Positions 1-64,000 of a DNA stretch of 64,000 nucleotides are shown piece after piece (position 1 is the first letter of the stretch; the number at the start of each line of letters is the position of its first letter). The DNA is taken from NCBI RefSeq assembly GCF_036014195.1, contig NZ_CP107918.1:3906001-3970000 (forward strand), read 5' to 3'. The notes beneath the pieces were generated by a model. That model was not told the origin of the DNA. It ran no database searches and worked only from the letters and a program-made list of their open reading frames with translations. The translations under genes and the position numbers were made by a program. This DNA comes from Streptomyces sp. NBC_00442 (GTDB lineage Bacteria > Actinomycetota > Actinomycetes > Streptomycetales > Streptomycetaceae).

Positions 1-34
1 AGGGTGTCCATGCGGGCCGGCACCGAGTAGTTAA

Positions 35-225
35 GGGGCGCGGGGAACTGCGCGAGAAGCGGGCACGGTCCGCGCACGAAGGCGGGTTTAGGGGCGCGGG
101 GAACTGCGCGAGAAGCGGGCACGGTCCGCGCACGAAGGCGGGTTTAGGGGCGCGGGGAACTGCGCGAGCAAGCCGGCACGGTCCGCACTCGACAGCGGGG
201 TCAAGGGGCGCGGGGAACCGAGCGT
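35..225. repeat. 56-bp tandem repeat array (left edge)
   Basis: Four copies of a unit beginning GGGGCGCGGGGAACTGCGCG lie at about 35, 91, 147 and 205, spaced 56, 56 and 58 bp, followed by a variable linker containing GGGCACGGTCCGCG. The unit holds a short self-complementary CGCG...CGCG stem. The last copy overlaps the stop codon of the FUSC gene at 201, so that gene ends inside the array. The same unit recurs at about 63.6-63.8 kb. From memory this is a common dispersed intergenic element in Streptomyces; its function is not known to me. Confidence 0.9.
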
Positions 226-2174
226 GGGGAGGTGATGGCTCGGGCTGCTCGGACTTCCTGGCGGAGGGGCGCGAGGACGCCCTCCTCGTCGCCCTCCAGA
301 CGGGCCCGGACCTCCACCAGCGTCACACTCCGCCGAAGCCCCCGCGCCAACTCCCGCAACTGCACCACGACATCCTCCACCTCGCCGGCCGCAGGCCACC
401 CCGCGCCGTGGTTGACCCGTACCCGCGCCGCCGTCGTCGCGTCCACGACCCGCTCGACGGCGACGACCAGCGGCCACCACGCCGCCGCCCGCGCCCCCAT
501 CGGGGGCGGTTCGGTCAGCGCGCGCTGGAATTCGCTGCGCACGGTCGACAGGTCCCGGTAGAGGCGGCGCCGGTGGCGGGCGCGTTCGGCGTGGTCGTCC
601 TCGGAGCCGAAGGCGTACTCCACGTACTCCGCCGTCGCCGCGACCGTGTCCGCGAGCCGGGCCCCGATCCGGGTGTGCCAGCTCTCGGGCCACAGCAGAT
701 AGCCCGCCACCAGGGCGATCGCGCAGCCGATGAGGCTGTCGGTGAGGCGGGGCAGGACCAGGTCGAAGCCCCGGTGGTTGAGCGTGTCCGAGAGCAGCAG
801 GATCACCGGGGTGATGGCCGCGGTCTGGAAGGCGTACCCCTTCGCGGAGAACGCCGGGATGAGCGCGGCGAGCAGCATCATCACCGGCACGTCCCACCAG
901 CCGCGCGGCACCTCGGCGAGGACGGCGGCGGCGATGACGAGACCGCCCGCGGTGCCGACCGCGCGCATCAGGGCGCGGGCGAAGACCGAGCCGAAGTCGG
1001 GTTTGAGGACGAAGACGATGGTGAGAGCGACCCAGTACGAGCGCTCCACCGGGACCACGGACACCAGTACTTGGGCGAGCCCGATGCACAGCGCGAGCCG
1101 CAGCCCGTAGCGCCAGGAGGCCCCGGACAGCAGCACGTTGCGGGTGGCGCGGCGCAGGCGGATGCGCAGGGCGGCGGGGCGGCCCAGCCGGTCGTCGATG
1201 TTCGTCGGGTCTGGGTCGGGCCGGTGCACCACCGTGAAGGCGTACCGCAGCGCGCTGTCCAGGGCGCGCTCGGCCGGGGTCGTGGGCGCGGGAAGGTCCG
1301 GTTCGGCCGCATCGGTGCGGCCCTCGGAGACCGCGTCCGCCAACTCCCGTACGGCGGCGGGGATCGCGGGGTCCACGCCCCAGCCCCGCAGGTGCACGGC
1401 GGGGGCCGCCTCCACGATCGGGATCACCACGTTGAGCTGGGCGGAGAGCCGTACCAGTTCGCCGCGGCGGCCGTGTTCGCGGGCGCGGCGGCCGAGGATG
1501 AGGTCGTAGGTGGTGTTGAGGGAGTGCGTGACGGCCTGGCGGCGGGTGTCGTACGCGTCGCTCGCGGCGGCCTCGATGGCGTCGGCGACCGCGCGGTAGG
1601 TCCCGGCGACGGCCTCGCGTTCGGGTTCGGTGCGGCGCAACGGCCAGGCGAGCAGGCTCAGGAGCAGCACGAGCAGCCCGCCGAGGCTGAGCAGCAGCGG
1701 CGCCTTCCACCAGGGGCCCGGCAACGGCAGGCCGGCGCCGACGACGGCGTTGAGCAGGAGCAGCAGTCCGGACACGGAGGCGACCGCGCCGATCGAGGAG
1801 ATCATTCCGGACACCAGCGCGACCAGGGTGAGGGCGGCCACCGCGAGCCAGCCGTGCCCGAAGACCAGGCTGCCGACGGTCACGCCGAGCGCGCCGAACA
1901 GCTGCGGCACGGCGATGTTGAAGATCCGCATCCGGTACGCGTCGGCGGTGTCGCCGATGACTCCGCTGAGCGCGCCCATGGAGGCGAGCGCGCCGTAGGC
2001 GCTCTGTCCGGTCGCGAGGCCCACGGCGAGCGGTGTGGCCAGAGCGATCGCGGCGCGGGCGACGGCCGGCCAGGGGATGGGGGTGGGGGCGGGCCGCAGC
2101 CCCCCGATGAGCCACTCCGGGGGCGCGGGGAGCCCGGTCCGCCCGCCGCTCCCTGCCCGCTTCTGATCAGCCAT
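201..2174 (-). CDS. FUSC-family membrane protein (aromatic-acid-exporter-like)
   Basis: The predicted 657-residue integral membrane protein shows the FUSC/aromatic acid exporter layout. A cluster of hydrophobic helices (about residues 28-180) is followed by a soluble stretch (about 185-350), a second helical cluster (about 355-510) and a C-terminal soluble domain. Such proteins are proposed to export aromatic or other organic acids; the substrate here is unknown. I chose the ATG at 2174 (MADQKRAG); an in-frame ATG 12 codons upstream is also possible. The C-terminus ends within the 56-bp repeat array. The upstream region holds the paired DnaA boxes. Confidence 0.8.
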   Translation of the reverse strand: MADQKRAGSGGRTGLPAPPEWLIGGLRPAPTPIPWPAVARAAIALATPLAVGLATGQSAYGALASMGALSGVIGDTADAYRMRIFNIAVPQLFGALGVTVGSLVFGHGWLAVAALTLVALVSGMISSIGAVASVSGLLLLLNAVVGAGLPLPGPWWKAPLLLSLGGLLVLLLSLLAWPLRRTEPEREAVAGTYRAVADAIEAAASDAYDTRRQAVTHSLNTTYDLILGRRAREHGRRGELVRLSAQLNVVIPIVEAAPAVHLRGWGVDPAIPAAVRELADAVSEGRTDAAEPDLPAPTTPAERALDSALRYAFTVVHRPDPDPTNIDDRLGRPAALRIRLRRATRNVLLSGASWRYGLRLALCIGLAQVLVSVVPVERSYWVALTIVFVLKPDFGSVFARALMRAVGTAGGLVIAAAVLAEVPRGWWDVPVMMLLAALIPAFSAKGYAFQTAAITPVILLLSDTLNHRGFDLVLPRLTDSLIGCAIALVAGYLLWPESWHTRIGARLADTVAATAEYVEYAFGSEDDHAERARHRRRLYRDLSTVRSEFQRALTEPPPMGARAAAWWPLVVAVERVVDATTAARVRVNHGAGWPAAGEVEDVVVQLRELARGLRRSVTLVEVRARLEGDEEGVLAPLRQEVRAARAITSPRSVPRAP

Positions 2175-2237
2175 GAGCACACGACATCGCAAAAGGATCA
2201 CTTGGCGCAAACGGGACGGCCAACGGAATCGTAAATG

Positions 2238-2258
2238 TTGTCCACAGGCTGTGGATAA
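2238..2258. promoter_or_regulatory. Pair of facing DnaA boxes
   Basis: TTGTCCACA (2238-2246), a 3-bp GGC spacer and TGTGGATAA (2250-2258, the complement of TTATCCACA) form an almost perfect dyad. Each half matches the DnaA-box consensus (TTGTCCACA is the actinobacterial form). The site lies in a locally AT-richer stretch about 65 bp upstream of the FUSC start. There is no dnaA or dnaN nearby, so this is not the chromosomal origin. A DnaA-responsive promoter or a titration site is possible (inference). Confidence 0.6.
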
Positions 2259-2275
2259 TTTCTGCGGTTTTTGTG

Positions 2276-2314
2276 CCCACGATTCATCCGCCCACGATTC
2301 ATCCGCCCACGATT
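2276..2314. repeat. 15-bp tandem repeat
   Basis: CCCACGATTCATCCG occurs at 2276 and 2291, with a partial copy at 2306. It sits in the 238-bp gap between the FUSC and EEP genes, next to shorter GTTGGTCCG repeats (about 2340-2380). No gene is apparent in this gap. Confidence 0.75.
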
Positions 2315-2412
2315 GAGATGCCTACCGTCGATCCGCCTGCCGTTGGTCCGGCCGCGTTGGTCCGGCCACCGTTGGTCCGCCCGCTCTGCTCCGCCCCCGC
2401 TTCCCGCCCCGG

Positions 2413-3426
2413 CTACTCGCCGTACAGCCCGAGCTTCACGAGGAGCGCGCGGTGGTCGGTGCCGCGCAGGGTGAGGAAGCGGGCGGACGCCGCCTTGAAG
2501 TCGCCGCTCACCAGGACGTGGTCGATCTGGGTGTGCAGCGGGGTCGTGCGGTCGGCGGGCCAGGACCAGGTGCGCGACTGTCCGGCGAGCCGGGCGCTGT
2601 CGTACAGGGCGCCCTCGTCGAGTACCGAACGGAACAGCGCGTGGTCCTGCGTGGCGTTGAAGTCGCCGGCCAGGATCACCGGACCGCCCCTGGCCGACCT
2701 CGCGAACTCCCTTACTCTGCCCAGCTCTTGACGCCATTTCGCGTCGGCGCCGGGGAGCGGGGGCATGGGGTGCGCGAGCTGGAGCCGTACGTCGCGCCCG
2801 CCGATCGTGGCCACCGCCCCCGGCATCGCCATCTCCGACTCGATGGGCTCGGCGGGCTTGAGCGGGAAGCGGCTGAGGATCGCGGATCCCGCCGAGCCGT
2901 CCTCGCGTACGACGTCACGGTAGGGATAGTCGGACGCCGGCACGCGGGCGGCGAGCGCGTCGGCGCAACGGAAGCTGCATTCCTCGACGAACACGACGTC
3001 GGGCCGCTCGTGCCGGACGGCGGTGATCAGATCGTCCGTCGCCCACCCGAACTCGGTGTTGGAGGTGAGCACCGTGAACTCGGCGAGGATCGGCCCCTTC
3101 GGCCGGGTCGCGGCGGCTCCGTACGGCTGGGTGTACCAGCCGGTGACCGCGAGCACCGCCACGCCCCACACCATCCCGGTGCGCCACCGCCCGAGCGCCG
3201 CGAGCGCGAGACCCGCGCTGCCGGGCACCAGCAGCCAGGGCAGGAACGCGAGGGCCTGCGGAACGGGAGTGACCCCGTCCGAATCGGCGGCCCGGCAGCC
3301 CACCACCGCGCTGACCCCGGCCAGCAGGAGCGCCCCGGCCAGCGAGGAGACCACCCGCCAGGGATGCCGGCGGCGTACGTGCACCACCGCGTGCTCCGCC
3401 ACCCTCCCGGTGCTCAAGGTGTCCAA
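2413..3426 (-). CDS. Membrane-anchored endonuclease/exonuclease/phosphatase family protein
   Basis: A 337-residue protein with three N-terminal membrane segments (about residues 24-45, 58-80 and 85-103) followed by an extracytoplasmic EEP-fold domain. Family motifs are visible in order: LTSNTEFG, VVFVEEC (catalytic Glu), LAGDFNAT, QIDHVLVS and GTDHRALLV (catalytic Asp/His). Members hydrolyse phosphodiesters of nucleic acids, phospholipids or inositol phosphates; the substrate cannot be read from sequence. A second in-frame start is possible, but the ATG at 3426 includes the basic N-terminus before the first helix. Confidence 0.85.
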   Translation of the reverse strand: MDTLSTGRVAEHAVVHVRRRHPWRVVSSLAGALLLAGVSAVVGCRAADSDGVTPVPQALAFLPWLLVPGSAGLALAALGRWRTGMVWGVAVLAVTGWYTQPYGAAATRPKGPILAEFTVLTSNTEFGWATDDLITAVRHERPDVVFVEECSFRCADALAARVPASDYPYRDVVREDGSAGSAILSRFPLKPAEPIESEMAMPGAVATIGGRDVRLQLAHPMPPLPGADAKWRQELGRVREFARSARGGPVILAGDFNATQDHALFRSVLDEGALYDSARLAGQSRTWSWPADRTTPLHTQIDHVLVSGDFKAASARFLTLRGTDHRALLVKLGLYGE

Positions 3427-3471
3427 GACGGCCTGCCTCCCGCTAGCCGGTCACAGGGTTCGCATCCTCTC

Positions 3472-3852
3472 TCACGGACGGCCCCGCGCCCGGCACGGTT
3501 GCTCAAGGCTTTGCTCGCGCCGCCACGGCCGGCCCGCGAGCCAGGTGCCGAACGCGAGCGCGGTCCCGAGGGCGAGCACGCCCCACGCCGCCGTGGTGAG
3601 GACGTCGGTGAGGGCGTCGTAGACGGCGGCCGCGGCCGCGGGGTCGGAGCCCGCGGGGAGCCCGTCGAGGGTCCGGGACCTCCCGACGGCGACCAGGACG
3701 CGCACCACCACCGCCCCGGCGGCAAGGCCGGCGCCCACCCAGATGAGGGCGCGCCTGCGGCGTACCCCGAGCGGAACCAGGACGCCCGCCCAGGCGATCA
3801 GCGCCGGCGGCAGGAAGCTGCGCACCCGTCCACGTAATCCCGGGTTGCCCAT
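3472..3852 (-). CDS. Short membrane protein, possibly the C-terminal remnant of a larger one
   Basis: A 126-residue product with about three hydrophobic segments (residues 12-30, 38-58 and 88-110) and a YDALTD motif between helices. It resembles the C-terminal part of a larger (about 400-residue) actinobacterial integral membrane family of unknown function; this is from memory of the family's helix pattern. No good ribosome binding site precedes the ATG at 3852, and the normal N-terminal region is missing. A decayed gene is therefore likely. It is divergent from the next gene, with a 70-bp gap. Confidence 0.45.
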   Translation of the reverse strand: MGNPGLRGRVRSFLPPALIAWAGVLVPLGVRRRRALIWVGAGLAAGAVVVRVLVAVGRSRTLDGLPAGSDPAAAAAVYDALTDVLTTAAWGVLALGTALAFGTWLAGRPWRREQSLEQPCRARGRP

Positions 3853-3922
3853 CGGCGCGCGCGGGTGTGGGCTGGATGGGGGACGCATCCATGTGTCCCG
3901 GGCAAGCGGAAGGAGTGCCGCC

Positions 3923-4339
3923 ATGGCCGCACACGCTTCGATACCCGTCACGAGCCGCCGCCCGGCCCGGCGCACGGCGCGCCGCCCGAGCAACGCCGCG
4001 CTCGCGGTCCCCGTCGTCCTGGGCGTGGCCTACGGCATCTGGGCCGCCGCCATCCAGCGCAACGGCGGCAGCAGCGGCATCCTCACCGGCGGCCAGATCG
4101 TCCTGGGTGTCGTCTCGGGCCTGGTCCTGGCCGTGCTCGGCCTCGGCCTGCTGCGCATCCAGTCCGCGCTGCCCCGCGAGATCCGGGCGGCCGCGTACGC
4201 CACGCTGTTCGGCTGCGCCATGGGGTTCCTGTACAGCCTGTCCGACCACAGCATCCTGCGGTCGGGCGGCATCGGCGCCATCTGGGGCGGCGCCATGCTC
4301 CTCGTCTCGTTCTATGTGTTCTACACACACGAGAAGTGA
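3923..4339 (+). CDS. Four-helix integral membrane protein, unknown function
   Basis: 138 residues. After a basic N-terminus (residues 1-28) four membrane segments can be seen at about 28-48, 56-80, 90-106 and 112-132, ending in a short cytoplasmic tail. The ATG at 3923 is preceded by AAGGAGTG at good spacing, so this start is preferred over upstream in-frame codons. I do not recognise the family beyond a conserved Streptomyces-type small membrane protein. It is followed directly by a 23-bp tandem repeat and the trp leader. Confidence 0.75.
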   Translation: MAAHASIPVTSRRPARRTARRPSNAALAVPVVLGVAYGIWAAAIQRNGGSSGILTGGQIVLGVVSGLVLAVLGLGLLRIQSALPREIRAAAYATLFGCAMGFLYSLSDHSILRSGGIGAIWGGAMLLVSFYVFYTHEK

Positions 4340-4420
4340 CCGCATCCGACGTGCAGTGACCGCACCCGGCGCCATGCAGTGACCGCACCCGGTGCCATGC
4401 AGTGACCGCACCCACCGCCG
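4335..4420. repeat. 23-bp tandem repeat upstream of trp leader
   Basis: The unit GCAGTGACCGCACCCGGYGC plus CAT is present at 4353, 4376 and (partial) 4399, with a degenerate copy from 4335. The array fills the gap between the membrane-protein stop codon and the trpS leader promoter. Confidence 0.85.
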
Positions 4421-4464
4421 TACAAGGGCCCGCCGCCCCGCGGGTCCCGCGTTACAGTGGACGC

Positions 4465-4518
4465 ATGTCGTCCGTGTCGCGGTGTCGCTCCCGCCTCAGC
4501 TGGTGGCGCTCCTCCTAG
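4465..4518 (+). CDS. trpS leader peptide with tandem Trp codons
   Basis: An ATG at 4465 opens a 17-codon frame, MSSVSRCRSRLSWWRSS, ending TAG at 4516. Codons 13 and 14 (4501-4506) are adjacent TGG codons; Trp is otherwise rare. A TACAGT sequence at 4453-4458 is correctly placed for a -10 element with initiation at or next to the ATG, so the leader may be translated from a leaderless mRNA. A factor-independent terminator follows at 4554-4582 and then trpS. This is the classic layout of ribosome-mediated attenuation by uncharged tRNA-Trp. Attenuation of an auxiliary trpRS is known in S. coelicolor. Confidence 0.88.
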   Translation: MSSVSRCRSRLSWWRSS

Positions 4519-4553
4519 GAGCGGCCACGACACCCACGCACGCCATCGTCACC

Positions 4554-4582
4554 GGGCCGTTCATCACTGGACGGCCCTTTTT
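4554..4582 (+). terminator. trp attenuator terminator
   Basis: GGGCCGT (4554-4560) pairs perfectly with ACGGCCC (4571-4577) across a 10-nt loop and is followed by TTTTT, an unusually clear intrinsic terminator for this GC content. It lies 36 nt after the leader-peptide stop and 83 nt before the trpS start. Ribosome stalling at the Trp codons would be expected to favour an alternative upstream pairing and read-through. Confidence 0.88.
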
Positions 4583-4665
4583 GTTGCCCTCGCTGGATCC
4601 CGCAGTGGGCGCCGTCCAGGCCCGCCCCCCCCGGTCACCACCCACTGCCTCCCGAGGAGCACCTG

Positions 4666-5715
4666 ATGACCACGACCCCGCGCCCCACGACCACCCCCGG
4701 CCCCACCCCGACGGGCACCGCCCCCGCTGTCCCGGCCACCGCCGACCGCATCCTGACCGGCGACCGGCCCACCGGGCCCCTCCACCTCGGCCACTACTTC
4801 GGCACCCTGCGCAACCGGGTCCGGCTCCAGAACGAGGGCGTCGACCTCTTCCTCGTCATCCCCGACTATCAGGTGCTGACCGACCGGGACGTCGCCGAGC
4901 GTCTGAGCGAGCACGTGGAGGGCCTGGTCCTCGACTATCTCGCGGCCGGTGTGGACCCGGCCCGCGCGACCGTCTTCACCCACAGCTCGGTCCCCGCCCT
5001 CAACCAGTTGCTGCTGCCCTTCCTGAGCCTGGTCTCGGTCGCCGAACTCGGCCGCAACCCCACCGTCAAGGACGAGATCGCCCACTCCCGCCAGGCGGCC
5101 GTCTCCGGGCTGATGTACACCTACCCCGCCCACCAGGCCGCCGACATCCTGTTCTGCAAGGCCACCCTCGTCCCGGTCGGCCGGGACCAGGAACCGCACC
5201 TGGAGCTGACCCGCACGATCGCCCGGCGCTTCAACGAGCGCTACGGTCCGGTCTTCCCCGAGCCGCGCACCCTGCTCTCCGAGGCACCCCTGCTGCTCGG
5301 CACCGACGGCACGAAGATGAGCAAGAGCCGCGCCAACTCCATTGCGCTGAAGGCGAGTCCGGACGAAACGGCACGGCTGATCCGGGGCGCGAAGACGGAT
5401 GCGACCCGGCTCATCTCCTACGAGCCGGAGCTCCGCCCCGAAGTGAGCAACCTGGTGCTCCTCGCCGCGCTCTGCCAGGGCCGCGATCCGCACGAGGTGG
5501 CCGCCGGGATCGGCGACGGCGGAGCGTCGGCCCTGAAGGCGGCGGTCACGGAGGCGGTCAACACCCACCTCGCCCCCCTGCGGGCCCGCCGCGCCGCGTA
5601 CGCCCAAGACCTGGGATATGTACGCCAGTTGATCCGCGAGGGCAACGCGCGGGCCAACGCGGTGGCCGAAGCGACCCTGGACGAGGTGCGGGAGGCGATG
5701 GGCACGTTCCGCTAG
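4666..5715 (+). CDS. trpS: Tryptophanyl-tRNA synthetase, probably the auxiliary form
   Basis: 349 residues; class I aminoacyl-tRNA synthetase charging tRNA-Trp. The HIGH-type motif reads PLHLGHYFG (about residue 37) and the KMSKS motif GTKMSKSRA (about residue 220). A Pro/Thr-rich N-terminal extension of about 26 residues precedes the catalytic fold. The ATG at 4666 follows a GAGGAGCA ribosome binding site. The preceding Trp-Trp leader and terminator indicate induction when charged tRNA-Trp is limiting. In streptomycetes a second, inducible TrpRS confers resistance to the inhibitor indolmycin; assignment to that class here rests on the leader and remains an inference. Confidence 0.93.
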   Translation: MTTTPRPTTTPGPTPTGTAPAVPATADRILTGDRPTGPLHLGHYFGTLRNRVRLQNEGVDLFLVIPDYQVLTDRDVAERLSEHVEGLVLDYLAAGVDPARATVFTHSSVPALNQLLLPFLSLVSVAELGRNPTVKDEIAHSRQAAVSGLMYTYPAHQAADILFCKATLVPVGRDQEPHLELTRTIARRFNERYGPVFPEPRTLLSEAPLLLGTDGTKMSKSRANSIALKASPDETARLIRGAKTDATRLISYEPELRPEVSNLVLLAALCQGRDPHEVAAGIGDGGASALKAAVTEAVNTHLAPLRARRAAYAQDLGYVRQLIREGNARANAVAEATLDEVREAMGTFR

Positions 5716-5803
5716 GGGATTGGGGGGACGCGAGGAGTGCGAGGGTGCGAGGGGCGAGAGGGGTGCGAGGGGCGAGAGCCACGGGAGCGGCGCCGCTCCA
5801 CCG

Positions 5804-6712
5804 CTACGCCGGTGAGTGCAGCCACCCCTGCGCCCGCGCCGTCCGCGACGCCGTACGCAGCATCGGGGCGACGGCCGGGCGGCGCGCACGCCCCCGGGTG
5901 AGCAGGTGGAGTTCGATCGCGGCCGCCGGGCGCAGCGGGCGCCACACCAGGCCGGCCGGGAGGCCCTCGATCGCCGATGCGCCGATCACGGAGACGGCCT
6001 CGCCCCGGGCCACCGGGGTGTGCGCCGCGTCGAACGACAGTTGGCGCAGGAGGAGCCTGGGCGTCACGCCGGCCCGCTCGAAGATGGCCGTGATCGCGTC
6101 GAAGTGCCCGGGGTTGGCCTCGCGCGGGTGCACCAGGAGGGACTCGCCGGCGAGCGACGTCACCTCGACGTCGTCCTGCGCCGCCAGCGGATGTCCCGCG
6201 TGCAGCAGCACGCCCTGGGGTTCGAGGCGTACGAGGGTGCGGACGAGTTCGGGGGTCGGGGGCGGGCAGCGGACCAGACCCGCGTCCAGGGTTCCGTCGG
6301 TCACTCCGGCCACGATGTCGGCGCTGGGCAGCAGCCGGGTGGTGACGGTGAGGTCCGGGTGGTGCTCGGCGAGCGCCGCGAGGAGGGCGGGCGCGGTGCC
6401 GTACCCGGTGCTCGTGCTGTAGCCGAGGGTGAGGGTGTCACGCTCGGTCTCGGCGAAGCCGCACACGTCGCGCCACAACCGGTCGGCCTCCGCGCACAGT
6501 TCGGTGCCGCGCTCCATCAACAGGCGCCCGGCGTCAGTGGGTTCGACGGCGTGCGTGGTGCGGTCGAGCAGTCGCACGCCGAGCTCCTGCTCCAGCCGGC
6601 GGACCTGGCGGCTGAGCGCGGGCTGGGCGATGTGCAGCCGTTCGGCGGCGCGTGTGAAGTTTCGTTCCTCGGCGACGGCGAGGAAGGAGCGCAGACGGCG
6701 GAGTTCGAACAT
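5804..6712 (-). CDS. LysR-family transcriptional regulator
   Basis: 302 residues. The N-terminal winged helix (residues 1-60, LRSFLAVAEERNFTRAAERL) is the typical LysR DNA-binding domain, followed by a substrate-binding-like effector domain (about 90-290). It is divergent from an NTF2-like gene and a quinone-reductase-like gene, the usual arrangement for a LysR regulator and its targets. The 138-bp intergenic region carries an ATGCC-N5-GGCAT dyad with T-N11-A spacing. The inducer is unknown. The 88-bp gap downstream to trpS holds short GGGGTGCGAGGGGCGAG repeats. Confidence 0.93.
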   Translation of the reverse strand: MFELRRLRSFLAVAEERNFTRAAERLHIAQPALSRQVRRLEQELGVRLLDRTTHAVEPTDAGRLLMERGTELCAEADRLWRDVCGFAETERDTLTLGYSTSTGYGTAPALLAALAEHHPDLTVTTRLLPSADIVAGVTDGTLDAGLVRCPPPTPELVRTLVRLEPQGVLLHAGHPLAAQDDVEVTSLAGESLLVHPREANPGHFDAITAIFERAGVTPRLLLRQLSFDAAHTPVARGEAVSVIGASAIEGLPAGLVWRPLRPAAAIELHLLTRGRARRPAVAPMLRTASRTARAQGWLHSPA

Positions 6713-6747
6713 GTCGGGCAGCCTACAGACCGCCCTGAGCAGGCGTT

Positions 6748-6762
6748 ATGCCGGGACGGCAT
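6748..6762. promoter_or_regulatory. Candidate LysR operator
   Basis: ATGCC-GGGAC-GGCAT is a perfect 5-bp dyad in the LysR-divergent gap with the T-N11-A form. A second palindrome, TTCCC-TC-GGGAA, lies at 6784-6795. TAGGGT at 6808-6813 could be the -10 of the NTF2-like gene. Confidence 0.5.
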
Positions 6763-6850
6763 GGGGTGGTTCCGAACAGGTCTTTCCCTCGGGAAGTGCT
6801 CCGTTCCTAGGGTTCAGGTGTCGCAGAGAACACCGACCGAAGGGCACAAA

Positions 6851-7321
6851 GTGAACACCCGGACCGCCACCGCCGATGTCACCGCCACCGCCACCGCCGC
6901 CGCCGCCACCCCCGCCACCGCCCTCACCGAGGCGAGCCGCGCCGTGATCCTCGCCTACATGGACACCCTCACCACCGGCGACTTCGACGCCCTGAGCGTC
7001 TTCTTCGCGCCGGACGCGACCTGGACCCTCGCCGGTGACCTGCCGCTCTCGCGGACCTGGACGGGCGCCGAGGAGATCCTCGGCGAGTTCGTCCCCGCGA
7101 TGGTGTCGCACTTCGTGCCCGAGACGATGGAGCTGGAATTCGAAGGCGTCATCGCCGACGGCGAGCGGGTCTTCGCCGAGTGGAACACCCGCGCCCTCAC
7201 CAAGGAGGGCACCCGCTACGACCAGCACTGCCTCGCCGTCTTCACCGTGCGGGACGGGCAGATCGTCGCCGTCCGCGAGTACTTCGACACCCTGCACGCC
7301 AAGAATGTCGTCTTCGTCTGA
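6851..7321 (+). CDS. NTF2-like / SnoaL-like fold protein
   Basis: 156 residues from a GTG at 6851 preceded by GAAGGG. The first 28 residues are an Ala/Thr-rich low-complexity segment; the remainder is one NTF2-like cone domain (VILAYMDTLTTGDFDALSVFFAPDATW ..., split here at residues 35-61; C-terminal DGQIVAVREYFDT). The fold serves isomerases, cyclases and small-ligand binders, so no reaction can be assigned. It is probably co-transcribed with the downstream reductase gene and controlled by the divergent LysR regulator. Confidence 0.82.
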   Translation: MNTRTATADVTATATAAAATPATALTEASRAVILAYMDTLTTGDFDALSVFFAPDATWTLAGDLPLSRTWTGAEEILGEFVPAMVSHFVPETMELEFEGVIADGERVFAEWNTRALTKEGTRYDQHCLAVFTVRDGQIVAVREYFDTLHAKNVVFV

Positions 7322-7368
7322 GCCACCCCGATCACGAGGAACGCGATCACGAGGAGAAGGAAACCGTC

Positions 7369-8301
7369 ATGAAGGCCGTACTGCCCGCCGCCGACGCCGA
7401 CACCCCCGTCCTCCTGGGAGAGGCCCCCGAACCCGCCCCGGCGCACAACGAGTTGGTGATGTCGGTCGAGGCGTACTCGGTCAACCGGGGCGAGACCTTC
7501 CAGCTCGACGGGCAGCTCGACCGCACCTGGCAGGGGTGGCGTCCCGGCAAGGACGTATCGGGGGTCGTCGTGCGGCCGGCCGCCGATGGGAGCGGGCCCG
7601 CAGCCGGCACCCGGGTGGTGGCCCACCCGCCCGCGTACGGCTGGGCCGAGCGGGTCGCGGTGCCGACGTCGAGCGTGGCCGAACTCCCCGACGGCGTGGA
7701 CGCGGTGACCGCCGCCGCGCTGCCGCTCGCCGGCATCACCGCGCTGCGCCTGCTGCGCGCGGCGGGCCCGGTCGCCGGGCGCCGGATCCTGATCACGGGG
7801 GCGAGCGGGGGAGTGGGCCACTACGTCACGGAGCTCGCCGCGGCGTCGGGAGCGGCCGTCACGGCCGTCGTCGCCTACGCCGAACGGGGCGCCAGACTCG
7901 CCGAGTTGGGCGCCGACACCCTGGTCACGTCGGTGGCCGATGCGCCGGGCCCGTACGACATCGTGCTCGAATCGGTCGGCGGTGACAGCCTGCCCGCCGC
8001 GCTCGGCCGGCTCGCCCCCGGCGGCCTGCTCGTCTGGTTCGGCCAGGCGAGCCGCACCCCGGTGACCCTGGACTTCTTCGACTTCTTCAAGGGCCCGAAC
8101 CAGGCCCGCATCGCCCACTTCGACTACACCACGTCCGAGACCACCTACGGCCGCGACCTCGCGGCCCTGGTCCGCCTGGTGGAGACGGGCCGGCTGCACC
8201 CGGAGATCGGCTCGGTACGGGACTGGTCCCGCACGGCCGAGGTCATCGCCGACCTCAGGGCCCGCAAGGTGCGGGGCAACGCCGTCCTGACGCTGTCCTG
8301 A
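7369..8301 (+). CDS. Zinc-independent MDR/quinone-oxidoreductase-like dehydrogenase
   Basis: 310 residues, medium-chain dehydrogenase/reductase fold. The N-terminal GroES-like domain (about 1-120, AYSVNRGETFQLDG) lacks the zinc-ligand pattern. The nucleotide-binding domain follows with ITGASGGVGHY (about residue 142), typical of NADPH-dependent quinone or enoyl reductases. The ATG at 7369 has a strong GAGGAGAAGG site. It lies 47 bp after the NTF2-like gene and likely forms a LysR-controlled pair with it. Confidence 0.87.
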   Translation: MKAVLPAADADTPVLLGEAPEPAPAHNELVMSVEAYSVNRGETFQLDGQLDRTWQGWRPGKDVSGVVVRPAADGSGPAAGTRVVAHPPAYGWAERVAVPTSSVAELPDGVDAVTAAALPLAGITALRLLRAAGPVAGRRILITGASGGVGHYVTELAAASGAAVTAVVAYAERGARLAELGADTLVTSVADAPGPYDIVLESVGGDSLPAALGRLAPGGLLVWFGQASRTPVTLDFFDFFKGPNQARIAHFDYTTSETTYGRDLAALVRLVETGRLHPEIGSVRDWSRTAEVIADLRARKVRGNAVLTLS

Positions 8302-8354
8302 CCGGAGCTTCCTAGACTGGGTGCGACCGACCGGATCCGAGGGGCAGGCTGACC

Positions 8355-9035
8355 ATGGCTGAACAGCGCGTACGGCGCGGGCGTGCCCGATGGCTGGTGC
8401 TGCCGGTCGCGGCGCTCGCCGGATGGGGATGCGTACGCGGCGTATCGGCCTCGCAGGACTCGGGGAGCCCTTCGCACGCCGCGTCGCCCAGGACGTCCGC
8501 GTCCGCCCCGGCCGATCCGTCGGCCAAGCCGGCGCCGAGCGGTGCCTACGATCCCGCCGACTATGCGCCGCAGGTCCGCACGTACGCCAAGAAGGCGGGC
8601 GTGAGCGCGCGGCTGCTCATGGCGATCCTCTACAACGAGGACTACAAGCCGCACGACCCCGCCTTCGAGCGGAGCTGGCAGAAGTACAAGCCCGACGCCG
8701 CCTTCGGCATCGCGAACATGCACCGGGCGGCCTTCGACGAGACCAAGCGCGGCCGGGACTTCGCCTCCCGCACGTGGCAGGAGCTGCCCGACGACCGGGC
8801 TCTCGCGGTGGAGGCGGCGGCCTGGTATCTGCACGACATGTCCAAGCAGCTCCCGGCGCACTGGGCGGGTCCGTACTCGCGTGAGGAGCTGATGGCGCTC
8901 GGATACAACGCGGGCGGCGGCAACATGGCGGCGTTCGCGCGGGGCGCGAAGCCGGGGAGCCAGGCGGCCGACTATCTGGCGCGGCTGCGGGGGAACTGGG
9001 ACAAGGCCGCGAAGGCCGTCGGCCAGGCGGCCTGA
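8355..9035 (+). CDS. Secreted lytic-transglycosylase-like (SLT fold) protein
   Basis: 226 residues. Residues 1-32 form a basic N-terminus plus hydrophobic signal segment ending near a Cys (GWGC, not a canonical lipobox). A Ser/Ala/Pro-rich linker runs to about residue 70. The C-terminal domain carries lysozyme-like signatures: LLMAILYNEDY (candidate catalytic Glu), FGIANMHRA and ALGYNAGGGNMAAF. Such enzymes cleave peptidoglycan glycan strands outside the membrane. The gene appears monocistronic and converges on the flavoprotein gene. Confidence 0.72.
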   Translation: MAEQRVRRGRARWLVLPVAALAGWGCVRGVSASQDSGSPSHAASPRTSASAPADPSAKPAPSGAYDPADYAPQVRTYAKKAGVSARLLMAILYNEDYKPHDPAFERSWQKYKPDAAFGIANMHRAAFDETKRGRDFASRTWQELPDDRALAVEAAAWYLHDMSKQLPAHWAGPYSREELMALGYNAGGGNMAAFARGAKPGSQAADYLARLRGNWDKAAKAVGQAA

Positions 9036-9053
9036 CCGGCCCGCCCGGAACGG

Positions 9054-9980
9054 TCAGTCGGCCTTCAACTCCGGTGGATAAAGGAAGTAGTTGGCTGCCG
9101 ACGCGGCCTGCGCGCCCTCGTGGACGGCGGAGGTCACCTGGTGGGAGTGGAGCGCGGTGAGGTCGCCCGCCGCGTACACCCCGGGCACGGACGTCTTCTG
9201 CTCGGTGTCGACCACGACGTAGCCCGACTCCGCGAGATCCACGCCGAGTTGGCGGGCGAGGGCCGTCTCGGGCGTGGCGCCCTGGATGGAGAACAGCGAG
9301 TCCAGCGGGATGCGCAGGCCGCCCCGGGTGTGGATCGCCGTCAACAGCCCATCGGATCCCTCGGGTTCGGCGATCCGGTCGTGGATCACCCCGATGCCGG
9401 CCGCCGCGAGCCTGGCGCGGAACTTCAGGCTGATCTCGTCGTGTGCGCTGTTGGTGAGGAGCCGGACCCGGTCGGTCAGGCTGTGCAGCTGCATCGCTTC
9501 GCCGGCCGCCGCGTCGGTGTGCCCGACGACCAGGATGGAGCGGCCCCGGTTCTCGTAGCCGTCGCAGGTGATGCACCAGAACATGGAGCGGCCGACGTAC
9601 GACTCCCAGTGCGGGAAGTGCGGGAAGTGGTCGAGGACGCCGGTGGCGAGCACCAGGGTGCGGGCCCGCCACCTCAGGTCCTGCGCGTGCAGGGTGAAGC
9701 CGCGCTCCGCGTCGCCCTCGACGGCGGTCACCCGGTGGTGCGCGATCCGGGCGCGGGGATAGCGGGCGAGCTGCTCGGTGCCGAGCTTGCGCAGGTCGAC
9801 GGTGGGGATGCCGCCGGGGAAGCCCAGGTAGTTGTGGTTGACCTGGTGGTGGGTGGACCGGCCGTGGCCGGTGTCGAAGACGAGCACCTCGCGGTTGTAG
9901 CGCGCCAGGTACAGGGCGGCCGACAGGCCCGCGGGGCCGCCGCCCACGACGGCCGCGTCGACCGGCCGCGCCGCGCTCAT
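9054..9980 (-). CDS. Thioredoxin-reductase-like FAD/NAD(P) oxidoreductase
   Basis: 308 residues with the two-dinucleotide-fold layout: the FAD GxGxxG motif VVGGGPAGLSAAL at residue 11, a redox-active CxxC (WCITCDGYE, about residue 135) before the NAD(P) site, and a C-terminal FAD motif GVYAAGDLT (about residue 268). Members reduce thioredoxin-like or low-molecular-weight thiol partners or act as oxidases for dithiols. The start at 9980 overlaps the DsbA-like stop by 4 nt, so the DsbA-like protein is a plausible partner (inference). Confidence 0.88.
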   Translation of the reverse strand: MSAARPVDAAVVGGGPAGLSAALYLARYNREVLVFDTGHGRSTHHQVNHNYLGFPGGIPTVDLRKLGTEQLARYPRARIAHHRVTAVEGDAERGFTLHAQDLRWRARTLVLATGVLDHFPHFPHWESYVGRSMFWCITCDGYENRGRSILVVGHTDAAAGEAMQLHSLTDRVRLLTNSAHDEISLKFRARLAAAGIGVIHDRIAEPEGSDGLLTAIHTRGGLRIPLDSLFSIQGATPETALARQLGVDLAESGYVVVDTEQKTSVPGVYAAGDLTALHSHQVTSAVHEGAQAASAANYFLYPPELKAD

Positions 9981-10585
9981 CCCCGGCTCCGCTTCAGCTC
10001 GTAGAAGCCGGGCGTGGCCGCCATCAGGGTCAGGCCGTCCCACAGCCGCACCGCGTCCTGGCCGCGCGGCACGGGCGTCACCACCGGTCCGAAGAAGGCG
10101 GCCCGGCCGGTGCCGGCGGGGCCGTCGAGGGCGAGCACGGGCGTGCCGACGTCGTCGCCCGCCAGGGTCACGGCCGCCTTGTGCGAGGTGAGCAGCGCCT
10201 CCTCGTGGGCGTGGGAGACCAGCGCGTCGGCGAGGCGCGTGGGCAGGCCGCATTCGCGCAGGGCGGTCTCGACGGTGGTCCGGTCCTGCGGCAGGCCCCG
10301 CTCGTGGAAGCGCGTGCCGAGCGAGGTGTAGAGCGGGCCGAGCACGTCGTCGCCGTGTTCGACGCGGGCCGCGGCGCACACCCGGGCGGGCCCGCGGGCC
10401 TCGGCCAGCATCTGCCGGTAGGCGCGCGGCAGCCGGGGGTTGTCCTGGAGGACGGCCAGGCTCATCACGTGCCAGCGCACGGTCACCGGGCGCAGGCGGC
10501 GCACTTCGAGGATCCAGCGGGAGGTCTGCCAGGACCACGGGCAGATCGGGTCGAACCAGAAGTCGACGCTCGTCGAGTCGCTCAT
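9977..10585 (-). CDS. DsbA-family oxidoreductase, mycothiol-dependent nitroreductase type
   Basis: 202 residues, thioredoxin fold with helical insert. The N-terminal active site FWFDPICPWSW places a single Cys followed by Pro-Trp-Ser where classical members have CxxC. The following SRWILEVRRLRPVTVRWHVM matches the mycobacterial Rv2466c-like family. With only one Cys it would work through a mixed disulfide, probably with mycothiol (inference). It is translationally coupled on both sides, to the upstream phosphohexomutase-domain-like gene and the downstream flavoprotein gene. Confidence 0.85.
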   Translation of the reverse strand: MSDSTSVDFWFDPICPWSWQTSRWILEVRRLRPVTVRWHVMSLAVLQDNPRLPRAYRQMLAEARGPARVCAAARVEHGDDVLGPLYTSLGTRFHERGLPQDRTTVETALRECGLPTRLADALVSHAHEEALLTSHKAAVTLAGDDVGTPVLALDGPAGTGRAAFFGPVVTPVPRGQDAVRLWDGLTLMAATPGFYELKRSRG

Positions 10586-10998
10586 GCCGCTGCCTCCAGT
10601 CCGACGCCGCGCACCAGCGCGAGCACCACGTCACCCAGTTGTCGTACGGTCTTCGCGTCCGCGCCTCCGGCGGTGAACCGGAGCGCCGGCCCGCTGCCGA
10701 CGGAGCGCACGGTGAACCAACTGCCGTTCTCCAGGCGGACGGTGAGGCCGCCCGCACGGTCGGGGCGCAGGCCGCCGGCCCGGTACGCGGCCTCGATGGC
10801 GGCGAGCGCCGCCGCCGGGTCGGCCACCTCGATGCCGAAACCTCCCGACGCCTCGTCGAGTTCGCCCGATGCCTTGCCGGGCGCGCCGGACCTGTTGGCC
10901 CCGTCGGGTCGGTCGGGCCCGTCGGGGGCGGTGCCCCGGATGTCGTGGGACCGCACCGGGGTGCGGTGGCCGGGTGCGTCAGGTGGTGGTGTGCTCAT
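10582..10998 (-). CDS. Stand-alone phosphohexomutase C-terminal-domain-like protein
   Basis: 138 residues from the ATG at 10998; an ATG three codons upstream is an alternative. The first 50 residues are Pro/Gly/Asp-rich and probably disordered. Residues 60-135 contain GGLTVRLENGSWFTVRSVGS followed by GPALRF, which resembles domain IV of phosphomannomutase/phosphoglucomutase, where a phosphate-binding RPSGTEP loop sits at this place. Here the loop is altered to RSVGSGP. It may bind a sugar phosphate without catalysis (inference). It follows maltokinase by 51 bp and overlaps the DsbA-like gene by 4 nt. Confidence 0.6.
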   Translation of the reverse strand: MSTPPPDAPGHRTPVRSHDIRGTAPDGPDRPDGANRSGAPGKASGELDEASGGFGIEVADPAAALAAIEAAYRAGGLRPDRAGGLTVRLENGSWFTVRSVGSGPALRFTAGGADAKTVRQLGDVVLALVRGVGLEAAA

Positions 10999-11049
10999 CG
11001 TTCCCATTCGTCCTCAGGGTTCCCGTACGGTGTCGGGCCGGCCGCGGCG

Positions 11050-12510
11050 TCAGCCCGCCGGGCGCTGCCAGGTCGCGAGCCTGCGGACCGCGGCCAGCGG
11101 GATGGCGAGCCACTCGGGGCGGTTGCGGGCCTCGTACAGCGCCTCGTACACCGCCTTGTCGGCCTCGAAGGCGCGCAACAGCACGGGCCGCACCCGGGGG
11201 TCGGCACCGCCCGCCTCGGCGTAGCCGGCGCAGAACGCCCGCCGGTTGTGGACGGCCCACGCCGAGGCGCGGTGGGCCAGGCGGATGGACCGCGGATCGC
11301 GTGCGGGCTGCTCGCCGGGCGGCGCGCCGAGCACTTCGGCAAGCGCGTGGTGGCCCGCGTAGTCGAAGGAGCGCAGCATCGCGGCGACGTCGCGCAGCGC
11401 GGGCTGCGGACTGCGCCGTTCCTCGGGCGGGCGGCCGGGTTCGCCCTCGAAGTCGATGAGCACCCAGCCCCGTTCGCCGCGCAGCACCTGGCCGAGGTGG
11501 AGGTCGCCGTGGATGCGCTGGACGTCGAGCCCCTTGCCCGCGACCTCGGCGAGGTCGCGGTACATGGCCCGCAGCTGCCGCGCGTGGGGCAGCAGGGCGG
11601 GCACCTCGGCGAGTGCCGTCTCCAGGCGTACGCCCAGGGTGTCGGCGAGGCGCGTGGCACCGGCGGTGGTGAGGGCCTCGGTGCCGAGCTGTCCGGCGAG
11701 CGCGGAGTGCACCTCGGCGGTGGCGCGGCCGAGCGCGCGGGACTCCTCGGTGAACCCGCCGAGCGGCGAGACGGTGTCGCACGCGCCGGTCAGGCAGGCG
11801 CGGGCCTCGGCCACGGCGAGCGCCCAGCCCTCGCCGTGTGAGGGCACGAACTCCTGGAGGATGCCGAGGGTGATCTCGCCGTCGAGGGCGCCGGGCGCGG
11901 TGCGCAGCCAGCCAAGCGGTGCGGCGCTCGGCACGCTGCCGGCCCGGCGCAGGGCGCCGAGGAGCTCCAGTTCGGGGCTCGGCCCGTGCACCAGATGGCG
12001 CAGCACCTTGAAGATCATGCGGTCGCCGAAGGCGATGGAGGTGTTGGACTGCTCCCCGCCGAGCAGCCGGGCGGGCAGCCCGGCCGGGATGTCGGCGCCG
12101 GGCATGCGGTGGAACTCCACGGCCGCGTCGTGGCGTTCGGCGCCGAGGAGCTCGATGAGGCGGCCCATCAGCTCGGGGTCGGCGGTCGCGTCGTACAGGA
12201 CGCGGCCCGCGGTCGCGGTGCCGTGGCCGATCGTGGCGGCGCCGAGGTGACCGGGCAGCTCGGCGCGCACGCCGACCAGGAGCTGGTACCAGTCGTCGGG
12301 GCCGGTCCGTATGACGGTGTGGACGAGGGCGGGCTCGCCGGGCCACAGGACGTCGACGAGGACCGGCTCGGCCTCGGCGAGGGCGTGGTCCTTGCCGGCG
12401 AACCAGCGCTGGGCGCGGATCCAGGAGGGCAGCAGGCGGCGCAGGTCTGCCGCTATCCGCTCGCCCTCGGTCAACTCCGTGATGAACAGGCCCGGTTCGG
12501 TGCTGGTCAT
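11050..12510 (-). CDS. mak: Maltokinase
   Basis: 486 residues. The enzyme phosphorylates maltose with ATP to maltose-1-phosphate, the GlgE substrate. The N-terminal cap domain (RLLPSWIRAQRWFAGKDHAL, about residues 20-40) is diagnostic of Mak/Pep2. The kinase core shows RIHGDLHLGQVL (catalytic loop, about residue 325) and LIDFEGEPGRP (DFE metal site). Length matches the family (about 450-490). The ATG at 12510 overlaps the transposase-like stop as ATGA. No trehalose synthase gene, its usual fusion partner or neighbour, is in this window, so the maltose source must lie elsewhere. Confidence 0.93.
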   Translation of the reverse strand: MTSTEPGLFITELTEGERIAADLRRLLPSWIRAQRWFAGKDHALAEAEPVLVDVLWPGEPALVHTVIRTGPDDWYQLLVGVRAELPGHLGAATIGHGTATAGRVLYDATADPELMGRLIELLGAERHDAAVEFHRMPGADIPAGLPARLLGGEQSNTSIAFGDRMIFKVLRHLVHGPSPELELLGALRRAGSVPSAAPLGWLRTAPGALDGEITLGILQEFVPSHGEGWALAVAEARACLTGACDTVSPLGGFTEESRALGRATAEVHSALAGQLGTEALTTAGATRLADTLGVRLETALAEVPALLPHARQLRAMYRDLAEVAGKGLDVQRIHGDLHLGQVLRGERGWVLIDFEGEPGRPPEERRSPQPALRDVAAMLRSFDYAGHHALAEVLGAPPGEQPARDPRSIRLAHRASAWAVHNRRAFCAGYAEAGGADPRVRPVLLRAFEADKAVYEALYEARNRPEWLAIPLAAVRRLATWQRPAG

Positions 12511-13691
12511 GCGGCGCTTGCCTCCATGGTCCGCCGGTCGGGGACGGCCCGTACCGGCTGCGGGGCGGTGAGCACCCGGATGGCGTGGGCGAGCGACACC
12601 ATCGTCATGTGGTGGTGCCAGCCGCGGAAGGACCGTCCCTCGAAGTCGCGCAGGCCGAGCGGGTCGCCGTAGGCGGCGAGGTCGCGCTCGACGCGGCGGC
12701 TGAGCATCGCGGTGCGGTAGACGGTGCCCAGCTGGGACTGGGGCATGTTGGTGAGCCAGAACTCGTCGGGCGCCGGTCTTCCCGCGGTCGTCCACGCGCC
12801 GAGCAGGAGCAACTCCTGGCTCTCGGAGGGCGTGTGGCGGTCGCGCAGCCGGACCCGGGTGGCGCCGACCGAGGTGGCGCGCAGCGTGTCGGTGGTGTGG
12901 TCGAGCCATTCGACCGGCATCTGGTGGCGGCTCAGCGTCGCGGTGAGGCCGGGCCGCGCGGCGTGCGGTCCGGGATCGAGCGAGGTGTGCGAGGAGGCGG
13001 GGCTGACGCGCACCACGAAAGGAATCTGACGAGACGTCAAATCGCCGCACACGGGGTAGGGGTCGGTCTCGCGCAGGTCCATCACCACCGGTCGGCTGTG
13101 CAGGCTCCACTCATCGGCCATCGCCGCGAGCGAGCCGATCGCGCACTGCTCGGGCGGGCAGGCCCCCACGTCGTCGGGGATGGAGGCCCGCTCGCGCATG
13201 CCGGGCTCGTCGGTCCAGCACTCGGGCAGCACGAGCCGCCAGTCGACGGGGCAGCTGACACGGTCGGAAGCAAGCCACACGCCCATCGCCTGCTGACAGT
13301 TGACTACTCGTCCGTATTGCGAGACGAACTGCCGCTCCACGCCCACCGAATGACGGCCCACTTTGGTGATGACCAAAGGCTGGACGACCCAGGCGCGCGG
13401 CTGTGTCAGACCCTGGAAAAGGCGGGCCAGTTCACGGCGCACCGGCATCGCGTCCCACGGCGATTTGCTGATGAACTGGTAGAGACTCTGCTCCACGCTG
13501 CCCCGCCCGTTTCCGGCGAGTGCGCGCATCGTCTTCTTCCCGTCGACCGAGAGCAGGCCGCGTACGTACAAGTCGCCCCAGCGCCGCTGATCGGCGCGCG
13601 GAATGGAGGCGAGTGCCCGGTTGAGGAACTCGGTGACAATCTCCGGGGAAATCTCGTCGGGCAATTTCTGCTCAGGTACGGCGGCTACCAC
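12507..13691 (-). CDS. Degenerate IS701-type transposase-like protein (probably domesticated)
   Basis: 394 residues, GTG start. Homology to IS701/DDE-type transposases is clear from SLYQFISKSPWDAMPVRREL, GRHSVGVERQF, CPVDWRLVLPECWTD, RASIPDDVG and DFEGRSFRGWHHHM. The position that normally reads W-V-I-D-D-T-G, with the first catalytic Asp, here reads WVVQPLVITK, so that acid is lost. The GYG after the second Asp is also missing (VVMDLRETD). The C-terminal Glu region is altered (YGDPLGL). I see no terminal inverted repeats or target duplication. The stop overlaps the maltokinase start (ATGA), so expression is coupled. A DNA-binding or regulatory role is plausible. Confidence 0.8.
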   Translation of the reverse strand: MVAAVPEQKLPDEISPEIVTEFLNRALASIPRADQRRWGDLYVRGLLSVDGKKTMRALAGNGRGSVEQSLYQFISKSPWDAMPVRRELARLFQGLTQPRAWVVQPLVITKVGRHSVGVERQFVSQYGRVVNCQQAMGVWLASDRVSCPVDWRLVLPECWTDEPGMRERASIPDDVGACPPEQCAIGSLAAMADEWSLHSRPVVMDLRETDPYPVCGDLTSRQIPFVVRVSPASSHTSLDPGPHAARPGLTATLSRHQMPVEWLDHTTDTLRATSVGATRVRLRDRHTPSESQELLLLGAWTTAGRPAPDEFWLTNMPQSQLGTVYRTAMLSRRVERDLAAYGDPLGLRDFEGRSFRGWHHHMTMVSLAHAIRVLTAPQPVRAVPDRRTMEASAA

Positions 13692-13975
13692 GGCTATTAC
13701 CCAGCCCTCTCCACGGGAATTCGGGGATCGTCGAGGCCACGGTCACAGGAAGAGCTGATCTACAGCCTCGGTGCGGAGACCGGGGCCGGCGGCCGCGGCG
13801 GAGTGTGTCCGCCGGGCCGGGCCGGCCCCGGTTCCTGGCCCGCCGGCACGGGGGAATGGCCGGTGGGCAGGGGGGACGGGGCGGAAGGTCGGGGTCCGCC
13901 CTCGTCGTATCGAGGACCGGGAGGGCGCGCCGCCCGGTCGGGGTGGGCCGCCGGCCAGACGCACGCCGGTCGGAT
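13692..13975. other. Gene-free stretch upstream of the transposase-like gene
   Basis: With the hairpin that follows, this makes a 322-bp gap without a convincing ORF. It is strongly G-rich on the plus strand (GGGGGACGGGGCGGAAGG and similar) and presumably holds the promoter or leader of the transposase-like/maltokinase operon. I see no clear -10/-35 pair, riboswitch or IS end. Confidence 0.5.
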
Positions 13976-14004
13976 GGCCGGCACGGCGCGCGGCGGCGCC
14001 GGCC
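13976..14004 (-). terminator. Hairpin after the NmrA-like gene
   Basis: GGCCGGC (13976-13982) and GCCGGCC (13998-14004) form a 7-bp perfect stem just 10 bp beyond the stop codon of the NmrA-like gene at 14014. There is no U-tract. It could end or attenuate transcription before the transposase-like gene. Confidence 0.45.
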
Positions 14005-14013
14005 GGGGTGAGG

Positions 14014-14733
14014 TCAGGCGACCCGGTGCTCCAGCACCCGGTCGGGGGCGAGGTGGCCGAACAGGGCCGGCCAGTCGTCCGGGGCGGCGCCCGGCTCGCT
14101 GTATATCTCGAAGGTGCGGCCGGCGGCCTGCGGTGCGCGCAGCGCCTGGACGCAGGACTCGGCCACCGAGGCGCGCGAGACCCAGCCGTAGCCGCGGTCG
14201 TTCTGCTCCAGGCGGACCCGGTTGCCCACCGACTGGTCGTCGGTGAGCCAGCTCGGCCGGACCACGGTGTAGGGGAGACCTGACTCCCGTACCGCGTCCT
14301 CACCGCGCAGCCGCCAGTCCAGGAGCCGGCCGTAGGCGTTCATCGGATGCTCGCGGCGCGTCACGAATATCTGGCTGATCAGAACGAAGTGCGGGCGTGC
14401 GCCCTGCTCCGCGGCGGCCGCGAGGGCGTTGCGGACACCGTCGTGGACGGTGGACTCGGGCGAGTCCGGTCCGGTGTCGGCGGTGCCCGGCTCCACGCCG
14501 AAGACGATGGCCGAGCAGCCGCGCAGCGCGTCCGCGAGGGTGGGGGCGTGCCGCACGTCGGCGCGGTGCACCTCCACCTGGCGGGGCAGCGGTGCGGCGC
14601 CCCGCTCGGGGTCGCGGCTGACCACCCTGACGCGGGCGCCCAGTTCGTGCAGCCGCCGGGTCACCAGAGTGCCGGTCCTGCCCGCGCCTCCGATCACCGC
14701 GATGGGACCGTGCGGGGCAATGGGGCCGTGCAT
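14014..14733 (-). CDS. NAD(P)-binding NmrA-like / atypical SDR protein
   Basis: 239 residues. The Rossmann motif IAVIGGAGRTGTLVTRRL is at residue 10. Further atypical-SDR features are HRADVRH (Asp after strand 3), FVLISQIF, the YGRLLDWR helix in place of YxxxK, and PYTVVRPSWLTDD. These proteins bind NAD(P) and act as reductases or redox sensors; no substrate is evident. The ATG at 14733 has a GAGAGGAG site. It lies 37 bp after the nucleotidyltransferase gene, probably in the same operon. Confidence 0.83.
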   Translation of the reverse strand: MHGPIAPHGPIAVIGGAGRTGTLVTRRLHELGARVRVVSRDPERGAAPLPRQVEVHRADVRHAPTLADALRGCSAIVFGVEPGTADTGPDSPESTVHDGVRNALAAAAEQGARPHFVLISQIFVTRREHPMNAYGRLLDWRLRGEDAVRESGLPYTVVRPSWLTDDQSVGNRVRLEQNDRGYGWVSRASVAESCVQALRAPQAAGRTFEIYSEPGAAPDDWPALFGHLAPDRVLEHRVA

Positions 14734-14770
14734 GCTTCTCCTCTCCCGTGGCCGGGCGGCCGGCGTTGCG

Positions 14771-16117
14771 TCACGCCCAGCGCAGAATGTCGTCGGAGTT
14801 GCGCAGTTCCGTGTCCGCGGGCACCCCGGTGAGGGCGGGCACCCGCAGGCGCGGGTAGACGGTGATGCCGCTGAAGCGGAGACCGGGCCAGAGCACGGCC
14901 CCGTCGCCGATGGCGGCATGGTTCTCGAGACGGGCGGGCCGGCCGCGTTCGGAGTGGACCTCCGCCATGGGGCCGACGTAGCTGTCCGAGACCTCGGCGT
15001 ACGCGCCGATCACCGCGGACTCGCCGACGGCCGACCTGACGAGGGTGGCGCCCTCGCGGACCTCGGCCCCGTCGCCGATGTCCGCGTGCTCCAGGCGCAC
15101 CCCGTACCCGATCTCCACGTCCCGGCCGATGCGGACGCCGGGACCGATGACCACGGTCTTCTCGTCGAGCTTCTGCGCGAGGGTGGTGCCGGTCAGGTCG
15201 TCCTTGGTGCGCAGACTGCTGGGATGGATCCAGCGCCGCGCGCCGTCCGCCTCCGGGTCGGGGGCGTCCATCAGCCGGTTCATCTGTTCGTACGCGCCGT
15301 CCAGCACGAGCTGGACCGTCTCCAGATAGTCCGGCACGTTGCCGAGGTCGCCGAGGCGTCCGATGGTGTGCGCGGCCACGGGGTGGCCGCGCTCGACCAG
15401 CCAGGGCAGCAGGTCGCCGCCCCAGTCGAGCCGTTGGTGGGACTGCCGGAAGAGCTCCGGTTCCCGGGCGAGCAGCCGCAGCCGTCCGCAGTCGACCAGG
15501 TACATGCCGGCGTTGGTGGGCAGCGTGGTGCGCGGGTCGTGGGCCGTCGCGGGGAACAGCTCGTGCAGGTCGCCGGCGTGCGGCTTCTCGACGAAGCCCT
15601 GGACCAGGCCGTCGTTCCCGGTCCGCATGACGCCGTACTTGGCCGCGATCTCCTGAGCGGTGCGGGCCACCGATGCGACCGTCACCAGCGCCTCGCACGC
15701 CTCGTGTGCCGCGGTCATCGCGCCGAGGTCGAACTCGAAGAGCGAGTCGACGGGCAGCACCAGGGCGCGGCCCTGAAGATCCCACTGTTCGAGGTTGTGC
15801 AAAGTGGCCCCGGCGGAGCCGACGTTGTAGCGGTCGAAGCGCGATCGCGAGTAGCTGATCTCGACGCCGTAGCGTTCTCCGTGGCCGAGAAGGAGCTTGA
15901 TCTGATCGCGGTTCTCCAGGCCGTGGGTCACGATGTAGAAACGGCGGATTCCCTGTTCCCGGCAGGCTTCAAGTACCCATTCGATAAGGCTGCGTCCCAC
16001 GAAAGGAATGAGCGCCTTGCTGCGAATGTAGTCCGCCGACTTGAGGGTGATGGGCTTGGCCCGTTCTCCCCTGCCCCCGGCGAGGATGATGCCGACTGTT
16101 TCCTGATCCGTACTCAT
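14771..16117 (-). CDS. Sugar-1-phosphate nucleotidyltransferase with left-handed beta-helix
   Basis: 448 residues. The N-terminal nucleotidyltransferase domain (1-265) has the G-G-x-G-x-R loop in IILAGGRGERAKPIT, the Lys of SKALIPF, FVEKPHAG and TNAGMYLV. The C-terminal part (about 320-425) consists of hexapeptide-type repeats (IGPGVRIGRDVEIGYGVRLE). It would make an NDP-sugar from NTP and sugar-1-phosphate. GlgC-like ADP-glucose synthesis would suit the neighbouring glucan genes, but signature residues for a specific nucleotide are not conclusive. It begins 26 bp after the secreted peptide gene, hence probably one transcript. Confidence 0.83.
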   Translation of the reverse strand: MSTDQETVGIILAGGRGERAKPITLKSADYIRSKALIPFVGRSLIEWVLEACREQGIRRFYIVTHGLENRDQIKLLLGHGERYGVEISYSRSRFDRYNVGSAGATLHNLEQWDLQGRALVLPVDSLFEFDLGAMTAAHEACEALVTVASVARTAQEIAAKYGVMRTGNDGLVQGFVEKPHAGDLHELFPATAHDPRTTLPTNAGMYLVDCGRLRLLAREPELFRQSHQRLDWGGDLLPWLVERGHPVAAHTIGRLGDLGNVPDYLETVQLVLDGAYEQMNRLMDAPDPEADGARRWIHPSSLRTKDDLTGTTLAQKLDEKTVVIGPGVRIGRDVEIGYGVRLEHADIGDGAEVREGATLVRSAVGESAVIGAYAEVSDSYVGPMAEVHSERGRPARLENHAAIGDGAVLWPGLRFSGITVYPRLRVPALTGVPADTELRNSDDILRWA

Positions 16118-16143
16118 TTCGCCCCCGTCCGGCCCTTGTGGGA

Positions 16144-16356
16144 TCAGGTCCAGTTGGAGTCGTCCTCGGTGTTCACACCGCTGGGCGCACCGGCGTGAAT
16201 CGCGGTCCAGTTCGAGTCGTCGGGCGTTGCGCCGCCGCTCTGCTGGGCGGTGGAAGCAAAGGCGGTGCCGGCCGATACCTGAGTGCCGAACGCAATGGCG
16301 AGGGCCAGTGCGAGACCGGCGGTAATTCTCTGAACCATCGTCTGGTTGAAGTTCAT
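16144..16356 (-). CDS. Small secreted peptide with duplicated DDSNWT motif
   Basis: 70 residues from an ATG at 16356 with an excellent GGGGAGGC site. Residues 1-36 form a signal peptide (basic/polar start, hydrophobic ITAGLALALAIAF, then VSAGTAFA with a likely signal-peptidase site after AFA). The mature part of about 35 residues contains DDSNWT at positions 46-51 and again as the last six residues (65-70), separated by AIHAGAPSGVNTE. It has no Cys or Lys. It matches no family I recognise. It is divergent from a LuxR-type regulator across a palindrome and directly precedes the nucleotidyltransferase, suggesting a regulated, exported or processed peptide. Confidence 0.82.
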   Translation of the reverse strand: MNFNQTMVQRITAGLALALAIAFGTQVSAGTAFASTAQQSGGATPDDSNWTAIHAGAPSGVNTEDDSNWT

Positions 16357-16377
16357 GATTGCCTCCCCTATGGCTGA

Positions 16378-16394
16378 AAGACCTACCAGGTCTT
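16378..16394. promoter_or_regulatory. Palindromic operator candidate between peptide gene and LuxR gene
   Basis: AAGACCT-ACC-AGGTCTT is a perfect 7-bp dyad, extending to 9 bp with one mismatch. It is centred about 30 bp upstream of the peptide start. Further along the same 129-bp gap, GAAAAACC ... GGTTTTC (about 16416-16440) forms a second imperfect dyad, and TAGCAT at 16443-16448 could be the -10 of the LuxR gene. Binding by the adjacent LuxR protein is inferred. Confidence 0.65.
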
Positions 16395-16485
16395 CCGTCA
16401 GACGAAGCATGCCGCAGAAAAACCCCCCGGCCCGGTTTTCGCTAGCATCGTGATTGCGCAATGCAGAAACAAGAAGGGGAGGCAC

Positions 16486-17487
16486 ATGTGTAGAAACCCG
16501 GACATCAAGCCACAAGCCACTGTGATACGACCCTGCGATTGGGGGCTCGAGCGGTACCGGGAGGCTCTGGCGAAGGGTCCGATTGGTGGTGAAATTCCCG
16601 AATGCCTCCTGGAGTTGGGGCTGCTGCGGCCATTGGCTGAAACACCGGCCCTCTGGGCGGCGATCCCGCCGGACATCGCCACCAGCGAGCTCGTGCGCCC
16701 CATGGAGCGGGCGGTCCTGGTCCAGCAGCACACCATCGCGGCCATCCAGGAAGCGGTCTCGCACGCCGAGGACGTCTACCGCGAGGAGCACCGGGAGTCC
16801 GCGACCCCGCTCCGGCTGTTGCAGGGCGCCGACGTCATCAGTTCCGCGCTGCTCCAGGCCAGGGACGACTGCGTCTCGGAGATGCTGACCGCGCAGCCGG
16901 GCGGCTCGCGCGACCCGGAGGCGCTCGCGCGCACCCTGCCGCAGGAGATCGCCATGTCCCGGCGCGGCGTCAAGCAGCGCACCCTCTACCAGCACACCGT
17001 GCGCGCGCACGGGCCCACGCTCGCCTACATCGAGCAGGTCACGTCCGAGGGCGCCGAGGTGCGCACCCTCAACGAGCTCTTCGACCGGCTCATCGTCTTC
17101 GACCGCCGCGTCGCGCTGATCCCCGACCCCCGACACGAACTGAAGACCACGGCGCTCCTGATCGAACACCCCGCCGTGGTGCAGTACTTGGTGAAGGTCT
17201 TCGACCACGCCTGGGCACGGGCCGAGCCCGTCAGCAGGACCTCCGAGCAGGTGCGGCCCCGCCTGATGACCGACGAGACCCGGCGCACGGTGCTCCGGCT
17301 CATGGTGGAGGGGCACACGGACGCGGTCATCGGCACCCGGATCGGCATCAGCACCCGCACGGTGTCCACCCACATCAAGAAGGCGTCGGAGCTGCTCGGT
17401 GGCCGCAGCCGTGCCCATCTCGCCTATCTCCTGGCCCAGTCGGAGATATTGGAGGACGGCCCGGCGCGCGGCGCCGCGACCTCCTGA
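16486..17487 (+). CDS. LuxR-type regulator with N-terminal TrmB-like and PLD-like regions
   Basis: 333 residues. The ATG at 16486 has an AAGGGGAGG site. The N-terminal part (about 15-110) looks like a winged helix plus a coiled segment (IPECLLELGLLRPL ... LVQQHTIAAIQEAVSHAEDV). The middle (about 120-245) resembles the phospholipase-D-like effector fold found in such actinobacterial regulators. The C-terminal LuxR HTH is clear: LRLMVEGHTDAVIGTRIGIS followed by TRTVSTHIKKASELLG (about 265-310). It probably controls the divergent peptide operon through the intervening palindrome. There is no receiver domain, so control is not by classical phosphorylation. Confidence 0.85.
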   Translation: MCRNPDIKPQATVIRPCDWGLERYREALAKGPIGGEIPECLLELGLLRPLAETPALWAAIPPDIATSELVRPMERAVLVQQHTIAAIQEAVSHAEDVYREEHRESATPLRLLQGADVISSALLQARDDCVSEMLTAQPGGSRDPEALARTLPQEIAMSRRGVKQRTLYQHTVRAHGPTLAYIEQVTSEGAEVRTLNELFDRLIVFDRRVALIPDPRHELKTTALLIEHPAVVQYLVKVFDHAWARAEPVSRTSEQVRPRLMTDETRRTVLRLMVEGHTDAVIGTRIGISTRTVSTHIKKASELLGGRSRAHLAYLLAQSEILEDGPARGAATS

Positions 17488-17495
17488 CCGCACGC

Positions 17496-17517
17496 CTCGC
17501 GGCCGGCCGGCCGCGAG
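17496..17517. terminator. Bidirectional terminator palindrome
   Basis: CTCGCGGCC-GGCC-GGCCGCGAG is a perfect 22-bp palindrome lying exactly between the convergent LuxR (stop 17487) and transketolase-like (stop 17520) genes. Confidence 0.75.
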
Positions 17518-17519
17518 CC

Positions 17520-18443
17520 TCAGCCGCGCGGCCCCGCCAGGCCCGCGGCCTCCAGCACGGTGTGCACCTCCGCCGCGCCCACGTGCTCGCCGCGGCCGAG
17601 CGGAACCCCCACGACCTCGCACCCCGGCAGCAGGGCGGCCAGCTCCTGGGCGAGGCCACCGTCGCTCGCGTACCCCCCGACGACCACGAGCCGGCTGTGC
17701 CGCGCGGCGATGCGCTCCGCCGCCGCGGCGAGCGGCGCCCCGCTCAGATAGACCAGGTGCGCGTGTCCGAGCGCGGGTGCGGCGCGCCGGGCGGCGAGCG
17801 CGAGTGCGGTCCCGGTCTCGCCCGCCGACACCAGGCACGGCCACGCGGGCGCGCCCGTGGACTCCCAGTTCACCATGGGCAGCCCCGCGCCCTCCCAGGG
17901 CAGCGAGGCATGGCGGGTGCCGCGGCCGATGCGGATGTAGTGGGGCCGTCCCAACTGGGCGGCGACGCGCACCACCGCACGGGTCTCGGCCTCTCCGTAC
18001 GGAGAGGCGAGGATGACCCCGGGGACCCGGCGCAGCGCGGCGAAGTTGAGCGGGGCGCCCTCGTACGGGGCGATCACGGTGGCGCCGGCGGAGAGGTAGC
18101 CGATGGTCAGCTCCAGGTTCTCCGTCTCCCGGTGCGGCGCGAAGGTGCTGACGAACGGCCGGAACCCGGCGACCGCGAGCCCCTTGGCCATCCCCACCAT
18201 CGCCACCTCGACGGTGCCGAGCCGGAAGAACCGGTCGGGCCGGGCCGCCTCGAAGGGGTGGCCCTGCACGCCGTCGGGCCCGGCCTCGAGACAGACCACG
18301 CGTTCGTCGTGACCCGCGATCCGGGTCAGCTCGGAGCGGTAGGCGTCGAGGCCGGTGAGCGGCAGCGCACGCGCCGCCGGCCGGCCGTCGGGCGACGGAT
18401 TGTCGCCCCCCGGCGCCATCGCGTCCACCACATCACTCACCAT
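17520..18443 (-). CDS. Orphan transketolase C-terminal-half-like protein
   Basis: 307 residues corresponding to the pyrimidine-binding and C-terminal domains of the transketolase/DXS superfamily: VEVAMVGMAKGLAVAGFRPFVSTFAPHRETENLELT (about residues 75-110), PHYIRIGRG, and a C-terminal VVVGGYASDGGLAQEL. The usual N-terminal TPP-binding subunit is absent here, and the pyrimidine domain has diverged (no conserved His after the VAPYEG region). It may pair with a distant subunit, or have lost catalysis. It is convergent with the LuxR gene. Confidence 0.72.
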   Translation of the reverse strand: MVSDVVDAMAPGGDNPSPDGRPAARALPLTGLDAYRSELTRIAGHDERVVCLEAGPDGVQGHPFEAARPDRFFRLGTVEVAMVGMAKGLAVAGFRPFVSTFAPHRETENLELTIGYLSAGATVIAPYEGAPLNFAALRRVPGVILASPYGEAETRAVVRVAAQLGRPHYIRIGRGTRHASLPWEGAGLPMVNWESTGAPAWPCLVSAGETGTALALAARRAAPALGHAHLVYLSGAPLAAAAERIAARHSRLVVVGGYASDGGLAQELAALLPGCEVVGVPLGRGEHVGAAEVHTVLEAAGLAGPRG

Positions 18444-18685
18444 TGCAAACGCCCCCGTGCCGGTCGAGTCGGAGCTCCGGCGGCACCACCCTGCCCTTTG
18501 AGTCAGACGCCAAGGAAGGTGCCGGGACGACTACTTACCGCACCCGGGCGGTGACCCGCTCACCTTTTACCCCCTTTGAACTGGGGTTTTACATAGCAAG
18601 ATGTGGTTGACGCGGTCGGTGTGCGGCCCCTAGGTTCCCCAACGGTCGAGCGATTCAGGCCATCGCGGGGACGGGGGAGGACCAC

Positions 18686-20656
18686 GTGCAGGACACGAGC
18701 GACACCGTGGCGTACGACAGCCTGTTCCACCTGCTGCAACTGCTCGCCGATCAGGCACCCGTGCGCAGCTTCGACGAGCCGCTGGCACGGGCACGGGCCG
18801 AGGGGGTCGAACCCTCCCATGTCGCCCTGCTCGAACGGGCCAGGGCGCTGGCGCTCGATGTGCGGGAGGGCTTCGCGCGCGGCCGCAGACGCGAGGCGGG
18901 CCTGTCCGAACTCGTCGATCTGGCAAAGGAATTGGCGCTGCCGCACGATCTCGACGCGCTGCTCGGCCTCGTGGCGCGCCGGGCCAGGCTGCTGCTCGGC
19001 CTCGACACCGCCTGGGTCAGCGTGCGCGATCCGGACCAGGGCCGGCTCGCCGTGTGCGCGTCGGACGGCCACACCGCGCCGTTCGCTCGTGCGTATCCCC
19101 ACCCGGCGCACGAGGGCGCGGGCAACGCGGCCATCGCCCGGGGCGGCCCGTTCTGGACGTCCGACTACCTCGCCGACGACCGGTTCGCGCACCACGGCGG
19201 CGCCGACGACATGGTGCGCGCCGAAGGACTGCGCGCCCTGGTGGCGGTGCCGGTGCGCTGCGCCGAGAGCGACAGCGCGCTCGGTGTGCTGTACGTCGCG
19301 CACCGCGCGGTGCGCTCCTTCACCCCGTGCGAGATCAGCCTCATGTCCTCGCTCGCCGACCTCACCGCCGCGGCCATCGCCAGGGCGCGCCGTCTCGACC
19401 GGGCGCGCAGGGAGATCGGTGAGCTGGAGTTCGTCACCTCGCGGGCGATGGAGTTCGGCTCGGCCGCGCACCACCTGCTCGACGTGCAGAGCCGGCTGAC
19501 CGATCTCGCCCTGCGCGGCGTCCCTCCGCACGAGCTGGCCGAGCGGGCCGCGGCCGAACTGGGCGGCGCGCTCGTCATCCGGGACGCGGGGGGTGCGGTG
19601 CTGGCGTCGGCGGGCGACTTCCCCGAGACGGCCGAGGTGGACCTGGAGCGCGGCACTCTTGACGCGCACGCCGCCCGCACCCCCGTCGCGTCGGCCGCCG
19701 GGCTCTGGTTCTGCCCGGCCATGGCGGGCGACGAGGTCCTCGGCACCCTCGTCGTCGCGCCGCGCGAGCCCGCGGCGAGCGGTCAGGAGCCGATGATGCG
19801 GGCCCTCACCCAGGCCGTCTCGGTGCTGCTGCGGATGCACGAGGGAGCCGCGCTCGCCGAACACCGGCTGCGCGAGGAGCTCTTCCACGAACTGCTCGGC
19901 GGCTCGGCGCTCTCCGCGGACCGGCTCACCGACCGGGCGCGTTGGCTGGGCATCGACCTCGCCGCCCCCCATGTCGTGGTGGTGGCCCGCCCGCAGGGCG
20001 GCGGCGCGCGGGAGCAGACCGCGCGCTGGGCCGCGGCCCATGCGCGGCGCCACGCGGGTCTGCGCCTGTCCGACGGGGACGGCGTGGTGATGCTGCTGCC
20101 CGGCGCCGACCCCGCGGCAGCCGCGGCACGGGCCCGCGACCAGCTGACGGCGGTGCTCGGCCGGCCGGTCTCGGTCGGCGCGGCGGGCCCGGCCACCGGC
20201 CCCGCACAGGTGGCCCCGACCCACCGGGAGGCGCGGCGCTGCCTGGACGCGGTGGTCGCGCTCGGGGACAACGGCGGCGTCGGCTCGCCGCGCGAACTGG
20301 GCTTCCTCGGGCTGCTGCTCGCCGAACAGCCCGACGCGGCGGCGTTCATCGCCTCGACCGTCGGGCCGCTGCTCGACTACGACGCCCACCAGGCGACGGC
20401 GCTCGTCGCCACCCTGGAGGCGTACTTCGGCACGGGCGGCAGCCCCACGCGGGCCGCGGAGATCCTGCACGTCCACGCGAACACCGTCTCGCGACGCCTG
20501 GAGCGGATCACCGAGCTGCTCGGTCCCGGCTGGCAGGAGCCGGTGCGGGCGGTCGAGGTCCAGCTGGCGCTGCGGCTGCACCGCGCCCGGCACGCGATTC
20601 GCGACCGGGGCACCCGGACGGCCGCGTTCGCGGGGCGTCCGCGCGCCCGTACCTGA
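18686..20656 (+). CDS. GAF-domain PucR/CdaR-family transcriptional regulator
   Basis: 656 residues, GTG start. The layout is an N-terminal helical region (1-90), a GAF sensor domain (about 95-250: TAWVSVRDPDQGRLAV ... LRALVAVPVRC), a central region of the PucR type (about 390-545) and the C-terminal PucR HTH (LVATLEAYFGTGGSPTRAAE, about 575-625). It probably senses a small ligand and activates nearby genes. Glycogen synthase lies downstream on the same strand, but a strong hairpin separates them. The 242-bp region upstream contains an ACCCC-N9-GGGGT hairpin (18569-18587) followed by TTTT. Confidence 0.88.
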   Translation: MQDTSDTVAYDSLFHLLQLLADQAPVRSFDEPLARARAEGVEPSHVALLERARALALDVREGFARGRRREAGLSELVDLAKELALPHDLDALLGLVARRARLLLGLDTAWVSVRDPDQGRLAVCASDGHTAPFARAYPHPAHEGAGNAAIARGGPFWTSDYLADDRFAHHGGADDMVRAEGLRALVAVPVRCAESDSALGVLYVAHRAVRSFTPCEISLMSSLADLTAAAIARARRLDRARREIGELEFVTSRAMEFGSAAHHLLDVQSRLTDLALRGVPPHELAERAAAELGGALVIRDAGGAVLASAGDFPETAEVDLERGTLDAHAARTPVASAAGLWFCPAMAGDEVLGTLVVAPREPAASGQEPMMRALTQAVSVLLRMHEGAALAEHRLREELFHELLGGSALSADRLTDRARWLGIDLAAPHVVVVARPQGGGAREQTARWAAAHARRHAGLRLSDGDGVVMLLPGADPAAAAARARDQLTAVLGRPVSVGAAGPATGPAQVAPTHREARRCLDAVVALGDNGGVGSPRELGFLGLLLAEQPDAAAFIASTVGPLLDYDAHQATALVATLEAYFGTGGSPTRAAEILHVHANTVSRRLERITELLGPGWQEPVRAVEVQLALRLHRARHAIRDRGTRTAAFAGRPRART

Positions 20657-20690
20657 CGCTACGTCAGCTCTCTTTCGGTAGCGTCGCGGT

Positions 20691-20743
20691 GGGGCCCCCG
20701 GGGCCGTGCGTTCCGCTCCCGCTGCCGCACGGCCCGGGGCCCC
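20691..20743 (+). terminator. Long GC hairpin between the PucR gene and glgA
   Basis: Plus-strand left arm (20691-20709, GGGGCCCCCGGGGCCGTGC) and right arm (20727-20743, GCACGGCCCGGGGCCCC) pair over 17 bp with two single-base bulges. There is no U-tract. A smaller TGACG-CTA-CGTCA palindrome (20654-20666) overlaps the stop codon of the upstream gene. Confidence 0.6.
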
Positions 20744-20862
20744 TTCCCACCGCCCGCGCCCCACGGCCGCGGCCCCCGTGCGCCGGCTCGTGCGCCCGGG
20801 GCGCCGTCCCGGCCGGGCGCGCGAGGGCGGCCCGAGCCGACCTCCGACCTCAGGAAGTGCCG

Positions 20863-22104
20863 ATGAATCCGCAGCCGACCCGCGAAACCCCGCAGAGCCC
20901 GTCCGCCGCACGCCTGCGCGTCGACCTCCTGACCAAGGAGTACCCGCCGGAGGTCTACGGCGGCGCGGGCGTCCATGTCGCCGAGCTGTCGCGCGAGTTG
21001 CGCGCGCTGACCGACCTCAGGGTGCAGTGCTTCGGTGCGGCCCGCGAGGAGCCCGGCGTGCTCGCCCACGCCGAACCCGCGCTCGGCGAGGGCGCCAACC
21101 CCGTCCTCGCCACCCTCGCCGTCAACGTCACGATGGCGGCCGCCGCGGCAGGCGCCGAACTCGTGCACAGCCACACCTGGTACGCCAACGGCGCGGGCCG
21201 CCTCGCCCAGCAGCTGTACGGCATCCCGCACGTGGTGACCACGCACAGCCTGGAGCCGCTGCGCCCCTGGAAGGCCGAGCAACTGGGCGGCGGATACGCG
21301 CTGTCCTGCCTGGTGGAGCGCTCCGCCCTGGAGTCCGCCGACGCCTTGATCGCCGTGTCGCACGGCATGCGCGAGGACATCCTGCGGGTCTACCCGGACA
21401 TCGACCCCGGCCGGGTGCACGTCGTGCACAACGGCATCGACACCGAGGCGCACCGCCCCGACCACGCCACCACCGCCCTGGAGCGGTACGGCATCGACCC
21501 GGACCGCCCGATCGTCCTGTTCGTCGGCCGCGTCACCCGGCAGAAGGGGCTGCCGCACCTGCTGCGGGCCGCCTTCGCCTTCGACCCCGCCGCCCAGCTC
21601 GTGCTGTGCTGCGGACAGCCCGACACCCCGGCGATCGCCGCCGAGACGGCCGGCCTCGTCGAGGAGCTGAGCCGGGTCAGGGACGGCGTCGTACGCATCG
21701 ACGGGATGCTCGACACGGTGTCGCTCGGCCAACTCCTCACCCACGCCACGGTGTTCGTGTGCCCCTCCCTGTACGAGCCGATGGGCATCGTCAATCTGGA
21801 GGCGATGGCCTGCCGCACGGCGGTCGTGGCGACCGCGACCGGCGGCATCCCCGAGGTGGTCGCCGACGGCGAGACCGGTCTGCTGGTGCCGATCGAGCAG
21901 GAGCGGGACGGCACCGGAACCCCGCTCGACCCCAAGCGGTTCGCCTCGGACCTCGCCGACGCCGTCAACCGGCTCCTCGCCGACCCGGCGCACGCGGCAC
22001 GCCTGGGCGACGCGGGCCGGGCGCGGGCCGAGGAACACTTCGGCTGGGACCGGGCCGCCCGCCGCACCCTCGACCTCTACGAGCGGACCCTCACCCGCGC
22101 CTGA
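20863..22104 (+). CDS. glgA: Glycogen synthase / alpha-glucan GT4-type glycosyltransferase
   Basis: 413 residues, ATG at 20863 after AGGAAGTG. It has the actinobacterial GlgA/GlgM form: LTKEYPPEVYGGAGVHVAEL (acceptor/ADP-glucose loop, about residue 24), VLFVGRVTRQKGLPHLL (about 216) and the E-x7-E donor site in EPMGIVNLEAMACRTAV (about 305). Enzymes of this type transfer glucose from ADP-glucose to alpha-glucan or to glucose-1-phosphate, yielding maltose-1-phosphate for GlgE. It is convergent with glgB, with a 51-bp gap. Confidence 0.92.
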   Translation: MNPQPTRETPQSPSAARLRVDLLTKEYPPEVYGGAGVHVAELSRELRALTDLRVQCFGAAREEPGVLAHAEPALGEGANPVLATLAVNVTMAAAAAGAELVHSHTWYANGAGRLAQQLYGIPHVVTTHSLEPLRPWKAEQLGGGYALSCLVERSALESADALIAVSHGMREDILRVYPDIDPGRVHVVHNGIDTEAHRPDHATTALERYGIDPDRPIVLFVGRVTRQKGLPHLLRAAFAFDPAAQLVLCCGQPDTPAIAAETAGLVEELSRVRDGVVRIDGMLDTVSLGQLLTHATVFVCPSLYEPMGIVNLEAMACRTAVVATATGGIPEVVADGETGLLVPIEQERDGTGTPLDPKRFASDLADAVNRLLADPAHAARLGDAGRARAEEHFGWDRAARRTLDLYERTLTRA

Positions 22105-22155
22105 GCCGGCCGGCCCGCGCTCCGGCCCGGCGGCGGGCCCGCCCGGCCGGCTCGC

Positions 22156-24342
22156 TCACTCCGGGCGGAGCCACACCGCGCCGAGCGGCGGCAGTACCAC
22201 GGTGGCGCTCGCTGGGAGCCCCCGCATCGGCTCCCCGTCCGCGAGGACCGGCCCGGCGTTGACCGTGCCGCTGCCCCCGTACGCGGCGGAGTCGGTGTTG
22301 AGCACCTCCCGCCACCGGCCCGCCGCGGGCAGCGCGAGCCGGAAGCCGTGCCGCGGCACCGGCTGGAAGTTGTAGACGCACACCAGGAGTTCACCCGCCG
22401 AGCCGTACCGCACGAACGAGTACACATTGTCCTCGGCGGCGTCCGCGTCGATCCATCGGAACCCCTCGGGGTCGCCGTCCCTGCTCCACAGCGCGGGGTC
22501 GGCGGTGTAGCGGTGATTCAGGTCCCGCACCAGGTCGCGCACGCCCGCGTGCGGGGCGTGCCGCAGCATCGACCAGTCGGGCCCGCGCTCGTGCGACCAC
22601 TCGGTGTCCTGCGCGAACTCCTGCCCCATGAACAGGAGTTGCTTACCGGGGAAGGCCCACATGAAGCCCAGGAACGCGCGCAGGTTGGCGAGCTGCTGCC
22701 AGCGGTCGCCGGGCATCTTGGCGAGCAGCGAACCCTTGCCGTGCACGACCTCGTCGTGGCTGATCGGCAGGGTGTAGTGCTCGGCGTAGGCGTACATCAT
22801 CGGGAACGTCATGCGGTGGTGGTGGTACTGGCGGTGCACCGGGTCCTCGGCCATGTAGGACAGCGCGTCGTGCATCCAGCCCATGTTCCACTTCAGGCCG
22901 AAGCCGAGCCCGCCGTGGTCGGTGCGCCGGGTCACCCCGTCCCAGGCGGTGGACTCCTCGGCGATCGTCACCACACCCGGGCAGCGCCGGGCCACGGTCG
23001 CGTTCATCTCCTGGAGGAACTCCACGGCCTCCAGGTGCTCGCGCCCGCCGTACGCGTTGGGCTGCCACTGCCCTTCCTCGCGCGAGTAGTCGAGGTAGAG
23101 CATGGACGCCACCGCGTCCACCCGCACCCCGTCGATGTGGAACTCCTCGCACCAGTACGTGGCGTTCGCGACGAGGAAGTTGCGCACCTCGGGACGGCCG
23201 TAGTCGAAGACGAGCGTGCCCCAGTCGGGGTGCTCGCCGCGCCGCGGGTCGCCGTGCTCGTACAGGGCGGTGCCGTCGAAGCGGGCCAGCGCCCAGTCGT
23301 CGCGGGGGAAGTGCGCGGGCACCCAGTCCACGATGACGCCGATGCCGGCCCGGTGCAGGGTGTCGACGAGGTGGCGGAAGTCGTCGGGGGTACCGAGCGC
23401 CGCCATCGGCGCGAAGTAGGAGGTGACCTGGTAGCCCCACGACCCGCCGAAGGGGTGCTCGGCGACCGGCAGGAACTCCACGTGCGTGAAGCCGAGCGCC
23501 TTCAGATAGCCGGGCAGCTCGCGGGCGATGTCGCGGTAGCCGAGCCCCGGCCGCCACGAGCCGAGGTGCATCTCGTACACGCTCATCGCCGCCCGCTCGG
23601 CCGGCACCGCGCCGCGCCGCTCCAGCCACGCCGCGTCGCCCCATCGGTGGGCCGAGGTGTGCACCACGGACGCGGTGCCGGGCGCGGACTCGGCGGCCGA
23701 GGCCAGCGGGTCGGCCTTCTGGATCCACTCGCCCCGCCGGGTGAGGATCTCGTACTTGTAGCGCACCCCGTCCCCGACGCCGGGCACGAACAGCTCCCAC
23801 ACCCCGCAGGCGCCGAGCGAGCGCATCGGGTGCGCCGCGCCGTCCCAGTGGTTGAGGTCGCCCACCAGGCGCACGGCGCGCGCGCCCGGCGCCCACACCG
23901 CGAACGCCGTGCCCGCGACGGGCCGCCCGCCCGCGTCGTGGGTACGGGTCGTGGCACCCAGCATCCGCCACAGCTCCTCGTGCCGTCCCTCCCTGATCAG
24001 GTGCAGGTCGAGCTCGCCGAGGGTGGGTGCGAAGCGGTACGGGTCGTCGTAGCGGAAGACCGTGGTCCCGTAGTGCGCCTCGACCCGGTAGTCCAGGGGC
24101 CCGGCGCCGGGCAGCAGGCCGGTGAACACCCCGCCCTCCTGGTGGCCGAGCTCGGCGAGCGGCGCACCGTCGGGGCCGGTGATCGTCACGGCGTCGGCGA
24201 ACGGCCGCAGCACCCGCACCACCGTCCCGTGCGGGCCCGGGTGCGCGCCGAGCAGTGCGTGCGGATCGCTGACCTCACCCGTGACCAGGCGCTTGAGGTC
24301 GGTCGCGGCGAGGCGGGCCTGGGCTTGCGTTGCGGTGGTCAC
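22156..24342 (-). CDS. glgB: 1,4-alpha-glucan branching enzyme
   Basis: 728 residues. N-terminal CBM48-type modules (about 20-230) precede the GH13 barrel. Catalytic residues are visible: nucleophile Asp in [16 protein letters not shown], acid Glu in [12 protein letters not shown] and transition-state Asp in [12 protein letters not shown]. It introduces alpha-1,6 branches into the glucan made by GlgE. The GTG start at 24342 overlaps the glgE stop (GTGA), so glgE-glgB are coupled. Length and motif order match the family. Confidence 0.96.
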
Positions 24343-26477
24343 GACTGCGGGTTCCCGTCCGTGAAGATGTGGGCGACTTGACGGCGCGGATCGAGGCGCA
24401 CGTAGTTGTCGCGGCCCCAGTGGAAGGTCTCGCCGGACAGCGCGTCGCGCACCGCGAAGGTCTCCGAGCGCTCCAGGCCGAGCGCGGGCAGATCGAGACT
24501 GACGGTCGCCTCGCGGACGCTGTGCGGGTCGAGGTTGATGACCACGAGCACCCAGTCGTCGCCGGAGGAGTCGGCGGCGCCCTCGGCCCGCTTGGAGAAG
24601 CAGACCACCGCGTCGTTGTCGGTGCGGTGGAAGCGCAGGTTGCGCAGCTGGTGCAGGGCCGGGTGGGCGCGGCGCACCGTGTTGAGGGTGCGGATCAGCG
24701 GGACCAGGGTGTCCTCGGCGCCGTCCCAGTCGCGGGGCCGGTACTGGAACTTCTCGGAGTCCAGGTACTCCTCGCTCGCCGGGCCCGCCGCCACGTTCTC
24801 GTACAGCTCGAAGCCGGCGTACAGGCCCCAGCTCGGCCCGGCCATGGCGGCGAGGACCGCACGCACCGCGAAGGCGGGCCGGCCGCCGTACTGGAGGTAG
24901 GCGTTGAGTATGTCGGGGGTGTTCACGAACAGGTTGGGGCGCAGGTAGGCCGCGCTCTCCTCGCCGCCGAGCCCGGCCAGCTCCGCGAGGTAGGACTCCA
25001 CCTCGTCCTTGGAGTTGCGCCAGGTGAAGTACGAGTACGACTGGTGGAAGCCGGTCCTCGCCAGGGTGTGCAGCATCGCCGGGCGGGTGAAGGCCTCGGC
25101 GAGGAAGAGGACGTCGGGGTCGCTCGCGTGGACGGCCTCGATCAGACGCTCCCAGAACGCGACCGGCTTGGTGTGCGGATTGTCCACGCGGAAGATCCGC
25201 ACCCCGTGCGCCATCCAGTGCCGCAGCACGCGCAGGCACTCCTGGTGCAGCCCGTCGGGGTCGGTGTCGAAGTCGATCGGGTAGATGTCCTGGTACTTCT
25301 TCGGCGGGTTCTCGGCGTACGCGATCGTCCCGTCGGGCCGGTGCCGGAACCACTCGGGGTGCTCGGTGACCCACGGGTGGTCGGGCGAGCACTGGAGCGC
25401 GAAGTCGAGCGCGACCTCCATGCCGAGCCCGGCGGCGACGGCCACGAAGTGGTCGAAGTCGTCGAGGGTGCCGAGGTCGGGGTGGATCGCGTCGTGGCCG
25501 CCGGCCGCGGAGCCGATCGCCCACGGCGAGCCCGGGTCGTGCGGGCCCGCGGTGAGCGTGTTGTTGGGGCCCTTGCGGTGGGTGGTGCCGATGGGGTGGA
25601 CCGGCGGTAGGTACACCACGTCGAAGCCCATGCCGGCGATGGCGTGGAGGCGCTGGGACGCGGTGCGCAGGGTGCCGCTGACCGGAGCGGGCGGCAGCCC
25701 GTCGGCGTCGGCCGTCGTGGAGATCACGGCGCCCTCGGAGCGCGGGAACATCTCGTACCAGGCGCCGTACAGGGCGCGCTCGCGGTCGACGCGCAGGGGA
25801 TATTCGGCGGAGACCGTCAGCAGTTCGCGCACCGGGCGCGCGGTGAGCAGCGCCGTCACGATGGGCCGCAGTGCCGCGGCGAGCCGGTCCTGGGCGGGCA
25901 GCGAGGCGTCCCGCAGGGTGCGGGCGGCCGCCACCAGCGGGGTGGCCTCGCGGGTGTCGAAGGCGTCCGCGGCGCGGTCGAGCAGCAACGCCCCTTCCTC
26001 CAGGACCAGTTCGACGTCCTGGACGGCCGGGATCTTGATCTCGGCGGCGTGCCGCCATGTCGCCACGGGGTCGCTCCACGCCTCGACCCGGTAGGTCCAT
26101 TCGCCCTCGCGGTCGGCGCTGACCCGGGCCGCGTACCGGTCGGTGCCGGGGGCGAGCAGGCGCATCGGGGTCCACTCGCCGGTCCGGCCGTCCGGGTCGG
26201 TGAGGACGACGTTGGCGGCGACCGCGTCGTGGCCCTCGCGGAAGACGGTCGCCGAGACCTCGAAGACCTCGCCGGGCACGGCGCGGGCGGGCCGCCGCCG
26301 GTCGTCGACGCGGGGGCGCACGTCGACGACCGGGATCCGGCCGACGCTCGGCGCGAACGTCCGGGCCCCGGCCGGCTTCGCCACCGGGGCGGGCCGCTCG
26401 GTGCGGGCGGCCGGGGCGGTGGCCGCCGCGGGCCGTACGGGCGCCCTGCCGTTCTTCGGCATGGTGGTGCCTTTCAT
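24339..26477 (-). CDS. glgE: Alpha-1,4-glucan:maltose-1-phosphate maltosyltransferase
   Basis: 712 residues; GH13_3 enzyme extending alpha-1,4-glucan with maltosyl units from maltose-1-phosphate. Signatures: [20 protein letters not shown], nucleophile Asp in [16 protein letters not shown], acid Glu in [10 protein letters not shown], and [11 protein letters not shown]. The first 45 residues are an Ala/Pro-rich extension. The ATG at 26477 has GAGGAGG 9 nt upstream; an ATG five codons later also has a weak site. It is the terminal-module partner of glgB. Its substrate is made by maltokinase, encoded 12 kb away in this window. Confidence 0.96.
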
Positions 26478-26552
26478 CGTGGTGTGCCTCCTCGCACCGG
26501 GGTGCGGTCATGGAAGTGGTGCGGTCGAGGGCGTGCGGTCGACGGCGTGCGG

Positions 26553-27320
26553 TCAGCGGCGGATCGCGCTCGTGCCGTTGCTGACCTCGGTGATGATCCG
26601 GCGGTACCCGGCGACCAGCGGATGGTGCGGGTAGGCCGTGCTGAACAGGCGCTCACCGGCGAGGGACGCCATCTCCGGTGCGTAGGGCAGGACGGCGGTG
26701 ACCTTGGTGGCGTACGCGCTCTCCACCTCGGCGCGCATCCGCTCGCCCACCCCGCCGTCCGGGGCGAGGTTGACGGCGACGCTCATCCGGACACAGCCGA
26801 GCCGTCCGGCGAGCGCCATCGTCTCGCCGGCGCCGGCGAGGTCCAGACGGTCCGCCCGGGTCAGGATGACCAGGACGTCCGCGCTGGCCATCGCCGTCAC
26901 CGTCTCGTTGTTGAACCCGGCGTGGGTGTCGAGGAGCAGGACGTCGAGGGCGAGCGAGTCGATGAGCCGGTCGAAGCCCTCCCTCAGCAGGCCCACGTCG
27001 TAGCCGCGGCCCATGATCTCGTTGACGCCCGCCGCGCGGTTCCTGGCCGGCACGAGGAACAGGCCGCCGTGGCCCGCGTCGGTGTCCGCGGGGTAGGCGG
27101 TGTCCTCGATCTCACAGCGCCCCACCAGATAGTCGGTGAGCGAGCGGCGTACCGGCGCCATCGCGTCGCTGAACATCACGTCGAGCGACGGCGTCTGGAT
27201 GTCCGTGTCCACCAGGGCGACCCGGCGGCCCGCGGAGGCCAGGAGCAGCGCCAGGTTCGCGGCCGTGCTCGACTTCCCCGTTCCCCCTCGGTAGGAGTGC
27301 ACGGTGATGATCTGTGACAT
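26553..27320 (-). CDS. MinD/ParA-like P-loop ATPase
   Basis: 255 residues. The deviant Walker A motif is [20 protein letters not shown] at residue 8, with [13 protein letters not shown] (Walker A') and [10 protein letters not shown] (Walker B). MinD-like ATPases switch between membrane- or partner-bound states and position or regulate other proteins. No MinE, chromosome-partition or secretion gene is adjacent; the neighbours are a SpoIIE phosphatase and glgE. It may localise or gate the signalling/glucan module (inference). The ATG at 27320 follows GGTGGAAACC; a GTG three codons upstream is an alternative. Confidence 0.85.
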
Positions 27321-27371
27321 GGTTTCCACCCGGTAGTTCTGTGAGTCGCGGCAGGCAGGTCGGGTGCTGGG

Positions 27372-28625
27372 TCAGACCGCGCCCGCACCCTCGGGCCGCC
27401 GCCAGTGGACGGCCATCATCGTGATGTCGTCGGACTGTTCGGCGGGCCCGACGAACTCGCCGAGCGCCCCGTCCATGTGGTCGAGCAGTTCGTCGCCGCT
27501 CGGCTCCGCCTCCGCCAGGTGCCGCAGCATCCGGTCCTCGCCGAAGAACTCACCCGTGGCCGAACGCGCCTCGGTGACCCCGTCCGTGTAGATGAACAGG
27601 GTGTCGCCGGGGCGGAACTGGGTGTAGCCGAGCGAGAAGGTGACGTCGGGGATGACGCCGACGGCGGGACCCGTGGGGTTGAGCAGCACCGGTTCGGCGC
27701 CGTCGCCGCTCACCAGGACCGGCGGGTTGTGCCCGCCGTTGATGTAGACGAGATTGCCGGTGACGGGGTCGAGGACGCCGAAGAACATGGTGGCGAAGTA
27801 GCCCTGCCGGATGTGGTTGCGCGTCAGATAGTTGTTGGTGCCCACGACGGCGTTGAGCAGCGGGGTCGCGCCGACCACGGGAATGGCGCGGCTCTGCTCC
27901 TGCCAGGCGGTCTCCTCGCCGAGCAGGTCGGCGGCGATCAGGTTCTGCAGCCCGCTCTGCTCGGCGGTGTGCCGCAGCAGGCTGCGGATGAGGGCCATGA
28001 ACAGGGCGGCGCCGACGCCCTTGTCGCAGACGTCGGCGACGACCAGGGCCAGGCGCCGCTTGTTGACGAGTTCGAAGACGTCGTAGAAGTCGCCGGCCAC
28101 GGTCCGCGCCGGCCGGAACCTGACGTTGATCTCCCATCCGTCGGGGCTGGGCAGCGAGTCCGGCAGGAAACCCATCTGGATCTCCCGGCCGATCTCCAAC
28201 TCCCTTTCATAGCTGAGCAGTTCGGCGTGGGCCGCGACGTCCTGCACGGTGCGGCTGAGCGTGGCGTGCTCGTGGCAGTTGCGCAGCCGGGCCCGTATCA
28301 GGTCGGGGTAGAAGGGCGGCACCAGATAGTCGGAGCCGGCGTGCACATGACTGCCGAGCAGATGCAGGTCGTGTTCGGCGTAGGCGACGACGGTGGGGTT
28401 GTTGCCCTCGTCGTCCAGGCGCCGCGTCACCGCCCGCACGGTGTGGGGGGAGACGTCGGCGTGCACGAGCAGCACCTCCGTCCCCGGGACCTGCCCGTGC
28501 TGGGCGCCGAGCACGTCCCCGGGGGTGCGCACGCGTACCCGGGCGCCCACGGTGTGGAGCGCCTTGAGGAGCTCGGCGGGCGCGTTGCGGCTTTCGTCCA
28601 GTACCAGCACGTTTGTCTGTGACAT
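27372..28625 (-). CDS. SpoIIE/RsbU-type PP2C phosphatase with degenerate receiver domain
   Basis: 417 residues. Residues 1-125 form a receiver-like fold, but the phosphoacceptor strand reads EVLLVHADVS and the usual Lys-Pro is replaced in DYLVPPFYPDL, so it is probably not phosphorylated. A short coiled linker follows (about 125-150). The PP2C domain (about 160-410) carries metal-binding Asp motifs TVAGDFYDVF, VVADVCDKGVGAALFM, LFIYTDGVTEA and SDDITMMAV. Such enzymes dephosphorylate STAS anti-anti-sigma factors. The substrates are presumably the two STAS proteins encoded in the same operon. Confidence 0.92.
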   Translation of the reverse strand: MSQTNVLVLDESRNAPAELLKALHTVGARVRVRTPGDVLGAQHGQVPGTEVLLVHADVSPHTVRAVTRRLDDEGNNPTVVAYAEHDLHLLGSHVHAGSDYLVPPFYPDLIRARLRNCHEHATLSRTVQDVAAHAELLSYERELEIGREIQMGFLPDSLPSPDGWEINVRFRPARTVAGDFYDVFELVNKRRLALVVADVCDKGVGAALFMALIRSLLRHTAEQSGLQNLIAADLLGEETAWQEQSRAIPVVGATPLLNAVVGTNNYLTRNHIRQGYFATMFFGVLDPVTGNLVYINGGHNPPVLVSGDGAEPVLLNPTGPAVGVIPDVTFSLGYTQFRPGDTLFIYTDGVTEARSATGEFFGEDRMLRHLAEAEPSGDELLDHMDGALGEFVGPAEQSDDITMMAVHWRRPEGAGAV

Positions 28626-28635
28626 CTCGTCCCAT

Positions 28636-29106
28636 CTATCCGCTCGGCGGCCTGTTCACCGCGAGGGTGCTCACGTTGCGCCCGGCCACCAGCCGGTAGC
28701 CGAAGAAGTCCACCGCCGTGAACGCGAGGTAGACCCCGAGCCCGCCGACCTGCCGCTCGGCGAGCGGCACGTCCAGTGCGGGCGGCTGCATGCCCTGCCG
28801 CGGGTCGAAGGCCGGTGCGTCGTCCTCGAAGCGGACCCACACCCGGGCCGGGGTGATGCCCCCGGCCACCACGATCTCGCCGGACACCCCGTGATAGCCG
28901 TGCATCACGATGTTGGTGGCGAGCTCGTCCGCGGCGAGCCGCAGCCGGTACACCGAGTCCTGGGGCAGGCGGGACTCGGCGCACAGGGCGAGCACGAACT
29001 CCGCGATCCGGTCGAGCTGTTCGAGCTCGGCGGGCACGTGCAGGGTGGCTTGGGGCAGGGCGGGTTCCGCCATCTCGGGCATCACGGCACCGAAGTCCAG
29101 CGCCAT
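28636..29106 (-). CDS. RsbW-type ATP-binding (anti-sigma / serine kinase) protein
   Basis: 156 residues with a GHKL/Bergerat ATP site: N-box RLRLAADELATNIVMHGY (about residue 62), the G1 region EDDAPAFDPRQG and the G2 region GGLGVYLAF. Family members phosphorylate STAS proteins and/or sequester a sigma factor. No sigma-factor gene lies in the window, so the output is unknown. It sits between the phosphatase gene (10 bp) and the first STAS gene (17 bp), giving a complete kinase-phosphatase-antagonist set. Confidence 0.9.
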   Translation of the reverse strand: MALDFGAVMPEMAEPALPQATLHVPAELEQLDRIAEFVLALCAESRLPQDSVYRLRLAADELATNIVMHGYHGVSGEIVVAGGITPARVWVRFEDDAPAFDPRQGMQPPALDVPLAERQVGGLGVYLAFTAVDFFGYRLVAGRNVSTLAVNRPPSG

Positions 29107-29123
29107 CTGGGACCGCCTCCCCT

Positions 29124-29435
29124 TCAGGCGTCGACGAGGTCGATGCTGTAGTCGAAGCCCGCGAGGCGAATCGTGCGGGCCACGGAGTCGGCGGCGCCGA
29201 CCACGGCGATGCGGGTGCCGTCGCCCATGTGCTGGCGGGCGAAGACCAGGGAGCGCAGGCCCGCGCTCGACAGGTAGGTGAGGTGTTCGGCGCGGATCAC
29301 CAGCTCGACGGAGCCGGCCTGGGCGGCGCTGGTGATGGTCTCGTGGAACTGGGGGGCGGTCTTGGCGTCGAGTTCGCCCTTGAGCTCGATGGTGGCGACA
29401 CGGTCGTTGATCCGCAGCCTGGCGTCGAACGTCAC
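29124..29435 (-). CDS. STAS-domain anti-sigma-factor antagonist (first copy)
   Basis: 103 residues, GTG start, one STAS domain. The switch region ELVIRAEHLTYLSSAGLRSL contains the Ser normally phosphorylated by the RsbW-like kinase (S-S-A-G-L-R). It lies 9 bp downstream of glgX and directly upstream of the kinase gene. Confidence 0.9.
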   Translation of the reverse strand: MTFDARLRINDRVATIELKGELDAKTAPQFHETITSAAQAGSVELVIRAEHLTYLSSAGLRSLVFARQHMGDGTRIAVVGAADSVARTIRLAGFDYSIDLVDA

Positions 29436-29444
29436 GGTGGCTCC

Positions 29445-31595
29445 TCAGGAGGGTTGGTGGGTGGTGGAGTCGTGGTCGCGGCCGACGAGGACCACCACGG
29501 AGTGCGGGCCCAGGTGGTACCGGCCGGGGTGGTGCAGGGGCGGCTCCGCGCCGAGCGGGTGGGCCGCCGCCGCGGAGGTGTCGGCGAACAGGTGCCAGCT
29601 CTGACCCCCGGGCAGCTGGGGAAGCTCCAGGTCGTGGGCCTCCCAGTGCGCGTTGACCCCGACGTAGACGTGGTCGTCGGCGACGGTGCCGCCCTTGGCG
29701 TGCCGGCCGCAGCGCAGCATCCCGAGGATGCGGCTGTGCGCCGACCAGTCGGGCTGCCAGGCGTGCACCCCGTGCCAGCTGACCTCGGGCAGGCCGCTGC
29801 CGACCCGGTCGGTGCCGTGCGGGTGCTCGGCGCCGCGCAGCACGGGGTGTGCGTGCCTGAAGGCCGTCAACGCCCGTACGAAGCCGAGGAGTTCGGCGTT
29901 GGCGTCGACCAGGCCCCAGTCGAACCAGGACAGTTCGTTGTCCTGGCAGTAGGTGTTGTTGTTGCCGAGCTGGGTGCGCCCCACCTCGTCGCCGGCCAGG
30001 AGCATCGGCACGCCCTGGCTGGTGAGCAGCAGCGTCATCATGTTCTTCATCTGCCGCAGCCGCAGGTCCCGCACGTGCGCGGAGGCGCTCGGGCCCTCCT
30101 CGCCGCAGTTCCAGCTGTGGTTGTCGTTGCCGCCGTCGCCGTTGTTCTCGCCGTTGGCCTCGTTGTGCTTGTCGTTGTACGAGACGAGGTCGGCGAGGGT
30201 GAACCCGTCGTGCGCGGTGACGAAGTTGACCGACGCCGTTGCGGTACGGCCCTGGTAGAGGTCGGGGGAGCCGGCCATGCGGGTGGCGAGTTCGCCGACG
30301 AGACCGGGCTCGCCCTTGACGAAGCGCCGCACCACGTCGCGGTACTTGCCGTTCCACTCCGACCAGCGGCCGTAGTTGGGGAAGTGCCCGACCTGGTAGA
30401 GCCCGGCGGCGTCCCACGCCTCGGCGATCAGCTTGGTGTGGCGGAGCACCGGGTCGTACGCGAGCTGTTCGAGCAGCGGCGGGTTCGGCAGCGGGGTGCC
30501 GTCCTGGGCCCGGTCGAGGATGGCAGCCAGATCGAAGCGGAAGCCGTCGATGTGGTACTCGGAGACCCAGTAGCGCAGGCAGGAGAGCACGAAGTCGCGG
30601 ACCACGGGGTGGTTGCAGTTGACGGTGTTGCCGGTGCCGCTGAAGTTGTAGTACTCGCCGTGCGGCGTGAGCATGTAGTACGTGGCGTTGTCGAGGCCGC
30701 GGAAGGAGATGGTCGGGCCCTGCTCGTTGCCCTCCGCGGTGTGGTTGAACACCACGTCGAGCATGACCTCGATGCCGGCCTTGTGGAACTCCTTGACCAG
30801 GGACTTGAATTCGTCGGCCTGCATGCCGAAGCGGCCGGTGGCCGCGTAGCCGGCCTTGGGGGCGAAGAACGAGACGGTGTTGTAGCCCCAGTAGTTGTGC
30901 AGACGGTCGCCCGTCACCGGGTTGGTGCGCGGGTTGTCCAGCTCGTCGAACTCGAAGACGGGCAGCAACTCCACGCAGTTGACGCCCAGTTCCCTCAGGT
31001 AGGGAATCTTCTCGCGCAGCCCCGCGTAGGTGCCGGGCGCGTCCACGCCGGAGGAGGGGTGGCGGGTGAAACCGCGCACATGGGTCTCGTAGATGACCAG
31101 GTCCTCGCCGGGGATGCCGAGCGGCATGTCCTCGCCCCAGTCGAAGTCCTCGTCCGCCACCTGGGCGCGGTACTGGTAGATGTCGTCCCAGTCCGGCTCC
31201 GCGCCCCACACCTCACGGCCCGACAGGCGCCGCGCGTAGGGGTCGCTCAGGACCCTCCTGCGGTCGAAGCGGTCGCCTGCCGCCGGGTCGAAGGGCCCGT
31301 CGGCGCGGAAGCCGTACTCCAGGTTCTCCGCGTCGAGACCGAACACCGTCATCGCGTGGACGCTGCCGATGCGGAACTCCGGCGGGAAGGCGAGCTCCGC
31401 GAACGGCTCGGGCGAGCCCTTGTCGAAGAGGACCAGGCTCATCGAGGTGGCGCGGTCGGAGTAGACGGAGAAGTTGATGCCGCCGGGCACCGGGACGGCG
31501 CCGTACGGGAAGACCCGGCCGGCCCTCACCCGGTGGGCGCCGATCCGCCGGGTGGGGAAGGAGTCGACGCGGTCGCGCGCCTCGGGGGTGGTCAT
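29445..31595 (-). CDS. glgX: Glycogen debranching enzyme (isoamylase type)
   Basis: 716 residues. An N-terminal CBM48-like domain (about 15-150, NFSVYSDRATSMSLVLFDKG) precedes the GH13_11 barrel. Catalytic Asp in YHIDGFRFDLAAILDR, Glu in KLIAEAWDAAGLYQ and Asp in FVTAHDGFTLADLVSYNDKHN match the family. It hydrolyses alpha-1,6 branches. Its start overlaps the stop of the upstream STAS gene (ATGA), so enzyme and signalling protein are translationally coupled. Confidence 0.95.
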   Translation of the reverse strand: MTTPEARDRVDSFPTRRIGAHRVRAGRVFPYGAVPVPGGINFSVYSDRATSMSLVLFDKGSPEPFAELAFPPEFRIGSVHAMTVFGLDAENLEYGFRADGPFDPAAGDRFDRRRVLSDPYARRLSGREVWGAEPDWDDIYQYRAQVADEDFDWGEDMPLGIPGEDLVIYETHVRGFTRHPSSGVDAPGTYAGLREKIPYLRELGVNCVELLPVFEFDELDNPRTNPVTGDRLHNYWGYNTVSFFAPKAGYAATGRFGMQADEFKSLVKEFHKAGIEVMLDVVFNHTAEGNEQGPTISFRGLDNATYYMLTPHGEYYNFSGTGNTVNCNHPVVRDFVLSCLRYWVSEYHIDGFRFDLAAILDRAQDGTPLPNPPLLEQLAYDPVLRHTKLIAEAWDAAGLYQVGHFPNYGRWSEWNGKYRDVVRRFVKGEPGLVGELATRMAGSPDLYQGRTATASVNFVTAHDGFTLADLVSYNDKHNEANGENNGDGGNDNHSWNCGEEGPSASAHVRDLRLRQMKNMMTLLLTSQGVPMLLAGDEVGRTQLGNNNTYCQDNELSWFDWGLVDANAELLGFVRALTAFRHAHPVLRGAEHPHGTDRVGSGLPEVSWHGVHAWQPDWSAHSRILGMLRCGRHAKGGTVADDHVYVGVNAHWEAHDLELPQLPGGQSWHLFADTSAAAAHPLGAEPPLHHPGRYHLGPHSVVVLVGRDHDSTTHQPS

Positions 31596-31933
31596 CGCGC
31601 GGCGCGTTCCAGCTCGACGTCGAGATCATCGGCGATCTTGAAGAAGTCCAGGAAGCCGGTGGCGTTCATGACGAACCGGACCTCGTCGGAGAGGCCGATG
31701 AGCACGATCTCCGCCGCGACCTGCTGGGCGCGCCGGTGCACGATGAGCAGGGTGCGCAGACCCGCGCTCGAAATGTAGGTGACGCCGGTGAGGTCGATCA
31801 GTACCTCGGCGAACTCCACGATAAAAGGCAGCAGTTGGGCCTGGAGGCCCCCGGAGGTGGTGGAGTTGATCTCCCCTTCGAGAGCGATCACCGTGGCCTT
31901 GCCCACGGCGCGGGTCGTGACGTGCACGGTCAT
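31592..31933 (-). CDS. STAS-domain anti-sigma-factor antagonist (second copy)
   Basis: 113 residues. VLIDLTGVTYISSAGLRTLL carries the conserved phosphorylatable Ser context; the C-terminus has FLDFFKIADDLDVELERA. Its start overlaps the epimerase stop by 4 nt and its stop overlaps the glgX start by 4 nt, so it is wedged between two carbohydrate enzymes. It is not a close copy of the STAS protein at 29.1-29.4 kb, suggesting separate partners or signals. Confidence 0.9.
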   Translation of the reverse strand: MTVHVTTRAVGKATVIALEGEINSTTSGGLQAQLLPFIVEFAEVLIDLTGVTYISSAGLRTLLIVHRRAQQVAAEIVLIGLSDEVRFVMNATGFLDFFKIADDLDVELERAAR

Positions 31934-33768
31934 CGGGTCACCTCCGCGGACGTGTTCGCGGCGAGCCGGACGCGTACCTTGATCCGGCCCGAGGTCTCGG
32001 GCAGCCGCACGGTCAGGGTGTCGCTGTCGAAGTCGGTGTGCGGCTCGCCGTCGATGTCCACGGCGTCGATGCGCACCGAGCCCGGCGGCAGCAGGTCGGG
32101 TGCGACCCGCAGCAGACCGTCCTCGGCCAGGGCCGGGTCGGGCTTGAACCAGAAGTCCATCGCCTTGCCGTTGACCAGCAGGTTGTTGTACACCGCGGCC
32201 AGGTAGCACAGCTCGGCCGAGTGGTACATCGACATCGAGTGGCTGCCCTTGAGCCGCTCCACGCCGAGCAGGTACGGCAGTCCGCTGGCGAGGGTGTTGA
32301 AGTAGACGGCGCCCTCGTCGTGGTCGAGGAAGAAGGCGTTGTAGAAGGCCTGCGCGTCGCGGGCCTCGGTGGCGAACGCGGGGCGTCCGGTCACGCCGTG
32401 CAGGATGAGGTAGGCGAGGATCGCCTGCTCCTGCTGCCACCACGCCTTGCGGTCGTGCCAGGTGAAGCGGAAACCGTCCTCGCCGTCCGCCCTGAGCCGC
32501 TCGACCACGTCGTACCAGCCGCCGCGCTGGCGGTCCGCGCCGACCTCGGGCATCGACTCGGCGATGGAGGCGGCCGTCTGGAGGTAACTGTCCTTGGGCC
32601 GCAGGGAGTTCATGCGCGCCAGGTTCCAGGCGATCTTCAGGTTGTGGCCGACCACGGCCCGGTTCTGCTGCCAGCCGTGCGTGGTGTCGTGCGACCAGTC
32701 CTTGTGGAAGCGCTCCTGCACGAACGGGCTGTGCTTGAGGTCGGGGAAGCGCTCCACGATGGTGTCGAAGGTGTACTCCAGCATGTCGGCGTAGCTCTGC
32801 TCGCCGGTCGCCAGATACAGGTTGATCAGATAGGCCGGCGCGTGGTCGCCGACCGAGTTCCAGTTCTTGCGGGCCTTGTTGGGGCCGAGCGAGTCGTGGT
32901 CGGGGCTCAGCAGGATCGGGTCGATGTGCGAGAAGTAGCCGCCGTGCTCGGGGTCGAGGTAGAAGCGGTCGAAGAGCCGGATGGTGGCGTCCGCGTCGGC
33001 CTTGATGCGCGGGTCGCCGGTGATCCGGTAGGTCTGCACGGGGCCGGCGAGGGCGTAGATCTGCTCGTACGCCGGCAGCGCGTCGTAGTCGTCGGAGAAC
33101 TCCGAGGTGAACAGCTTCGTCTCGGTCTCGCCGTCGACCTTGAGGCCGTGGTACCAGTACACAACGTTCTCGTCGGTGTCGACGAAGCGCATGTGCTCGC
33201 GCAGGTACTCGGTGCCGCGCTCGGCGACCTCCAGGTACTCGTCGTCGCCGGTCAGCAGGAACGCCGAGGCCATGCCGTACACGAGCCGCGAGATGGTGTC
33301 GGTCTCCTGGATGTGGCTCGCGGTCTTCTCGCCGCCGAGGCGTATCTCGGTGCGGTAGCGGGAGAAGTCGACGGGTCCGTCACCGAACTGGGCCTTGCGG
33401 TAGAACGCGGCGATCTCCTCGATCTGCCGGACCCACCAGCCCTCCTCCTCGAAGCGGAAGTCGTCGGTGCCGCGGCCCACGAAGATCAGCCGCTTCGCCT
33501 CGAAGCGGGCGCCCTGGTCGCCGGGGTAGAACACGCCGTACGCGAAGACGAACCGGCCCGGCTCGATCAGCTCGTCGATGTGCCCGGAGGCGTCCTGGTA
33601 GGGCTCGCCCAGGTTGTGCAGCAGCTCGGCGCTGGGGCCCGAGTCGAGGTCCACCTCGAATTCCCGGCCGTCGGCCGTGCTCAGCGTGAAGCGGCGTCCG
33701 ACCTGGTCGAAGGCGGTCACCCGCCCCGCGACCGTGTCGGAGAACGTGAAATTCACAGCGTTGGACAT
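31930..33768 (-). CDS. AGE-family sugar epimerase/isomerase with N-terminal extension
   Basis: 612 residues; classical AGE enzymes are about 390-420. The (alpha/alpha)6-barrel region runs from about 125 to 545, with typical motifs (YWYHGLKVDGETETKLFTS, HTWQQ-like DTTHGWQQNRAVVGHNLK, RGGWYDVVERL, KAWWQQEQAILAYL). The first 120 residues form an extra beta-rich domain (VAGRVTAFDQVGRRFTLST), and about 60 residues at the C-terminus are also beta-rich. The family interconverts N-acylglucosamine/mannosamine, glucose/mannose or cellobiose epimers; the substrate is unassigned. ATG at 33768 after GGGAGA. It is the first carbohydrate gene of the run. Confidence 0.85.
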   Translation of the reverse strand: MSNAVNFTFSDTVAGRVTAFDQVGRRFTLSTADGREFEVDLDSGPSAELLHNLGEPYQDASGHIDELIEPGRFVFAYGVFYPGDQGARFEAKRLIFVGRGTDDFRFEEEGWWVRQIEEIAAFYRKAQFGDGPVDFSRYRTEIRLGGEKTASHIQETDTISRLVYGMASAFLLTGDDEYLEVAERGTEYLREHMRFVDTDENVVYWYHGLKVDGETETKLFTSEFSDDYDALPAYEQIYALAGPVQTYRITGDPRIKADADATIRLFDRFYLDPEHGGYFSHIDPILLSPDHDSLGPNKARKNWNSVGDHAPAYLINLYLATGEQSYADMLEYTFDTIVERFPDLKHSPFVQERFHKDWSHDTTHGWQQNRAVVGHNLKIAWNLARMNSLRPKDSYLQTAASIAESMPEVGADRQRGGWYDVVERLRADGEDGFRFTWHDRKAWWQQEQAILAYLILHGVTGRPAFATEARDAQAFYNAFFLDHDEGAVYFNTLASGLPYLLGVERLKGSHSMSMYHSAELCYLAAVYNNLLVNGKAMDFWFKPDPALAEDGLLRVAPDLLPPGSVRIDAVDIDGEPHTDFDSDTLTVRLPETSGRIKVRVRLAANTSAEVTR

Positions 33769-33781
33769 GGATGTCTCCCAG

Positions 33782-35008
33782 TCAGTGGTTGCTTGCGGCA
33801 TGGCTCACCGCGGGGGCCCGGCTCTCCACGAGGATCTGGCAGGCGATCCCGGCCACCAGGACCGCTTCGAGGAGCACCGTGGGCAGTCCTCCGCCGGCGA
33901 CGCCGAACAGCACGAAGGCCGCGCCGAGGCCGAGGCGTGACCATGAGCGCAGGTCGCCCCGCCGTCCCACGTTGAGCAGATGGATGGCGCCGACCCCGAA
34001 GAGGAAGGCCGCCATGCCGAAGCAGAGCACCGGCCCGCCGTCCAGGGGCATGCGGCCGCCGCCGTTGGCGGCCTGCGCGGCGAGCAGCCCGCCGACGCCG
34101 GTCACCGTGATGCCGCCGTGCACGAAGAGGTGGCCGTAGACGTACGCCTGGCCGGTGAGCCGCCACTTGCGCAGAGGGCTCGCGTCGACGTGGTCGAAGA
34201 CCAGCCACCACTGGCCCGCGGCGATCAGGAAGGACCCCGCCACCACGGCCAGGGTCCCGCCGCGCAGCCCGCTGGCCGCGATGCCGATCGCGTTGAGCGC
34301 CACGACCTCGCCGAGCACGATGATGGTGAAGAGGCCGAACCGTTCCGGTACGTGGGACACGTTGAACGGCACCTTGGCGATCGCCGAGGTGGACACGATC
34401 GGCGTGAGCAGTTCCACCGCGGCCCCGGTCGCCCACAGCGCGAAGCAGTACGGCGTCGGCACCAGCGCGGCGATGCCCCAGATCACCGCGCCGAGCCCGT
34501 AGCCCTGGAGGAACCGGGTGGTCAGGGGCCGCGCCCGGGGCACGTGGTAGTGGGCCCGCAGATACAGGCCGAGCAGGATCAGACGCACCACGAAGTAGGC
34601 GAGCGTGAACCGCTTCGCCCCGGATCCGCCGGCGAAGGCGGTCGGTACCGCCACCGACAGCGTCAGCACCGCCATCATCGCGGCGATCATGATCAGCCGG
34701 TAGACGCGGTCGTCGTTGTCGAAGCGGTCGGCGTAGAAGGTGTAGCAGACCCAGCTCCACCACACCGGCACGAACAGCGCGGTGAAGCGCAGCACTCCCG
34801 CCCAGGTCGGCGCGTGCAGCAGCACCTCGGTGAGCTCGGCGACCGCCACCACGAAGACCAGGTCGAAGAAGAGCTCAAGAGGGGACGCGGCCCGGTGGTG
34901 GCCCTCTTCGGACACCCTCAGCCGCACTCGGCCGCGGCGCAGCCGCACCTTGCCGGTGTAGGTACCGCGCGCGACGCCCGCCTCGGGCGCGTCCAGGACC
35001 CCCCGCAT
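33782..35008 (-). CDS. LtrA-family (low temperature requirement A) membrane protein
   Basis: 408 residues with about ten hydrophobic helices. The family signature SPLELFFDLVFVVAVAELTE is at residue 43, followed by WWSWVCYTFYADRFDNDD and VPERFGLFTIIVLGEVVA. LtrA proteins are integral membrane proteins of unclear biochemical role. Only 13 bp separate its stop from the epimerase start and 5 bp separate it from the upstream NTF2-like gene, so co-transcription is likely. Confidence 0.92.
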   Translation of the reverse strand: MRGVLDAPEAGVARGTYTGKVRLRRGRVRLRVSEEGHHRAASPLELFFDLVFVVAVAELTEVLLHAPTWAGVLRFTALFVPVWWSWVCYTFYADRFDNDDRVYRLIMIAAMMAVLTLSVAVPTAFAGGSGAKRFTLAYFVVRLILLGLYLRAHYHVPRARPLTTRFLQGYGLGAVIWGIAALVPTPYCFALWATGAAVELLTPIVSTSAIAKVPFNVSHVPERFGLFTIIVLGEVVALNAIGIAASGLRGGTLAVVAGSFLIAAGQWWLVFDHVDASPLRKWRLTGQAYVYGHLFVHGGITVTGVGGLLAAQAANGGGRMPLDGGPVLCFGMAAFLFGVGAIHLLNVGRRGDLRSWSRLGLGAAFVLFGVAGGGLPTVLLEAVLVAGIACQILVESRAPAVSHAASNH

Positions 35009-35013
35009 CCCGA

Positions 35014-35400
35014 TCAGCCCCCGGCGACCTGGGTGTGGGCCTCGTCGTGGTAGCCCTTGATCTCGGTGATCAGGCCGTCGTCGCCGACCCGGAAGGTGTC
35101 GATGCCGCGGTCCTCGACGGTCCCGCCGTCCTTCTTGTGGGCGGTGATGTGGAAGGTGAACGCGGCCTCGTCGCCCGTCACCACCACGTCGGTGACGCGG
35201 AACTCGACGCGGTCGATGGCCTCGAAGACCCCGTCGAAGAAGCCGACGACGGCGGCCTTTCCCTGGTTGGCGGGGGCGCCGACCGGTTCGTACTGGACGA
35301 CGTCCTCGGCGAGCAGGGCGGCGAAGCCGTCCCGGTCGCGCTTGCTGAAACTCTCCGCGTAGCCCTCGACGGCTGCGCGTATCTGCTGCTGGTCCGGCAT
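35014..35400 (-). CDS. NTF2-like (SnoaL/ketosteroid-isomerase-fold) protein
   Basis: 128 residues with ribosome binding site AGGAGAGGC. A single NTF2-like domain: AVEGYAESFSKRDRDGFAAL, LAEDVVQYEPVGAP and DTFRVGDDGLITEIKGYHDE. The catalytic residues of a specific isomerase are not identifiable. It lies 8 bp after the DJ-1 gene and 5 bp before ltrA. Confidence 0.87.
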   Translation of the reverse strand: MPDQQQIRAAVEGYAESFSKRDRDGFAALLAEDVVQYEPVGAPANQGKAAVVGFFDGVFEAIDRVEFRVTDVVVTGDEAAFTFHITAHKKDGGTVEDRGIDTFRVGDDGLITEIKGYHDEAHTQVAGG

Positions 35401-35408
35401 TGCCTCTC

Positions 35409-36032
35409 CTAGCGGTGTCGGTCGGACGCTTCGATCTCGCGGACGAAGGTGTCCATGAACCGGTCGGTCATCTGGGGGTGCTTGGCCGTGATGAGGTCGC
35501 CGTCGACCACCAGGTCCGCGGTGCCGTCGCCCTCGTAGACGACGTCGGCGCCCGCGTTCTCCACGTCGCAGACGATGTTGTGGGCGCAGGTGACCCGGCG
35601 GCCCTCAAGGAGCTGCCGGTCGGCGCAGAGCAGCCACAGCGAGTGGCATATCGTGCCGACCTTCAGGCCGTCGACGGCCGTCGCCGCGCGCAGGAACTCC
35701 ACGGCCGGCGCCTTGTTGCGGCTGTGCGGTCCCGCCACCTCGGTCTGGTAGCGCAGCCGGTCCATGGCGTAGGCGCCGATCAGGATCAGGCCGTCGTAGT
35801 CGGCCGGGTCGATCGACGCCACCTCGGTGGTGACGGTGACGTGCTCCTCGACATAGCCGTTGTCGGGGTTGCTGCCGAAGGTCAGCGACGGCTGGCCCCA
35901 CAGGTGCGAGACGTAGGTGACCTCGTAGCCGCGCCGCGGGAAGTACGCGTTGAACGCGCGGTACTCGCTCTGGTCGAAGTGCTCCTCGATCAGGACCGCG
36001 ATCTTCCCCTTCGCCGCCGGCGCGGGGCTCAT
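35409..36032 (-). CDS. DJ-1/PfpI-family protein
   Basis: 207 residues, class I glutamine-amidotransferase-like fold. The nucleophile elbow is VGTICHSLWLLCADRQLL (Cys about residue 133), followed by VTCAHNIVCDVENAGA; the acidic partner is probably Glu in IEEHFDQSEY near the N-terminus. The family includes peptidases, glyoxalases, chaperones and isonitrile hydratases. The start overlaps the upstream SnoaL-like stop (ATGA). One of three distinct DJ-1 proteins within 8 kb. Confidence 0.9.
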   Translation of the reverse strand: MSPAPAAKGKIAVLIEEHFDQSEYRAFNAYFPRRGYEVTYVSHLWGQPSLTFGSNPDNGYVEEHVTVTTEVASIDPADYDGLILIGAYAMDRLRYQTEVAGPHSRNKAPAVEFLRAATAVDGLKVGTICHSLWLLCADRQLLEGRRVTCAHNIVCDVENAGADVVYEGDGTADLVVDGDLITAKHPQMTDRFMDTFVREIEASDRHR

Positions 36033-36454
36033 CCGTCCAGGCCCAGCGGTGCGAGCAGCTGGTGCGGGTCGAAGAAGGCGGTGACCTCCTTGATGAGGCC
36101 GCCCTCGATGCGGAAGATGTTCATCCCGCGCACCGTGATCTTCTCGCCGGTGGGGGCGGCGCCCATGAACACGCCGCGGTGCGTGCCGGTGATGGTGAAC
36201 GACGCGGCGACCTTGTCGCCCTGCTCCAGGAGGTCGTCGATGGTGAAGACGCGGTCCGGGAACCCGCCGTACCAGCGCAGCGCGAACTCCTTGTACGCCG
36301 GCAGGCCGTGGATGCCGTCCGGAGAGATCGGGTTGTTGAACACCACGTCGGGCGCCATGATCCGGTCGGCGAGCTGGAGGTCGCCGGGGGCGGTCAGGAA
36401 CTGCTCGTAGTAGAGCCGGACGAGCTTGGACCCCTCGTCGGTGACGTCGGCCAT
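36029..36454 (-). CDS. SnoaL-like polyketide-cyclase/ester-cyclase-family protein
   Basis: 141 residues with the SnoaL pattern: LVRLYYEQFLTAPGDLQLAD, FNNPISPDGIHGLPAYKEFA, FTIDDLLEQGDKVAASFTIT and GTHRGVFMGAAPTGEKITVRG. SnoaL enzymes catalyse aldol or ester cyclisations, but many homologues are of unknown role and no polyketide synthase is in the window. It is the first gene after a strong terminator and opens the long minus-strand run. Confidence 0.88.
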   Translation of the reverse strand: MADVTDEGSKLVRLYYEQFLTAPGDLQLADRIMAPDVVFNNPISPDGIHGLPAYKEFALRWYGGFPDRVFTIDDLLEQGDKVAASFTITGTHRGVFMGAAPTGEKITVRGMNIFRIEGGLIKEVTAFFDPHQLLAPLGLDG

Positions 36455-36496
36455 GAGTGAACTCCTCGTGAAATGCGGTCGGTTGGTGACCAGGTG

Positions 36497-36539
36497 CCCG
36501 GTCCGGGCCGTGGAAGGGGGGGGTACGGCCCGGACCGGG
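36497..36539 (-). terminator. Perfect 15-bp-stem terminator after the GMC gene
   Basis: CCCGGTCCGGGCCGT (36497-36511) pairs perfectly with ACGGCCCGGACCGGG (36525-36539) around a 13-nt loop. It lies 14 bp beyond the GMC stop codon and about 40 bp upstream of the SnoaL-like start. It separates the redox operon from the downstream run. Confidence 0.8.
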
Positions 36540-36553
36540 AGTACCGGGCGGGC

Positions 36554-38062
36554 TCAGGCGTCCTGGAGGAACCACTCCGCGGCGCGCTCACCGATGACGT
36601 AGCAGGTGAGGTTGGGGTTGGCGCTCACGTGCGTCGGCATCACGGAGGCGTCGACCACGTTCAGGTTCTGCACGCCGTGCACCCGCAGTCGCTGGTCGAC
36701 GACGGCGCCGGAGTCCTCGGCGGAGCCCATCCTGGCGGTGCCGACCGGGTGCCACAGGGTGGCGGAGTTCTCCCGGATGTAGTCCAGCAGCAGCGCGTCG
36801 CTGTCGACCTGACGCTGCGTCAATTTGTCCGACAGGCCGGACGAAAGGTCCTGGATCTGCTTGGAGTTGGCGATCTCCCAGGACAGTCGCACACCGTCGA
36901 GGGCGATCTTGCGGTCGGCCTCGGTGCCGTAGGAGTTGAGGACGATCTCGGGGTGGACCGTCGGGTCGGCGCTGCGCAGCGACACCCGGCCGCGGCACTG
37001 CGGCTTCTGGAGCACGCTCATCACGCTGATCGGGCGGTGGGTCACCGGGACGTAGCGGCTGACGAAGTACAGCTGCATGTCGTTGAACTGCTGCGAGCCC
37101 GGGTTGGTGTACCGCACCAGGACCTGCACGTCCGGGTCGTCGGGGTCGGTGACGCCGTCCTTGGGCAGCAGGCCCACGGTGATCTGCTGGTGCTCGATCA
37201 GGTTCTCGCCGACGCCCTGTCGGTCCAGGACGACCTCGATGCCGAGCTCGCGCAGCCGCTCCTGCGGCCCGATGCCCGAACGCAGCAGAATCGCGGGGGA
37301 GTTGAGGGCGCCGGCGGACAGGGTGACCTGGTCGCCGTAGACCTTCTCCAGGCGGCCCCCGGTCTCCACCTCGACGCCGACCGCCGTGGTGCCCTCGAAC
37401 AGCACCCGGTGCACGGTGGCACCGGAGCGGATCGTGAGGTTCTTCCGCTTGCGGGCCTCGGTGAGGTACGCGATCGCGGTGGAGATCCGCACGTCGCCGC
37501 GGCGGTTCATCGGGATCGGGCCGACACCGGTGGACTCCGGGTCGTTGTGGTCCGCGACGTAGTCGAAGCCCTGGTCGATGCAGGCGTCCAGGTAGGCGGC
37601 CTGGAAGGGGACCAGCTCGTCGCGGGTGTGGCGCACGATGGGAGTCGGGCCGCCCTTGCCGTGCAGCGGACCGTCGAAGTCCTGGTCGTCCTCGATCCGG
37701 CGGAAGTACGGCAGCATCGAGCTCCACGACCACTGGTCGTTGCCCAGCTGGGCCCACTCGTCGTAGTCCGCCGGGATGCCGCGCAGCGCGATCGCCCCGT
37801 TGACGGCGGAGCAGCCGCCGGCCACCTTGCCGCGGGCGTACGTCAGGGACCGGCCGGGGACGGCCTCGGCCGAGTAGCCCCAGTCGTGGTCCTCCACCGA
37901 CACGGTGCGCGCGTTCGTGATGTCGCCGGGGATGTCGGCGTTGTCGGCCCAGTCGGGGCCGGCCTCCAGGAGCAGGACGCTGACGCCGGAGTTCTCCGTG
38001 AGCCTGCTGGCCAGGACGGCGCCGGAGGAGCCGGCACCGACGACTATGTGGTCGTAACGCAT
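36554..38062 (-). CDS. GMC-family FAD oxidoreductase (choline/glucose oxidase-like)
   Basis: 502 residues. FAD motif HIVVGAGSSGAVLASRLTE at residue 4; GMC signatures YARGKVAGGCSAVNGAIALR (about 75) and LSAGALNSPAILLRSGIGP (about 245). The catalytic His is in LWHPVGTARMG (about 440), and the C-terminal DASVMPTHVSANPNLT carries Asn at the second active-site position. It oxidises an alcohol with O2 or another acceptor; the substrate is unknown. The ATG at 38062 follows GGAAGGGAAC. Confidence 0.93.
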   Translation of the reverse strand: MRYDHIVVGAGSSGAVLASRLTENSGVSVLLLEAGPDWADNADIPGDITNARTVSVEDHDWGYSAEAVPGRSLTYARGKVAGGCSAVNGAIALRGIPADYDEWAQLGNDQWSWSSMLPYFRRIEDDQDFDGPLHGKGGPTPIVRHTRDELVPFQAAYLDACIDQGFDYVADHNDPESTGVGPIPMNRRGDVRISTAIAYLTEARKRKNLTIRSGATVHRVLFEGTTAVGVEVETGGRLEKVYGDQVTLSAGALNSPAILLRSGIGPQERLRELGIEVVLDRQGVGENLIEHQQITVGLLPKDGVTDPDDPDVQVLVRYTNPGSQQFNDMQLYFVSRYVPVTHRPISVMSVLQKPQCRGRVSLRSADPTVHPEIVLNSYGTEADRKIALDGVRLSWEIANSKQIQDLSSGLSDKLTQRQVDSDALLLDYIRENSATLWHPVGTARMGSAEDSGAVVDQRLRVHGVQNLNVVDASVMPTHVSANPNLTCYVIGERAAEWFLQDA

Positions 38063-38129
38063 GGAAGAGTTCCCTTCCGGGTTCACTGATGAGTTGCGCC
38101 CGGGGAGGTTCCCGGGGCTTCGCGGCCTG

Positions 38130-38909
38130 TTACTCGGACTCGAGGCCGCCGGGGTAGACCCCGGTGCGCACCCATTCGTCGATGGGGCCGCGGTCGCCGG
38201 TGTCCACGTACTCGATGCGGGCGCCCATCAGATCGGGCGCCGTGATCACGGCGAACGGGGTGGAGTCGGCGTCCTTGCGGAACAGCGCGTCGATGCCGAC
38301 GCCCTGCTTCTCCAGGATTTCGAGCCGCCCGGCCATGTCGTCCTCCCAGACCCCGTAGTAAAGGATCTTTCCGGCGTTCTTCGCCGAGACGATGCCGTCG
38401 CCGTCCGCCTGGATGAGTTCGTAGTACGGCGCCCCGGACTTGGAGAAGGCGCAGACCAGTTCGAAGGGGTGCGGTTCCGGGTCCTCCAGGCGCGGCACCT
38501 TGAAGGTGGCGGGCTCGGTGAATTCGATGCCGAACACCTCGGAGTAACGGGCGATCGCCGCCTGAAGGTCCGGAACCACGATGCCGACGTGGAAGAACGA
38601 GTCGGGCAGATCGGGGCCGGGCGTGACGTCGCGGTAGACGTCCACCGCCGGGAATTCCTCCAGGCATTCCAGAAGGTTCGGAATGAAGTCGCGCAGATAA
38701 TCCGTCGACTTGTGGAATTCCATGGCCGCGTCGTCCCGGTAGCGCTCCACGACCAGACGCGTGGTGCCGCCCTGCTCCGGCCGCACGTAGTCGAAGCCGA
38801 CACAACCGGGCTCGTTGGCGCGGATCTTGGCGGCGAGACCGGCCATGAGGACGTCGAGCTCCGCCTCCTTGCCCGCCTTGACGACCTGCCGCGCGGTGAC
38901 AGTGATCAT
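38130..38909 (-). CDS. Antibiotic-biosynthesis-monooxygenase / VOC-domain fusion
   Basis: 259 residues with two domains. Residues 1-100 are an ABM ferredoxin-like domain (ITVTARQVVKAGKEAELDVL, VGFDYVRPEQGGTTRLVVERY). Residues 107-245 are a vicinal-oxygen-chelate domain (FFHVGIVVPDLQAAIARYSE ... PYYELIQADG ... IEYVDTGD), with His and Glu in metal-ligand positions. The combination suggests cofactor-poor oxygenation plus metal-dependent rearrangement, or ligand binding; the reaction is unknown. The start overlaps the DJ-1 stop by 4 nt. Confidence 0.82.
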   Translation of the reverse strand: MITVTARQVVKAGKEAELDVLMAGLAAKIRANEPGCVGFDYVRPEQGGTTRLVVERYRDDAAMEFHKSTDYLRDFIPNLLECLEEFPAVDVYRDVTPGPDLPDSFFHVGIVVPDLQAAIARYSEVFGIEFTEPATFKVPRLEDPEPHPFELVCAFSKSGAPYYELIQADGDGIVSAKNAGKILYYGVWEDDMAGRLEILEKQGVGIDALFRKDADSTPFAVITAPDLMGARIEYVDTGDRGPIDEWVRTGVYPGGLESE

Positions 38910-39646
38910 GCCTGCGCACCCCGGCCCGGAAGCAGCATCGGCTCGAAGAAGTCCGTGAACTTCTCCTCGAGGTCGGGGTGGACGTAGAACTCCGGGCCCG
39001 ACGCCGCGTAGATCTGCTCGCCGAGGCCGCCGTAGGTGTCGAACATCATCGAGACGATGGTGCCGACCTCCTTGCCGAAGTACTCGGTGACCAGCGCGAC
39101 GGTGGACCCGTTCACCCCGTACGAGCCGGTCGTCGTCCAGATCTTCTTCGCCGCGTCGTGCAGCCACATCCGGCGCGGCGACGGCACGTTGGTGCCCTCG
39201 GCGCGCAGACCGCGGGCGACCGCGGCGACACAGGTGACGGGCGTGTCGCCGAGGATTCCGGAACGGGACAGGATGCCGACACCGGAGCAGTTGGCCGCGA
39301 TGACCTTGCCGTTCACGTGGTGGTGGCGGATCGCGTCGAGGATGCGCCCGTCCTGGGTCATCTTGCCGGAGCCGACACCGCCGGGGACGTACAGGATGTC
39401 GAAGAGCTGCCCGTCCTCCAGGACGGCGTCCGGCACGACCTGGGTGCCCATCTGCATGACGACGTTGCCCGGGTCGAGCGACACCAGCTTGACGTCGAGC
39501 TCGGCCGGCTCGGCGTCCATGGGCCACGGCGCGATCTGCTGGGCGAGCACCATGGCGGCGCCCTTGAAGATTTCGAGCGGGGTGATCGTGTCCTGCTCGC
39601 TGCAGCTCTCGTAACCGAGAACGGCCACGGTTTTGATCTCGGCCAT
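38906..39646 (-). CDS. DJ-1/PfpI-family protein, isonitrile-hydratase-like subtype
   Basis: 246 residues, ATG at 39646 after AGGAGGCTTC. The fold starts VAVLGYESCSEQDTITPLEI (residue 7), with ILYVPGGVGSGKMTQD and the nucleophile elbow VIAANCSGVGILSRSGIL (Cys about residue 124). The N-terminal pattern and the Cys context resemble the GATase1/AraC-like and isonitrile hydratase branch; this is a family-level judgement. First gene of the minus-strand redox operon, 234 bp from the divergent MFS gene. Confidence 0.87.
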   Translation of the reverse strand: MAEIKTVAVLGYESCSEQDTITPLEIFKGAAMVLAQQIAPWPMDAEPAELDVKLVSLDPGNVVMQMGTQVVPDAVLEDGQLFDILYVPGGVGSGKMTQDGRILDAIRHHHVNGKVIAANCSGVGILSRSGILGDTPVTCVAAVARGLRAEGTNVPSPRRMWLHDAAKKIWTTTGSYGVNGSTVALVTEYFGKEVGTIVSMMFDTYGGLGEQIYAASGPEFYVHPDLEEKFTDFFEPMLLPGRGAQA

Positions 39647-39777
39647 TTCTGAAGCCTCCTGGAAATCCCTTGCGGGAATTCGATGTTGGGATCGCGATCG
39701 CACCTCGAATGGGGCGCATTTATCGGCGAGTACCGGGAAGCTAGCAGGACACGTTTGCGAACTGCCTCTCACTCGAA

Positions 39778-39833
39778 CGGACTTCCTGACCTTCACCACA
39801 CTTCAAGACATCGGCCTGAGGTCAGGAAGTCCG
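39778..39833. promoter_or_regulatory. Perfect 15-bp inverted repeat in divergent promoter
   Basis: CGGACTTCCTGACCT (39778-39792) and AGGTCAGGAAGTCCG (39819-39833) are exact complements, separated by 26 bp (centres 41 bp apart, about four helical turns). The pair lies 48 bp before the MFS start and about 130 bp from the divergent DJ-1 start, which suits two binding sites for one regulator. No regulator gene is adjacent. A terminator role is less likely because of the 26-nt loop and upstream position. Confidence 0.7.
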
Positions 39834-39880
39834 CCCGGAAACGTTGGCCGCCCTCACGCCCGTGCGGGACCCTGCCGTCC

Positions 39881-41278
39881 ATGACAACCGAGAGCATCGA
39901 CGTCACGCCTGAGGCGTCTGCCGAGAAGGCGAACCCCGCCGGGAAGCCGCGCACCGCCGGCCGCTTCCTCGGTATCGCGGTCGGCAACTTCCTCGTCCTG
40001 ATGGACGCGTCCATCCTGAACGTCGCCCTGCCCGACCTCCAGCACAGCCTGCACGCCTCGACGGGCGCCCTGGCGTGGACGGTCGACGCCTACACCGTCG
40101 TCTTCGCCGGCCTGATGCTGGCGTCCGGTTCCTTCGCGGACCGCTGGGGCCCGCGGCGCATCTACCGCTCGTCGCTGATCGCGTTCGGTGTGGTGTCGCT
40201 GCTGTGTGCCCTCGCGGGCTCGGCCGGTGTGCTCATCGCGGGCCGCGCGCTGCTCGGTGTCGCCGCGGCGGGCCTGGTCCCCGCGTCGCTCGCGCTGCTC
40301 GGCGGGCTCTACCCCGACCCCGCCAAGAAGGCGCGTGCGGTCGGCGCGTGGGCCGCGGTCAGCTCGCTCGGCCTGGTCTCCGGTCCCGTGCTCGGCGGCG
40401 GCCTCGTCGCGCTCGGCGGCTGGCAGCTGGTCTTCCTGGTCAACCCGCCCATCGCGCTGGTGACATGGCTCGCCGCGCGCGGCTTCGCCGCCGACGGGGA
40501 ACGCCCCCACCGGAAGATCGACGCCCCCGGCCTCGTGCTCTCCATCGTCGGACTCGGCGCACTCACCTTCGGTCTCGTCGAGGGCGGAACCTCCGGCTGG
40601 GGCCGGCCCGCCCCCATCGTCGCCGTGGTCGCCGCGGCGGCGGCGTTCCTCGCCCTCGCACTGGTCGAGCGCAAGGCCCCCTTCCCCGCGCTGCCGCCCG
40701 CGCTCCTCGTACGGGCCCGGGTACAGGCCGACATGATCGCCGGTTCCGCCGCCTCGTTCGTCTTCTACGGGCTGCTCTACGCGATGACCCAGTGGATGGT
40801 CAACGAGCGCTCCCTCACGCCCTTCCAGACCGGCCTCGCCTTCCTGCCGATGACGCTGCCGCTCGCCGTGCTCCCGCTGTTCACCGGCCGCCTGGTCGCC
40901 CGCATCGGCACCCGGCCGCTGATCCTGTTCGGGCTGACGTGCGGCGTGCTGTCCGGGGTGATCCTCGCGTTCTCCGGCACCGAGACCCCGTTCCTGCTCC
41001 TGGTCGCCGCCCAGCTGATGCTGGCGCTCGGCTCCACCACCGCGATCCCCGCCTCCACCGCCGACATGGCGATGACCGCGCCCGCCGAGTACGCCGCCAC
41101 CGCACAGGGCGCCCTCAACGCCTCCCGGCAGGCCGGCTCCGCGCTCGGTGTGGCCGTCCTCGGCACCCTGGTCTCCATGCACCGCATCGGCCTGGGCGTC
41201 GCCCTGTTCGCCGCCGCGGCGCTCCTCGTGGTCATCGCCCTGCTCACCCGGGCCCGCCGCCAGGAAGCCGCCAACTGA
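39881..41278 (+). CDS. MFS transporter (DHA2-type drug exporter)
   Basis: 465 residues, ATG at 39881, with a hydrophilic N-terminus of about 26 residues and 12-14 membrane helices. Signatures: [18 protein letters not shown] in TM1, [18 protein letters not shown] (motif A) and [20 protein letters not shown] (motif C-like). Proton-driven export of a small hydrophobic compound is expected. First gene of the plus-strand redox operon, controlled from the region with the 15-bp inverted repeat. Confidence 0.92.
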
Positions 41279-41359
41279 GCGGTCCCGCACGGCTGTTGAT
41301 CTCCCGGGCGGCGGCCCTTGCCGCTGTACGAACGTAAAGCCAACGAAAGGAACACCGCG

Positions 41360-42523
41360 ATGACCACCGCCCAGGACGAGACCGTCAAGGCGCCGGCCAA
41401 GCGCAACGTCGCCTGGATCCGCTCCGCGCTCCAGACCGCGATAGAGCTGGAACACTCCACGCTGCCGATCTACACCTCGGCGATGCTCTCGCTCGAAGTG
41501 CAGAACTACACCAGCTACAACACCATCCGCAGCGTGCTGATGGAGGAGATGGTCCACATGGCCATCGCCGGCAACATGCTCGCTGCCATCGGCGGCCGTC
41601 CCCGCATCAAGGACCTCGACCCGGCCTTCCCCCGCCGCGGCCTTCCCGGCGGTGTAGAACCCGACCTCTCCATCGGGCTCGCCTCGCTCTCCAAGCCGCA
41701 GCTGCGCAACTTCATGCGCCTGGAATCGCCGCTGTTCCTGCTGCCCGACGAGTACAGCCACGAGGACTTCCCCACCATCGGCAAGCTCTACTCGCAGATC
41801 AAGGAAGCGATCGTCGACAACGCCGACGAGCTGCGCGCCGCGGTCAAGGGCGGCGGCATCGCCAACCAGGTCGGCGACAACATCGGCTTCAAGACCATCG
41901 TGGCGACCCCCGGCGTCGACCCCGTCGACCAGCTCCTCGAAGGCATCGACGAGATCCTGGAGCAGGGCGAGGGCGCCACCGGCGGCACCATCCAGGCCGG
42001 CGCCTCCTTCCAGCACGAGGAGTCGCACTACGGCAAGTTCGCCGAGCTCTGGTACGGCCGCGAGTACCGCACGCCCGAGCCGCCCCTGGAACTGACCTCC
42101 GACACCGAGGCCGTGCACTTCCAGGGCAGCCGCATCGACTGGCCCGCGGTCGTCAACACCCTCGCCGTGCCCGCCGACGGCTACGCCAAGATCCTGGCCG
42201 CCGACCCCGACGGCACCGACGTCGAGGCGGAACTCGTCCAGTTCGACGAGACGTACACCGGCATGATGGTCCACCTCGACGAGCTGTGGAACGGCTCCGC
42301 GGCCACCCAGTGGCCCACCTTCGGCGACGCCGTCCACCACATGGTGAAGTTCCGCGTGTTCTCCTGCTTCACCTTCATGCGCCGTCAGATCCCGCAGTCG
42401 GTCATCGACGACCTGCCGCGCCTGTACCCGGCCGAGTTCGGCTTCCTGAACACCTACACCGACCTGAGCAAGCCGGTCTTCTACGGCCCGCGCTTCCGCA
42501 ATCTCGCCGCCGCCCAGGCCTGA
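41360..42523 (+). CDS. Ferritin-like (VioB-type) di-iron-fold protein
   Basis: 387 residues, ATG at 41360 after CGAAAGGAAC. The N-terminal four-helix region has carboxylate/His motifs AIELEHSTLPIYTSAMLSL (about residue 24), MEEMVHMAIAGNMLAAIGG (about 57) and FQHEESHYGKFAELW (about 220). Homologues include the ferritin-like part of VioB, which joins amino-acid-derived imines in violacein synthesis. In this cluster it may catalyse an oxidative coupling (inference); the metal is not proven. Confidence 0.82.
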   Translation: MTTAQDETVKAPAKRNVAWIRSALQTAIELEHSTLPIYTSAMLSLEVQNYTSYNTIRSVLMEEMVHMAIAGNMLAAIGGRPRIKDLDPAFPRRGLPGGVEPDLSIGLASLSKPQLRNFMRLESPLFLLPDEYSHEDFPTIGKLYSQIKEAIVDNADELRAAVKGGGIANQVGDNIGFKTIVATPGVDPVDQLLEGIDEILEQGEGATGGTIQAGASFQHEESHYGKFAELWYGREYRTPEPPLELTSDTEAVHFQGSRIDWPAVVNTLAVPADGYAKILAADPDGTDVEAELVQFDETYTGMMVHLDELWNGSAATQWPTFGDAVHHMVKFRVFSCFTFMRRQIPQSVIDDLPRLYPAEFGFLNTYTDLSKPVFYGPRFRNLAAAQA

Positions 42524-42542
42524 GCCCGCAGCAGGAGATCAC

Positions 42543-43229
42543 ATGCCCCGCACCAAGACGGTCCTCGTCGTCCTCACCAGCCACGCGGAGCTGGGCGACA
42601 CCGGCCGCGCCACCGGCTACTACATGCCCGAAGTCGCCCACCCCTGGCGGGTGTTCACCGACGCCGGGTACCGCGTCGCCCTCGCCTCCGTCCAGGGCGG
42701 CACCCCTCCCGCGTCCGGCGTCGACCTGTCCGACGAGATCCAGAAGGCGTTCCTCGCCGACCCCGAGATGAGCGCCAAGCTCGCGGACACGCTGCGCCCC
42801 GAGGACATCGACCCGCAGGCCTACGACGCGATCTTCTTCGCCGGCGGTCACGGCACCATGTGGGACTTCCCCGGCAACACGGCGCTCGCCGCGCACGCCC
42901 GGGACATCTACGAGGCGGGCGGCGTGGTCGCGGCGCTCTGCCACGGTCCGGCGGCCCTGGTCGGCGTACGGCTCTCGGACGGCCGCCCGCTGGTGGAGGG
43001 CAAGCGGCTCACCGCGTTCAGCAACGCCGAGGAAGCCGCGGTCGGCCTGACCGACGTCGTGCCGTTCGCGTTGCAGACGGCGCTGGAGGAGCTCGGTGCC
43101 AAGCACGAGGCCGCCGCCACCGAGTTCGCCGCACACGCCGTGACCGACGGGCGCCTGGTCACCGGCCAGAACCCGGCGTCGGCCACCGACACCGCCCTGG
43201 CGACCGTGCTCGTCCTGGCCGGCACGTGA
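42543..43229 (+). CDS. DJ-1/PfpI-family protein, Hsp31/glyoxalase-like subtype
   Basis: 228 residues. Motifs: SHAELGDTGRATGYYMPEVA (the Glu in the N-terminal strand loop), IFFAGGHGTMWDFPGN, the nucleophile elbow VVAALCHGPAALVGVR (Cys about residue 135) and SNAEEAAVGLTDVVPFALQT. This is the type 1 glutamine-amidotransferase-domain branch with a Cys-His pair, often acting on alpha-oxoaldehydes. GTGA overlap with the following MFS gene. Confidence 0.9.
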   Translation: MPRTKTVLVVLTSHAELGDTGRATGYYMPEVAHPWRVFTDAGYRVALASVQGGTPPASGVDLSDEIQKAFLADPEMSAKLADTLRPEDIDPQAYDAIFFAGGHGTMWDFPGNTALAAHARDIYEAGGVVAALCHGPAALVGVRLSDGRPLVEGKRLTAFSNAEEAAVGLTDVVPFALQTALEELGAKHEAAATEFAAHAVTDGRLVTGQNPASATDTALATVLVLAGT

Positions 43230-44926
43230 CCCTCTCCGCCCCGGGGCCCGCGCGGGCGGCGGCCGACGTCGCCGCGCCCCCGGCGGCGGCCGGTCCGGCC
43301 GCGCCCCCGGCCGTCGCCGTCGCCCCCGCCGACCGCACCCGCTGGTTCGTCCTCGGCGTGGGCCTGATCTGCACCTTCCTCGTCGTGGGCGGCGCCTCCA
43401 TCGCGAACCTCGCGATGCCCTCGCTCCAGCAGACCCTCCATGTCGGCTTCGGCACCGCCCAGTTCGTGGTCGCCGGATACGGCCTGGTGTACGCGGTCTT
43501 CCTCATCACCGGCGGCCGCCTCGGCGACGTGTCGGGACGCCGCCGGGTGCTGCTCGGCGGCCTCGTCCTGTTCACCGCGGCCGTCCTGGTCGGCGGGCTC
43601 GCCCCGAACGCGCCCGTGCTGATCGGGGCCCGCCTGGTCCAGGGCTTCGGCGCCGCGCTGATCTACCCGCAGATCCTGTCGATCATCCAGGACACCTTCG
43701 AGGGCAAGGAACGCAACTTCGCGCTCGGCCTGTTCGGTGCGACCATCGGGGTCGCGATCGTGGCGGGCCAGCTCATCGGCGGCGCACTGATCCAGCTCGA
43801 CCTGGGCGGCCTCACCTGGCGCCCCGCCTTCCTCGTCCTCGTACCGATCGGCGCCGCGGCCCTCGTCACCGGCAGCCGCGTGATGGCCCCCGACCGGCCC
43901 GCGGGACGCGACCACATCGACCTCGCGGGCACCGGCCTGCTCGGCGCCTCGCTCCTGCTCCTGATCCTGCCCCTCCTGATCGGCCCCGGCGCGGGCTGGG
44001 CCTGGTGGACGTGGGCCATGTTCGTCCTGGCGATCCCCATGTTCGCGCTCTTCCTGCGCTACGAGCGCTCCCTGGTCCGCCGGGGCCGCACCCCGCTGCT
44101 CCGCCCCTCCCTCTTCCGCCAGCGCGCGTTCGCCGTGGGCACCGTCATCGGGGTGCTGTACTTCGTCACCATCGTCGGCCTCGCCGTCTACACCTCGCTG
44201 ACCTTCCAGGTGGGCCTCGGACTCGACCCGCTCCAGGCGGGCCTCGCCTTCGCCCCGGTCGGCGTCGCCTTCTTCCTGTCCTCGCTGGTCGTACCGCGCC
44301 TGGTGCCGCGGCTCGGCCGCGCGGTCCTGACCATCGGACACGTCCTGCTCCTCGGCGGCCTGCTGTCGGCCTGGCTCACCGCGCGGCTGGCGGGCCCCGG
44401 CCTGACGGCCTGGAGCCTGGCCCTGCCGCTGCTGCTCGTCGGCACCGCCCAGGGCCTGACGATGTCCCCGCTCATCGGGATCGTCCTGACCGGCATCCGC
44501 CCCGAGGACAAGGGATCCGCGTCCGGCGCCCTGACCACCGCCTTCCAGGTCGGGCAGGCCCTCGGCGTCGCCGGCATCGGTACGGTCTTCTCCATGCTGG
44601 GCGCCCACCCGGGGCCCGGCGCCGACACCGACCGCTACCGCGTCGCCTTCGGTGCGGCCCTGTTCCTGATGGCGGCCCTCACCCTGGTCTCGCTGCTCCT
44701 GGTCTTCCTGCTGCCCACCCCGCACGACAGCCGGCCCCACCACCACTTCCTGTGGCTGCGCCACGGCCGTCGCACCGGCCTCGCGCACGCCCTTTACCTG
44801 TTGACGGGTGGTCATGCGGTGGGTCGTCTGACCCACTGGTTCCACCACCACGGGGAGCATCCCCATGGGGCCGGCCCCCATGGGGGACAGCTCCATGGGG
44901 ACGAACCCCACGACGAAAGGACGTAA
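43226..44926 (+). CDS. MFS transporter (14-TM DHA2 type) with His-rich tail
   Basis: 566 residues, GTG start overlapping the DJ-1 stop. An Ala/Pro-rich N-terminus (about 35 residues) precedes about 14 helices; motif A is ITGGRLGDVSGRRRVLLGG. The last 50 residues are hydrophilic and His-rich (HWFHHHGEHPHGAGPHGG and LHGDEPHDE). That tail is encoded by DNA with repeated CCCCATGGGG palindromes (about 44850-44910). It may bind metal or be a recent expansion. Expected to export a product of the cluster. Confidence 0.9.
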   Translation: MTLSAPGPARAAADVAAPPAAAGPAAPPAVAVAPADRTRWFVLGVGLICTFLVVGGASIANLAMPSLQQTLHVGFGTAQFVVAGYGLVYAVFLITGGRLGDVSGRRRVLLGGLVLFTAAVLVGGLAPNAPVLIGARLVQGFGAALIYPQILSIIQDTFEGKERNFALGLFGATIGVAIVAGQLIGGALIQLDLGGLTWRPAFLVLVPIGAAALVTGSRVMAPDRPAGRDHIDLAGTGLLGASLLLLILPLLIGPGAGWAWWTWAMFVLAIPMFALFLRYERSLVRRGRTPLLRPSLFRQRAFAVGTVIGVLYFVTIVGLAVYTSLTFQVGLGLDPLQAGLAFAPVGVAFFLSSLVVPRLVPRLGRAVLTIGHVLLLGGLLSAWLTARLAGPGLTAWSLALPLLLVGTAQGLTMSPLIGIVLTGIRPEDKGSASGALTTAFQVGQALGVAGIGTVFSMLGAHPGPGADTDRYRVAFGAALFLMAALTLVSLLLVFLLPTPHDSRPHHHFLWLRHGRRTGLAHALYLLTGGHAVGRLTHWFHHHGEHPHGAGPHGGQLHGDEPHDERT

Positions 44927-44928
44927 GA

Positions 44929-45897
44929 ATGCGCCAGGTCGCTCTGGGCAGCCAAGGACTGCGGGTCTCCGCACAGGGCCTCGGCTGCATGGGCATGAGT
45001 CAGTCGTACGGCGTCGGCAACGACACCGAGTCGATCAACACCATCCACCGTGCCCTCGATCTCGGCGTGACCCTGATCGACACCGCCAACGTGTACGGCG
45101 CGACCGGTCTCTACGGTGTCGGCGCCAACGAGAAGCTCGTCGGATACGCCCTCAGGGACCGACGCGACGAGGTCGTCCTCGCCACGAAGTGCGGCATCCA
45201 CGACGTACGGCCCGGCACCGGCATGGTCCTGCGGGCCGACCCCGAGTACATCAAGCGCAGCTGCGAGGAGTCCCTCCAGCGCCTCGGCATCGACCACATC
45301 GACCTGTACTACCTGCACCGGGTCGACCCCAAGACCCCCATCGAGGAGTCCATCGGGGCGATGGCCGAGCTGGTGAAGGCCGGCAAGATCGGTCACATCG
45401 GCGTGTCCGAACTGCCCGCGGAGGAGCTGGAGCGCGCCCACGCCGTCCACCCCGTCACGGCCGTCCAGAGCGAGTACTCGCTGTGGACCAGGAACATCGA
45501 GGAGTCCGTGCTCCCCACCGCCCGCCGCCTCGGCATCGGCGTGGTCCCCTTCTCGCCGCTCGGCCGCGGCTTCCTGACGGGCGCGGTCACCTCGCGCGAC
45601 GCGTTCGACGCCACCGACATGCGGCGCGGCATGCCCCGCTTCAGCCAGGACAACCTGGACGCCAACCAGCAGGCCCTGGAACTCGTGAAGTCCATCGCCG
45701 ACGCCCACGGTGTGCTGCCCGGCCAGGTCGCCCTCGCCTGGGTCCACGCGCAGGGCGACGACATCGTCCCGATCCCCGGCACCAAGCGTGTCGGCTACCT
45801 GGAGCAGAACGCCGCCGCCGCCGATCTCGTCCTCACCACCGAGGACCTGGCCCGGCTCGACGAGGTGGCCGCCCGCATCGAGGGCGCCCGCCGCTGA
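44929..45897 (+). CDS. Aldo/keto reductase
   Basis: 322 residues. The catalytic tetrad can be seen: Asp and Tyr in TLIDTANVYGAT (about residue 50), Lys in VLATKCGIHD (about 85) and His in LYYLHRVDPKT (about 125). The NADPH-binding C-terminal segment is IPGTKRVGYLEQN. It reduces an aldehyde or ketone with NADPH. It starts 2 bp after the MFS stop; last gene of the plus-strand operon, convergent with the XRE gene. Confidence 0.93.
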   Translation: MRQVALGSQGLRVSAQGLGCMGMSQSYGVGNDTESINTIHRALDLGVTLIDTANVYGATGLYGVGANEKLVGYALRDRRDEVVLATKCGIHDVRPGTGMVLRADPEYIKRSCEESLQRLGIDHIDLYYLHRVDPKTPIEESIGAMAELVKAGKIGHIGVSELPAEELERAHAVHPVTAVQSEYSLWTRNIEESVLPTARRLGIGVVPFSPLGRGFLTGAVTSRDAFDATDMRRGMPRFSQDNLDANQQALELVKSIADAHGVLPGQVALAWVHAQGDDIVPIPGTKRVGYLEQNAAAADLVLTTEDLARLDEVAARIEGARR

Positions 45898-45904
45898 CGG
45901 CCCC

Positions 45905-46693
45905 TCAGGGACCGGTCGTCCGGCGGGTGTCGCCCGTGCACAGCATTGTGCCGCCGACCTCGGCGCAGGCCTCGGCCCGCCCGGGGTCGGGGGCCACCAG
46001 CATGGGGCTCTCGGTGTCGGCGCCGGTCGAGCTGGAGCGCACCTCCGACCAGACCGTGTCGCAGGACGGGCTGAAGCGCAGGCGCACCGCGTACGAGGCC
46101 GTCGTGAGGGCGCTCTGCGTACGGGCATCGGTGCGGCAGGCCGAGCGGGCCGGGTCGGCGCCCTGGCAGCCGGCGCCCCGGCAGGCGGACGGTGCGGGCG
46201 CGGCCGGCGTCGCGTGCGAGGCGTGCGGCACGGCCGCCCAGGCGGCGCTCCCCACCAGGGCGAGCGCGGCGGCGATCGTGAGCGTACGGCGGCGCGAACG
46301 CCGGGCCGACGGCGCGGCATCGGAGTGCGCGGGCGGCGCGGGGTGCGCGGGCGGCGCGGCCCGGCCCGGCGGGGCGCCGGTGCCGGCCGGGGTGACTGGG
46401 CGGCCGGCCGGGTCCGCGCTTCCGGGGTGTGGGGCTCGTACCGCGCGGTCCCAGAGGTCGAGGAGCCGGGCGTGGTGCTCGGCGCCGCCCAGGGCGCCGA
46501 AGGCGTCGACCGCGTCACGCGGCGGCAGGTTGTCCCCGTTGAGATAGCGGTGCCACGCCGACTTGCTGTACGTGGTGCGGGCCGCGAGGCCGGCCAGGCT
46601 CAGCCCCGAGCACTGTTTGAGGTGCCTCAACTCGTCGATGAGGAGCCGGAGTTCGGGTCGGGTCGACTCGGGCAGCGGTCGCCACTGGGGCAC
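45905..46693 (-). CDS. Membrane-anchored XRE-family HTH protein with DUF2690-like domain
   Basis: 262 residues, GTG start. The N-terminal Cro/CI-type HTH (about 15-70: HLKQCSGLSLAGLAARTTYS, KSAWHRYLNGDNLPP) is followed by a Pro/Ala linker and one membrane segment (about 137-155, basic RRSRRRTLTIAAALALVGSA). An extracytoplasmic Cys-containing domain (CRGAGCQGADPARSAC) resembling DUF2690 follows. The topology suggests a transmembrane regulator or DNA-membrane tether. No ligand is known. Confidence 0.8.
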   Translation of the reverse strand: MPQWRPLPESTRPELRLLIDELRHLKQCSGLSLAGLAARTTYSKSAWHRYLNGDNLPPRDAVDAFGALGGAEHHARLLDLWDRAVRAPHPGSADPAGRPVTPAGTGAPPGRAAPPAHPAPPAHSDAAPSARRSRRRTLTIAAALALVGSAAWAAVPHASHATPAAPAPSACRGAGCQGADPARSACRTDARTQSALTTASYAVRLRFSPSCDTVWSEVRSSSTGADTESPMLVAPDPGRAEACAEVGGTMLCTGDTRRTTGP

Positions 46694-46847
46694 GCGGTCC
46701 CTCCCAAAAGTCCGTATGGTCCCGTTCGAGGGTCATCTGTACCCCTTGGGGGCCGGAGCCAAGCTCCGACCCCCGGGGCGAACGGGCGAAGGGGGCGCGA
46801 CAGCGGATCCCGCTCCCCCTCCCGGCGCTGGAGCGAACCTCAGCGCG

Positions 46848-47240
46848 TCAGCACCACGGCACGGCGGACCCGGCCGCGACCCGCACATAGTGCGCGGACA
46901 CATATCGCGCGTGGTGCCCGGCCAGCCGGTACCAGACCCGGTTGCCCTGCACCGAGCTCCCGTCCTTCTTGCAGACCAGCGACACCTGGCGCCCCGAGCG
47001 CAGGGTGCCGGCGGCCCGGTAGGTGACGCCGGCACCGGTCCGTACGTGCAGCCGGACGGCGCGGCCGGTGACCACCGTGCCCTGGGGGAGGAGCTTGTGG
47101 TGCCGGGCGACGGCGACGGTCGCCTTCGCCGGCGCGGAGGCCGGTGCGGAGGCGGGCGCCGCGGCCATCGCGGTGGTCGGGAACAGGGCGAGCAGGGCGG
47201 CGACGGCGACGACGCTGTTGCGCACGGTGCTTCGGTTCAT
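46848..47240 (-). CDS. Secreted SH3-like domain protein
   Basis: 130 residues. A signal peptide (about 1-28, SVVAVAALLALFPTTAMAAA) is followed by an Ala/Pro linker and a bacterial SH3-like domain (about 58-125: AVRLHVRTGAGVTYRAAGTL, VSLVCKKDG, RVWYRLAGHHARYVSAHYV). It ends in a Cys three residues after Ser/Ala. Probably a cell-wall-associated module without a catalytic domain. It is monocistronic; the 295-bp region to the next gene shows no further ORF with good support. Confidence 0.82.
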   Translation of the reverse strand: MNRSTVRNSVVAVAALLALFPTTAMAAAPASAPASAPAKATVAVARHHKLLPQGTVVTGRAVRLHVRTGAGVTYRAAGTLRSGRQVSLVCKKDGSSVQGNRVWYRLAGHHARYVSAHYVRVAAGSAVPWC

Positions 47241-47535
47241 GTCTGTGTTCTCCAAGGTGATGCGGGGTCCCCGAGTAAGTGACCCTGTGTCGTCAAAGGT
47301 GTCCGGAGGGCCACGCGGACATGCGTCCCAGTCGTTCCTGGGACGAACGGGGACGGGGCGCGCGGAACCCCGCCCACCACGGGATTCCCGCCCGGCCCGC
47401 GCCCGTACGGGCACCCGAGCCCGCCCCTGTGCACCCGTCCCCACCGGCGTTCACTCGCGTGGCGGAACCCCTGGGCCTCACTTAGCGTGAGGAAGGAGCG
47501 ATCGCGAACGGGAGACCACCGAGGGAGACGCGCAC

Positions 47536-49236
47536 ATGGGCCGTCACACCAGGGACGCCGCCGAGCAAGGACGCGCCGCGCGCATAGCCGCCGCCTCCGA
47601 GCACCTTTCCGCAGCCGATGCCCCACCCCGTTCCCCAGCGGGCGCCACACGCGACGCCGCCACCGGACGCCAGCAGCCATTCGGAGGGGCACCTTCGGGG
47701 CAGTCGCCGTCGTCCGGACGCTTCGCCCCGCCGCCGTCCGCCGCGTACGCCGGTGACGGCGCGCCCCCGCCCGACGCGGCGCACACCGGAGCCCCGCACG
47801 AGCACCGCTGGCTCGTGCTCGGCGTGATCGCGCTCGCCCAGCTCATGGTCGTGCTCGACGCGACCATCGTGAACATCGCGCTGCCCTCCGCGCAGCGCGA
47901 TCTCGGCTTCAGCGACGGAAACCGCCAGTGGATCGTCACGGCGTACGCGCTCGCGTTCGGCTCGCTGCTGCTGCTCGGCGGCCGCATCGCCGACCTCGTG
48001 GGGCGCAAGGTCGTCTTCCTGACCGGACTCGTCGGCTTCGCCCTCGCTTCCGCGATCGGCGGCGCCGCGCCCAACTTCGAGGTCCTGGTCACCGCCCGCG
48101 CCCTCCAGGGCGTGTTCGGCGCGCTGCTCGCACCGGCCGCGCTCTCGCTGCTCACCACGACCTTCACCGACCCGAAGGAGCGCGCCAAGGCGTTCGGTAT
48201 CTACGGCGCGGTCGCCGGCACCGGCGGCGCGGTGGGACTGCTGCTCGGCGGCGTCCTCACCGAGTATCTCGACTGGCGCTGGTGCCTGTACGTCAACCTC
48301 CTCTTCGCGGCGCTCGCCTTCTTCGGCGCCTGGCGGCTACTGCACCCGGGCGCGCCCACCGACCGCCCCAAGCTCGACATCCCCGGCACGGTGCTGGTCT
48401 CGGCGGGCCTGTTCTGCATCGTGTACGGATTCTCCAACGCCGAGACCCACGCCTGGAGTTCACCGCAGACCTGGGGCTTCCTGGCGGCGGGCGGCGTCCT
48501 GCTGCTGGCCTTCGCCTGGTGGCAGACGCGGGCGAAGCACCCCCTGCTGCCCCTGCGCGTCGTCCTCGACCGGGACCGGGGCGCGTCCTACCTCGCCATG
48601 TTCATCTCCGGCGCGGGCATGTTCGGCGTGTTCCTGTTCCTGACGTACTACCTCCAGCAGATCCTGCGGTACTCCCCGGTCAGCACCGGGCTCGCCTTCC
48701 TGCCGATGGTCTTCGCGATGATCGTCAGCTCGGTCGTCGCCCAGAACAAGCTCGTCCCGAGGCTCGGCGCGAAACCGATCGTGCCGCTGGGCATGGGCCT
48801 CGGCGCGGCGGGCCTCGCCTGGATGACGGCGTTGGACGCGACCAGCGGCTACGCGGCCCACGTCCTGCCCCCGCTGCTTGTCATGGGCGTCGGCATGGGC
48901 CTGATCTTCGCCCCGGCGATGAGCATGGCCACGGCGGGCGTCGCCGCGCACGACGCGGGCGTCGCCTCGGCGATGGTCAACACCAGTCAGCAGGTGGGAG
49001 GTTCGATCGGCACGGCCCTTCTGAACACCCTCGCCACGAGCGCCGCCACCAGCTACCTGGTGGGCCGTCGCCCCACCCCGGGCGTCCGCGTCCAGGCCCA
49101 GCTCCAGAGCTACTCGACGGCGTACTGGTGGTCGGCGGGCTTCTTCGCACTCGGCCTGGTGATCTCCCTGGCCCTCTACCGCAAGGGCCCACCGAGGTCG
49201 GCGGTGGGGCCTTCGGAGGGACCGGTGCACATGTGA
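47536..49236 (+). CDS. MFS transporter (14-TM DHA2-type drug exporter)
   Basis: 566 residues. A long hydrophilic N-terminal extension of about 90 residues (Ala/Pro/Gly-rich) precedes about 14 helices. Motifs: QLMVVLDATIVNIALPSAQ (TM1), LLGGRIADLVGRKVVFLTG (motif A) and GTGGAVGLLLGGVLTEYLDW (motif C-like). Drug/H+ antiport of the EmrB/QacA kind is expected. The ATG at 47536 follows GAGGGAGA; the extension makes a later start conceivable. No regulator is adjacent. Confidence 0.9.
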   Translation: MGRHTRDAAEQGRAARIAAASEHLSAADAPPRSPAGATRDAATGRQQPFGGAPSGQSPSSGRFAPPPSAAYAGDGAPPPDAAHTGAPHEHRWLVLGVIALAQLMVVLDATIVNIALPSAQRDLGFSDGNRQWIVTAYALAFGSLLLLGGRIADLVGRKVVFLTGLVGFALASAIGGAAPNFEVLVTARALQGVFGALLAPAALSLLTTTFTDPKERAKAFGIYGAVAGTGGAVGLLLGGVLTEYLDWRWCLYVNLLFAALAFFGAWRLLHPGAPTDRPKLDIPGTVLVSAGLFCIVYGFSNAETHAWSSPQTWGFLAAGGVLLLAFAWWQTRAKHPLLPLRVVLDRDRGASYLAMFISGAGMFGVFLFLTYYLQQILRYSPVSTGLAFLPMVFAMIVSSVVAQNKLVPRLGAKPIVPLGMGLGAAGLAWMTALDATSGYAAHVLPPLLVMGVGMGLIFAPAMSMATAGVAAHDAGVASAMVNTSQQVGGSIGTALLNTLATSAATSYLVGRRPTPGVRVQAQLQSYSTAYWWSAGFFALGLVISLALYRKGPPRSAVGPSEGPVHM

Positions 49237-49337
49237 GGCGGGCACATGTGAGGCGGGCACATGTGAGGCGGGCACGTGTGGGCGGGCCGCTGTGGGCCCG
49301 GCCCGTGTGGGCCCGGCCCGTGTGGGCCCGGCCCGTG
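49237..49337. repeat. Two adjoining 15-bp tandem arrays
   Basis: About three copies of a GAGGCGGGCACATGT-type unit run from the MFS stop codon, followed by three copies of TGTGGGCCCGGCCCG. Both have a 15-bp period. The second unit holds GGGCCCGGCCC dyads and may act as a convergent terminator for the flanking genes. Confidence 0.8.
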
Positions 49338-49343
49338 TGAGCC

Positions 49344-50255
49344 TCAGGCCTGCTCCCAAGGAACGGGGTCGGGCCGTCTGCGCCACCACCAGCCACCCGG
49401 CCCCTGACCGACAGCCCCGGCCGACCGCCGTCGGGGAAGGACTTCCGTCGTACTTTCCACCGTGGCAGCGGCGAAACGCCTGTCCAGTCGCCCCAAGGCG
49501 TCGGTCAGCAACGGGACGACGTCGTGTGGCAGCCGATGGACGAGAGCCGCGAGGGCGTCACGCGCCTCCAGCCGTTCGCGATAAAGATCGGCGGGATACC
49601 AGCCCGATGGCGCCCAGCCGGATTCCATCTGAGTGATGACCCGCTCCCACACCACCAATGTGTCCCGCACGGACCGGATGGGGCCGCCAGTATCGTCGTC
49701 GAGCGGAAGCCGTGCCAGGCAGGAAGCCGCCTGGCGCACCCTCTCCAGCGATGCCATGAAGTGCTCCGAGACAGGGCTGTCCGGCCGCTGCTCACGGACG
49801 ATCTCCTCGAAGCGCGTCACCGTGGCCCGGGGGAACCGGGCGACGCGCGCCTCGACGGCCGTGACCGTGAAGACGGGTGGCTCGTCCTCGGAGGGTTCGA
49901 GCCTGACGCGGGTGAGCAGCCCCTGGGGTGTCGCCGCCCAGTACGCGCTGGGAGGCGCTTCCAGCGCGGGGAACAGGACGGTCGTCCTCACGGCCTTCGC
50001 GAACCGCGCGGCGACTTCCGACTCAAGCGGTCGGCCGCCGACCGTCTCTTGGACGTAAATGTCCAGCGCCTGCGTCAAGTCGCCCTGAAGTGGCCGGAGT
50101 CCACAGGTGACCGGCGCATTCCAGTTTCGTACATCGGGATCCGTGTCGGGCTCGCCGACATCCACATCGCCCACCGCCACGCCGAGACAGCCGGCGAGTG
50201 CGAGGGCCACCGTGGTGGGATCGGAGGAGTCGACGGCAAGCAGGTTGTAGCTCAC
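49344..50255 (-). CDS. Hypothetical cytoplasmic protein
   Basis: 303 residues from a GTG at 50255 with a GGGAAGCG site. It has no membrane segment or signal peptide. The sequence is mixed alpha/beta with LALAGCLGVAVGDVDVGEPD near the N-terminus and a Trp-rich basic C-terminus (GGWWWRRRPDPVPWEQ). I do not recognise the family. It is divergent from the first copy of the duplicated membrane-protein gene, and its promoter falls in the duplicated leader. Confidence 0.7.
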   Translation of the reverse strand: MSYNLLAVDSSDPTTVALALAGCLGVAVGDVDVGEPDTDPDVRNWNAPVTCGLRPLQGDLTQALDIYVQETVGGRPLESEVAARFAKAVRTTVLFPALEAPPSAYWAATPQGLLTRVRLEPSEDEPPVFTVTAVEARVARFPRATVTRFEEIVREQRPDSPVSEHFMASLERVRQAASCLARLPLDDDTGGPIRSVRDTLVVWERVITQMESGWAPSGWYPADLYRERLEARDALAALVHRLPHDVVPLLTDALGRLDRRFAAATVESTTEVLPRRRSAGAVGQGPGGWWWRRRPDPVPWEQA

Positions 50256-50275
50256 GGACGCTTCCCGTCGTAGCC

Positions 50276-50900
50276 GGTGATGACATTTGTCCTGGGGGAG
50301 TCGGGATTCTTCGCTCTGCCGTCCGACGTGCCCTGGAGGGGAGTATCGGTGATGTCGGCAGGGGCCGGCGACTGAGAGACAGGGTGAGGGGAACGCCATG
50401 AGTGCCACGGTCGCGATGGGGATGCCGGTCCGGGTCGAGGCTCCGGTGGACGCCGCTCCGGTGGACGTCGCTCAGGTGGACGTCGCTGGGGCGGTGGTCC
50501 TGAAGGGGCTGCCGAACTGGTACTTCCCTCTGGTCGGTCTTTTCGCGGGGATCTTCGACATCGCTCGTGCGTATCCGGTGCTGTACGCGTTGATCCCGGT
50601 GGTCGCGATCGTGCAGATCGTGTTGGCGTTCACGGTGTTGAGGGCGCGGATCCGGTACATGAAGTCGCTGTGGAAGAACAAGCGGACCCGGTTCCTTGCG
50701 CTCGGTCTGCTGGTGGTCCGCTTCGCCATCCGGTACGGACTCGGTGTCGCGGGCCTGGCGCTGGGTGCGGCCACCGGGCAGCTGACGCTGGGCATCGTGA
50801 TGGCGGTCATCGGCACCGCGATGGCCTGGGGCGACCAGTGGCTGATCCTGCGCACCCTCAAGCACGCCCAAGCCGCACAGGCCGCCCAAGCCGCGCAGGT
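50276..50900 (+). repeat. Direct duplication, copy 1
   Basis: Nearly identical to 52340-52940. It covers about 120 bp of leader starting GGTGATGACATTTGTCC and most of the membrane-protein gene. The leader contains an imperfect dyad (TGACA-TT-TGTCC) and a seven-codon mini-ORF (MSAGAGD, 50352-50375). Copy 1 alone carries a short in-frame expansion in the N-terminal coding region (APVDAAPVDVAQVDVAG). Confidence 0.9.
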
Positions 50901-50913
50901 CGAGGCTGTCTGA
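50398..50913 (+). CDS. Small integral membrane protein, copy 1 of a duplicated pair
   Basis: 171 residues. A variable N-terminus (1-35, with a VDVA repeat) is followed by about four membrane segments (about 38-62, 62-85, 100-122 and 122-145) and a C-terminal AQAAQAAQ repeat. The core, from LPNWYFPLVGLFAGIFDIAR to WGDQWLILRTLKHA, is almost identical to the protein at 52462-52977, with VLRARIRYM here and VLKARIRYM there. The ribosome binding site is TGAGGGGAACGCC. I do not recognise the function. Strong protein-level conservation with divergent ends suggests both copies are maintained. Confidence 0.82.
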   Translation: MSATVAMGMPVRVEAPVDAAPVDVAQVDVAGAVVLKGLPNWYFPLVGLFAGIFDIARAYPVLYALIPVVAIVQIVLAFTVLRARIRYMKSLWKNKRTRFLALGLLVVRFAIRYGLGVAGLALGAATGQLTLGIVMAVIGTAMAWGDQWLILRTLKHAQAAQAAQAAQVEAV

Positions 50914-50958
50914 GCAGGGTCGGCCCCGGTCACGCCCCTCGCCCATCGCGCTCATGCG

Positions 50959-50986
50959 ATATATAATCGATATCCCGCTTGATATC
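50959..50986 (+). promoter_or_regulatory. vapBC promoter/operator
   Basis: A perfect TATAAT -10 (50962-50967) sits in an AT-rich island. GATAT at 50959, GATATC at 50969 and GATATC at 50981 recur every 10-12 bp, one helical turn apart, as expected for cooperative binding by an RHH antitoxin. The base composition contrasts sharply with the flanks. Confidence 0.7.
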
Positions 50987-51003
50987 TAGGGATGTGATGC
51001 TGG

Positions 51004-51219
51004 ATGAGCCGAACCGTGATCGACCTCGATGACGAACTGTTGGCCGACGTAGCCAAAGCGCTGGGCACCGGCACCAAGAAGGAGACCGTCAACACCGCCT
51101 TGCGCGAGGTGCTGGAACATCGCAGACGAGCACTCGCGCTCACCCGGCTTCGTGCCGCGGCCGGCGAAGGCGCCTTCGACCTGGAGATCTTCGAGGAGAA
51201 GGCGAACTACCGCCGGTGA
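51004..51219 (+). CDS. vapB: VapB-type antitoxin
   Basis: 71 residues. The N-terminal ribbon-helix-helix (SRTVIDLDDELLADVAKALG, TKKETVNTALREVLE) is followed by a toxin-binding tail ending FEEKANYRR. It neutralises the PIN toxin and autoregulates. ATGs a few codons upstream lack better signals. The stop overlaps the vapC start by 4 nt (GTGA). Confidence 0.92.
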   Translation: MSRTVIDLDDELLADVAKALGTGTKKETVNTALREVLEHRRRALALTRLRAAAGEGAFDLEIFEEKANYRR

Positions 51220-51647
51220 ACGGAGCCCAGTTCCTGATCGACACCAGCGCTCTCGCCCGGTTCCTGCGCGCCGAAGCCGAGCAGTACGGGTGGGATCAGG
51301 CTGCCGCGGCCGGGCTGATCGCCACCTGCCCCGTCACCGAGCTGGAGTTCTTCTACAGTGCCCGTTCCGCCGAAGACCGGGCGCGCGGCATCGAGGACAT
51401 GCGGATGATCTTCAGCTGGGTCCCGGTCGACGATCGTGCCTATACGCGCGCCTGGCAGGTCCAAGAAGTCTTGACCAAACGGGGGCAGCATCGCAGTGCG
51501 GGCGCCGTCGACCTCGTCGTGGCCGCGACGGCCGAACTCCAGGGGCTGACCCTGCTGCACCGTGACCGGGACTTCGAGTGCATCGCCGCCGTCACAGGGC
51601 AGGCCCTCCAGTGGTACGGGCCTGACGCGGGCAAGCCGAGCGACTAG
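51216..51647 (+). CDS. vapC: VapC-type PIN-domain ribonuclease toxin
   Basis: 143 residues, GTG start. PIN-domain acids: Asp in FLIDTSALARFL, Glu in PVTELEFFYSAR, Asp in GAVDLVVAATAE and Asp in LLHRDRDFE. It cleaves RNA when not bound by VapB. The module lies between two direct repeats of a membrane-protein gene, suggesting insertion or joint mobilisation. Confidence 0.93.
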   Translation: MNGAQFLIDTSALARFLRAEAEQYGWDQAAAAGLIATCPVTELEFFYSARSAEDRARGIEDMRMIFSWVPVDDRAYTRAWQVQEVLTKRGQHRSAGAVDLVVAATAELQGLTLLHRDRDFECIAAVTGQALQWYGPDAGKPSD

Positions 51648-51715
51648 AGCGACCCCTGGGGCCTTGCGGGACGACGTACGCACGCTCGGCGCCCCCCGCG
51701 ACTCCGTTCACGCGC

Positions 51716-52321
51716 TCACCCGATGTCCCCCAGCCAGCCCGCCAACACCGCCTCGCGCTCGCGTGAGCGCAGGACTCGGGCCGGCTGGACCTCGTTCCAC
51801 CATCCGGTCAGGACCGTGGGCGAGGACTCGCCGCGCACGAAGCGGGCGAGCAGCCCCAGCGAGAGGTCCACTTCTCGTGGGGAGTAGGCGACCGCGGCGC
51901 CGGACAGCACCCCGGCCGTGGACTCGTCCCCCTCCTTCGTGGTGAGCGCGACCGTCATCGACGCCGGTTCGCCCGGCACCCACAGGTCGAAGACCGCGGC
52001 CGCCACGGACAGTGCGTGGACACCCCACCGCACGGTCGCGGACCGGACCGGCGCATCGGTCACCCGCACCTCCAGCAACTCCGACCAGCTCCAGTCGCGG
52101 CGCGGCTCGCCCTCGCGCGCCTCGTCCTCTCCCGGCTCGTGCTGCGTGGCGCGCGCTAAGCGCACCCCTTCGGGAGTGAGCCGTACGCCACCGCTCCCGG
52201 CCCCGGCTCCGGGCGGGGTTCCCACGTACACCTCGTCCCCGGTGACCCAGAAGAGGCCGACCATGCTGCCGGCCTCGTGGTTCACGGCGGAGGACGGCGA
52301 CGGCGATTCTGACGGCTGCAT
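51716..52321 (-). CDS. Hypothetical protein divergent from duplicated membrane gene
   Basis: 201 residues, ATG at 52321 after GGGAGTCG. A beta-rich N-terminal part (SMVGLFWVTGDEVYVGTPPG, VRLTPEGVRLARATQ) is followed by WSWSELLEVRVTDAPVRSA, EVDLSLGLLARFVRG and a C-terminal basic stretch. It is acidic/Glu-rich around residues 60-75. No family is recognised. Like the gene at 49344-50255 it is read away from a copy of the membrane-protein gene, but the two proteins do not look alike. Confidence 0.7.
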   Translation of the reverse strand: MQPSESPSPSSAVNHEAGSMVGLFWVTGDEVYVGTPPGAGAGSGGVRLTPEGVRLARATQHEPGEDEAREGEPRRDWSWSELLEVRVTDAPVRSATVRWGVHALSVAAAVFDLWVPGEPASMTVALTTKEGDESTAGVLSGAAVAYSPREVDLSLGLLARFVRGESSPTVLTGWWNEVQPARVLRSREREAVLAGWLGDIG

Positions 52322-52339
52322 GAGCTCGACTCCCTTAGC

Positions 52340-52940
52340 GGTGATGACATTTGTCCTGGGGGAGTCGGGATTCTTCGCTCTGCCGCCCGTCCCGCCCTGG
52401 AGGGGAGTATCGGTGATGTCGGCAGGGGCCGGCGACTGAGAAACAGGGTGAGGGGAACGCCATGAGTGCCACGGTCGCGATGGAGATGCCGGTTCGGGTC
52501 GAGGCTCAGGCGCAGTCCGGCCACGAGGCAGTTGTCCTGGAGGGTCTGCCGAACTGGTACTTCCCCCTCGTCGGTCTTTTCGCGGGGATCTTCGACATCG
52601 CTCGTGCGTATCCGGTGCTGTACGCGTTGATCCCGGTGGTCGCGATCGTGCAGATCGTGTTGGCGTTTACGGTGTTGAAGGCTCGGATCCGGTACATGAA
52701 GTCGCTGTGGAAGAACAAGCGGACCCGGTTCCTTGCGCTCGGTCTGCTGGTGGTCCGCTTCGCGATCCGGTACGGACTCGGTGTCGCGGGCCTGGCGCTG
52801 GGTGCGGCTACCGGTCAGCTGACGCTGGGCATCGTGATGGCGGTCATCGGTACCGCGATGGCCTGGGGCGACCAGTGGCTGATCCTGCGCACCCTCAAGC
52901 ACGCCCAGGCCGCCCAAGCCGCCCAAGCCGCGCAGGCCGC
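52340..52940 (+). repeat. Direct duplication, copy 2
   Basis: Second copy of the 50276-50900 segment, offset about 2.06 kb. The leader (dyad, GGAGGGGAGTATCGGTGATG, mini-ORF at 52416-52439) is conserved apart from a few substitutions. Identity continues through most of the ORF. Confidence 0.9.
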
Positions 52941-52977
52941 GCAGGGTGCTCAGGGTGCGCAGGCCAAGACCGCCTGA
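52462..52977 (+). CDS. Small integral membrane protein, copy 2 of a duplicated pair
   Basis: 171 residues. The N-terminal 27 residues differ from copy 1 (no VDVA repeat), the membrane core is nearly identical, and the C-terminal AQAAQ/GAQGAQ repeat is longer, which restores the same total length. Start and ribosome binding site are as in copy 1. Function is unknown. Confidence 0.82.
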   Translation: MSATVAMEMPVRVEAQAQSGHEAVVLEGLPNWYFPLVGLFAGIFDIARAYPVLYALIPVVAIVQIVLAFTVLKARIRYMKSLWKNKRTRFLALGLLVVRFAIRYGLGVAGLALGAATGQLTLGIVMAVIGTAMAWGDQWLILRTLKHAQAAQAAQAAQAAQGAQGAQAKTA

Positions 52978-53093
52978 CCAGAAGTGCGTTGATCCACGCG
53001 GGCTCTGGACGCGGGCGGTGGCCGCCGGTACGTTCGGGCGATGCTGCTTTCCGGGGGTTCCCAGCCGTACGTGACGTGCGGAGATCCCAGCAA

Positions 53094-53501
53094 ATGCGGT
53101 CCTGGCGCGCGCCGTTGAGGCGCTCGTGGCGCACGGCCGTGGTGCTGCTCGCGAGTGGTCTGGCCGCCGCCTGCGGGAGCGGCGGACCGACGGTCGGCGA
53201 CAGCGACGCCTCGTGCGGCATCTCGGCGCAGCCGACGGTCACGGGCGTCACCACGGCGTACGAGGTGACCTTGAGCGCCGCCGGCAACGAGGTGGGGTAC
53301 TTCGCGAAGGACGCGTCGGTGACCGTGAGCGGCGGGGTGAGCGGTACCACGACGACCAGCCAGACCCTCGGCACCCCGATCCGGGTCCCCTCGGCCCCCG
53401 GCATCTACCTCGTACAGGCGTCGGTTCCCCTGACATCGGGCGCGCCGAGCAACTACCGGGGCGTGGAATGCCGCCTGACGCTCACCGTCAACAGCGGCTG
53501 A
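53094..53501 (+). CDS. Putative lipoprotein
   Basis: 135 residues, ATG at 53094. The N-terminus has basic residues, a hydrophobic stretch (TAVVLLASGLAAACGS) and a good lipobox LAAAC, with Cys at about residue 27. The remainder is beta-rich and Ser/Thr/Gly/Val-rich with two further Cys (SCGIS and VECRL), likely a small immunoglobulin-like fold. Lipid-anchored, extracytoplasmic, unknown function. Convergent with the LPMO gene; GCCCC-GCC-GGGGC lies in the gap. Confidence 0.78.
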   Translation: MRSWRAPLRRSWRTAVVLLASGLAAACGSGGPTVGDSDASCGISAQPTVTGVTTAYEVTLSAAGNEVGYFAKDASVTVSGGVSGTTTTSQTLGTPIRVPSAPGIYLVQASVPLTSGAPSNYRGVECRLTLTVNSG

Positions 53502-53578
53502 GCCCGGCCCCGCCCCGCCGGGGCCGCACCCCCCGTAGCAGGTTGAGCCGGGGGCACGGGCCGGGCCGGGCGGGGTGG

Positions 53579-54445
53579 TCAGTCGCGGCGGCGGCGCAGG
53601 AGGAGGAAGCCGCCACCCACGACGCTCGCGGTCGAGACCGCCGCCAACGCCTGGGGCGCGGGCGACCCGTCGGGCGAGGACGCCGGGGCGGGCGCCGCGA
53701 CCGGTGATGTCGGGTCGCCGCCATGGCCGTGGTGGCTCACCGTGGAGCGGGCCGCACCCGCCGCGATCTTCTGCTCCGTGGGCGCCGCCGCGGCCTTCGC
53801 CGTACTTCCGCCCCCGTACACCACGTCCGAGCAGCTGTAGAACGCCTCGGGGCTGTCGTCGCGCTGCCAGACCTTGTAGATGATGTGGCGGCCCGTGCGG
53901 GCCGGCAGCGTGCCGGTGAAGTTGTAGTAGCCGTCCGTCGCCGTTCGCGGCGTCTGGTACGTGGCGACGGGCGTGTTGTCCAGGTCGGACCACTTCAGCG
54001 GCTTCGTCGGGTCGAAGCCGTCCTTGGTGATGTAGACCGTCATGGTGCCCGAATGGGCCGCCGTGACACGGAACTTGAAGGCGAACTTGCCCGCCGCGAC
54101 GCTGGTGGAAGGCCAGTCGGTACGGGCCCAGTCCAGCGCGCGGTACTTGTCCCGGTTGGCCGAGCACAGCTTGCCGTCGGGGATGAGCTGGCGGGACTGG
54201 CCGTTGGCGTTGGCGATGTTCACCTCGTTCCAGTCGTACAGCGGCTGGGTGCCGGAGTCGGCGACGAGGTCCTTGCACACCTGCGACACCGGGTGCTCCG
54301 GGCCCTCGGCGTAGCAGGCGGCGATGCGGCTGACCGGGTTGAACATGGCCCCGTGCGCGGAGGCCGGGGTGGGGGCCAGCGCGAGGAACGTCAGGGAGGT
54401 CGCCCCGAGGACACCCAGGGACGCGGCGGTACGCCGAGCGGACAT
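53579..54445 (-). CDS. AA10 lytic polysaccharide monooxygenase, membrane-anchored
   Basis: 288 residues, ATG at 54445. The signal peptide ends ...TPASA with mature N-terminal His (HGAMFNPVSRIAAC), the first ligand of the copper histidine brace; the second His is in RVTAAHSGTMTVY. The catalytic domain ends near residue 210 (YKVWQRDDSPEAFYSCSDVV). A Pro/Ala-rich linker and a C-terminal hydrophobic segment with an RRRRD tail follow, suggesting cell-surface attachment rather than free secretion. It oxidatively cleaves chitin or cellulose. There is no LPxTG motif. Confidence 0.92.
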   Translation of the reverse strand: MSARRTAASLGVLGATSLTFLALAPTPASAHGAMFNPVSRIAACYAEGPEHPVSQVCKDLVADSGTQPLYDWNEVNIANANGQSRQLIPDGKLCSANRDKYRALDWARTDWPSTSVAAGKFAFKFRVTAAHSGTMTVYITKDGFDPTKPLKWSDLDNTPVATYQTPRTATDGYYNFTGTLPARTGRHIIYKVWQRDDSPEAFYSCSDVVYGGGSTAKAAAAPTEQKIAAGAARSTVSHHGHGGDPTSPVAAPAPASSPDGSPAPQALAAVSTASVVGGGFLLLRRRRD

Positions 54446-54587
54446 GCGAGTGCTCCTTGATCGTGGGGTGGAGGCGGGCAGGCGGGGACGGCCGGGGCGC
54501 GCCCGAGGGATGTGGCCGCGCACCAACGTGCCCCGGAGTGGCGGCACTTGAGAGCCTGGCATTGGTCTGGACCAAGCCGCAAGAGGT

Positions 54588-55490
54588 CTACGCCAACCGG
54601 TCGGGTGTCGTAGGGGTGGCGTTCCGCGGCGCGGTCACCGGGCGTTCGCCGGCCGGACGGCACCACCAGACGGCCTCGCCATGGGTGAGACCCGGCAGCC
54701 GCCGCTCGATCGCCGCCACCACGCGGGCCGCGACGGTGCCGCGCAGCAGCCACGCCTCGCCCGCGGCGCGGCTCTCCTCGATGAGCGCGCCCATCGAGGA
54801 GAGGTGGGCGGCGACGGCTGCGAGGGTGGCGGGAGGACAGTCCAACTCGAAGGCCTGGTACGGCTCGTAGGCGTCGGTGCCGGTGTCCTTCAGGGCATGG
54901 ACCAGGACGATCTCGGTGAGGGCGCGGAAGTCGCCCGCCGTGCTGAAGATGCTGTTGAACCCCGAGCGTACGAGCGTGACCGTACAGTCCGCGACCGCCC
55001 ATCCGTGCGGGCCTCCCCCGCCCAGCGTCGCGTGGACGGTTTCCTCGATCGCCTGATGGAAGGCCCTGGGCAGCGCGCCCCGTTCCGTCTCGTACCGGAA
55101 CGTGTTGCCGCTGCCGTACGGAGCCGGCGCCACGCGCAGCCCGACGCTTGCCCAGTGCCCAGTGCCCAGTGCCCAGTGCCCAGTGGGCGCCGGTCCGCGG
55201 TCCATCGCGGCCGCCGACTCGCCCGTCCCGGCGGGCCGTTCGCTGCACACCGTACGGCTCGGCTCGAAGACCGCCTCGATGCCGTACGCGTCGGCGAGCG
55301 TGGCGGCGATGACCTCCTTCTGCACCTCGCCGTACAGCGATACCGAGGTGGCGCCGCCCGGTTCGGTACGCGCCCGGATCAGCGGGTCCTGATCCGCGAG
55401 GTCGGTCAGCGCGGCATGCAGCCGGGCGGCAAGGGCGGCGCCGGGCCCGCGGGGGCGCACCACGCTCCGGAGGGTGGGGGCGGCGAAGCG
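54588..55490 (-). pseudogene. 5'-truncated tetracycline-type ribosomal protection protein (TetM/OtrA-like)
   Basis: An open frame of about 300 codons matches only the C-terminal half of EF-G-like ribosomal protection proteins: TLRSVVRPRG, LTDLADQDPLIRAR, SVSLYGEVQKEVIAATLADA, CSERPAGTG, VGLRVAPAPYGSG, FHQAIEETV and LPGLTHGEAVWW. The N-terminal GTPase domain (about 330 residues) is missing; upstream of about 55490 homology stops and the divergent cobL gene begins at 55596. The frame stays open farther upstream only as antisense of cobL. A heptanucleotide repeat is inserted within the frame. Probably non-functional. Confidence 0.78.
55150..55184. repeat. Heptanucleotide repeat (GCCCAGT)5
   Basis: Five perfect copies of GCCCAGT lie inside the truncated ribosomal protection gene, encoding HWALGTG-type repeats on the minus strand. 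Because 7 is not a multiple of 3, gain or loss of one unit would shift the frame. In the present copy number the frame is continuous on both sides. Confidence 0.93.
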
Positions 55491-55595
55491 GGGTGTGCGG
55501 GCCGGAGGGCGGCCCAGGGGGTGGACCCGGGGCGTGGGGGGCGGGGCGCTGGACAGTAGAGTGCGGGGCCAGCCCCCCGCATCCCCGAGGTACCC

Positions 55596-56861
55596 GTGAA
55601 GAACCCCCCCACCCCCCACCCCGACATCACCGTCGTCGGCATCGGGGCCGACGGGTGGGACGGGCTCACCAGGAGAGCCCAGGCGGTGCTTCGAGGGGCC
55701 GGTGTCGTCATCGGCGGGGCGCGCCAGCTCGCGTTGCTGCCCGGCGAGTGCGACGGCGAGCGCGTCGCCTGGCCGAGCCCGCTGCGGCCCGCCGTGCCGG
55801 GGCTGATCGACGCCCACCGAGGCCGCCGCATCGCCGTCCTGGCCAGTGGCGACCCCATGTTCTACGGGATCGGCCGCACCCTCACCGAGGTGCTCGGCGC
55901 CCCGCCCCGCATCCTCCCGCACCCCTCCTCGCTCGCCTACGCCTGCGCCCGGCTCGGCTGGCCCGTCGAGGAGACCGAGGTCGTCACGCTCGTCGGCAGG
56001 CCGGCCGCCCGGCTCGCGGCCGCGCTGCACGACGGGCGCAGGGTGCTGGTCCTGAGCGCCGACGCCCGCACCCCGGCCGAGGTCGCGGCGCTGCTGTGCG
56101 ACCGCGGGTTCGGGCCGAGCCGGATGCGGGTGCTCGAACAGCTCGGGTCCGAGGACGAGCGGTGCCGGGACGGCGTCGCCGACACCTGGGACGAGCCCGC
56201 CCGTGACGCGCTCAACGTCGTCGCCGTCGACTGCCGCCGCGCCGTCGGCGCCCTCCGGCTCGGCGCCGTGCCGGGGCTGCCCGACGACGCGTACGAACAC
56301 GACGGTCAGCTCACCAAGCGGCACGTCCGCGCCGCCACCCTCGGCGCGCTCGCGCCCGCACCCGGCGAACTGCTCTGGGACGTCGGTGGCGGCTCCGGCT
56401 CGATCGCGGTGGAGTGGATGCGTACGCACCCCTCCTGCCGGGCCATCAGCGTCGAGCGGGATCCCGGGCGGGCCGTACGGATCGGCCGCAACGCGGAGCG
56501 GCTCGGAGTGCCGGGGCTGCGTGTCGTCGGCGGCGCCGCGCCGGGCGTCCTCGCTCAACTCCCCGCGCCCGACGCCGTGTTCATCGGCGGCGGGCTCACC
56601 GTGCCCGGTCTGCTCGACGCGTGCTGGGAGGCGCTCGCGCCCGGCGGGCGTCTCGTGGCCAACACCGTCACGCTCGAATCCGAGGCGCTGCTCGCCCAGT
56701 GGTACCGGCGCCACGGCGGCGAACTCGTCCGGCTCGCGGTCGCGCACGCCGTGCCGGTCGGCACCTTCACGGGCTGGCGTCAGGCCATGCCCGTCACCCA
56801 GTGGGCGGTGGTCAAAGCCACAACAGAAACCCTCAACACCCCTTCAGGAGCAGCCACATGA
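55596..56861 (+). CDS. cobL: Precorrin-6Y C5,15-methyltransferase (decarboxylating), CbiE-CbiT fusion
   Basis: 421 residues, GTG start after CCCGAGG. The N-terminal CbiE-like tetrapyrrole methylase (about 10-205: ITVVGIGADGWDGL, VLASGDPMFYGIG) is fused to a C-terminal CbiT-like Rossmann SAM methyltransferase (about 225-415: LLWDVGGGSGSIAVEWMR). It methylates C5 and C15 and decarboxylates the C12 acetate of the corrin precursor. ATGA overlap with cobM. Confidence 0.95.
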   Translation: MKNPPTPHPDITVVGIGADGWDGLTRRAQAVLRGAGVVIGGARQLALLPGECDGERVAWPSPLRPAVPGLIDAHRGRRIAVLASGDPMFYGIGRTLTEVLGAPPRILPHPSSLAYACARLGWPVEETEVVTLVGRPAARLAAALHDGRRVLVLSADARTPAEVAALLCDRGFGPSRMRVLEQLGSEDERCRDGVADTWDEPARDALNVVAVDCRRAVGALRLGAVPGLPDDAYEHDGQLTKRHVRAATLGALAPAPGELLWDVGGGSGSIAVEWMRTHPSCRAISVERDPGRAVRIGRNAERLGVPGLRVVGGAAPGVLAQLPAPDAVFIGGGLTVPGLLDACWEALAPGGRLVANTVTLESEALLAQWYRRHGGELVRLAVAHAVPVGTFTGWRQAMPVTQWAVVKATTETLNTPSGAAT

Positions 56862-57601
56862 CCGTGTACTTCATCGGTGCGGGGCCCGGCGCCGCCGACC
56901 TGATCACGGTGCGCGGCGCTCGTACGCTCGCCTCCTGCCGGGTGTGTCTGTACGCGGGCAGCCTGGTGCCGCGCGAACTCCTCGCCGAGTGCCCCGAGGG
57001 CGCCCGGCTGGTGGACACCGCACAGCTCAACCTGGATGAGATCACGGGGGAGTTGGTGCGGGCGCACGAGGCCGGGCTCGACGTGGCCCGGCTGCACTCC
57101 GGTGATCCGTCGGTGTTCAGCGCGATGGCCGAGCAGATGCGGCGGCTCGACGCGGCGGGGGTGCCGTACGAGGTGGTACCGGGAGTGCCCGCGTTCGCTG
57201 CGGCGGCGGCCGCGCTCAAGCGGGAGCTCACCGTGCCGACCGTGGGCCAGACCGTCATCCTCACCCGCATCGCGCAGCGGGCCACCGCGATGCCGGAGGG
57301 CGAGGACCTCGCGACGCTCGGGCGCAGTGGGGCGTTGCTGGTGCTGCACCTGGCGGCGGGGTACGTCGACCGCGTGGTCGAGGAACTCGTGCCGCACTAC
57401 GGCGCGGACTGCCCCACGGCGGTGGTGGCCTTCGCGTCCCGGCCGGAGGAGCTGGTGCTGCGCGGCACGCTGTCCGACATCGCGGAGCAGGTGAAGGGTG
57501 CGGGTGTGGTGCGTACGGCTGTGATTCTCGTGGGGCGGGTGCTGGGAGCGGCCGGGTTCCGGGACAGCCACCTGTATTCGGCGGAGCGGTGCCGGGACTG
57601 A
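56858..57601 (+). CDS. cobM: Precorrin-4 C11-methyltransferase
   Basis: 247 residues; tetrapyrrole methylase fold with FIGAGPGAADLITVRGARTL at residue 5, YAGSLVPRELL, LHSGDPSVFSAM and the SAM loop VVPGVPAFAAAAAAL. It transfers methyl to C11 of precorrin-4. The ATG at 56858 follows CAGGAGCAG and overlaps the cobL stop. Confidence 0.95.
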   Translation: MTVYFIGAGPGAADLITVRGARTLASCRVCLYAGSLVPRELLAECPEGARLVDTAQLNLDEITGELVRAHEAGLDVARLHSGDPSVFSAMAEQMRRLDAAGVPYEVVPGVPAFAAAAAALKRELTVPTVGQTVILTRIAQRATAMPEGEDLATLGRSGALLVLHLAAGYVDRVVEELVPHYGADCPTAVVAFASRPEELVLRGTLSDIAEQVKGAGVVRTAVILVGRVLGAAGFRDSHLYSAERCRD

Positions 57602-57726
57602 GCGCTCCCGCCGCGCTCGGCTGGGCGTTCGGGTGCGGGTCGTGGACGGCTGGCCGCGCACTTCCCCGCGCCCCTTGCGGGTGACCCGGCTCGCAGGTGA
57701 CCCGGCGCCGAGCGGCATGAGCATCC

Positions 57727-58890
57727 TCAGGCTGGCCGGTGTGAGGGTGGGCCCGGGGTGCTGCGGCCCACTACCTGGCCCGCTCGGTCGATGCACAGGA
57801 CGTCCACCTCCACCGGCGCCCCCCGCAACACGGCGAGGGCCTCGTCGCGGGCCCGGACCGCGACCAGGTCGCCGAGAGGGACGCCCGCCGCCGCGCACAG
57901 CTGGAGCGCACCCAGACCCGTGTTGGCCCCGGCCACCTCCGCCGCGAGCGCCTCACCCGCGCCGCCCGCGCGGGCCAGGTCCGCCAGGAAGCCCTTGTCC
58001 ACCTGCGAGCGCGCCGAGTGGAGGTCCAGGTGGCCCGCGGCCAGCTTGGACAGTTTGGCGAAGCCGCCGCAGATGGTGAGGCGGTCCACCGGATGACGGC
58101 GTACGTACTTGAGGACCGCGCCCGCGAAGTCCCCCATGTCGAGCAGCGCGTCCTCCGGCAGGCCGTACTCCGCGACGACCGTCTTCTCCGACGTCGAGCC
58201 CGTGCAGCCCGCCAGGTGCGTACGGCCGGCCGCGCGCGCCACGTCCACGCCGCGCCGGATCGAGTCGATCCACGCCGAGCACGAGTACGGCACCACGATG
58301 CCGGTCGTGCCCAGGATGGACAGGCCGCCCAGGATGCCCAGGCGCGGGTTCCAGGTCGAGCGGGCGATCTCCGCGCCGTGGTCCACCGCGATGGTGATCT
58401 CGACGTCCCCCGGGGCGCCGTGCCGTTCGGCGACCAGCGCCACGTGGTCGCGCATCATCTGGCGCGGCACCGGGTTGATGGCCGGTTCGCCCACCGGCAG
58501 GGGCAGGCCGGGGCGGGTGATGGTGCCCACGCCGTCGCCGGCCCGGAACACCACGCCGGAGCCGGGCGGAAGCAGTCGTACCGTCGAGCGGATCAGCGCG
58601 CCGTGGGTGACGTCCGGGTCGTCGCCCGCGTCCTTCACCACGGCCGCCATGGCGTGCCCGCCGGCCAGTTCCTCCGCGGCGAGCGCGAACGCGGGCGTCT
58701 GGCCGCGCGGCAGCGTGATCGTCACCGGGTCGGGGAAGTCGCCGGTCACCAGCGCGGTGTACGCGGCCGTCGTGGCCGCCGTCGCGCAGGCACCGGTCGT
58801 CCAGCCGGGGCGCAGACCGGTGTGCTTGAGTTGGGCGCCGCGGCCCCCCTTGGCCTCAGGGGCCTCGGGCCCGCCCTTCGCCTCACTCAT
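57727..58890 (-). CDS. cbiD: Cobalt-precorrin-5B C1-methyltransferase
   Basis: 387 residues. Signatures: LRPGWTTGACATAATTAAY (about residue 28), VTITLPRGQTPAF, ITRPGLPLPVGEPAINPVPR, GRTHLAGCTGSTSEKTV and FAGAVLKYVRRHPVDRLTICG. It methylates C1 of the ring-contracted intermediate. CbiD belongs to the anaerobic-type route, although CobG of the aerobic route is encoded nearby. Convergent with cobM; the 125-bp gap shows no gene. Confidence 0.95.
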   Translation of the reverse strand: MSEAKGGPEAPEAKGGRGAQLKHTGLRPGWTTGACATAATTAAYTALVTGDFPDPVTITLPRGQTPAFALAAEELAGGHAMAAVVKDAGDDPDVTHGALIRSTVRLLPPGSGVVFRAGDGVGTITRPGLPLPVGEPAINPVPRQMMRDHVALVAERHGAPGDVEITIAVDHGAEIARSTWNPRLGILGGLSILGTTGIVVPYSCSAWIDSIRRGVDVARAAGRTHLAGCTGSTSEKTVVAEYGLPEDALLDMGDFAGAVLKYVRRHPVDRLTICGGFAKLSKLAAGHLDLHSARSQVDKGFLADLARAGGAGEALAAEVAGANTGLGALQLCAAAGVPLGDLVAVRARDEALAVLRGAPVEVDVLCIDRAGQVVGRSTPGPPSHRPA

Positions 58891-58926
58891 GACCTGCGGC
58901 CTCACTCACGAACGGAACCGGATCCT

Positions 58927-59673
58927 GTGCACATCTTGATTCTGGGGGGTACGGGCGAGGCCCGTCGCCTGGCGGGGCTGCTGCACGGCGACGAGGCCGC
59001 CGGCGTGCGCGTGACCAGCTCGCTCGCGGGGCGGGTCGCCGAGCCCCGGCTGCCGCCCGGCGAGGTCCGGATCGGCGGGTTCGGCGGCGCCGACGGGCTC
59101 GCCCGGTGGCTGCGTACGCACGCGGTGGACGCGCTCATCGACGCCACCCATCCCTTCGCCCGGACGATCAGTTTCAACGCGGCGGCGGCCGCCGCCGAGG
59201 CCCATGTTCCCCTGCTCGCGCTGCGCCGCCCCGGCTGGGTCGCGGGCGACGCCGACCAGTGGCACCCGGCGGGCTCCCTGGAGGAGGCCGCCGGCCTGCT
59301 GCCCGCGCTCGGCCGCCGCGTCTTCCTCACCACCGGACGCATGGGTCTCGCCGCGTTCGCGGGCCTCGACGGGCTGTGGTTCCTCATGCGGTCCGTGGAC
59401 GCGCCCGAGCCGCCGTACCCCGCCGCGATGGAGGTGCTGCTCGACCGCGGCCCGTTCACCCTCGAAGCGGAGCGGGAGGTGCTGCGGGCCCATCGGATCG
59501 ACGTCCTTGTGACGAAGGACAGCGGGGGCGCGGCGACCGCGCCCAAGCTCGCCGCGGCCCGCGAGGCGGGCGTTCCCGTCGTCGTGGTGCGCCGGCCGCC
59601 CGTGCCGGAGGGGGTGGGCGTGGCGGCCACCCCCGAGGAGGCGGCCGCCTGGGCGCGGCGATTCATCGCGTGA
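58927..59673 (+). CDS. cobK: Precorrin-6A reductase
   Basis: 248 residues from a GTG at 58927 (VHILILGGTGEARRL). Family motifs: VTSSLAGRVAEPRLPPGEVR, IDATHPFARTISFNA, RVFLTTGRMGL, FLMRSVDAPEPP and LVTKDSGGAATAPKL. It reduces precorrin-6A with NADPH. Divergent from cbiD with only 36 bp between starts, so their promoters overlap. Convergent with cobIJ. Confidence 0.93.
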   Translation: MHILILGGTGEARRLAGLLHGDEAAGVRVTSSLAGRVAEPRLPPGEVRIGGFGGADGLARWLRTHAVDALIDATHPFARTISFNAAAAAAEAHVPLLALRRPGWVAGDADQWHPAGSLEEAAGLLPALGRRVFLTTGRMGLAAFAGLDGLWFLMRSVDAPEPPYPAAMEVLLDRGPFTLEAEREVLRAHRIDVLVTKDSGGAATAPKLAAAREAGVPVVVVRRPPVPEGVGVAATPEEAAAWARRFIA

Positions 59674-59778
59674 CCGCGCGTGGCAGTCGGCCCTCGGGGT
59701 GGCCCCGCGGGGTGCCCGAGTCTTCGGGACGGCCCCCGCAGGGTGTCTGAGCCCTCGGGACGGCCCCGCGGGCTGGCC

Positions 59779-61311
59779 TCAGCCCTCCGGGTAGCGGCGC
59801 GGGGTCCAGACGATCTCCTCGCCGTCGCCGCGCCGGACCGTACGGGTCTGCGAGGAGCCGACCAGCAGGATCGTGCGCATGTCGACCTCGGCCGGGTCCA
59901 GATCCGTCAGGCGCACGATGCGGACGCGTTCGGCGGGGCCGCCCACGTCCCGGGCGACCACGACCGGGGTGTCCGGCGCGCGGTGTTCCAGGAGCAGCTC
60001 GCGCGCCTTGGCGACCTGCCACGTGCGGCTGGCGGAGCCGGGGTTGTACAGCGCGAGGACGAGATCGGCGGCGGCCGCCGCGTGCAGCCGCCCGGCGATG
60101 ACCTCCCAGGGCTTGAGCCGGTCGGACAGCGAGATCGTCGCGTAGTCGTGGCCGAGCGGGGCGCCCGCGCGGGCGGCGGCCGCGTTCGCCGCGGTCACCC
60201 CCGGCAGGACCCGCACCGGTACGTCCGCGTACTCGGGCTGCGAGGCCACTTCGAGGACGGCCGTCGCCATCGCGAAGATGCCCGGGTCGCCGCCCGACAC
60301 CACCGCGACCCGCCTGCCCCGCAGGGCCAGTTGGAGGGCGAACTCGGCGCGCTCGGACTCCACCTTGTTGTCCGAGCCGTGCCGCAGCTGCCCGGGACGC
60401 TCGGGCACCCGGTCCACGTACGTGGTGTAGCCGACGACGTCGTCGGCGGCGGCGAGCGCGCCCCGCGACTCGGGGGTCAGCCACAGCGGGCCGGCCGGGC
60501 CGGTGCCGACGACGACGACCTCGCCGCGCTCGCGCACGGGCGGCGTGGCGTCGATGCGGCTGGGCAGCACCGCGACGGAGAAGTAAGGCACCGACTCGGC
60601 GTCGATGTCGGCGAGTTGACCGGTACGCTCGCCCGCCATCGTGGCGCGCTCCACATAGCGGGCCTCGTCCAGACGGCCCGAACGCTCAAGCGCCCGGCGG
60701 ACCTTGGTGAACGTGCGGCCCAGCTTCATCACGACCGCCGAGTCGGTGGCGGCCAGGCGCGCGGTGAGCTCCTCCTCCGGCAGTGTGCCGGGCAGGATCG
60801 TCAGCACCTCCTCGGCCTCCACCAGGGGCTCGCCGAGCCGGGCGGCGGCGGCGCTCACCGACGTCACGCCGGGGATCACCTCCGTCGGGTAGCGGTGCGC
60901 GAGCCGCTTGTGCATGTGCTGGTACGAGCCGTAGAACAGCGGGTCGCCCTCGGCGAGCACGGCGACCGTGCGGCCCGCGTCGAGGTGCTCGGCCAGGCGC
61001 GCCGAGGCCTCCTCGTAGAAGTCGTTCAAGGCGCCCCGGTAGCCGCCGGGGTGGTCGGTGGTCTCCACCGTCAGCGGGTAGACCAGCTTCTCCTCGATGT
61101 GGTCGGCACGGATGTGTTTCGCCGCGATCGAGCGCGCTATGGAACGGCCGTGCCGCGCCGAGTGGTACGCCACCACGTCGGCCTCGGCGATCGCCTCCAC
61201 CGCGCGGACCGTCATCAGGGACGGGTCGCCGGGGCCGAGCCCGACCCCGTAGAGACGGCCGGTCGTGCCGCCGTTCTCGCCGGACTCGTCGGGTGCGCTG
61301 TTCTCGCTCAT
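59779..61311 (-). CDS. cobIJ: Bifunctional precorrin-2 C20- / precorrin-3B C17-methyltransferase (CobI-CobJ fusion)
   Basis: 510 residues with two tetrapyrrole methylase domains. The N-terminal CobI part (about 18-250: [40 protein letters not shown]) is followed by the C-terminal CobJ part (about 263-505: [57 protein letters not shown]). It methylates C20, then C17 with ring contraction. Start overlaps the cobH stop by 4 nt. Confidence 0.95.
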
Positions 61312-61949
61312 TCCGCCTCGCTCGCGATCGCGTTGAGTGCGGCGGCGGCGATCGCGCTGCCTCCGCGCCGGCCCCGTACCACCAGGTGCTCCAGGCCCGA
61401 AGGGTGCGCGGCCAGCGCGTCCTTCGACTCGGCGGCGCCTATGAACCCGACCGGCACGCCGATGACGGCCGCCGGACGCGGCGCGCCCTCCTCGATCATT
61501 TCGAGCAGCCGGAACAGGGCGGTGGGCGCGTTGCCGACGGCCACGACCGCGCCGTCGAGCCGGTCGCGCCACAGTTCCAGTGCGGCGGCGCTGCGCGTGG
61601 TGCCCAGCTTCGCCGCGAGGCCGGGAACGGTCGGGTCGTTCAGGGTGCAGATCACCTCGTTGTCGGCGGGCAGCCGCTTGCGGGTCACCCCGCTGGCGAC
61701 CATCCGCGCGTCGCACAGGATCGGTGCGCCCGCGCGCAGCGCCTCGCGGGCGCGGGCCACGACGCCGGGAGTCCAGCCGAGGTCGCGGGTCAGGTCCGTC
61801 ATGCCGCAGGCGTGGATCATGCGGACCGCGACCTGGCTGACGTCGGCGGGCAGCCCGGCGAGGTCGGCCTCGGCGCGGATCGTGGCAAAGGACTGGCGGT
61901 AGATCTCCGCGCCGTCCTTCTCGTAGTCGAACACTGTGCTCTCGCTCAT
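61308..61949 (-). CDS. cobH: Precorrin-8X methylmutase
   Basis: 213 residues. The catalytic His is in [18 protein letters not shown] (about residue 46), with [36 protein letters not shown] and [19 protein letters not shown]. It moves the C11 methyl to C12, forming hydrogenobyrinic acid. ATGA overlaps with both cobG and cobIJ, giving a coupled cobG-cobH-cobIJ operon. Confidence 0.96.
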
Positions 61950-63313
61950 CTCGTCGTTGTCCCTGTCCCGTACGCTCCCGGACGGCCGCCCCGCGCACGG
62001 GCCACCGCCTTCGGCAACTCGCCTGTTTCCAGCGGCACTTGGTGCTCCTGCGTGCCGCGTACCGTCACCGTGTAGTGGCCGTCGGCGGTCGCCGTCACGT
62101 CCACCCAGTCGCCGTGCGGATGCCCGCAGCGCCGCTCGCACCCCGACCAGTGGACCGGCAGGCCGCCCGTGCCCGGCAGGGCGTCCCGGCGCACGTCGGC
62201 CAGCGCCTTGGCGCACCCGGGCCGCCCGGTGCACGCCCCGACCCCGGCCCACGGGGCGTCGGGACGGGTGCTGAACCCGGCGTCGTCCAGCTCCCGCAGC
62301 CGCTCGCGGGCGCCCCGCTCGTCGAACCCGGGGACGACGAACCCGCGCCACGGGGTGATCCTGACCTCGCCGCCGGGGCCACTCAGCGCCCGGAGCCCGG
62401 CGCTCGTCACACGGCCCAGTACGGGGGTCACGACCACGGCGTACGTCCCGTCGGGGGCCGCGACGATGCCGGGGGCCGGGGCCGGGGCGGGGGTCGTCCC
62501 GCCGGTGTCCGGTTCGGGGGCCGGGGTGGCCGGGATGCCGGCGCGGGCCAGGGCGGACGCGAGGTCGACGTCGTGGCCCGCGGGGAGCTCGCGCACCCGC
62601 CAGGCACCGTTGCCCGCGGCGGCGGCCGCGTCGAGGAAGGCGCGGGCGGCTTCCAGGGCGGCGCGCGGGGCGTCGGCCGCCGCCACGCGCAGCGCGCTCG
62701 CCCCGACGCGTACGACCACCGTGTCCTGCCGCCCGGTGCCCCGGTCCTGTGCGAGCAACGTCACATCGGCGCCGAGGCTCGCGACGTCGCCGCGGCCGTC
62801 GTCCAGGGCGAACAGGAAGCGGCCCGAGAGCGCGGTCGTCCACGCCCGGCCGCACAGCAGGGCGTCCAGGGCGCGCAGGCGGGGGAGGAGGGTGCCGTTG
62901 CCGCGGCCGTCCAGTCCTGCCAGGGGGGACGCGACGATGTTGCGGACGCGCTCGTGGGTCTCGGAGGGCATGAGGGCGGTGTGGCGCAGGAGTTCGGCGA
63001 GTGCGTTCGCGTGGGTGTCCTCGATGCCGCGCAGCTCCGCGTTGCCGCGGGAGGTCAGGGTGAGGTGACCGTCCGCGTACCGCTCCGCCGCGGTGGCCAG
63101 CGCGTCTACCTGACGGGTCGTCAAAATACCGCCGGGCAGGCGGAGTCGGGCCAGGTTGCCGTCGCCGGCGGGGTGCAGCCGCAGGGCTCCGGGGCAGGCG
63201 TCGCCGCGGTCCCGTACGACGGGGTCGTGGGCGACTTCTCCCGGGGTGCGCCCTATGGAGGGTTCGCCCTGGTTGGGGGGTGTTGCGGAGGAGGGCGGCA
63301 TGGCGGCGAGCAT
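61946..63313 (-). CDS. cobG: Precorrin-3B synthase (CobG)
   Basis: About 455 residues; an ATG at 63301 is an equally possible start, since neither has a strong site. The protein has sulfite/nitrite-reductase-like ferredoxin repeats and four Fe-S/siroheme-type Cys in [14 protein letters not shown] and [34 protein letters not shown] near the N-terminus is typical of the family. It is the O2-dependent monooxygenase of the aerobic cobalamin route. Confidence 0.93.
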
Positions 63314-63604
63314 ACCCACGAGCCGGCGGCGGCGACCCCGGGAGGCTCTCCCCACCCCGCCCCTCCCCGAGACCCTCCGGAGGTGCGGCCGGCTGAGACA
63401 CGCGGCCCGGGGCCGCGCCCCAGCCCCCACGGGTTTTCCCACCCACCCGTGCGGCAACTCCGAAGGTGCGGCCCCCTGGGGCTCCGCCCCGGACCCCGTA
63501 TCGCGCCTCAAGGGCGCTCGTCCTCAATCTCCCCCAAGGCCTCAAGGGCCAGGGGGGACCCCCCTGACGGGCTGAGGTGGCCCATGCTGCCCGGCATCGA
63601 ATAC
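63314..63604. other. Gene-free GC-rich region upstream of cobG
   Basis: No supported ORF. It contains GGGGCTCCGCCCCGGACCCC-type sequence (about 63478-63500) and an AGGGGGGACCCCCCT dyad (about 63552-63566). These resemble dispersed Streptomyces intergenic elements. The cobG promoter should be here but I cannot place it. Confidence 0.5.
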
Positions 63605-63606
63605 CT

Positions 63607-63800
63607 AAGGGGCGCGGGGAACTGCGCGAGACGCGGGCACGGTCCGCGGACGAAAGCGGGGTTAGGGGCGCGGGGAACTGCGCGAGACGCGGGCACGGTC
63701 CGCGGACGAAAGCGGGGTTAGGGGCGCGGGGAACTGCGCGACCAGCCGTCCACGGCCCGCGGGACGAAAGCGGGGTCAAGGAGCGCGGGGAACTGCGCGA
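63607..63800. repeat. 56-bp tandem repeat array (right edge)
   Basis: Copies of GGGGCGCGGGGAACTGCGCG start at 63609, 63665 and 63721, and a variant (GGAGCGCGGGGAACTGCGCG) at about 63779. Spacing and linker (GGGCACGGTCCGCG) match the left-edge array at 35-225. Confidence 0.9.
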
Positions 63801-63913
63801 GCAAGGGTCCGCCGGGTCGCGGACGGTGGCGGGGTTCCCAGGGGCGCGAGCCACCGGCCACTCGCCCGCGGCCGAAAGCGAACCGGGCCCGGAGGGGGGC
63901 CGTGCGGGGTCGC

Positions 63914-64000
63914 TACTATGCAGGCGGCAGGCCAACCGGCCCGCCGGCGTCGCCGGCCACGGCGACAGGGGAGGAAGCCCGGTGCGATTCCGGCGCGGTC
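63914..64000 (+). promoter_or_regulatory. Cobalamin riboswitch, truncated by window end
   Basis: GGAAGCCCGGTGCGATTCCG followed by GCGCGGTC (63973-64000) matches the conserved B12-box region. An upstream GC-rich helix (GGCGGCAGGCCAACCGG..., from about 63923) matches the usual preceding stems. TACTAT at 63914-63919 is a plausible -10. The CCGCCACTGT-type continuation and the controlled gene lie beyond the window on the plus strand, probably another cobalamin or cobalt-transport gene. Confidence 0.85.

Follow-up and report, generated by a model that had tools for sequence, protein, structure and literature searches.

Two divergent genes are considered here, both lying in the window, by which we mean the whole 64,000-nucleotide stretch of Streptomyces DNA that was analysed (Table 1). 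One encodes a small putative secreted precursor and the other a regulator, with 129 bases between them. A previous inspection of the letters alone (the sequence-only reading) had described a 70-residue precursor of secreted type with a good ribosome binding site and an exact DDSNWT repeat, one copy internal and one at the C-terminus. All of this is borne out, the signal peptide by eye. The hexapeptide occupies residues 46–51 and 65–70, and its two copies are a single silent change apart (TCG versus TCC). Cleavage at a putative AFA/S site after the hydrophobic stretch, again placed by eye, would give a 36-residue mature part. The LuxR-type regulator that the same reading had placed divergently beside the precursor is indeed on the opposite strand and contains a GerE/LuxR domain (PF00196, Pfam E 2e-7). 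Its closest named relative found, from Streptomyces sp. NBC_00083, is 98% identical.

Behind the precursor, Pfam matches agree with the earlier assignment of a nucleotidyltransferase followed by a reductase. Each of these genes is present in 9 of the 14 related loci compared. To our knowledge neither is of a kind that modifies peptides, and no dedicated peptide-modification enzyme was recognised among the window neighbours run against Pfam. On the far side of the reductase, a DDE_5 transposase-like gene (12507–13691) recurs in 8 of 14 related loci compared, at 62–94% identity and with its order kept, pointing to a resident and perhaps domesticated gene rather than a recent insertion. Positions 9977–10585 encode an Rv2466c-like mycothiol-dependent nitroreductase (PF22234), a relative of which lies beside another receptor of the family (L174).

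Table 1. Features of the precursor–regulator locus, in window coordinates.
Feature	Position	Strand	Basis or remark
NAD(P)-binding NmrA-like reductase, second gene after precursor	14014..14739	-	PF13460, PF05368
Nucleotidyltransferase with hexapeptide repeats, first gene after precursor	14771..16117	-	PF00483, PF00132
Putative pheromone precursor	16144..16356	-	70 aa, ATG at 16356, stop 16144-16146; DDSNWT x2
Pentapeptide word 2, DSNWT, residues 66-70, extreme C-terminus	16147..16161	-	sequence; multi-copy relatives
Pentapeptide word 1, DSNWT, residues 47-51	16204..16218	-	boundaries inferred from multi-copy relatives
Signal-peptide-like N-terminus, residues 1-34, possible AFA/S cleavage	16255..16356	-	translation, by eye
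Precursor ribosome binding site AGGGGAGG	16362..16369	-	sequence upstream of start
Perfect dyad AAGACCT-ACC-AGGTCTT (AAGACCTACCAGGTCTT)	16378..16394	.	exact
Candidate regulatory element GCTAGCATCGTGATTGCGCAATGC, window form of GCATCATGATC-type element	16441..16464	.	sequence comparison
Regulator (putative receptor), 333 aa: Cys-containing N-terminus, TrmB-like middle, C-terminal LuxR-type helix-turn-helix	16486..17487	+	GerE PF00196; profile match
Codon of Met133, covarying position 143 (L137 numbering)	16882..16884	+	
Codon of Thr150, covarying position 160 (L137 numbering)	16933..16935	+	
Codon of Ile203, covarying position 213 (L137 numbering)	17092..17094	+	

The precursor family is reached through the regulator

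By sequence search alone the precursor looks nearly unique, since a direct search returned one close relative (P0002, 87% identical, both DDSNWT copies kept) and the 391 other Streptomyces genomes gave one strong match (G304). It had no match to plasmids and, together with three multi-copy precursors, none to Pfam or NCBIfam. The earlier remark that no described family has the DDSNWT motif stands for the open-licence literature, Pfam and NCBIfam. The peptide itself leads to the two matches just named; the large family appeared only via the regulator, whose relatives were gathered and the adjoining DNA then read. The precursor at L062, for instance, has two DSNW words with spacers differing from those of the window.

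Of the 120 regulator loci in the first sample, which include some near-duplicates, 43 had a divergent ORF with the strict motif [DE]x(0-2)Wx(0-2) at its end, for example DDSQWG, DDGWP, DSEWG, DPGWP or DSAWG. This motif closed 44 of 410 divergent ORFs versus none of 447 co-directional ORFs, L069 and L072 being left out of the strict-motif counts because of their short upstream sequence. A looser reading brought out multi-copy precursors beside regulators 37–40% identical to the window's. Eight multi-copy loci were read at 16–19 kb; all lay beside clpB, and seven with dnaK, grpE and hspR-like genes (assigned by eye). Loci of this dnaK type were then drawn, non-randomly, from the best-scoring matches, and the 139 obtained less 10 duplicates made 129 entries. 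A divergent precursor was found by rule in 127 of them. Of the other two, L276 was missed by the start rule and carries a precursor with seven DLSW words, and L072 duplicates L071 in truncated form and was dropped, so that a precursor is present at all 128 distinct dnaK-type loci. A match to the dnaK-type receptor (E<=1e-60) was detected in 327 of 384 Streptomyces genomes, 10 of these matches being weaker than 1e-100 and possibly other paralogues.

Across the first sample as a whole, dnaK-type or not, precursors lay beside 75 of 115 distinct regulators, counting as present those of L040, L042, L068 and L070, which were chosen by eye. No recognisable precursor was seen beside the other 40, among them L069 with too little DNA; these regulators may be second receptors, may have distant precursors or may serve another role. 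Nor was there a precursor upstream of the second dnaK-locus regulator in the window's own genome. That genome uses DSNWT at the present locus and mainly DITW (4 of 5 words) at its dnaK-clpB locus.

Outside Streptomyces, precursors were found at six of the nine loci read in other Streptomycetaceae genera, with none at the remaining three, and at 12 of 15 loci in another bacterial family (f26), again with none at three. Four further families gave no precursor at 12 loci. The f26 words include DTSW, DTTW, DTGW and DTAW; the rule used there was loose, six of the 12 precursors repeating a word and six having one full word, and at L213 and L316 it also took ORFs, two in all, that resemble membrane proteins. 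In this family the two genes are arranged tail to tail, with the precursor behind the regulator and on the other strand, so their pairing cannot be ascribed to a single promoter region that they share.

The specificity of the repeated word was gauged on a control set of 6807 distinct ORFs of 40–150 aa from the collected loci, with the known precursors removed. Six contained at least two identical [DE]xxW words, and when checked singly all six were unlisted precursors beside family regulators; it was this control that brought the f26 precursors to light. At least one [DE]xxW word occurred in 327 of the 6807, and seven ended in [DE]xxWx.

Two pairs (L170 and L176) combine a receptor and a DSAWG precursor among genes that by eye encode non-ribosomal peptide synthetases, a setting that suggests cluster-situated control. 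At L059, the divergent ORF encodes 68 aa with a Cys-containing end, by eye a RiPP (lanthipeptide-like) precursor and not of the D-x-x-W type.

A pentapeptide word is largely kept within precursors

The 127 rule-found dnaK-type precursors carry between one and ten [DE]xxW words, seven of them a single word and 120 several. Words were identical in 754 of 790 pairs within precursors versus 8557 of 102950 pairs (8.3%) between precursors, and 107 of the 120 multi-copy precursors use a single word type. The main words number 29, among them DSGW, DPGW, EPSW, DITW and DSTW. Position by position, identity within precursors is 0.99 at D, 0.98 at x1, 0.96 at x2, 1.00 at W and 0.76 at W+1; just before the word it is 0.30 and just after it 0.29. 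Judged by comparison of the repeats, the repeated unit is the pentapeptide [D/E]-x-x-W-x, and the N-W-T singled out by the sequence-only reading is better taken as part of DSNWT. Single-copy precursors end one residue after W in 36 of 50 cases, although 39 of the 50 had been found with a pattern allowing just 0–2 residues after W, so that the C-terminal position lends mild support only; the word is not always C-terminal in this group.

Between repeats, core codon differences were synonymous in 701 cases and non-synonymous in 39, as compared with 669 and 2112 for the five spacer codons, all four being counts of pairs and not of independent events. Silent change in the core next to free change in the spacers indicates that the ORFs are translated and the word kept by selection. 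(L276 is left out of the word, codon and covariation statistics; the L292 precursor, read in part, is kept in the word and codon counts.) The same figures bear on the idea that these are cell-surface or antimicrobial repeats homogenised by DNA duplication, next to an ordinary local regulator. The number of repeats does vary widely, as it does in surface repeats, but fresh duplication does not explain identical words whose core codons differ silently while the spacers follow no such pattern, and receptor residues co-vary with the word, as set out below. We regard this explanation as extremely improbable.

Receptor positions co-vary with the word

Changes of receptor residues and of the word were compared on a tree of the 127 dnaK-type receptors, with a null in which branches were drawn by length (20,000 draws). 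Four labels were tested over 188 columns each, two of them being repeated under the branch-length null, and the Bonferroni limit was 2.7e-4. At position 213 (L137 numbering throughout), 5 of 7 changes coincide with changes at x1, as good a result arising in 0 of 20,000 draws (p 5e-5), and at position 160, 8 of 15 changes coincide with those at x2 (p 1e-4). Position 143 coincides with x1 in 6 of 13 changes; it reaches p 7e-5 under a uniform null but 8e-4 under the branch-length null, where it misses the Bonferroni limit. At position 143, Met goes with Ser in 29 of 29 cases and Leu with Pro in 51 of 53. At position 160, Gly goes with Thr, Val, Ile or Lys in 26 of 28, and Ala with Gly, Ser or Ala in 85 of 90. 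Taken as putative residue pairings, both cross-tables make physical sense.

All three positions fall in the middle domain, which is remotely like the archaeal regulator TrmBL2. When co-change was pooled by domain, the middle domain stood out for x2 (0.170 versus 0.112–0.126 elsewhere) and was not above the rest for x1 (0.100, with 0.097–0.111 elsewhere). Held-out receptors were also compared at position 143. In the window group (50 receptors) Met accompanied Ser in 4 of 5, three of these four being the window and its near kin, and Leu accompanied Pro in 9 of 10; yet Leu also accompanied Ser, in 21 of 25, and one Asp word occurred with Met. In f26, Met accompanies both Ser words and none of the 10 Thr words. 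The position-143 rule thus transfers in part. Considering the co-variation as a whole, the receptor seems to read the word.

The resemblance to TrmBL2 comes from a receptor-family profile that matches TrmBL2 structures over profile positions 47–249 with E about 1e-3. In a Pfam survey of 65 receptors (E<=0.01; 23 families found), PF00196 was present in all 65, whereas PF11495 (TrmB) matched three with a best E of 0.0022, and there is thus no clear TrmB match in Pfam; the database names of P0023 and P0088 mention TrmB. Neither an autoinducer-binding nor a receiver domain was among the 23 families, and TPR repeats were absent from these as well as from the receptors of the window and L137. Cys17 and Cys40 of the window receptor are invariant or nearly so in the aligned receptors, and a metal or redox role is possible.

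The earlier reading had left the fate of the peptide between processing, modification and signalling. A signalling peptide tied to the adjacent regulator is now strongly supported by comparison, while nothing in the window supports modification. A modified product, of RiPP type or another kind, for example Trp-modified and with several cores, would account for some features; the regulator would then merely control it or be fed back by it. Several spaced cores and a conserved Trp recall multi-core RiPPs, and a 105-aa protein resembling a Rieske region is encoded directly after the precursor in 128 of the 129 dnaK-type entries (the one lacking it is L072). The protein was found in none of 102 non-dnaK loci, however, and so does not belong to the general system. 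Pfam gave no match for it, and both cluster histidines of the Rieske motif are, by eye, Arg. The two genes behind the window precursor form no known peptide-modifying set, and co-variation between word and regulator is unexpected for a modified peptide. On this evidence we consider modification unlikely.

The Rieske-like protein (for example L164:11249-11581) resembles the N-terminal Rieske region of ring-hydroxylating dioxygenases, with E about 1e-3 to the alpha subunits. Its gene is on the same strand as the precursor in 68 of 68 loci with measured gaps and mostly overlaps the precursor stop by a few bases.

Intergenic elements

The perfect dyad between the window genes had been reported from the sequence, and it is exact at 16378–16394. 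Allowing up to one mismatch, AAGACCTNNNAGGTCTT has no other match in the 7.73-Mb genome. As a site for the regulator it fares less well: of 25 related loci examined, it is exact in two, the window and its closest relative L061, and in none of the other 23, on which basis we rejected it as the operator of the family.

Other words are shared more broadly. CATGATC occurs in 12 of 24 distinct window-type intergenic regions (shuffle maximum 6), and CATCATGTTC in 56 of 64 dnaK-type intergenic regions (shuffle maximum 3), the maxima being for words of equal length under single-base shuffles only. This shared element is a candidate operator or promoter part. Searching the window's own genome with GCATCATGTTCCTG at up to one mismatch gave seven matches versus four for a reversed control pattern, and no regulon was found there by this search. 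Two of its matches were exact, one of them within the intergenic region of the dnaK-type locus and the other across the start of an ORF for a small secreted protein.

A proposed peptide-signalling model

We think it highly probable, from the comparisons above, that the precursor yields a processed pentapeptide pheromone and that the LuxR-type protein is its intracellular receptor, in a manner of working like that of RRNPPA systems but with an unrelated receptor. The precursor would be exported via its signal peptide, after which extracellular proteases would cut out DSNWT, two copies per window precursor and up to 10 in relatives; the unit is shown by comparison of the repeats. The pentapeptide would re-enter the cell, probably by an oligopeptide permease, and bind the TrmB-like middle domain of the regulator, as the covariation supports. 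Binding may then switch the LuxR-type DNA-binding domain, whose likely targets are, among others, the precursor gene and the operon that follows it. The D-x-x-W word tends to differ from one lineage to the next and between paralogous pairs.

Most of the precursors inspected start with basic residues, followed by a hydrophobic stretch and then small residues (by eye and by a hydropathy filter). By contrast, the precursors at L045, L046 and L052 are only 29–41 residues long and have no evident hydrophobic export segment, yet end in DSAWG. Such cases would fit a D-x-x-W peptide that is neither exported nor used in communication and acts directly on the LuxR protein of the cell that makes it, as co-factor or anti-regulator; the receptor, as a DNA-binding protein, is presumably cytoplasmic. 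The N-termini of the majority argue against a peptide confined to the cell, as does the need for cutting before a chain of up to 10 words could yield single pentapeptides, and we judge it quite unlikely.

The pheromone reading that we prefer has its closest counterparts in the RRNPPA systems of Bacillota (Rap, NprR, PlcR and PrgX). There too a small propeptide lies beside a receptor of 250–500 residues, and the short peptide is near the C-terminus or present in multiple copies; the propeptides there have an export signal, to which the N-termini of most precursors inspected here bear a likeness by eye. Tandemly duplicated Phr propeptides are among these systems, a single mature pheromone being repeated up to 8 times (PMC11343458). 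Such adjacency is seen here at 128 of 128 distinct dnaK-type loci and 12 of 15 f26 loci, but at 75 of 115 in the first sample. RRNPPA receptors are defined by TPR repeats, as stated in PMC10075063, whereas the D-x-x-W receptor lacks TPR and has a TrmB-like domain with a LuxR helix-turn-helix, its word is [D/E]xxWx and its hosts are actinomycetes.

The TrmB/TrmBL2 sugar regulators share the remote profile match and differ in that our receptors have the extra LuxR helix-turn-helix, weak or no Pfam TrmB similarity and a paired peptide. LuxR/AHL receptors and NarL-type response regulators share the LuxR-type DNA-binding domain, but have the autoinducer-binding or receiver domain that the present receptors lack. 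Yeast alpha-factor precursors likewise contain identical pheromone copies with spacers; the system is eukaryotic, its pheromone is read by a membrane receptor, and no homology is claimed. In the gamma-butyrolactone system of Streptomyces the signal is a small molecule made by an enzyme and the receptor is of TetR type. Its likeness to the present pairs is in cell-to-cell signalling near antibiotic control, a subject touched on in PMC4748050. Actinomycetota signals more generally are typically enzyme-made small molecules, according to PMC10075063. No description of the D-x-x-W motif or of its pairing was found in the open-licence literature. The principle of peptide signalling is known, and the D-x-x-W signal and its receptor class appear not to be known yet.

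We also lean towards a broader picture, a peptide language proper to Streptomyces and at least one other actinomycete family, made up of [D/E]-x1-x2-W-x pentapeptides released from precursors with up to 10 copies and read by a new receptor class, a TrmB-like domain joined to a LuxR helix-turn-helix, in which a few positions set the word for each lineage, with pairs at dnaK-clpB and in biosynthetic gene clusters through which peptides could switch antibiotic clusters. This last possibility follows from where the pairs lie, namely in such clusters and at dnaK-clpB, a region linked to antibiotic output through SCO3664. In S. coelicolor, SCO3664 is a regulator gene between hspR and clpB and one of the insertion targets at which actinorhodin was more than 50-fold (PMC6585502), which gives the sole hint at the direction of control. 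SCO3665 and SCO3666, numerically next to it, are listed as LuxR-family genes in PMC3282765, and PMC2631018 gives dnaK as SCO3671, hspR as SCO3668 and clpB as SCO3661. From position only, we infer that SCO3664–SCO3666 are genes of the dnaK-type family. If the model is right, linear peptide signals would be joined to LuxR-type receptors, providing a ligand for some such proteins, and on the broader picture an added five-residue peptide could turn antibiotic clusters on or off.

Five regulators of the family stand in one row at G292:C7:228973-233896, and other genomes have two or more; a single precursor may serve several receptors.
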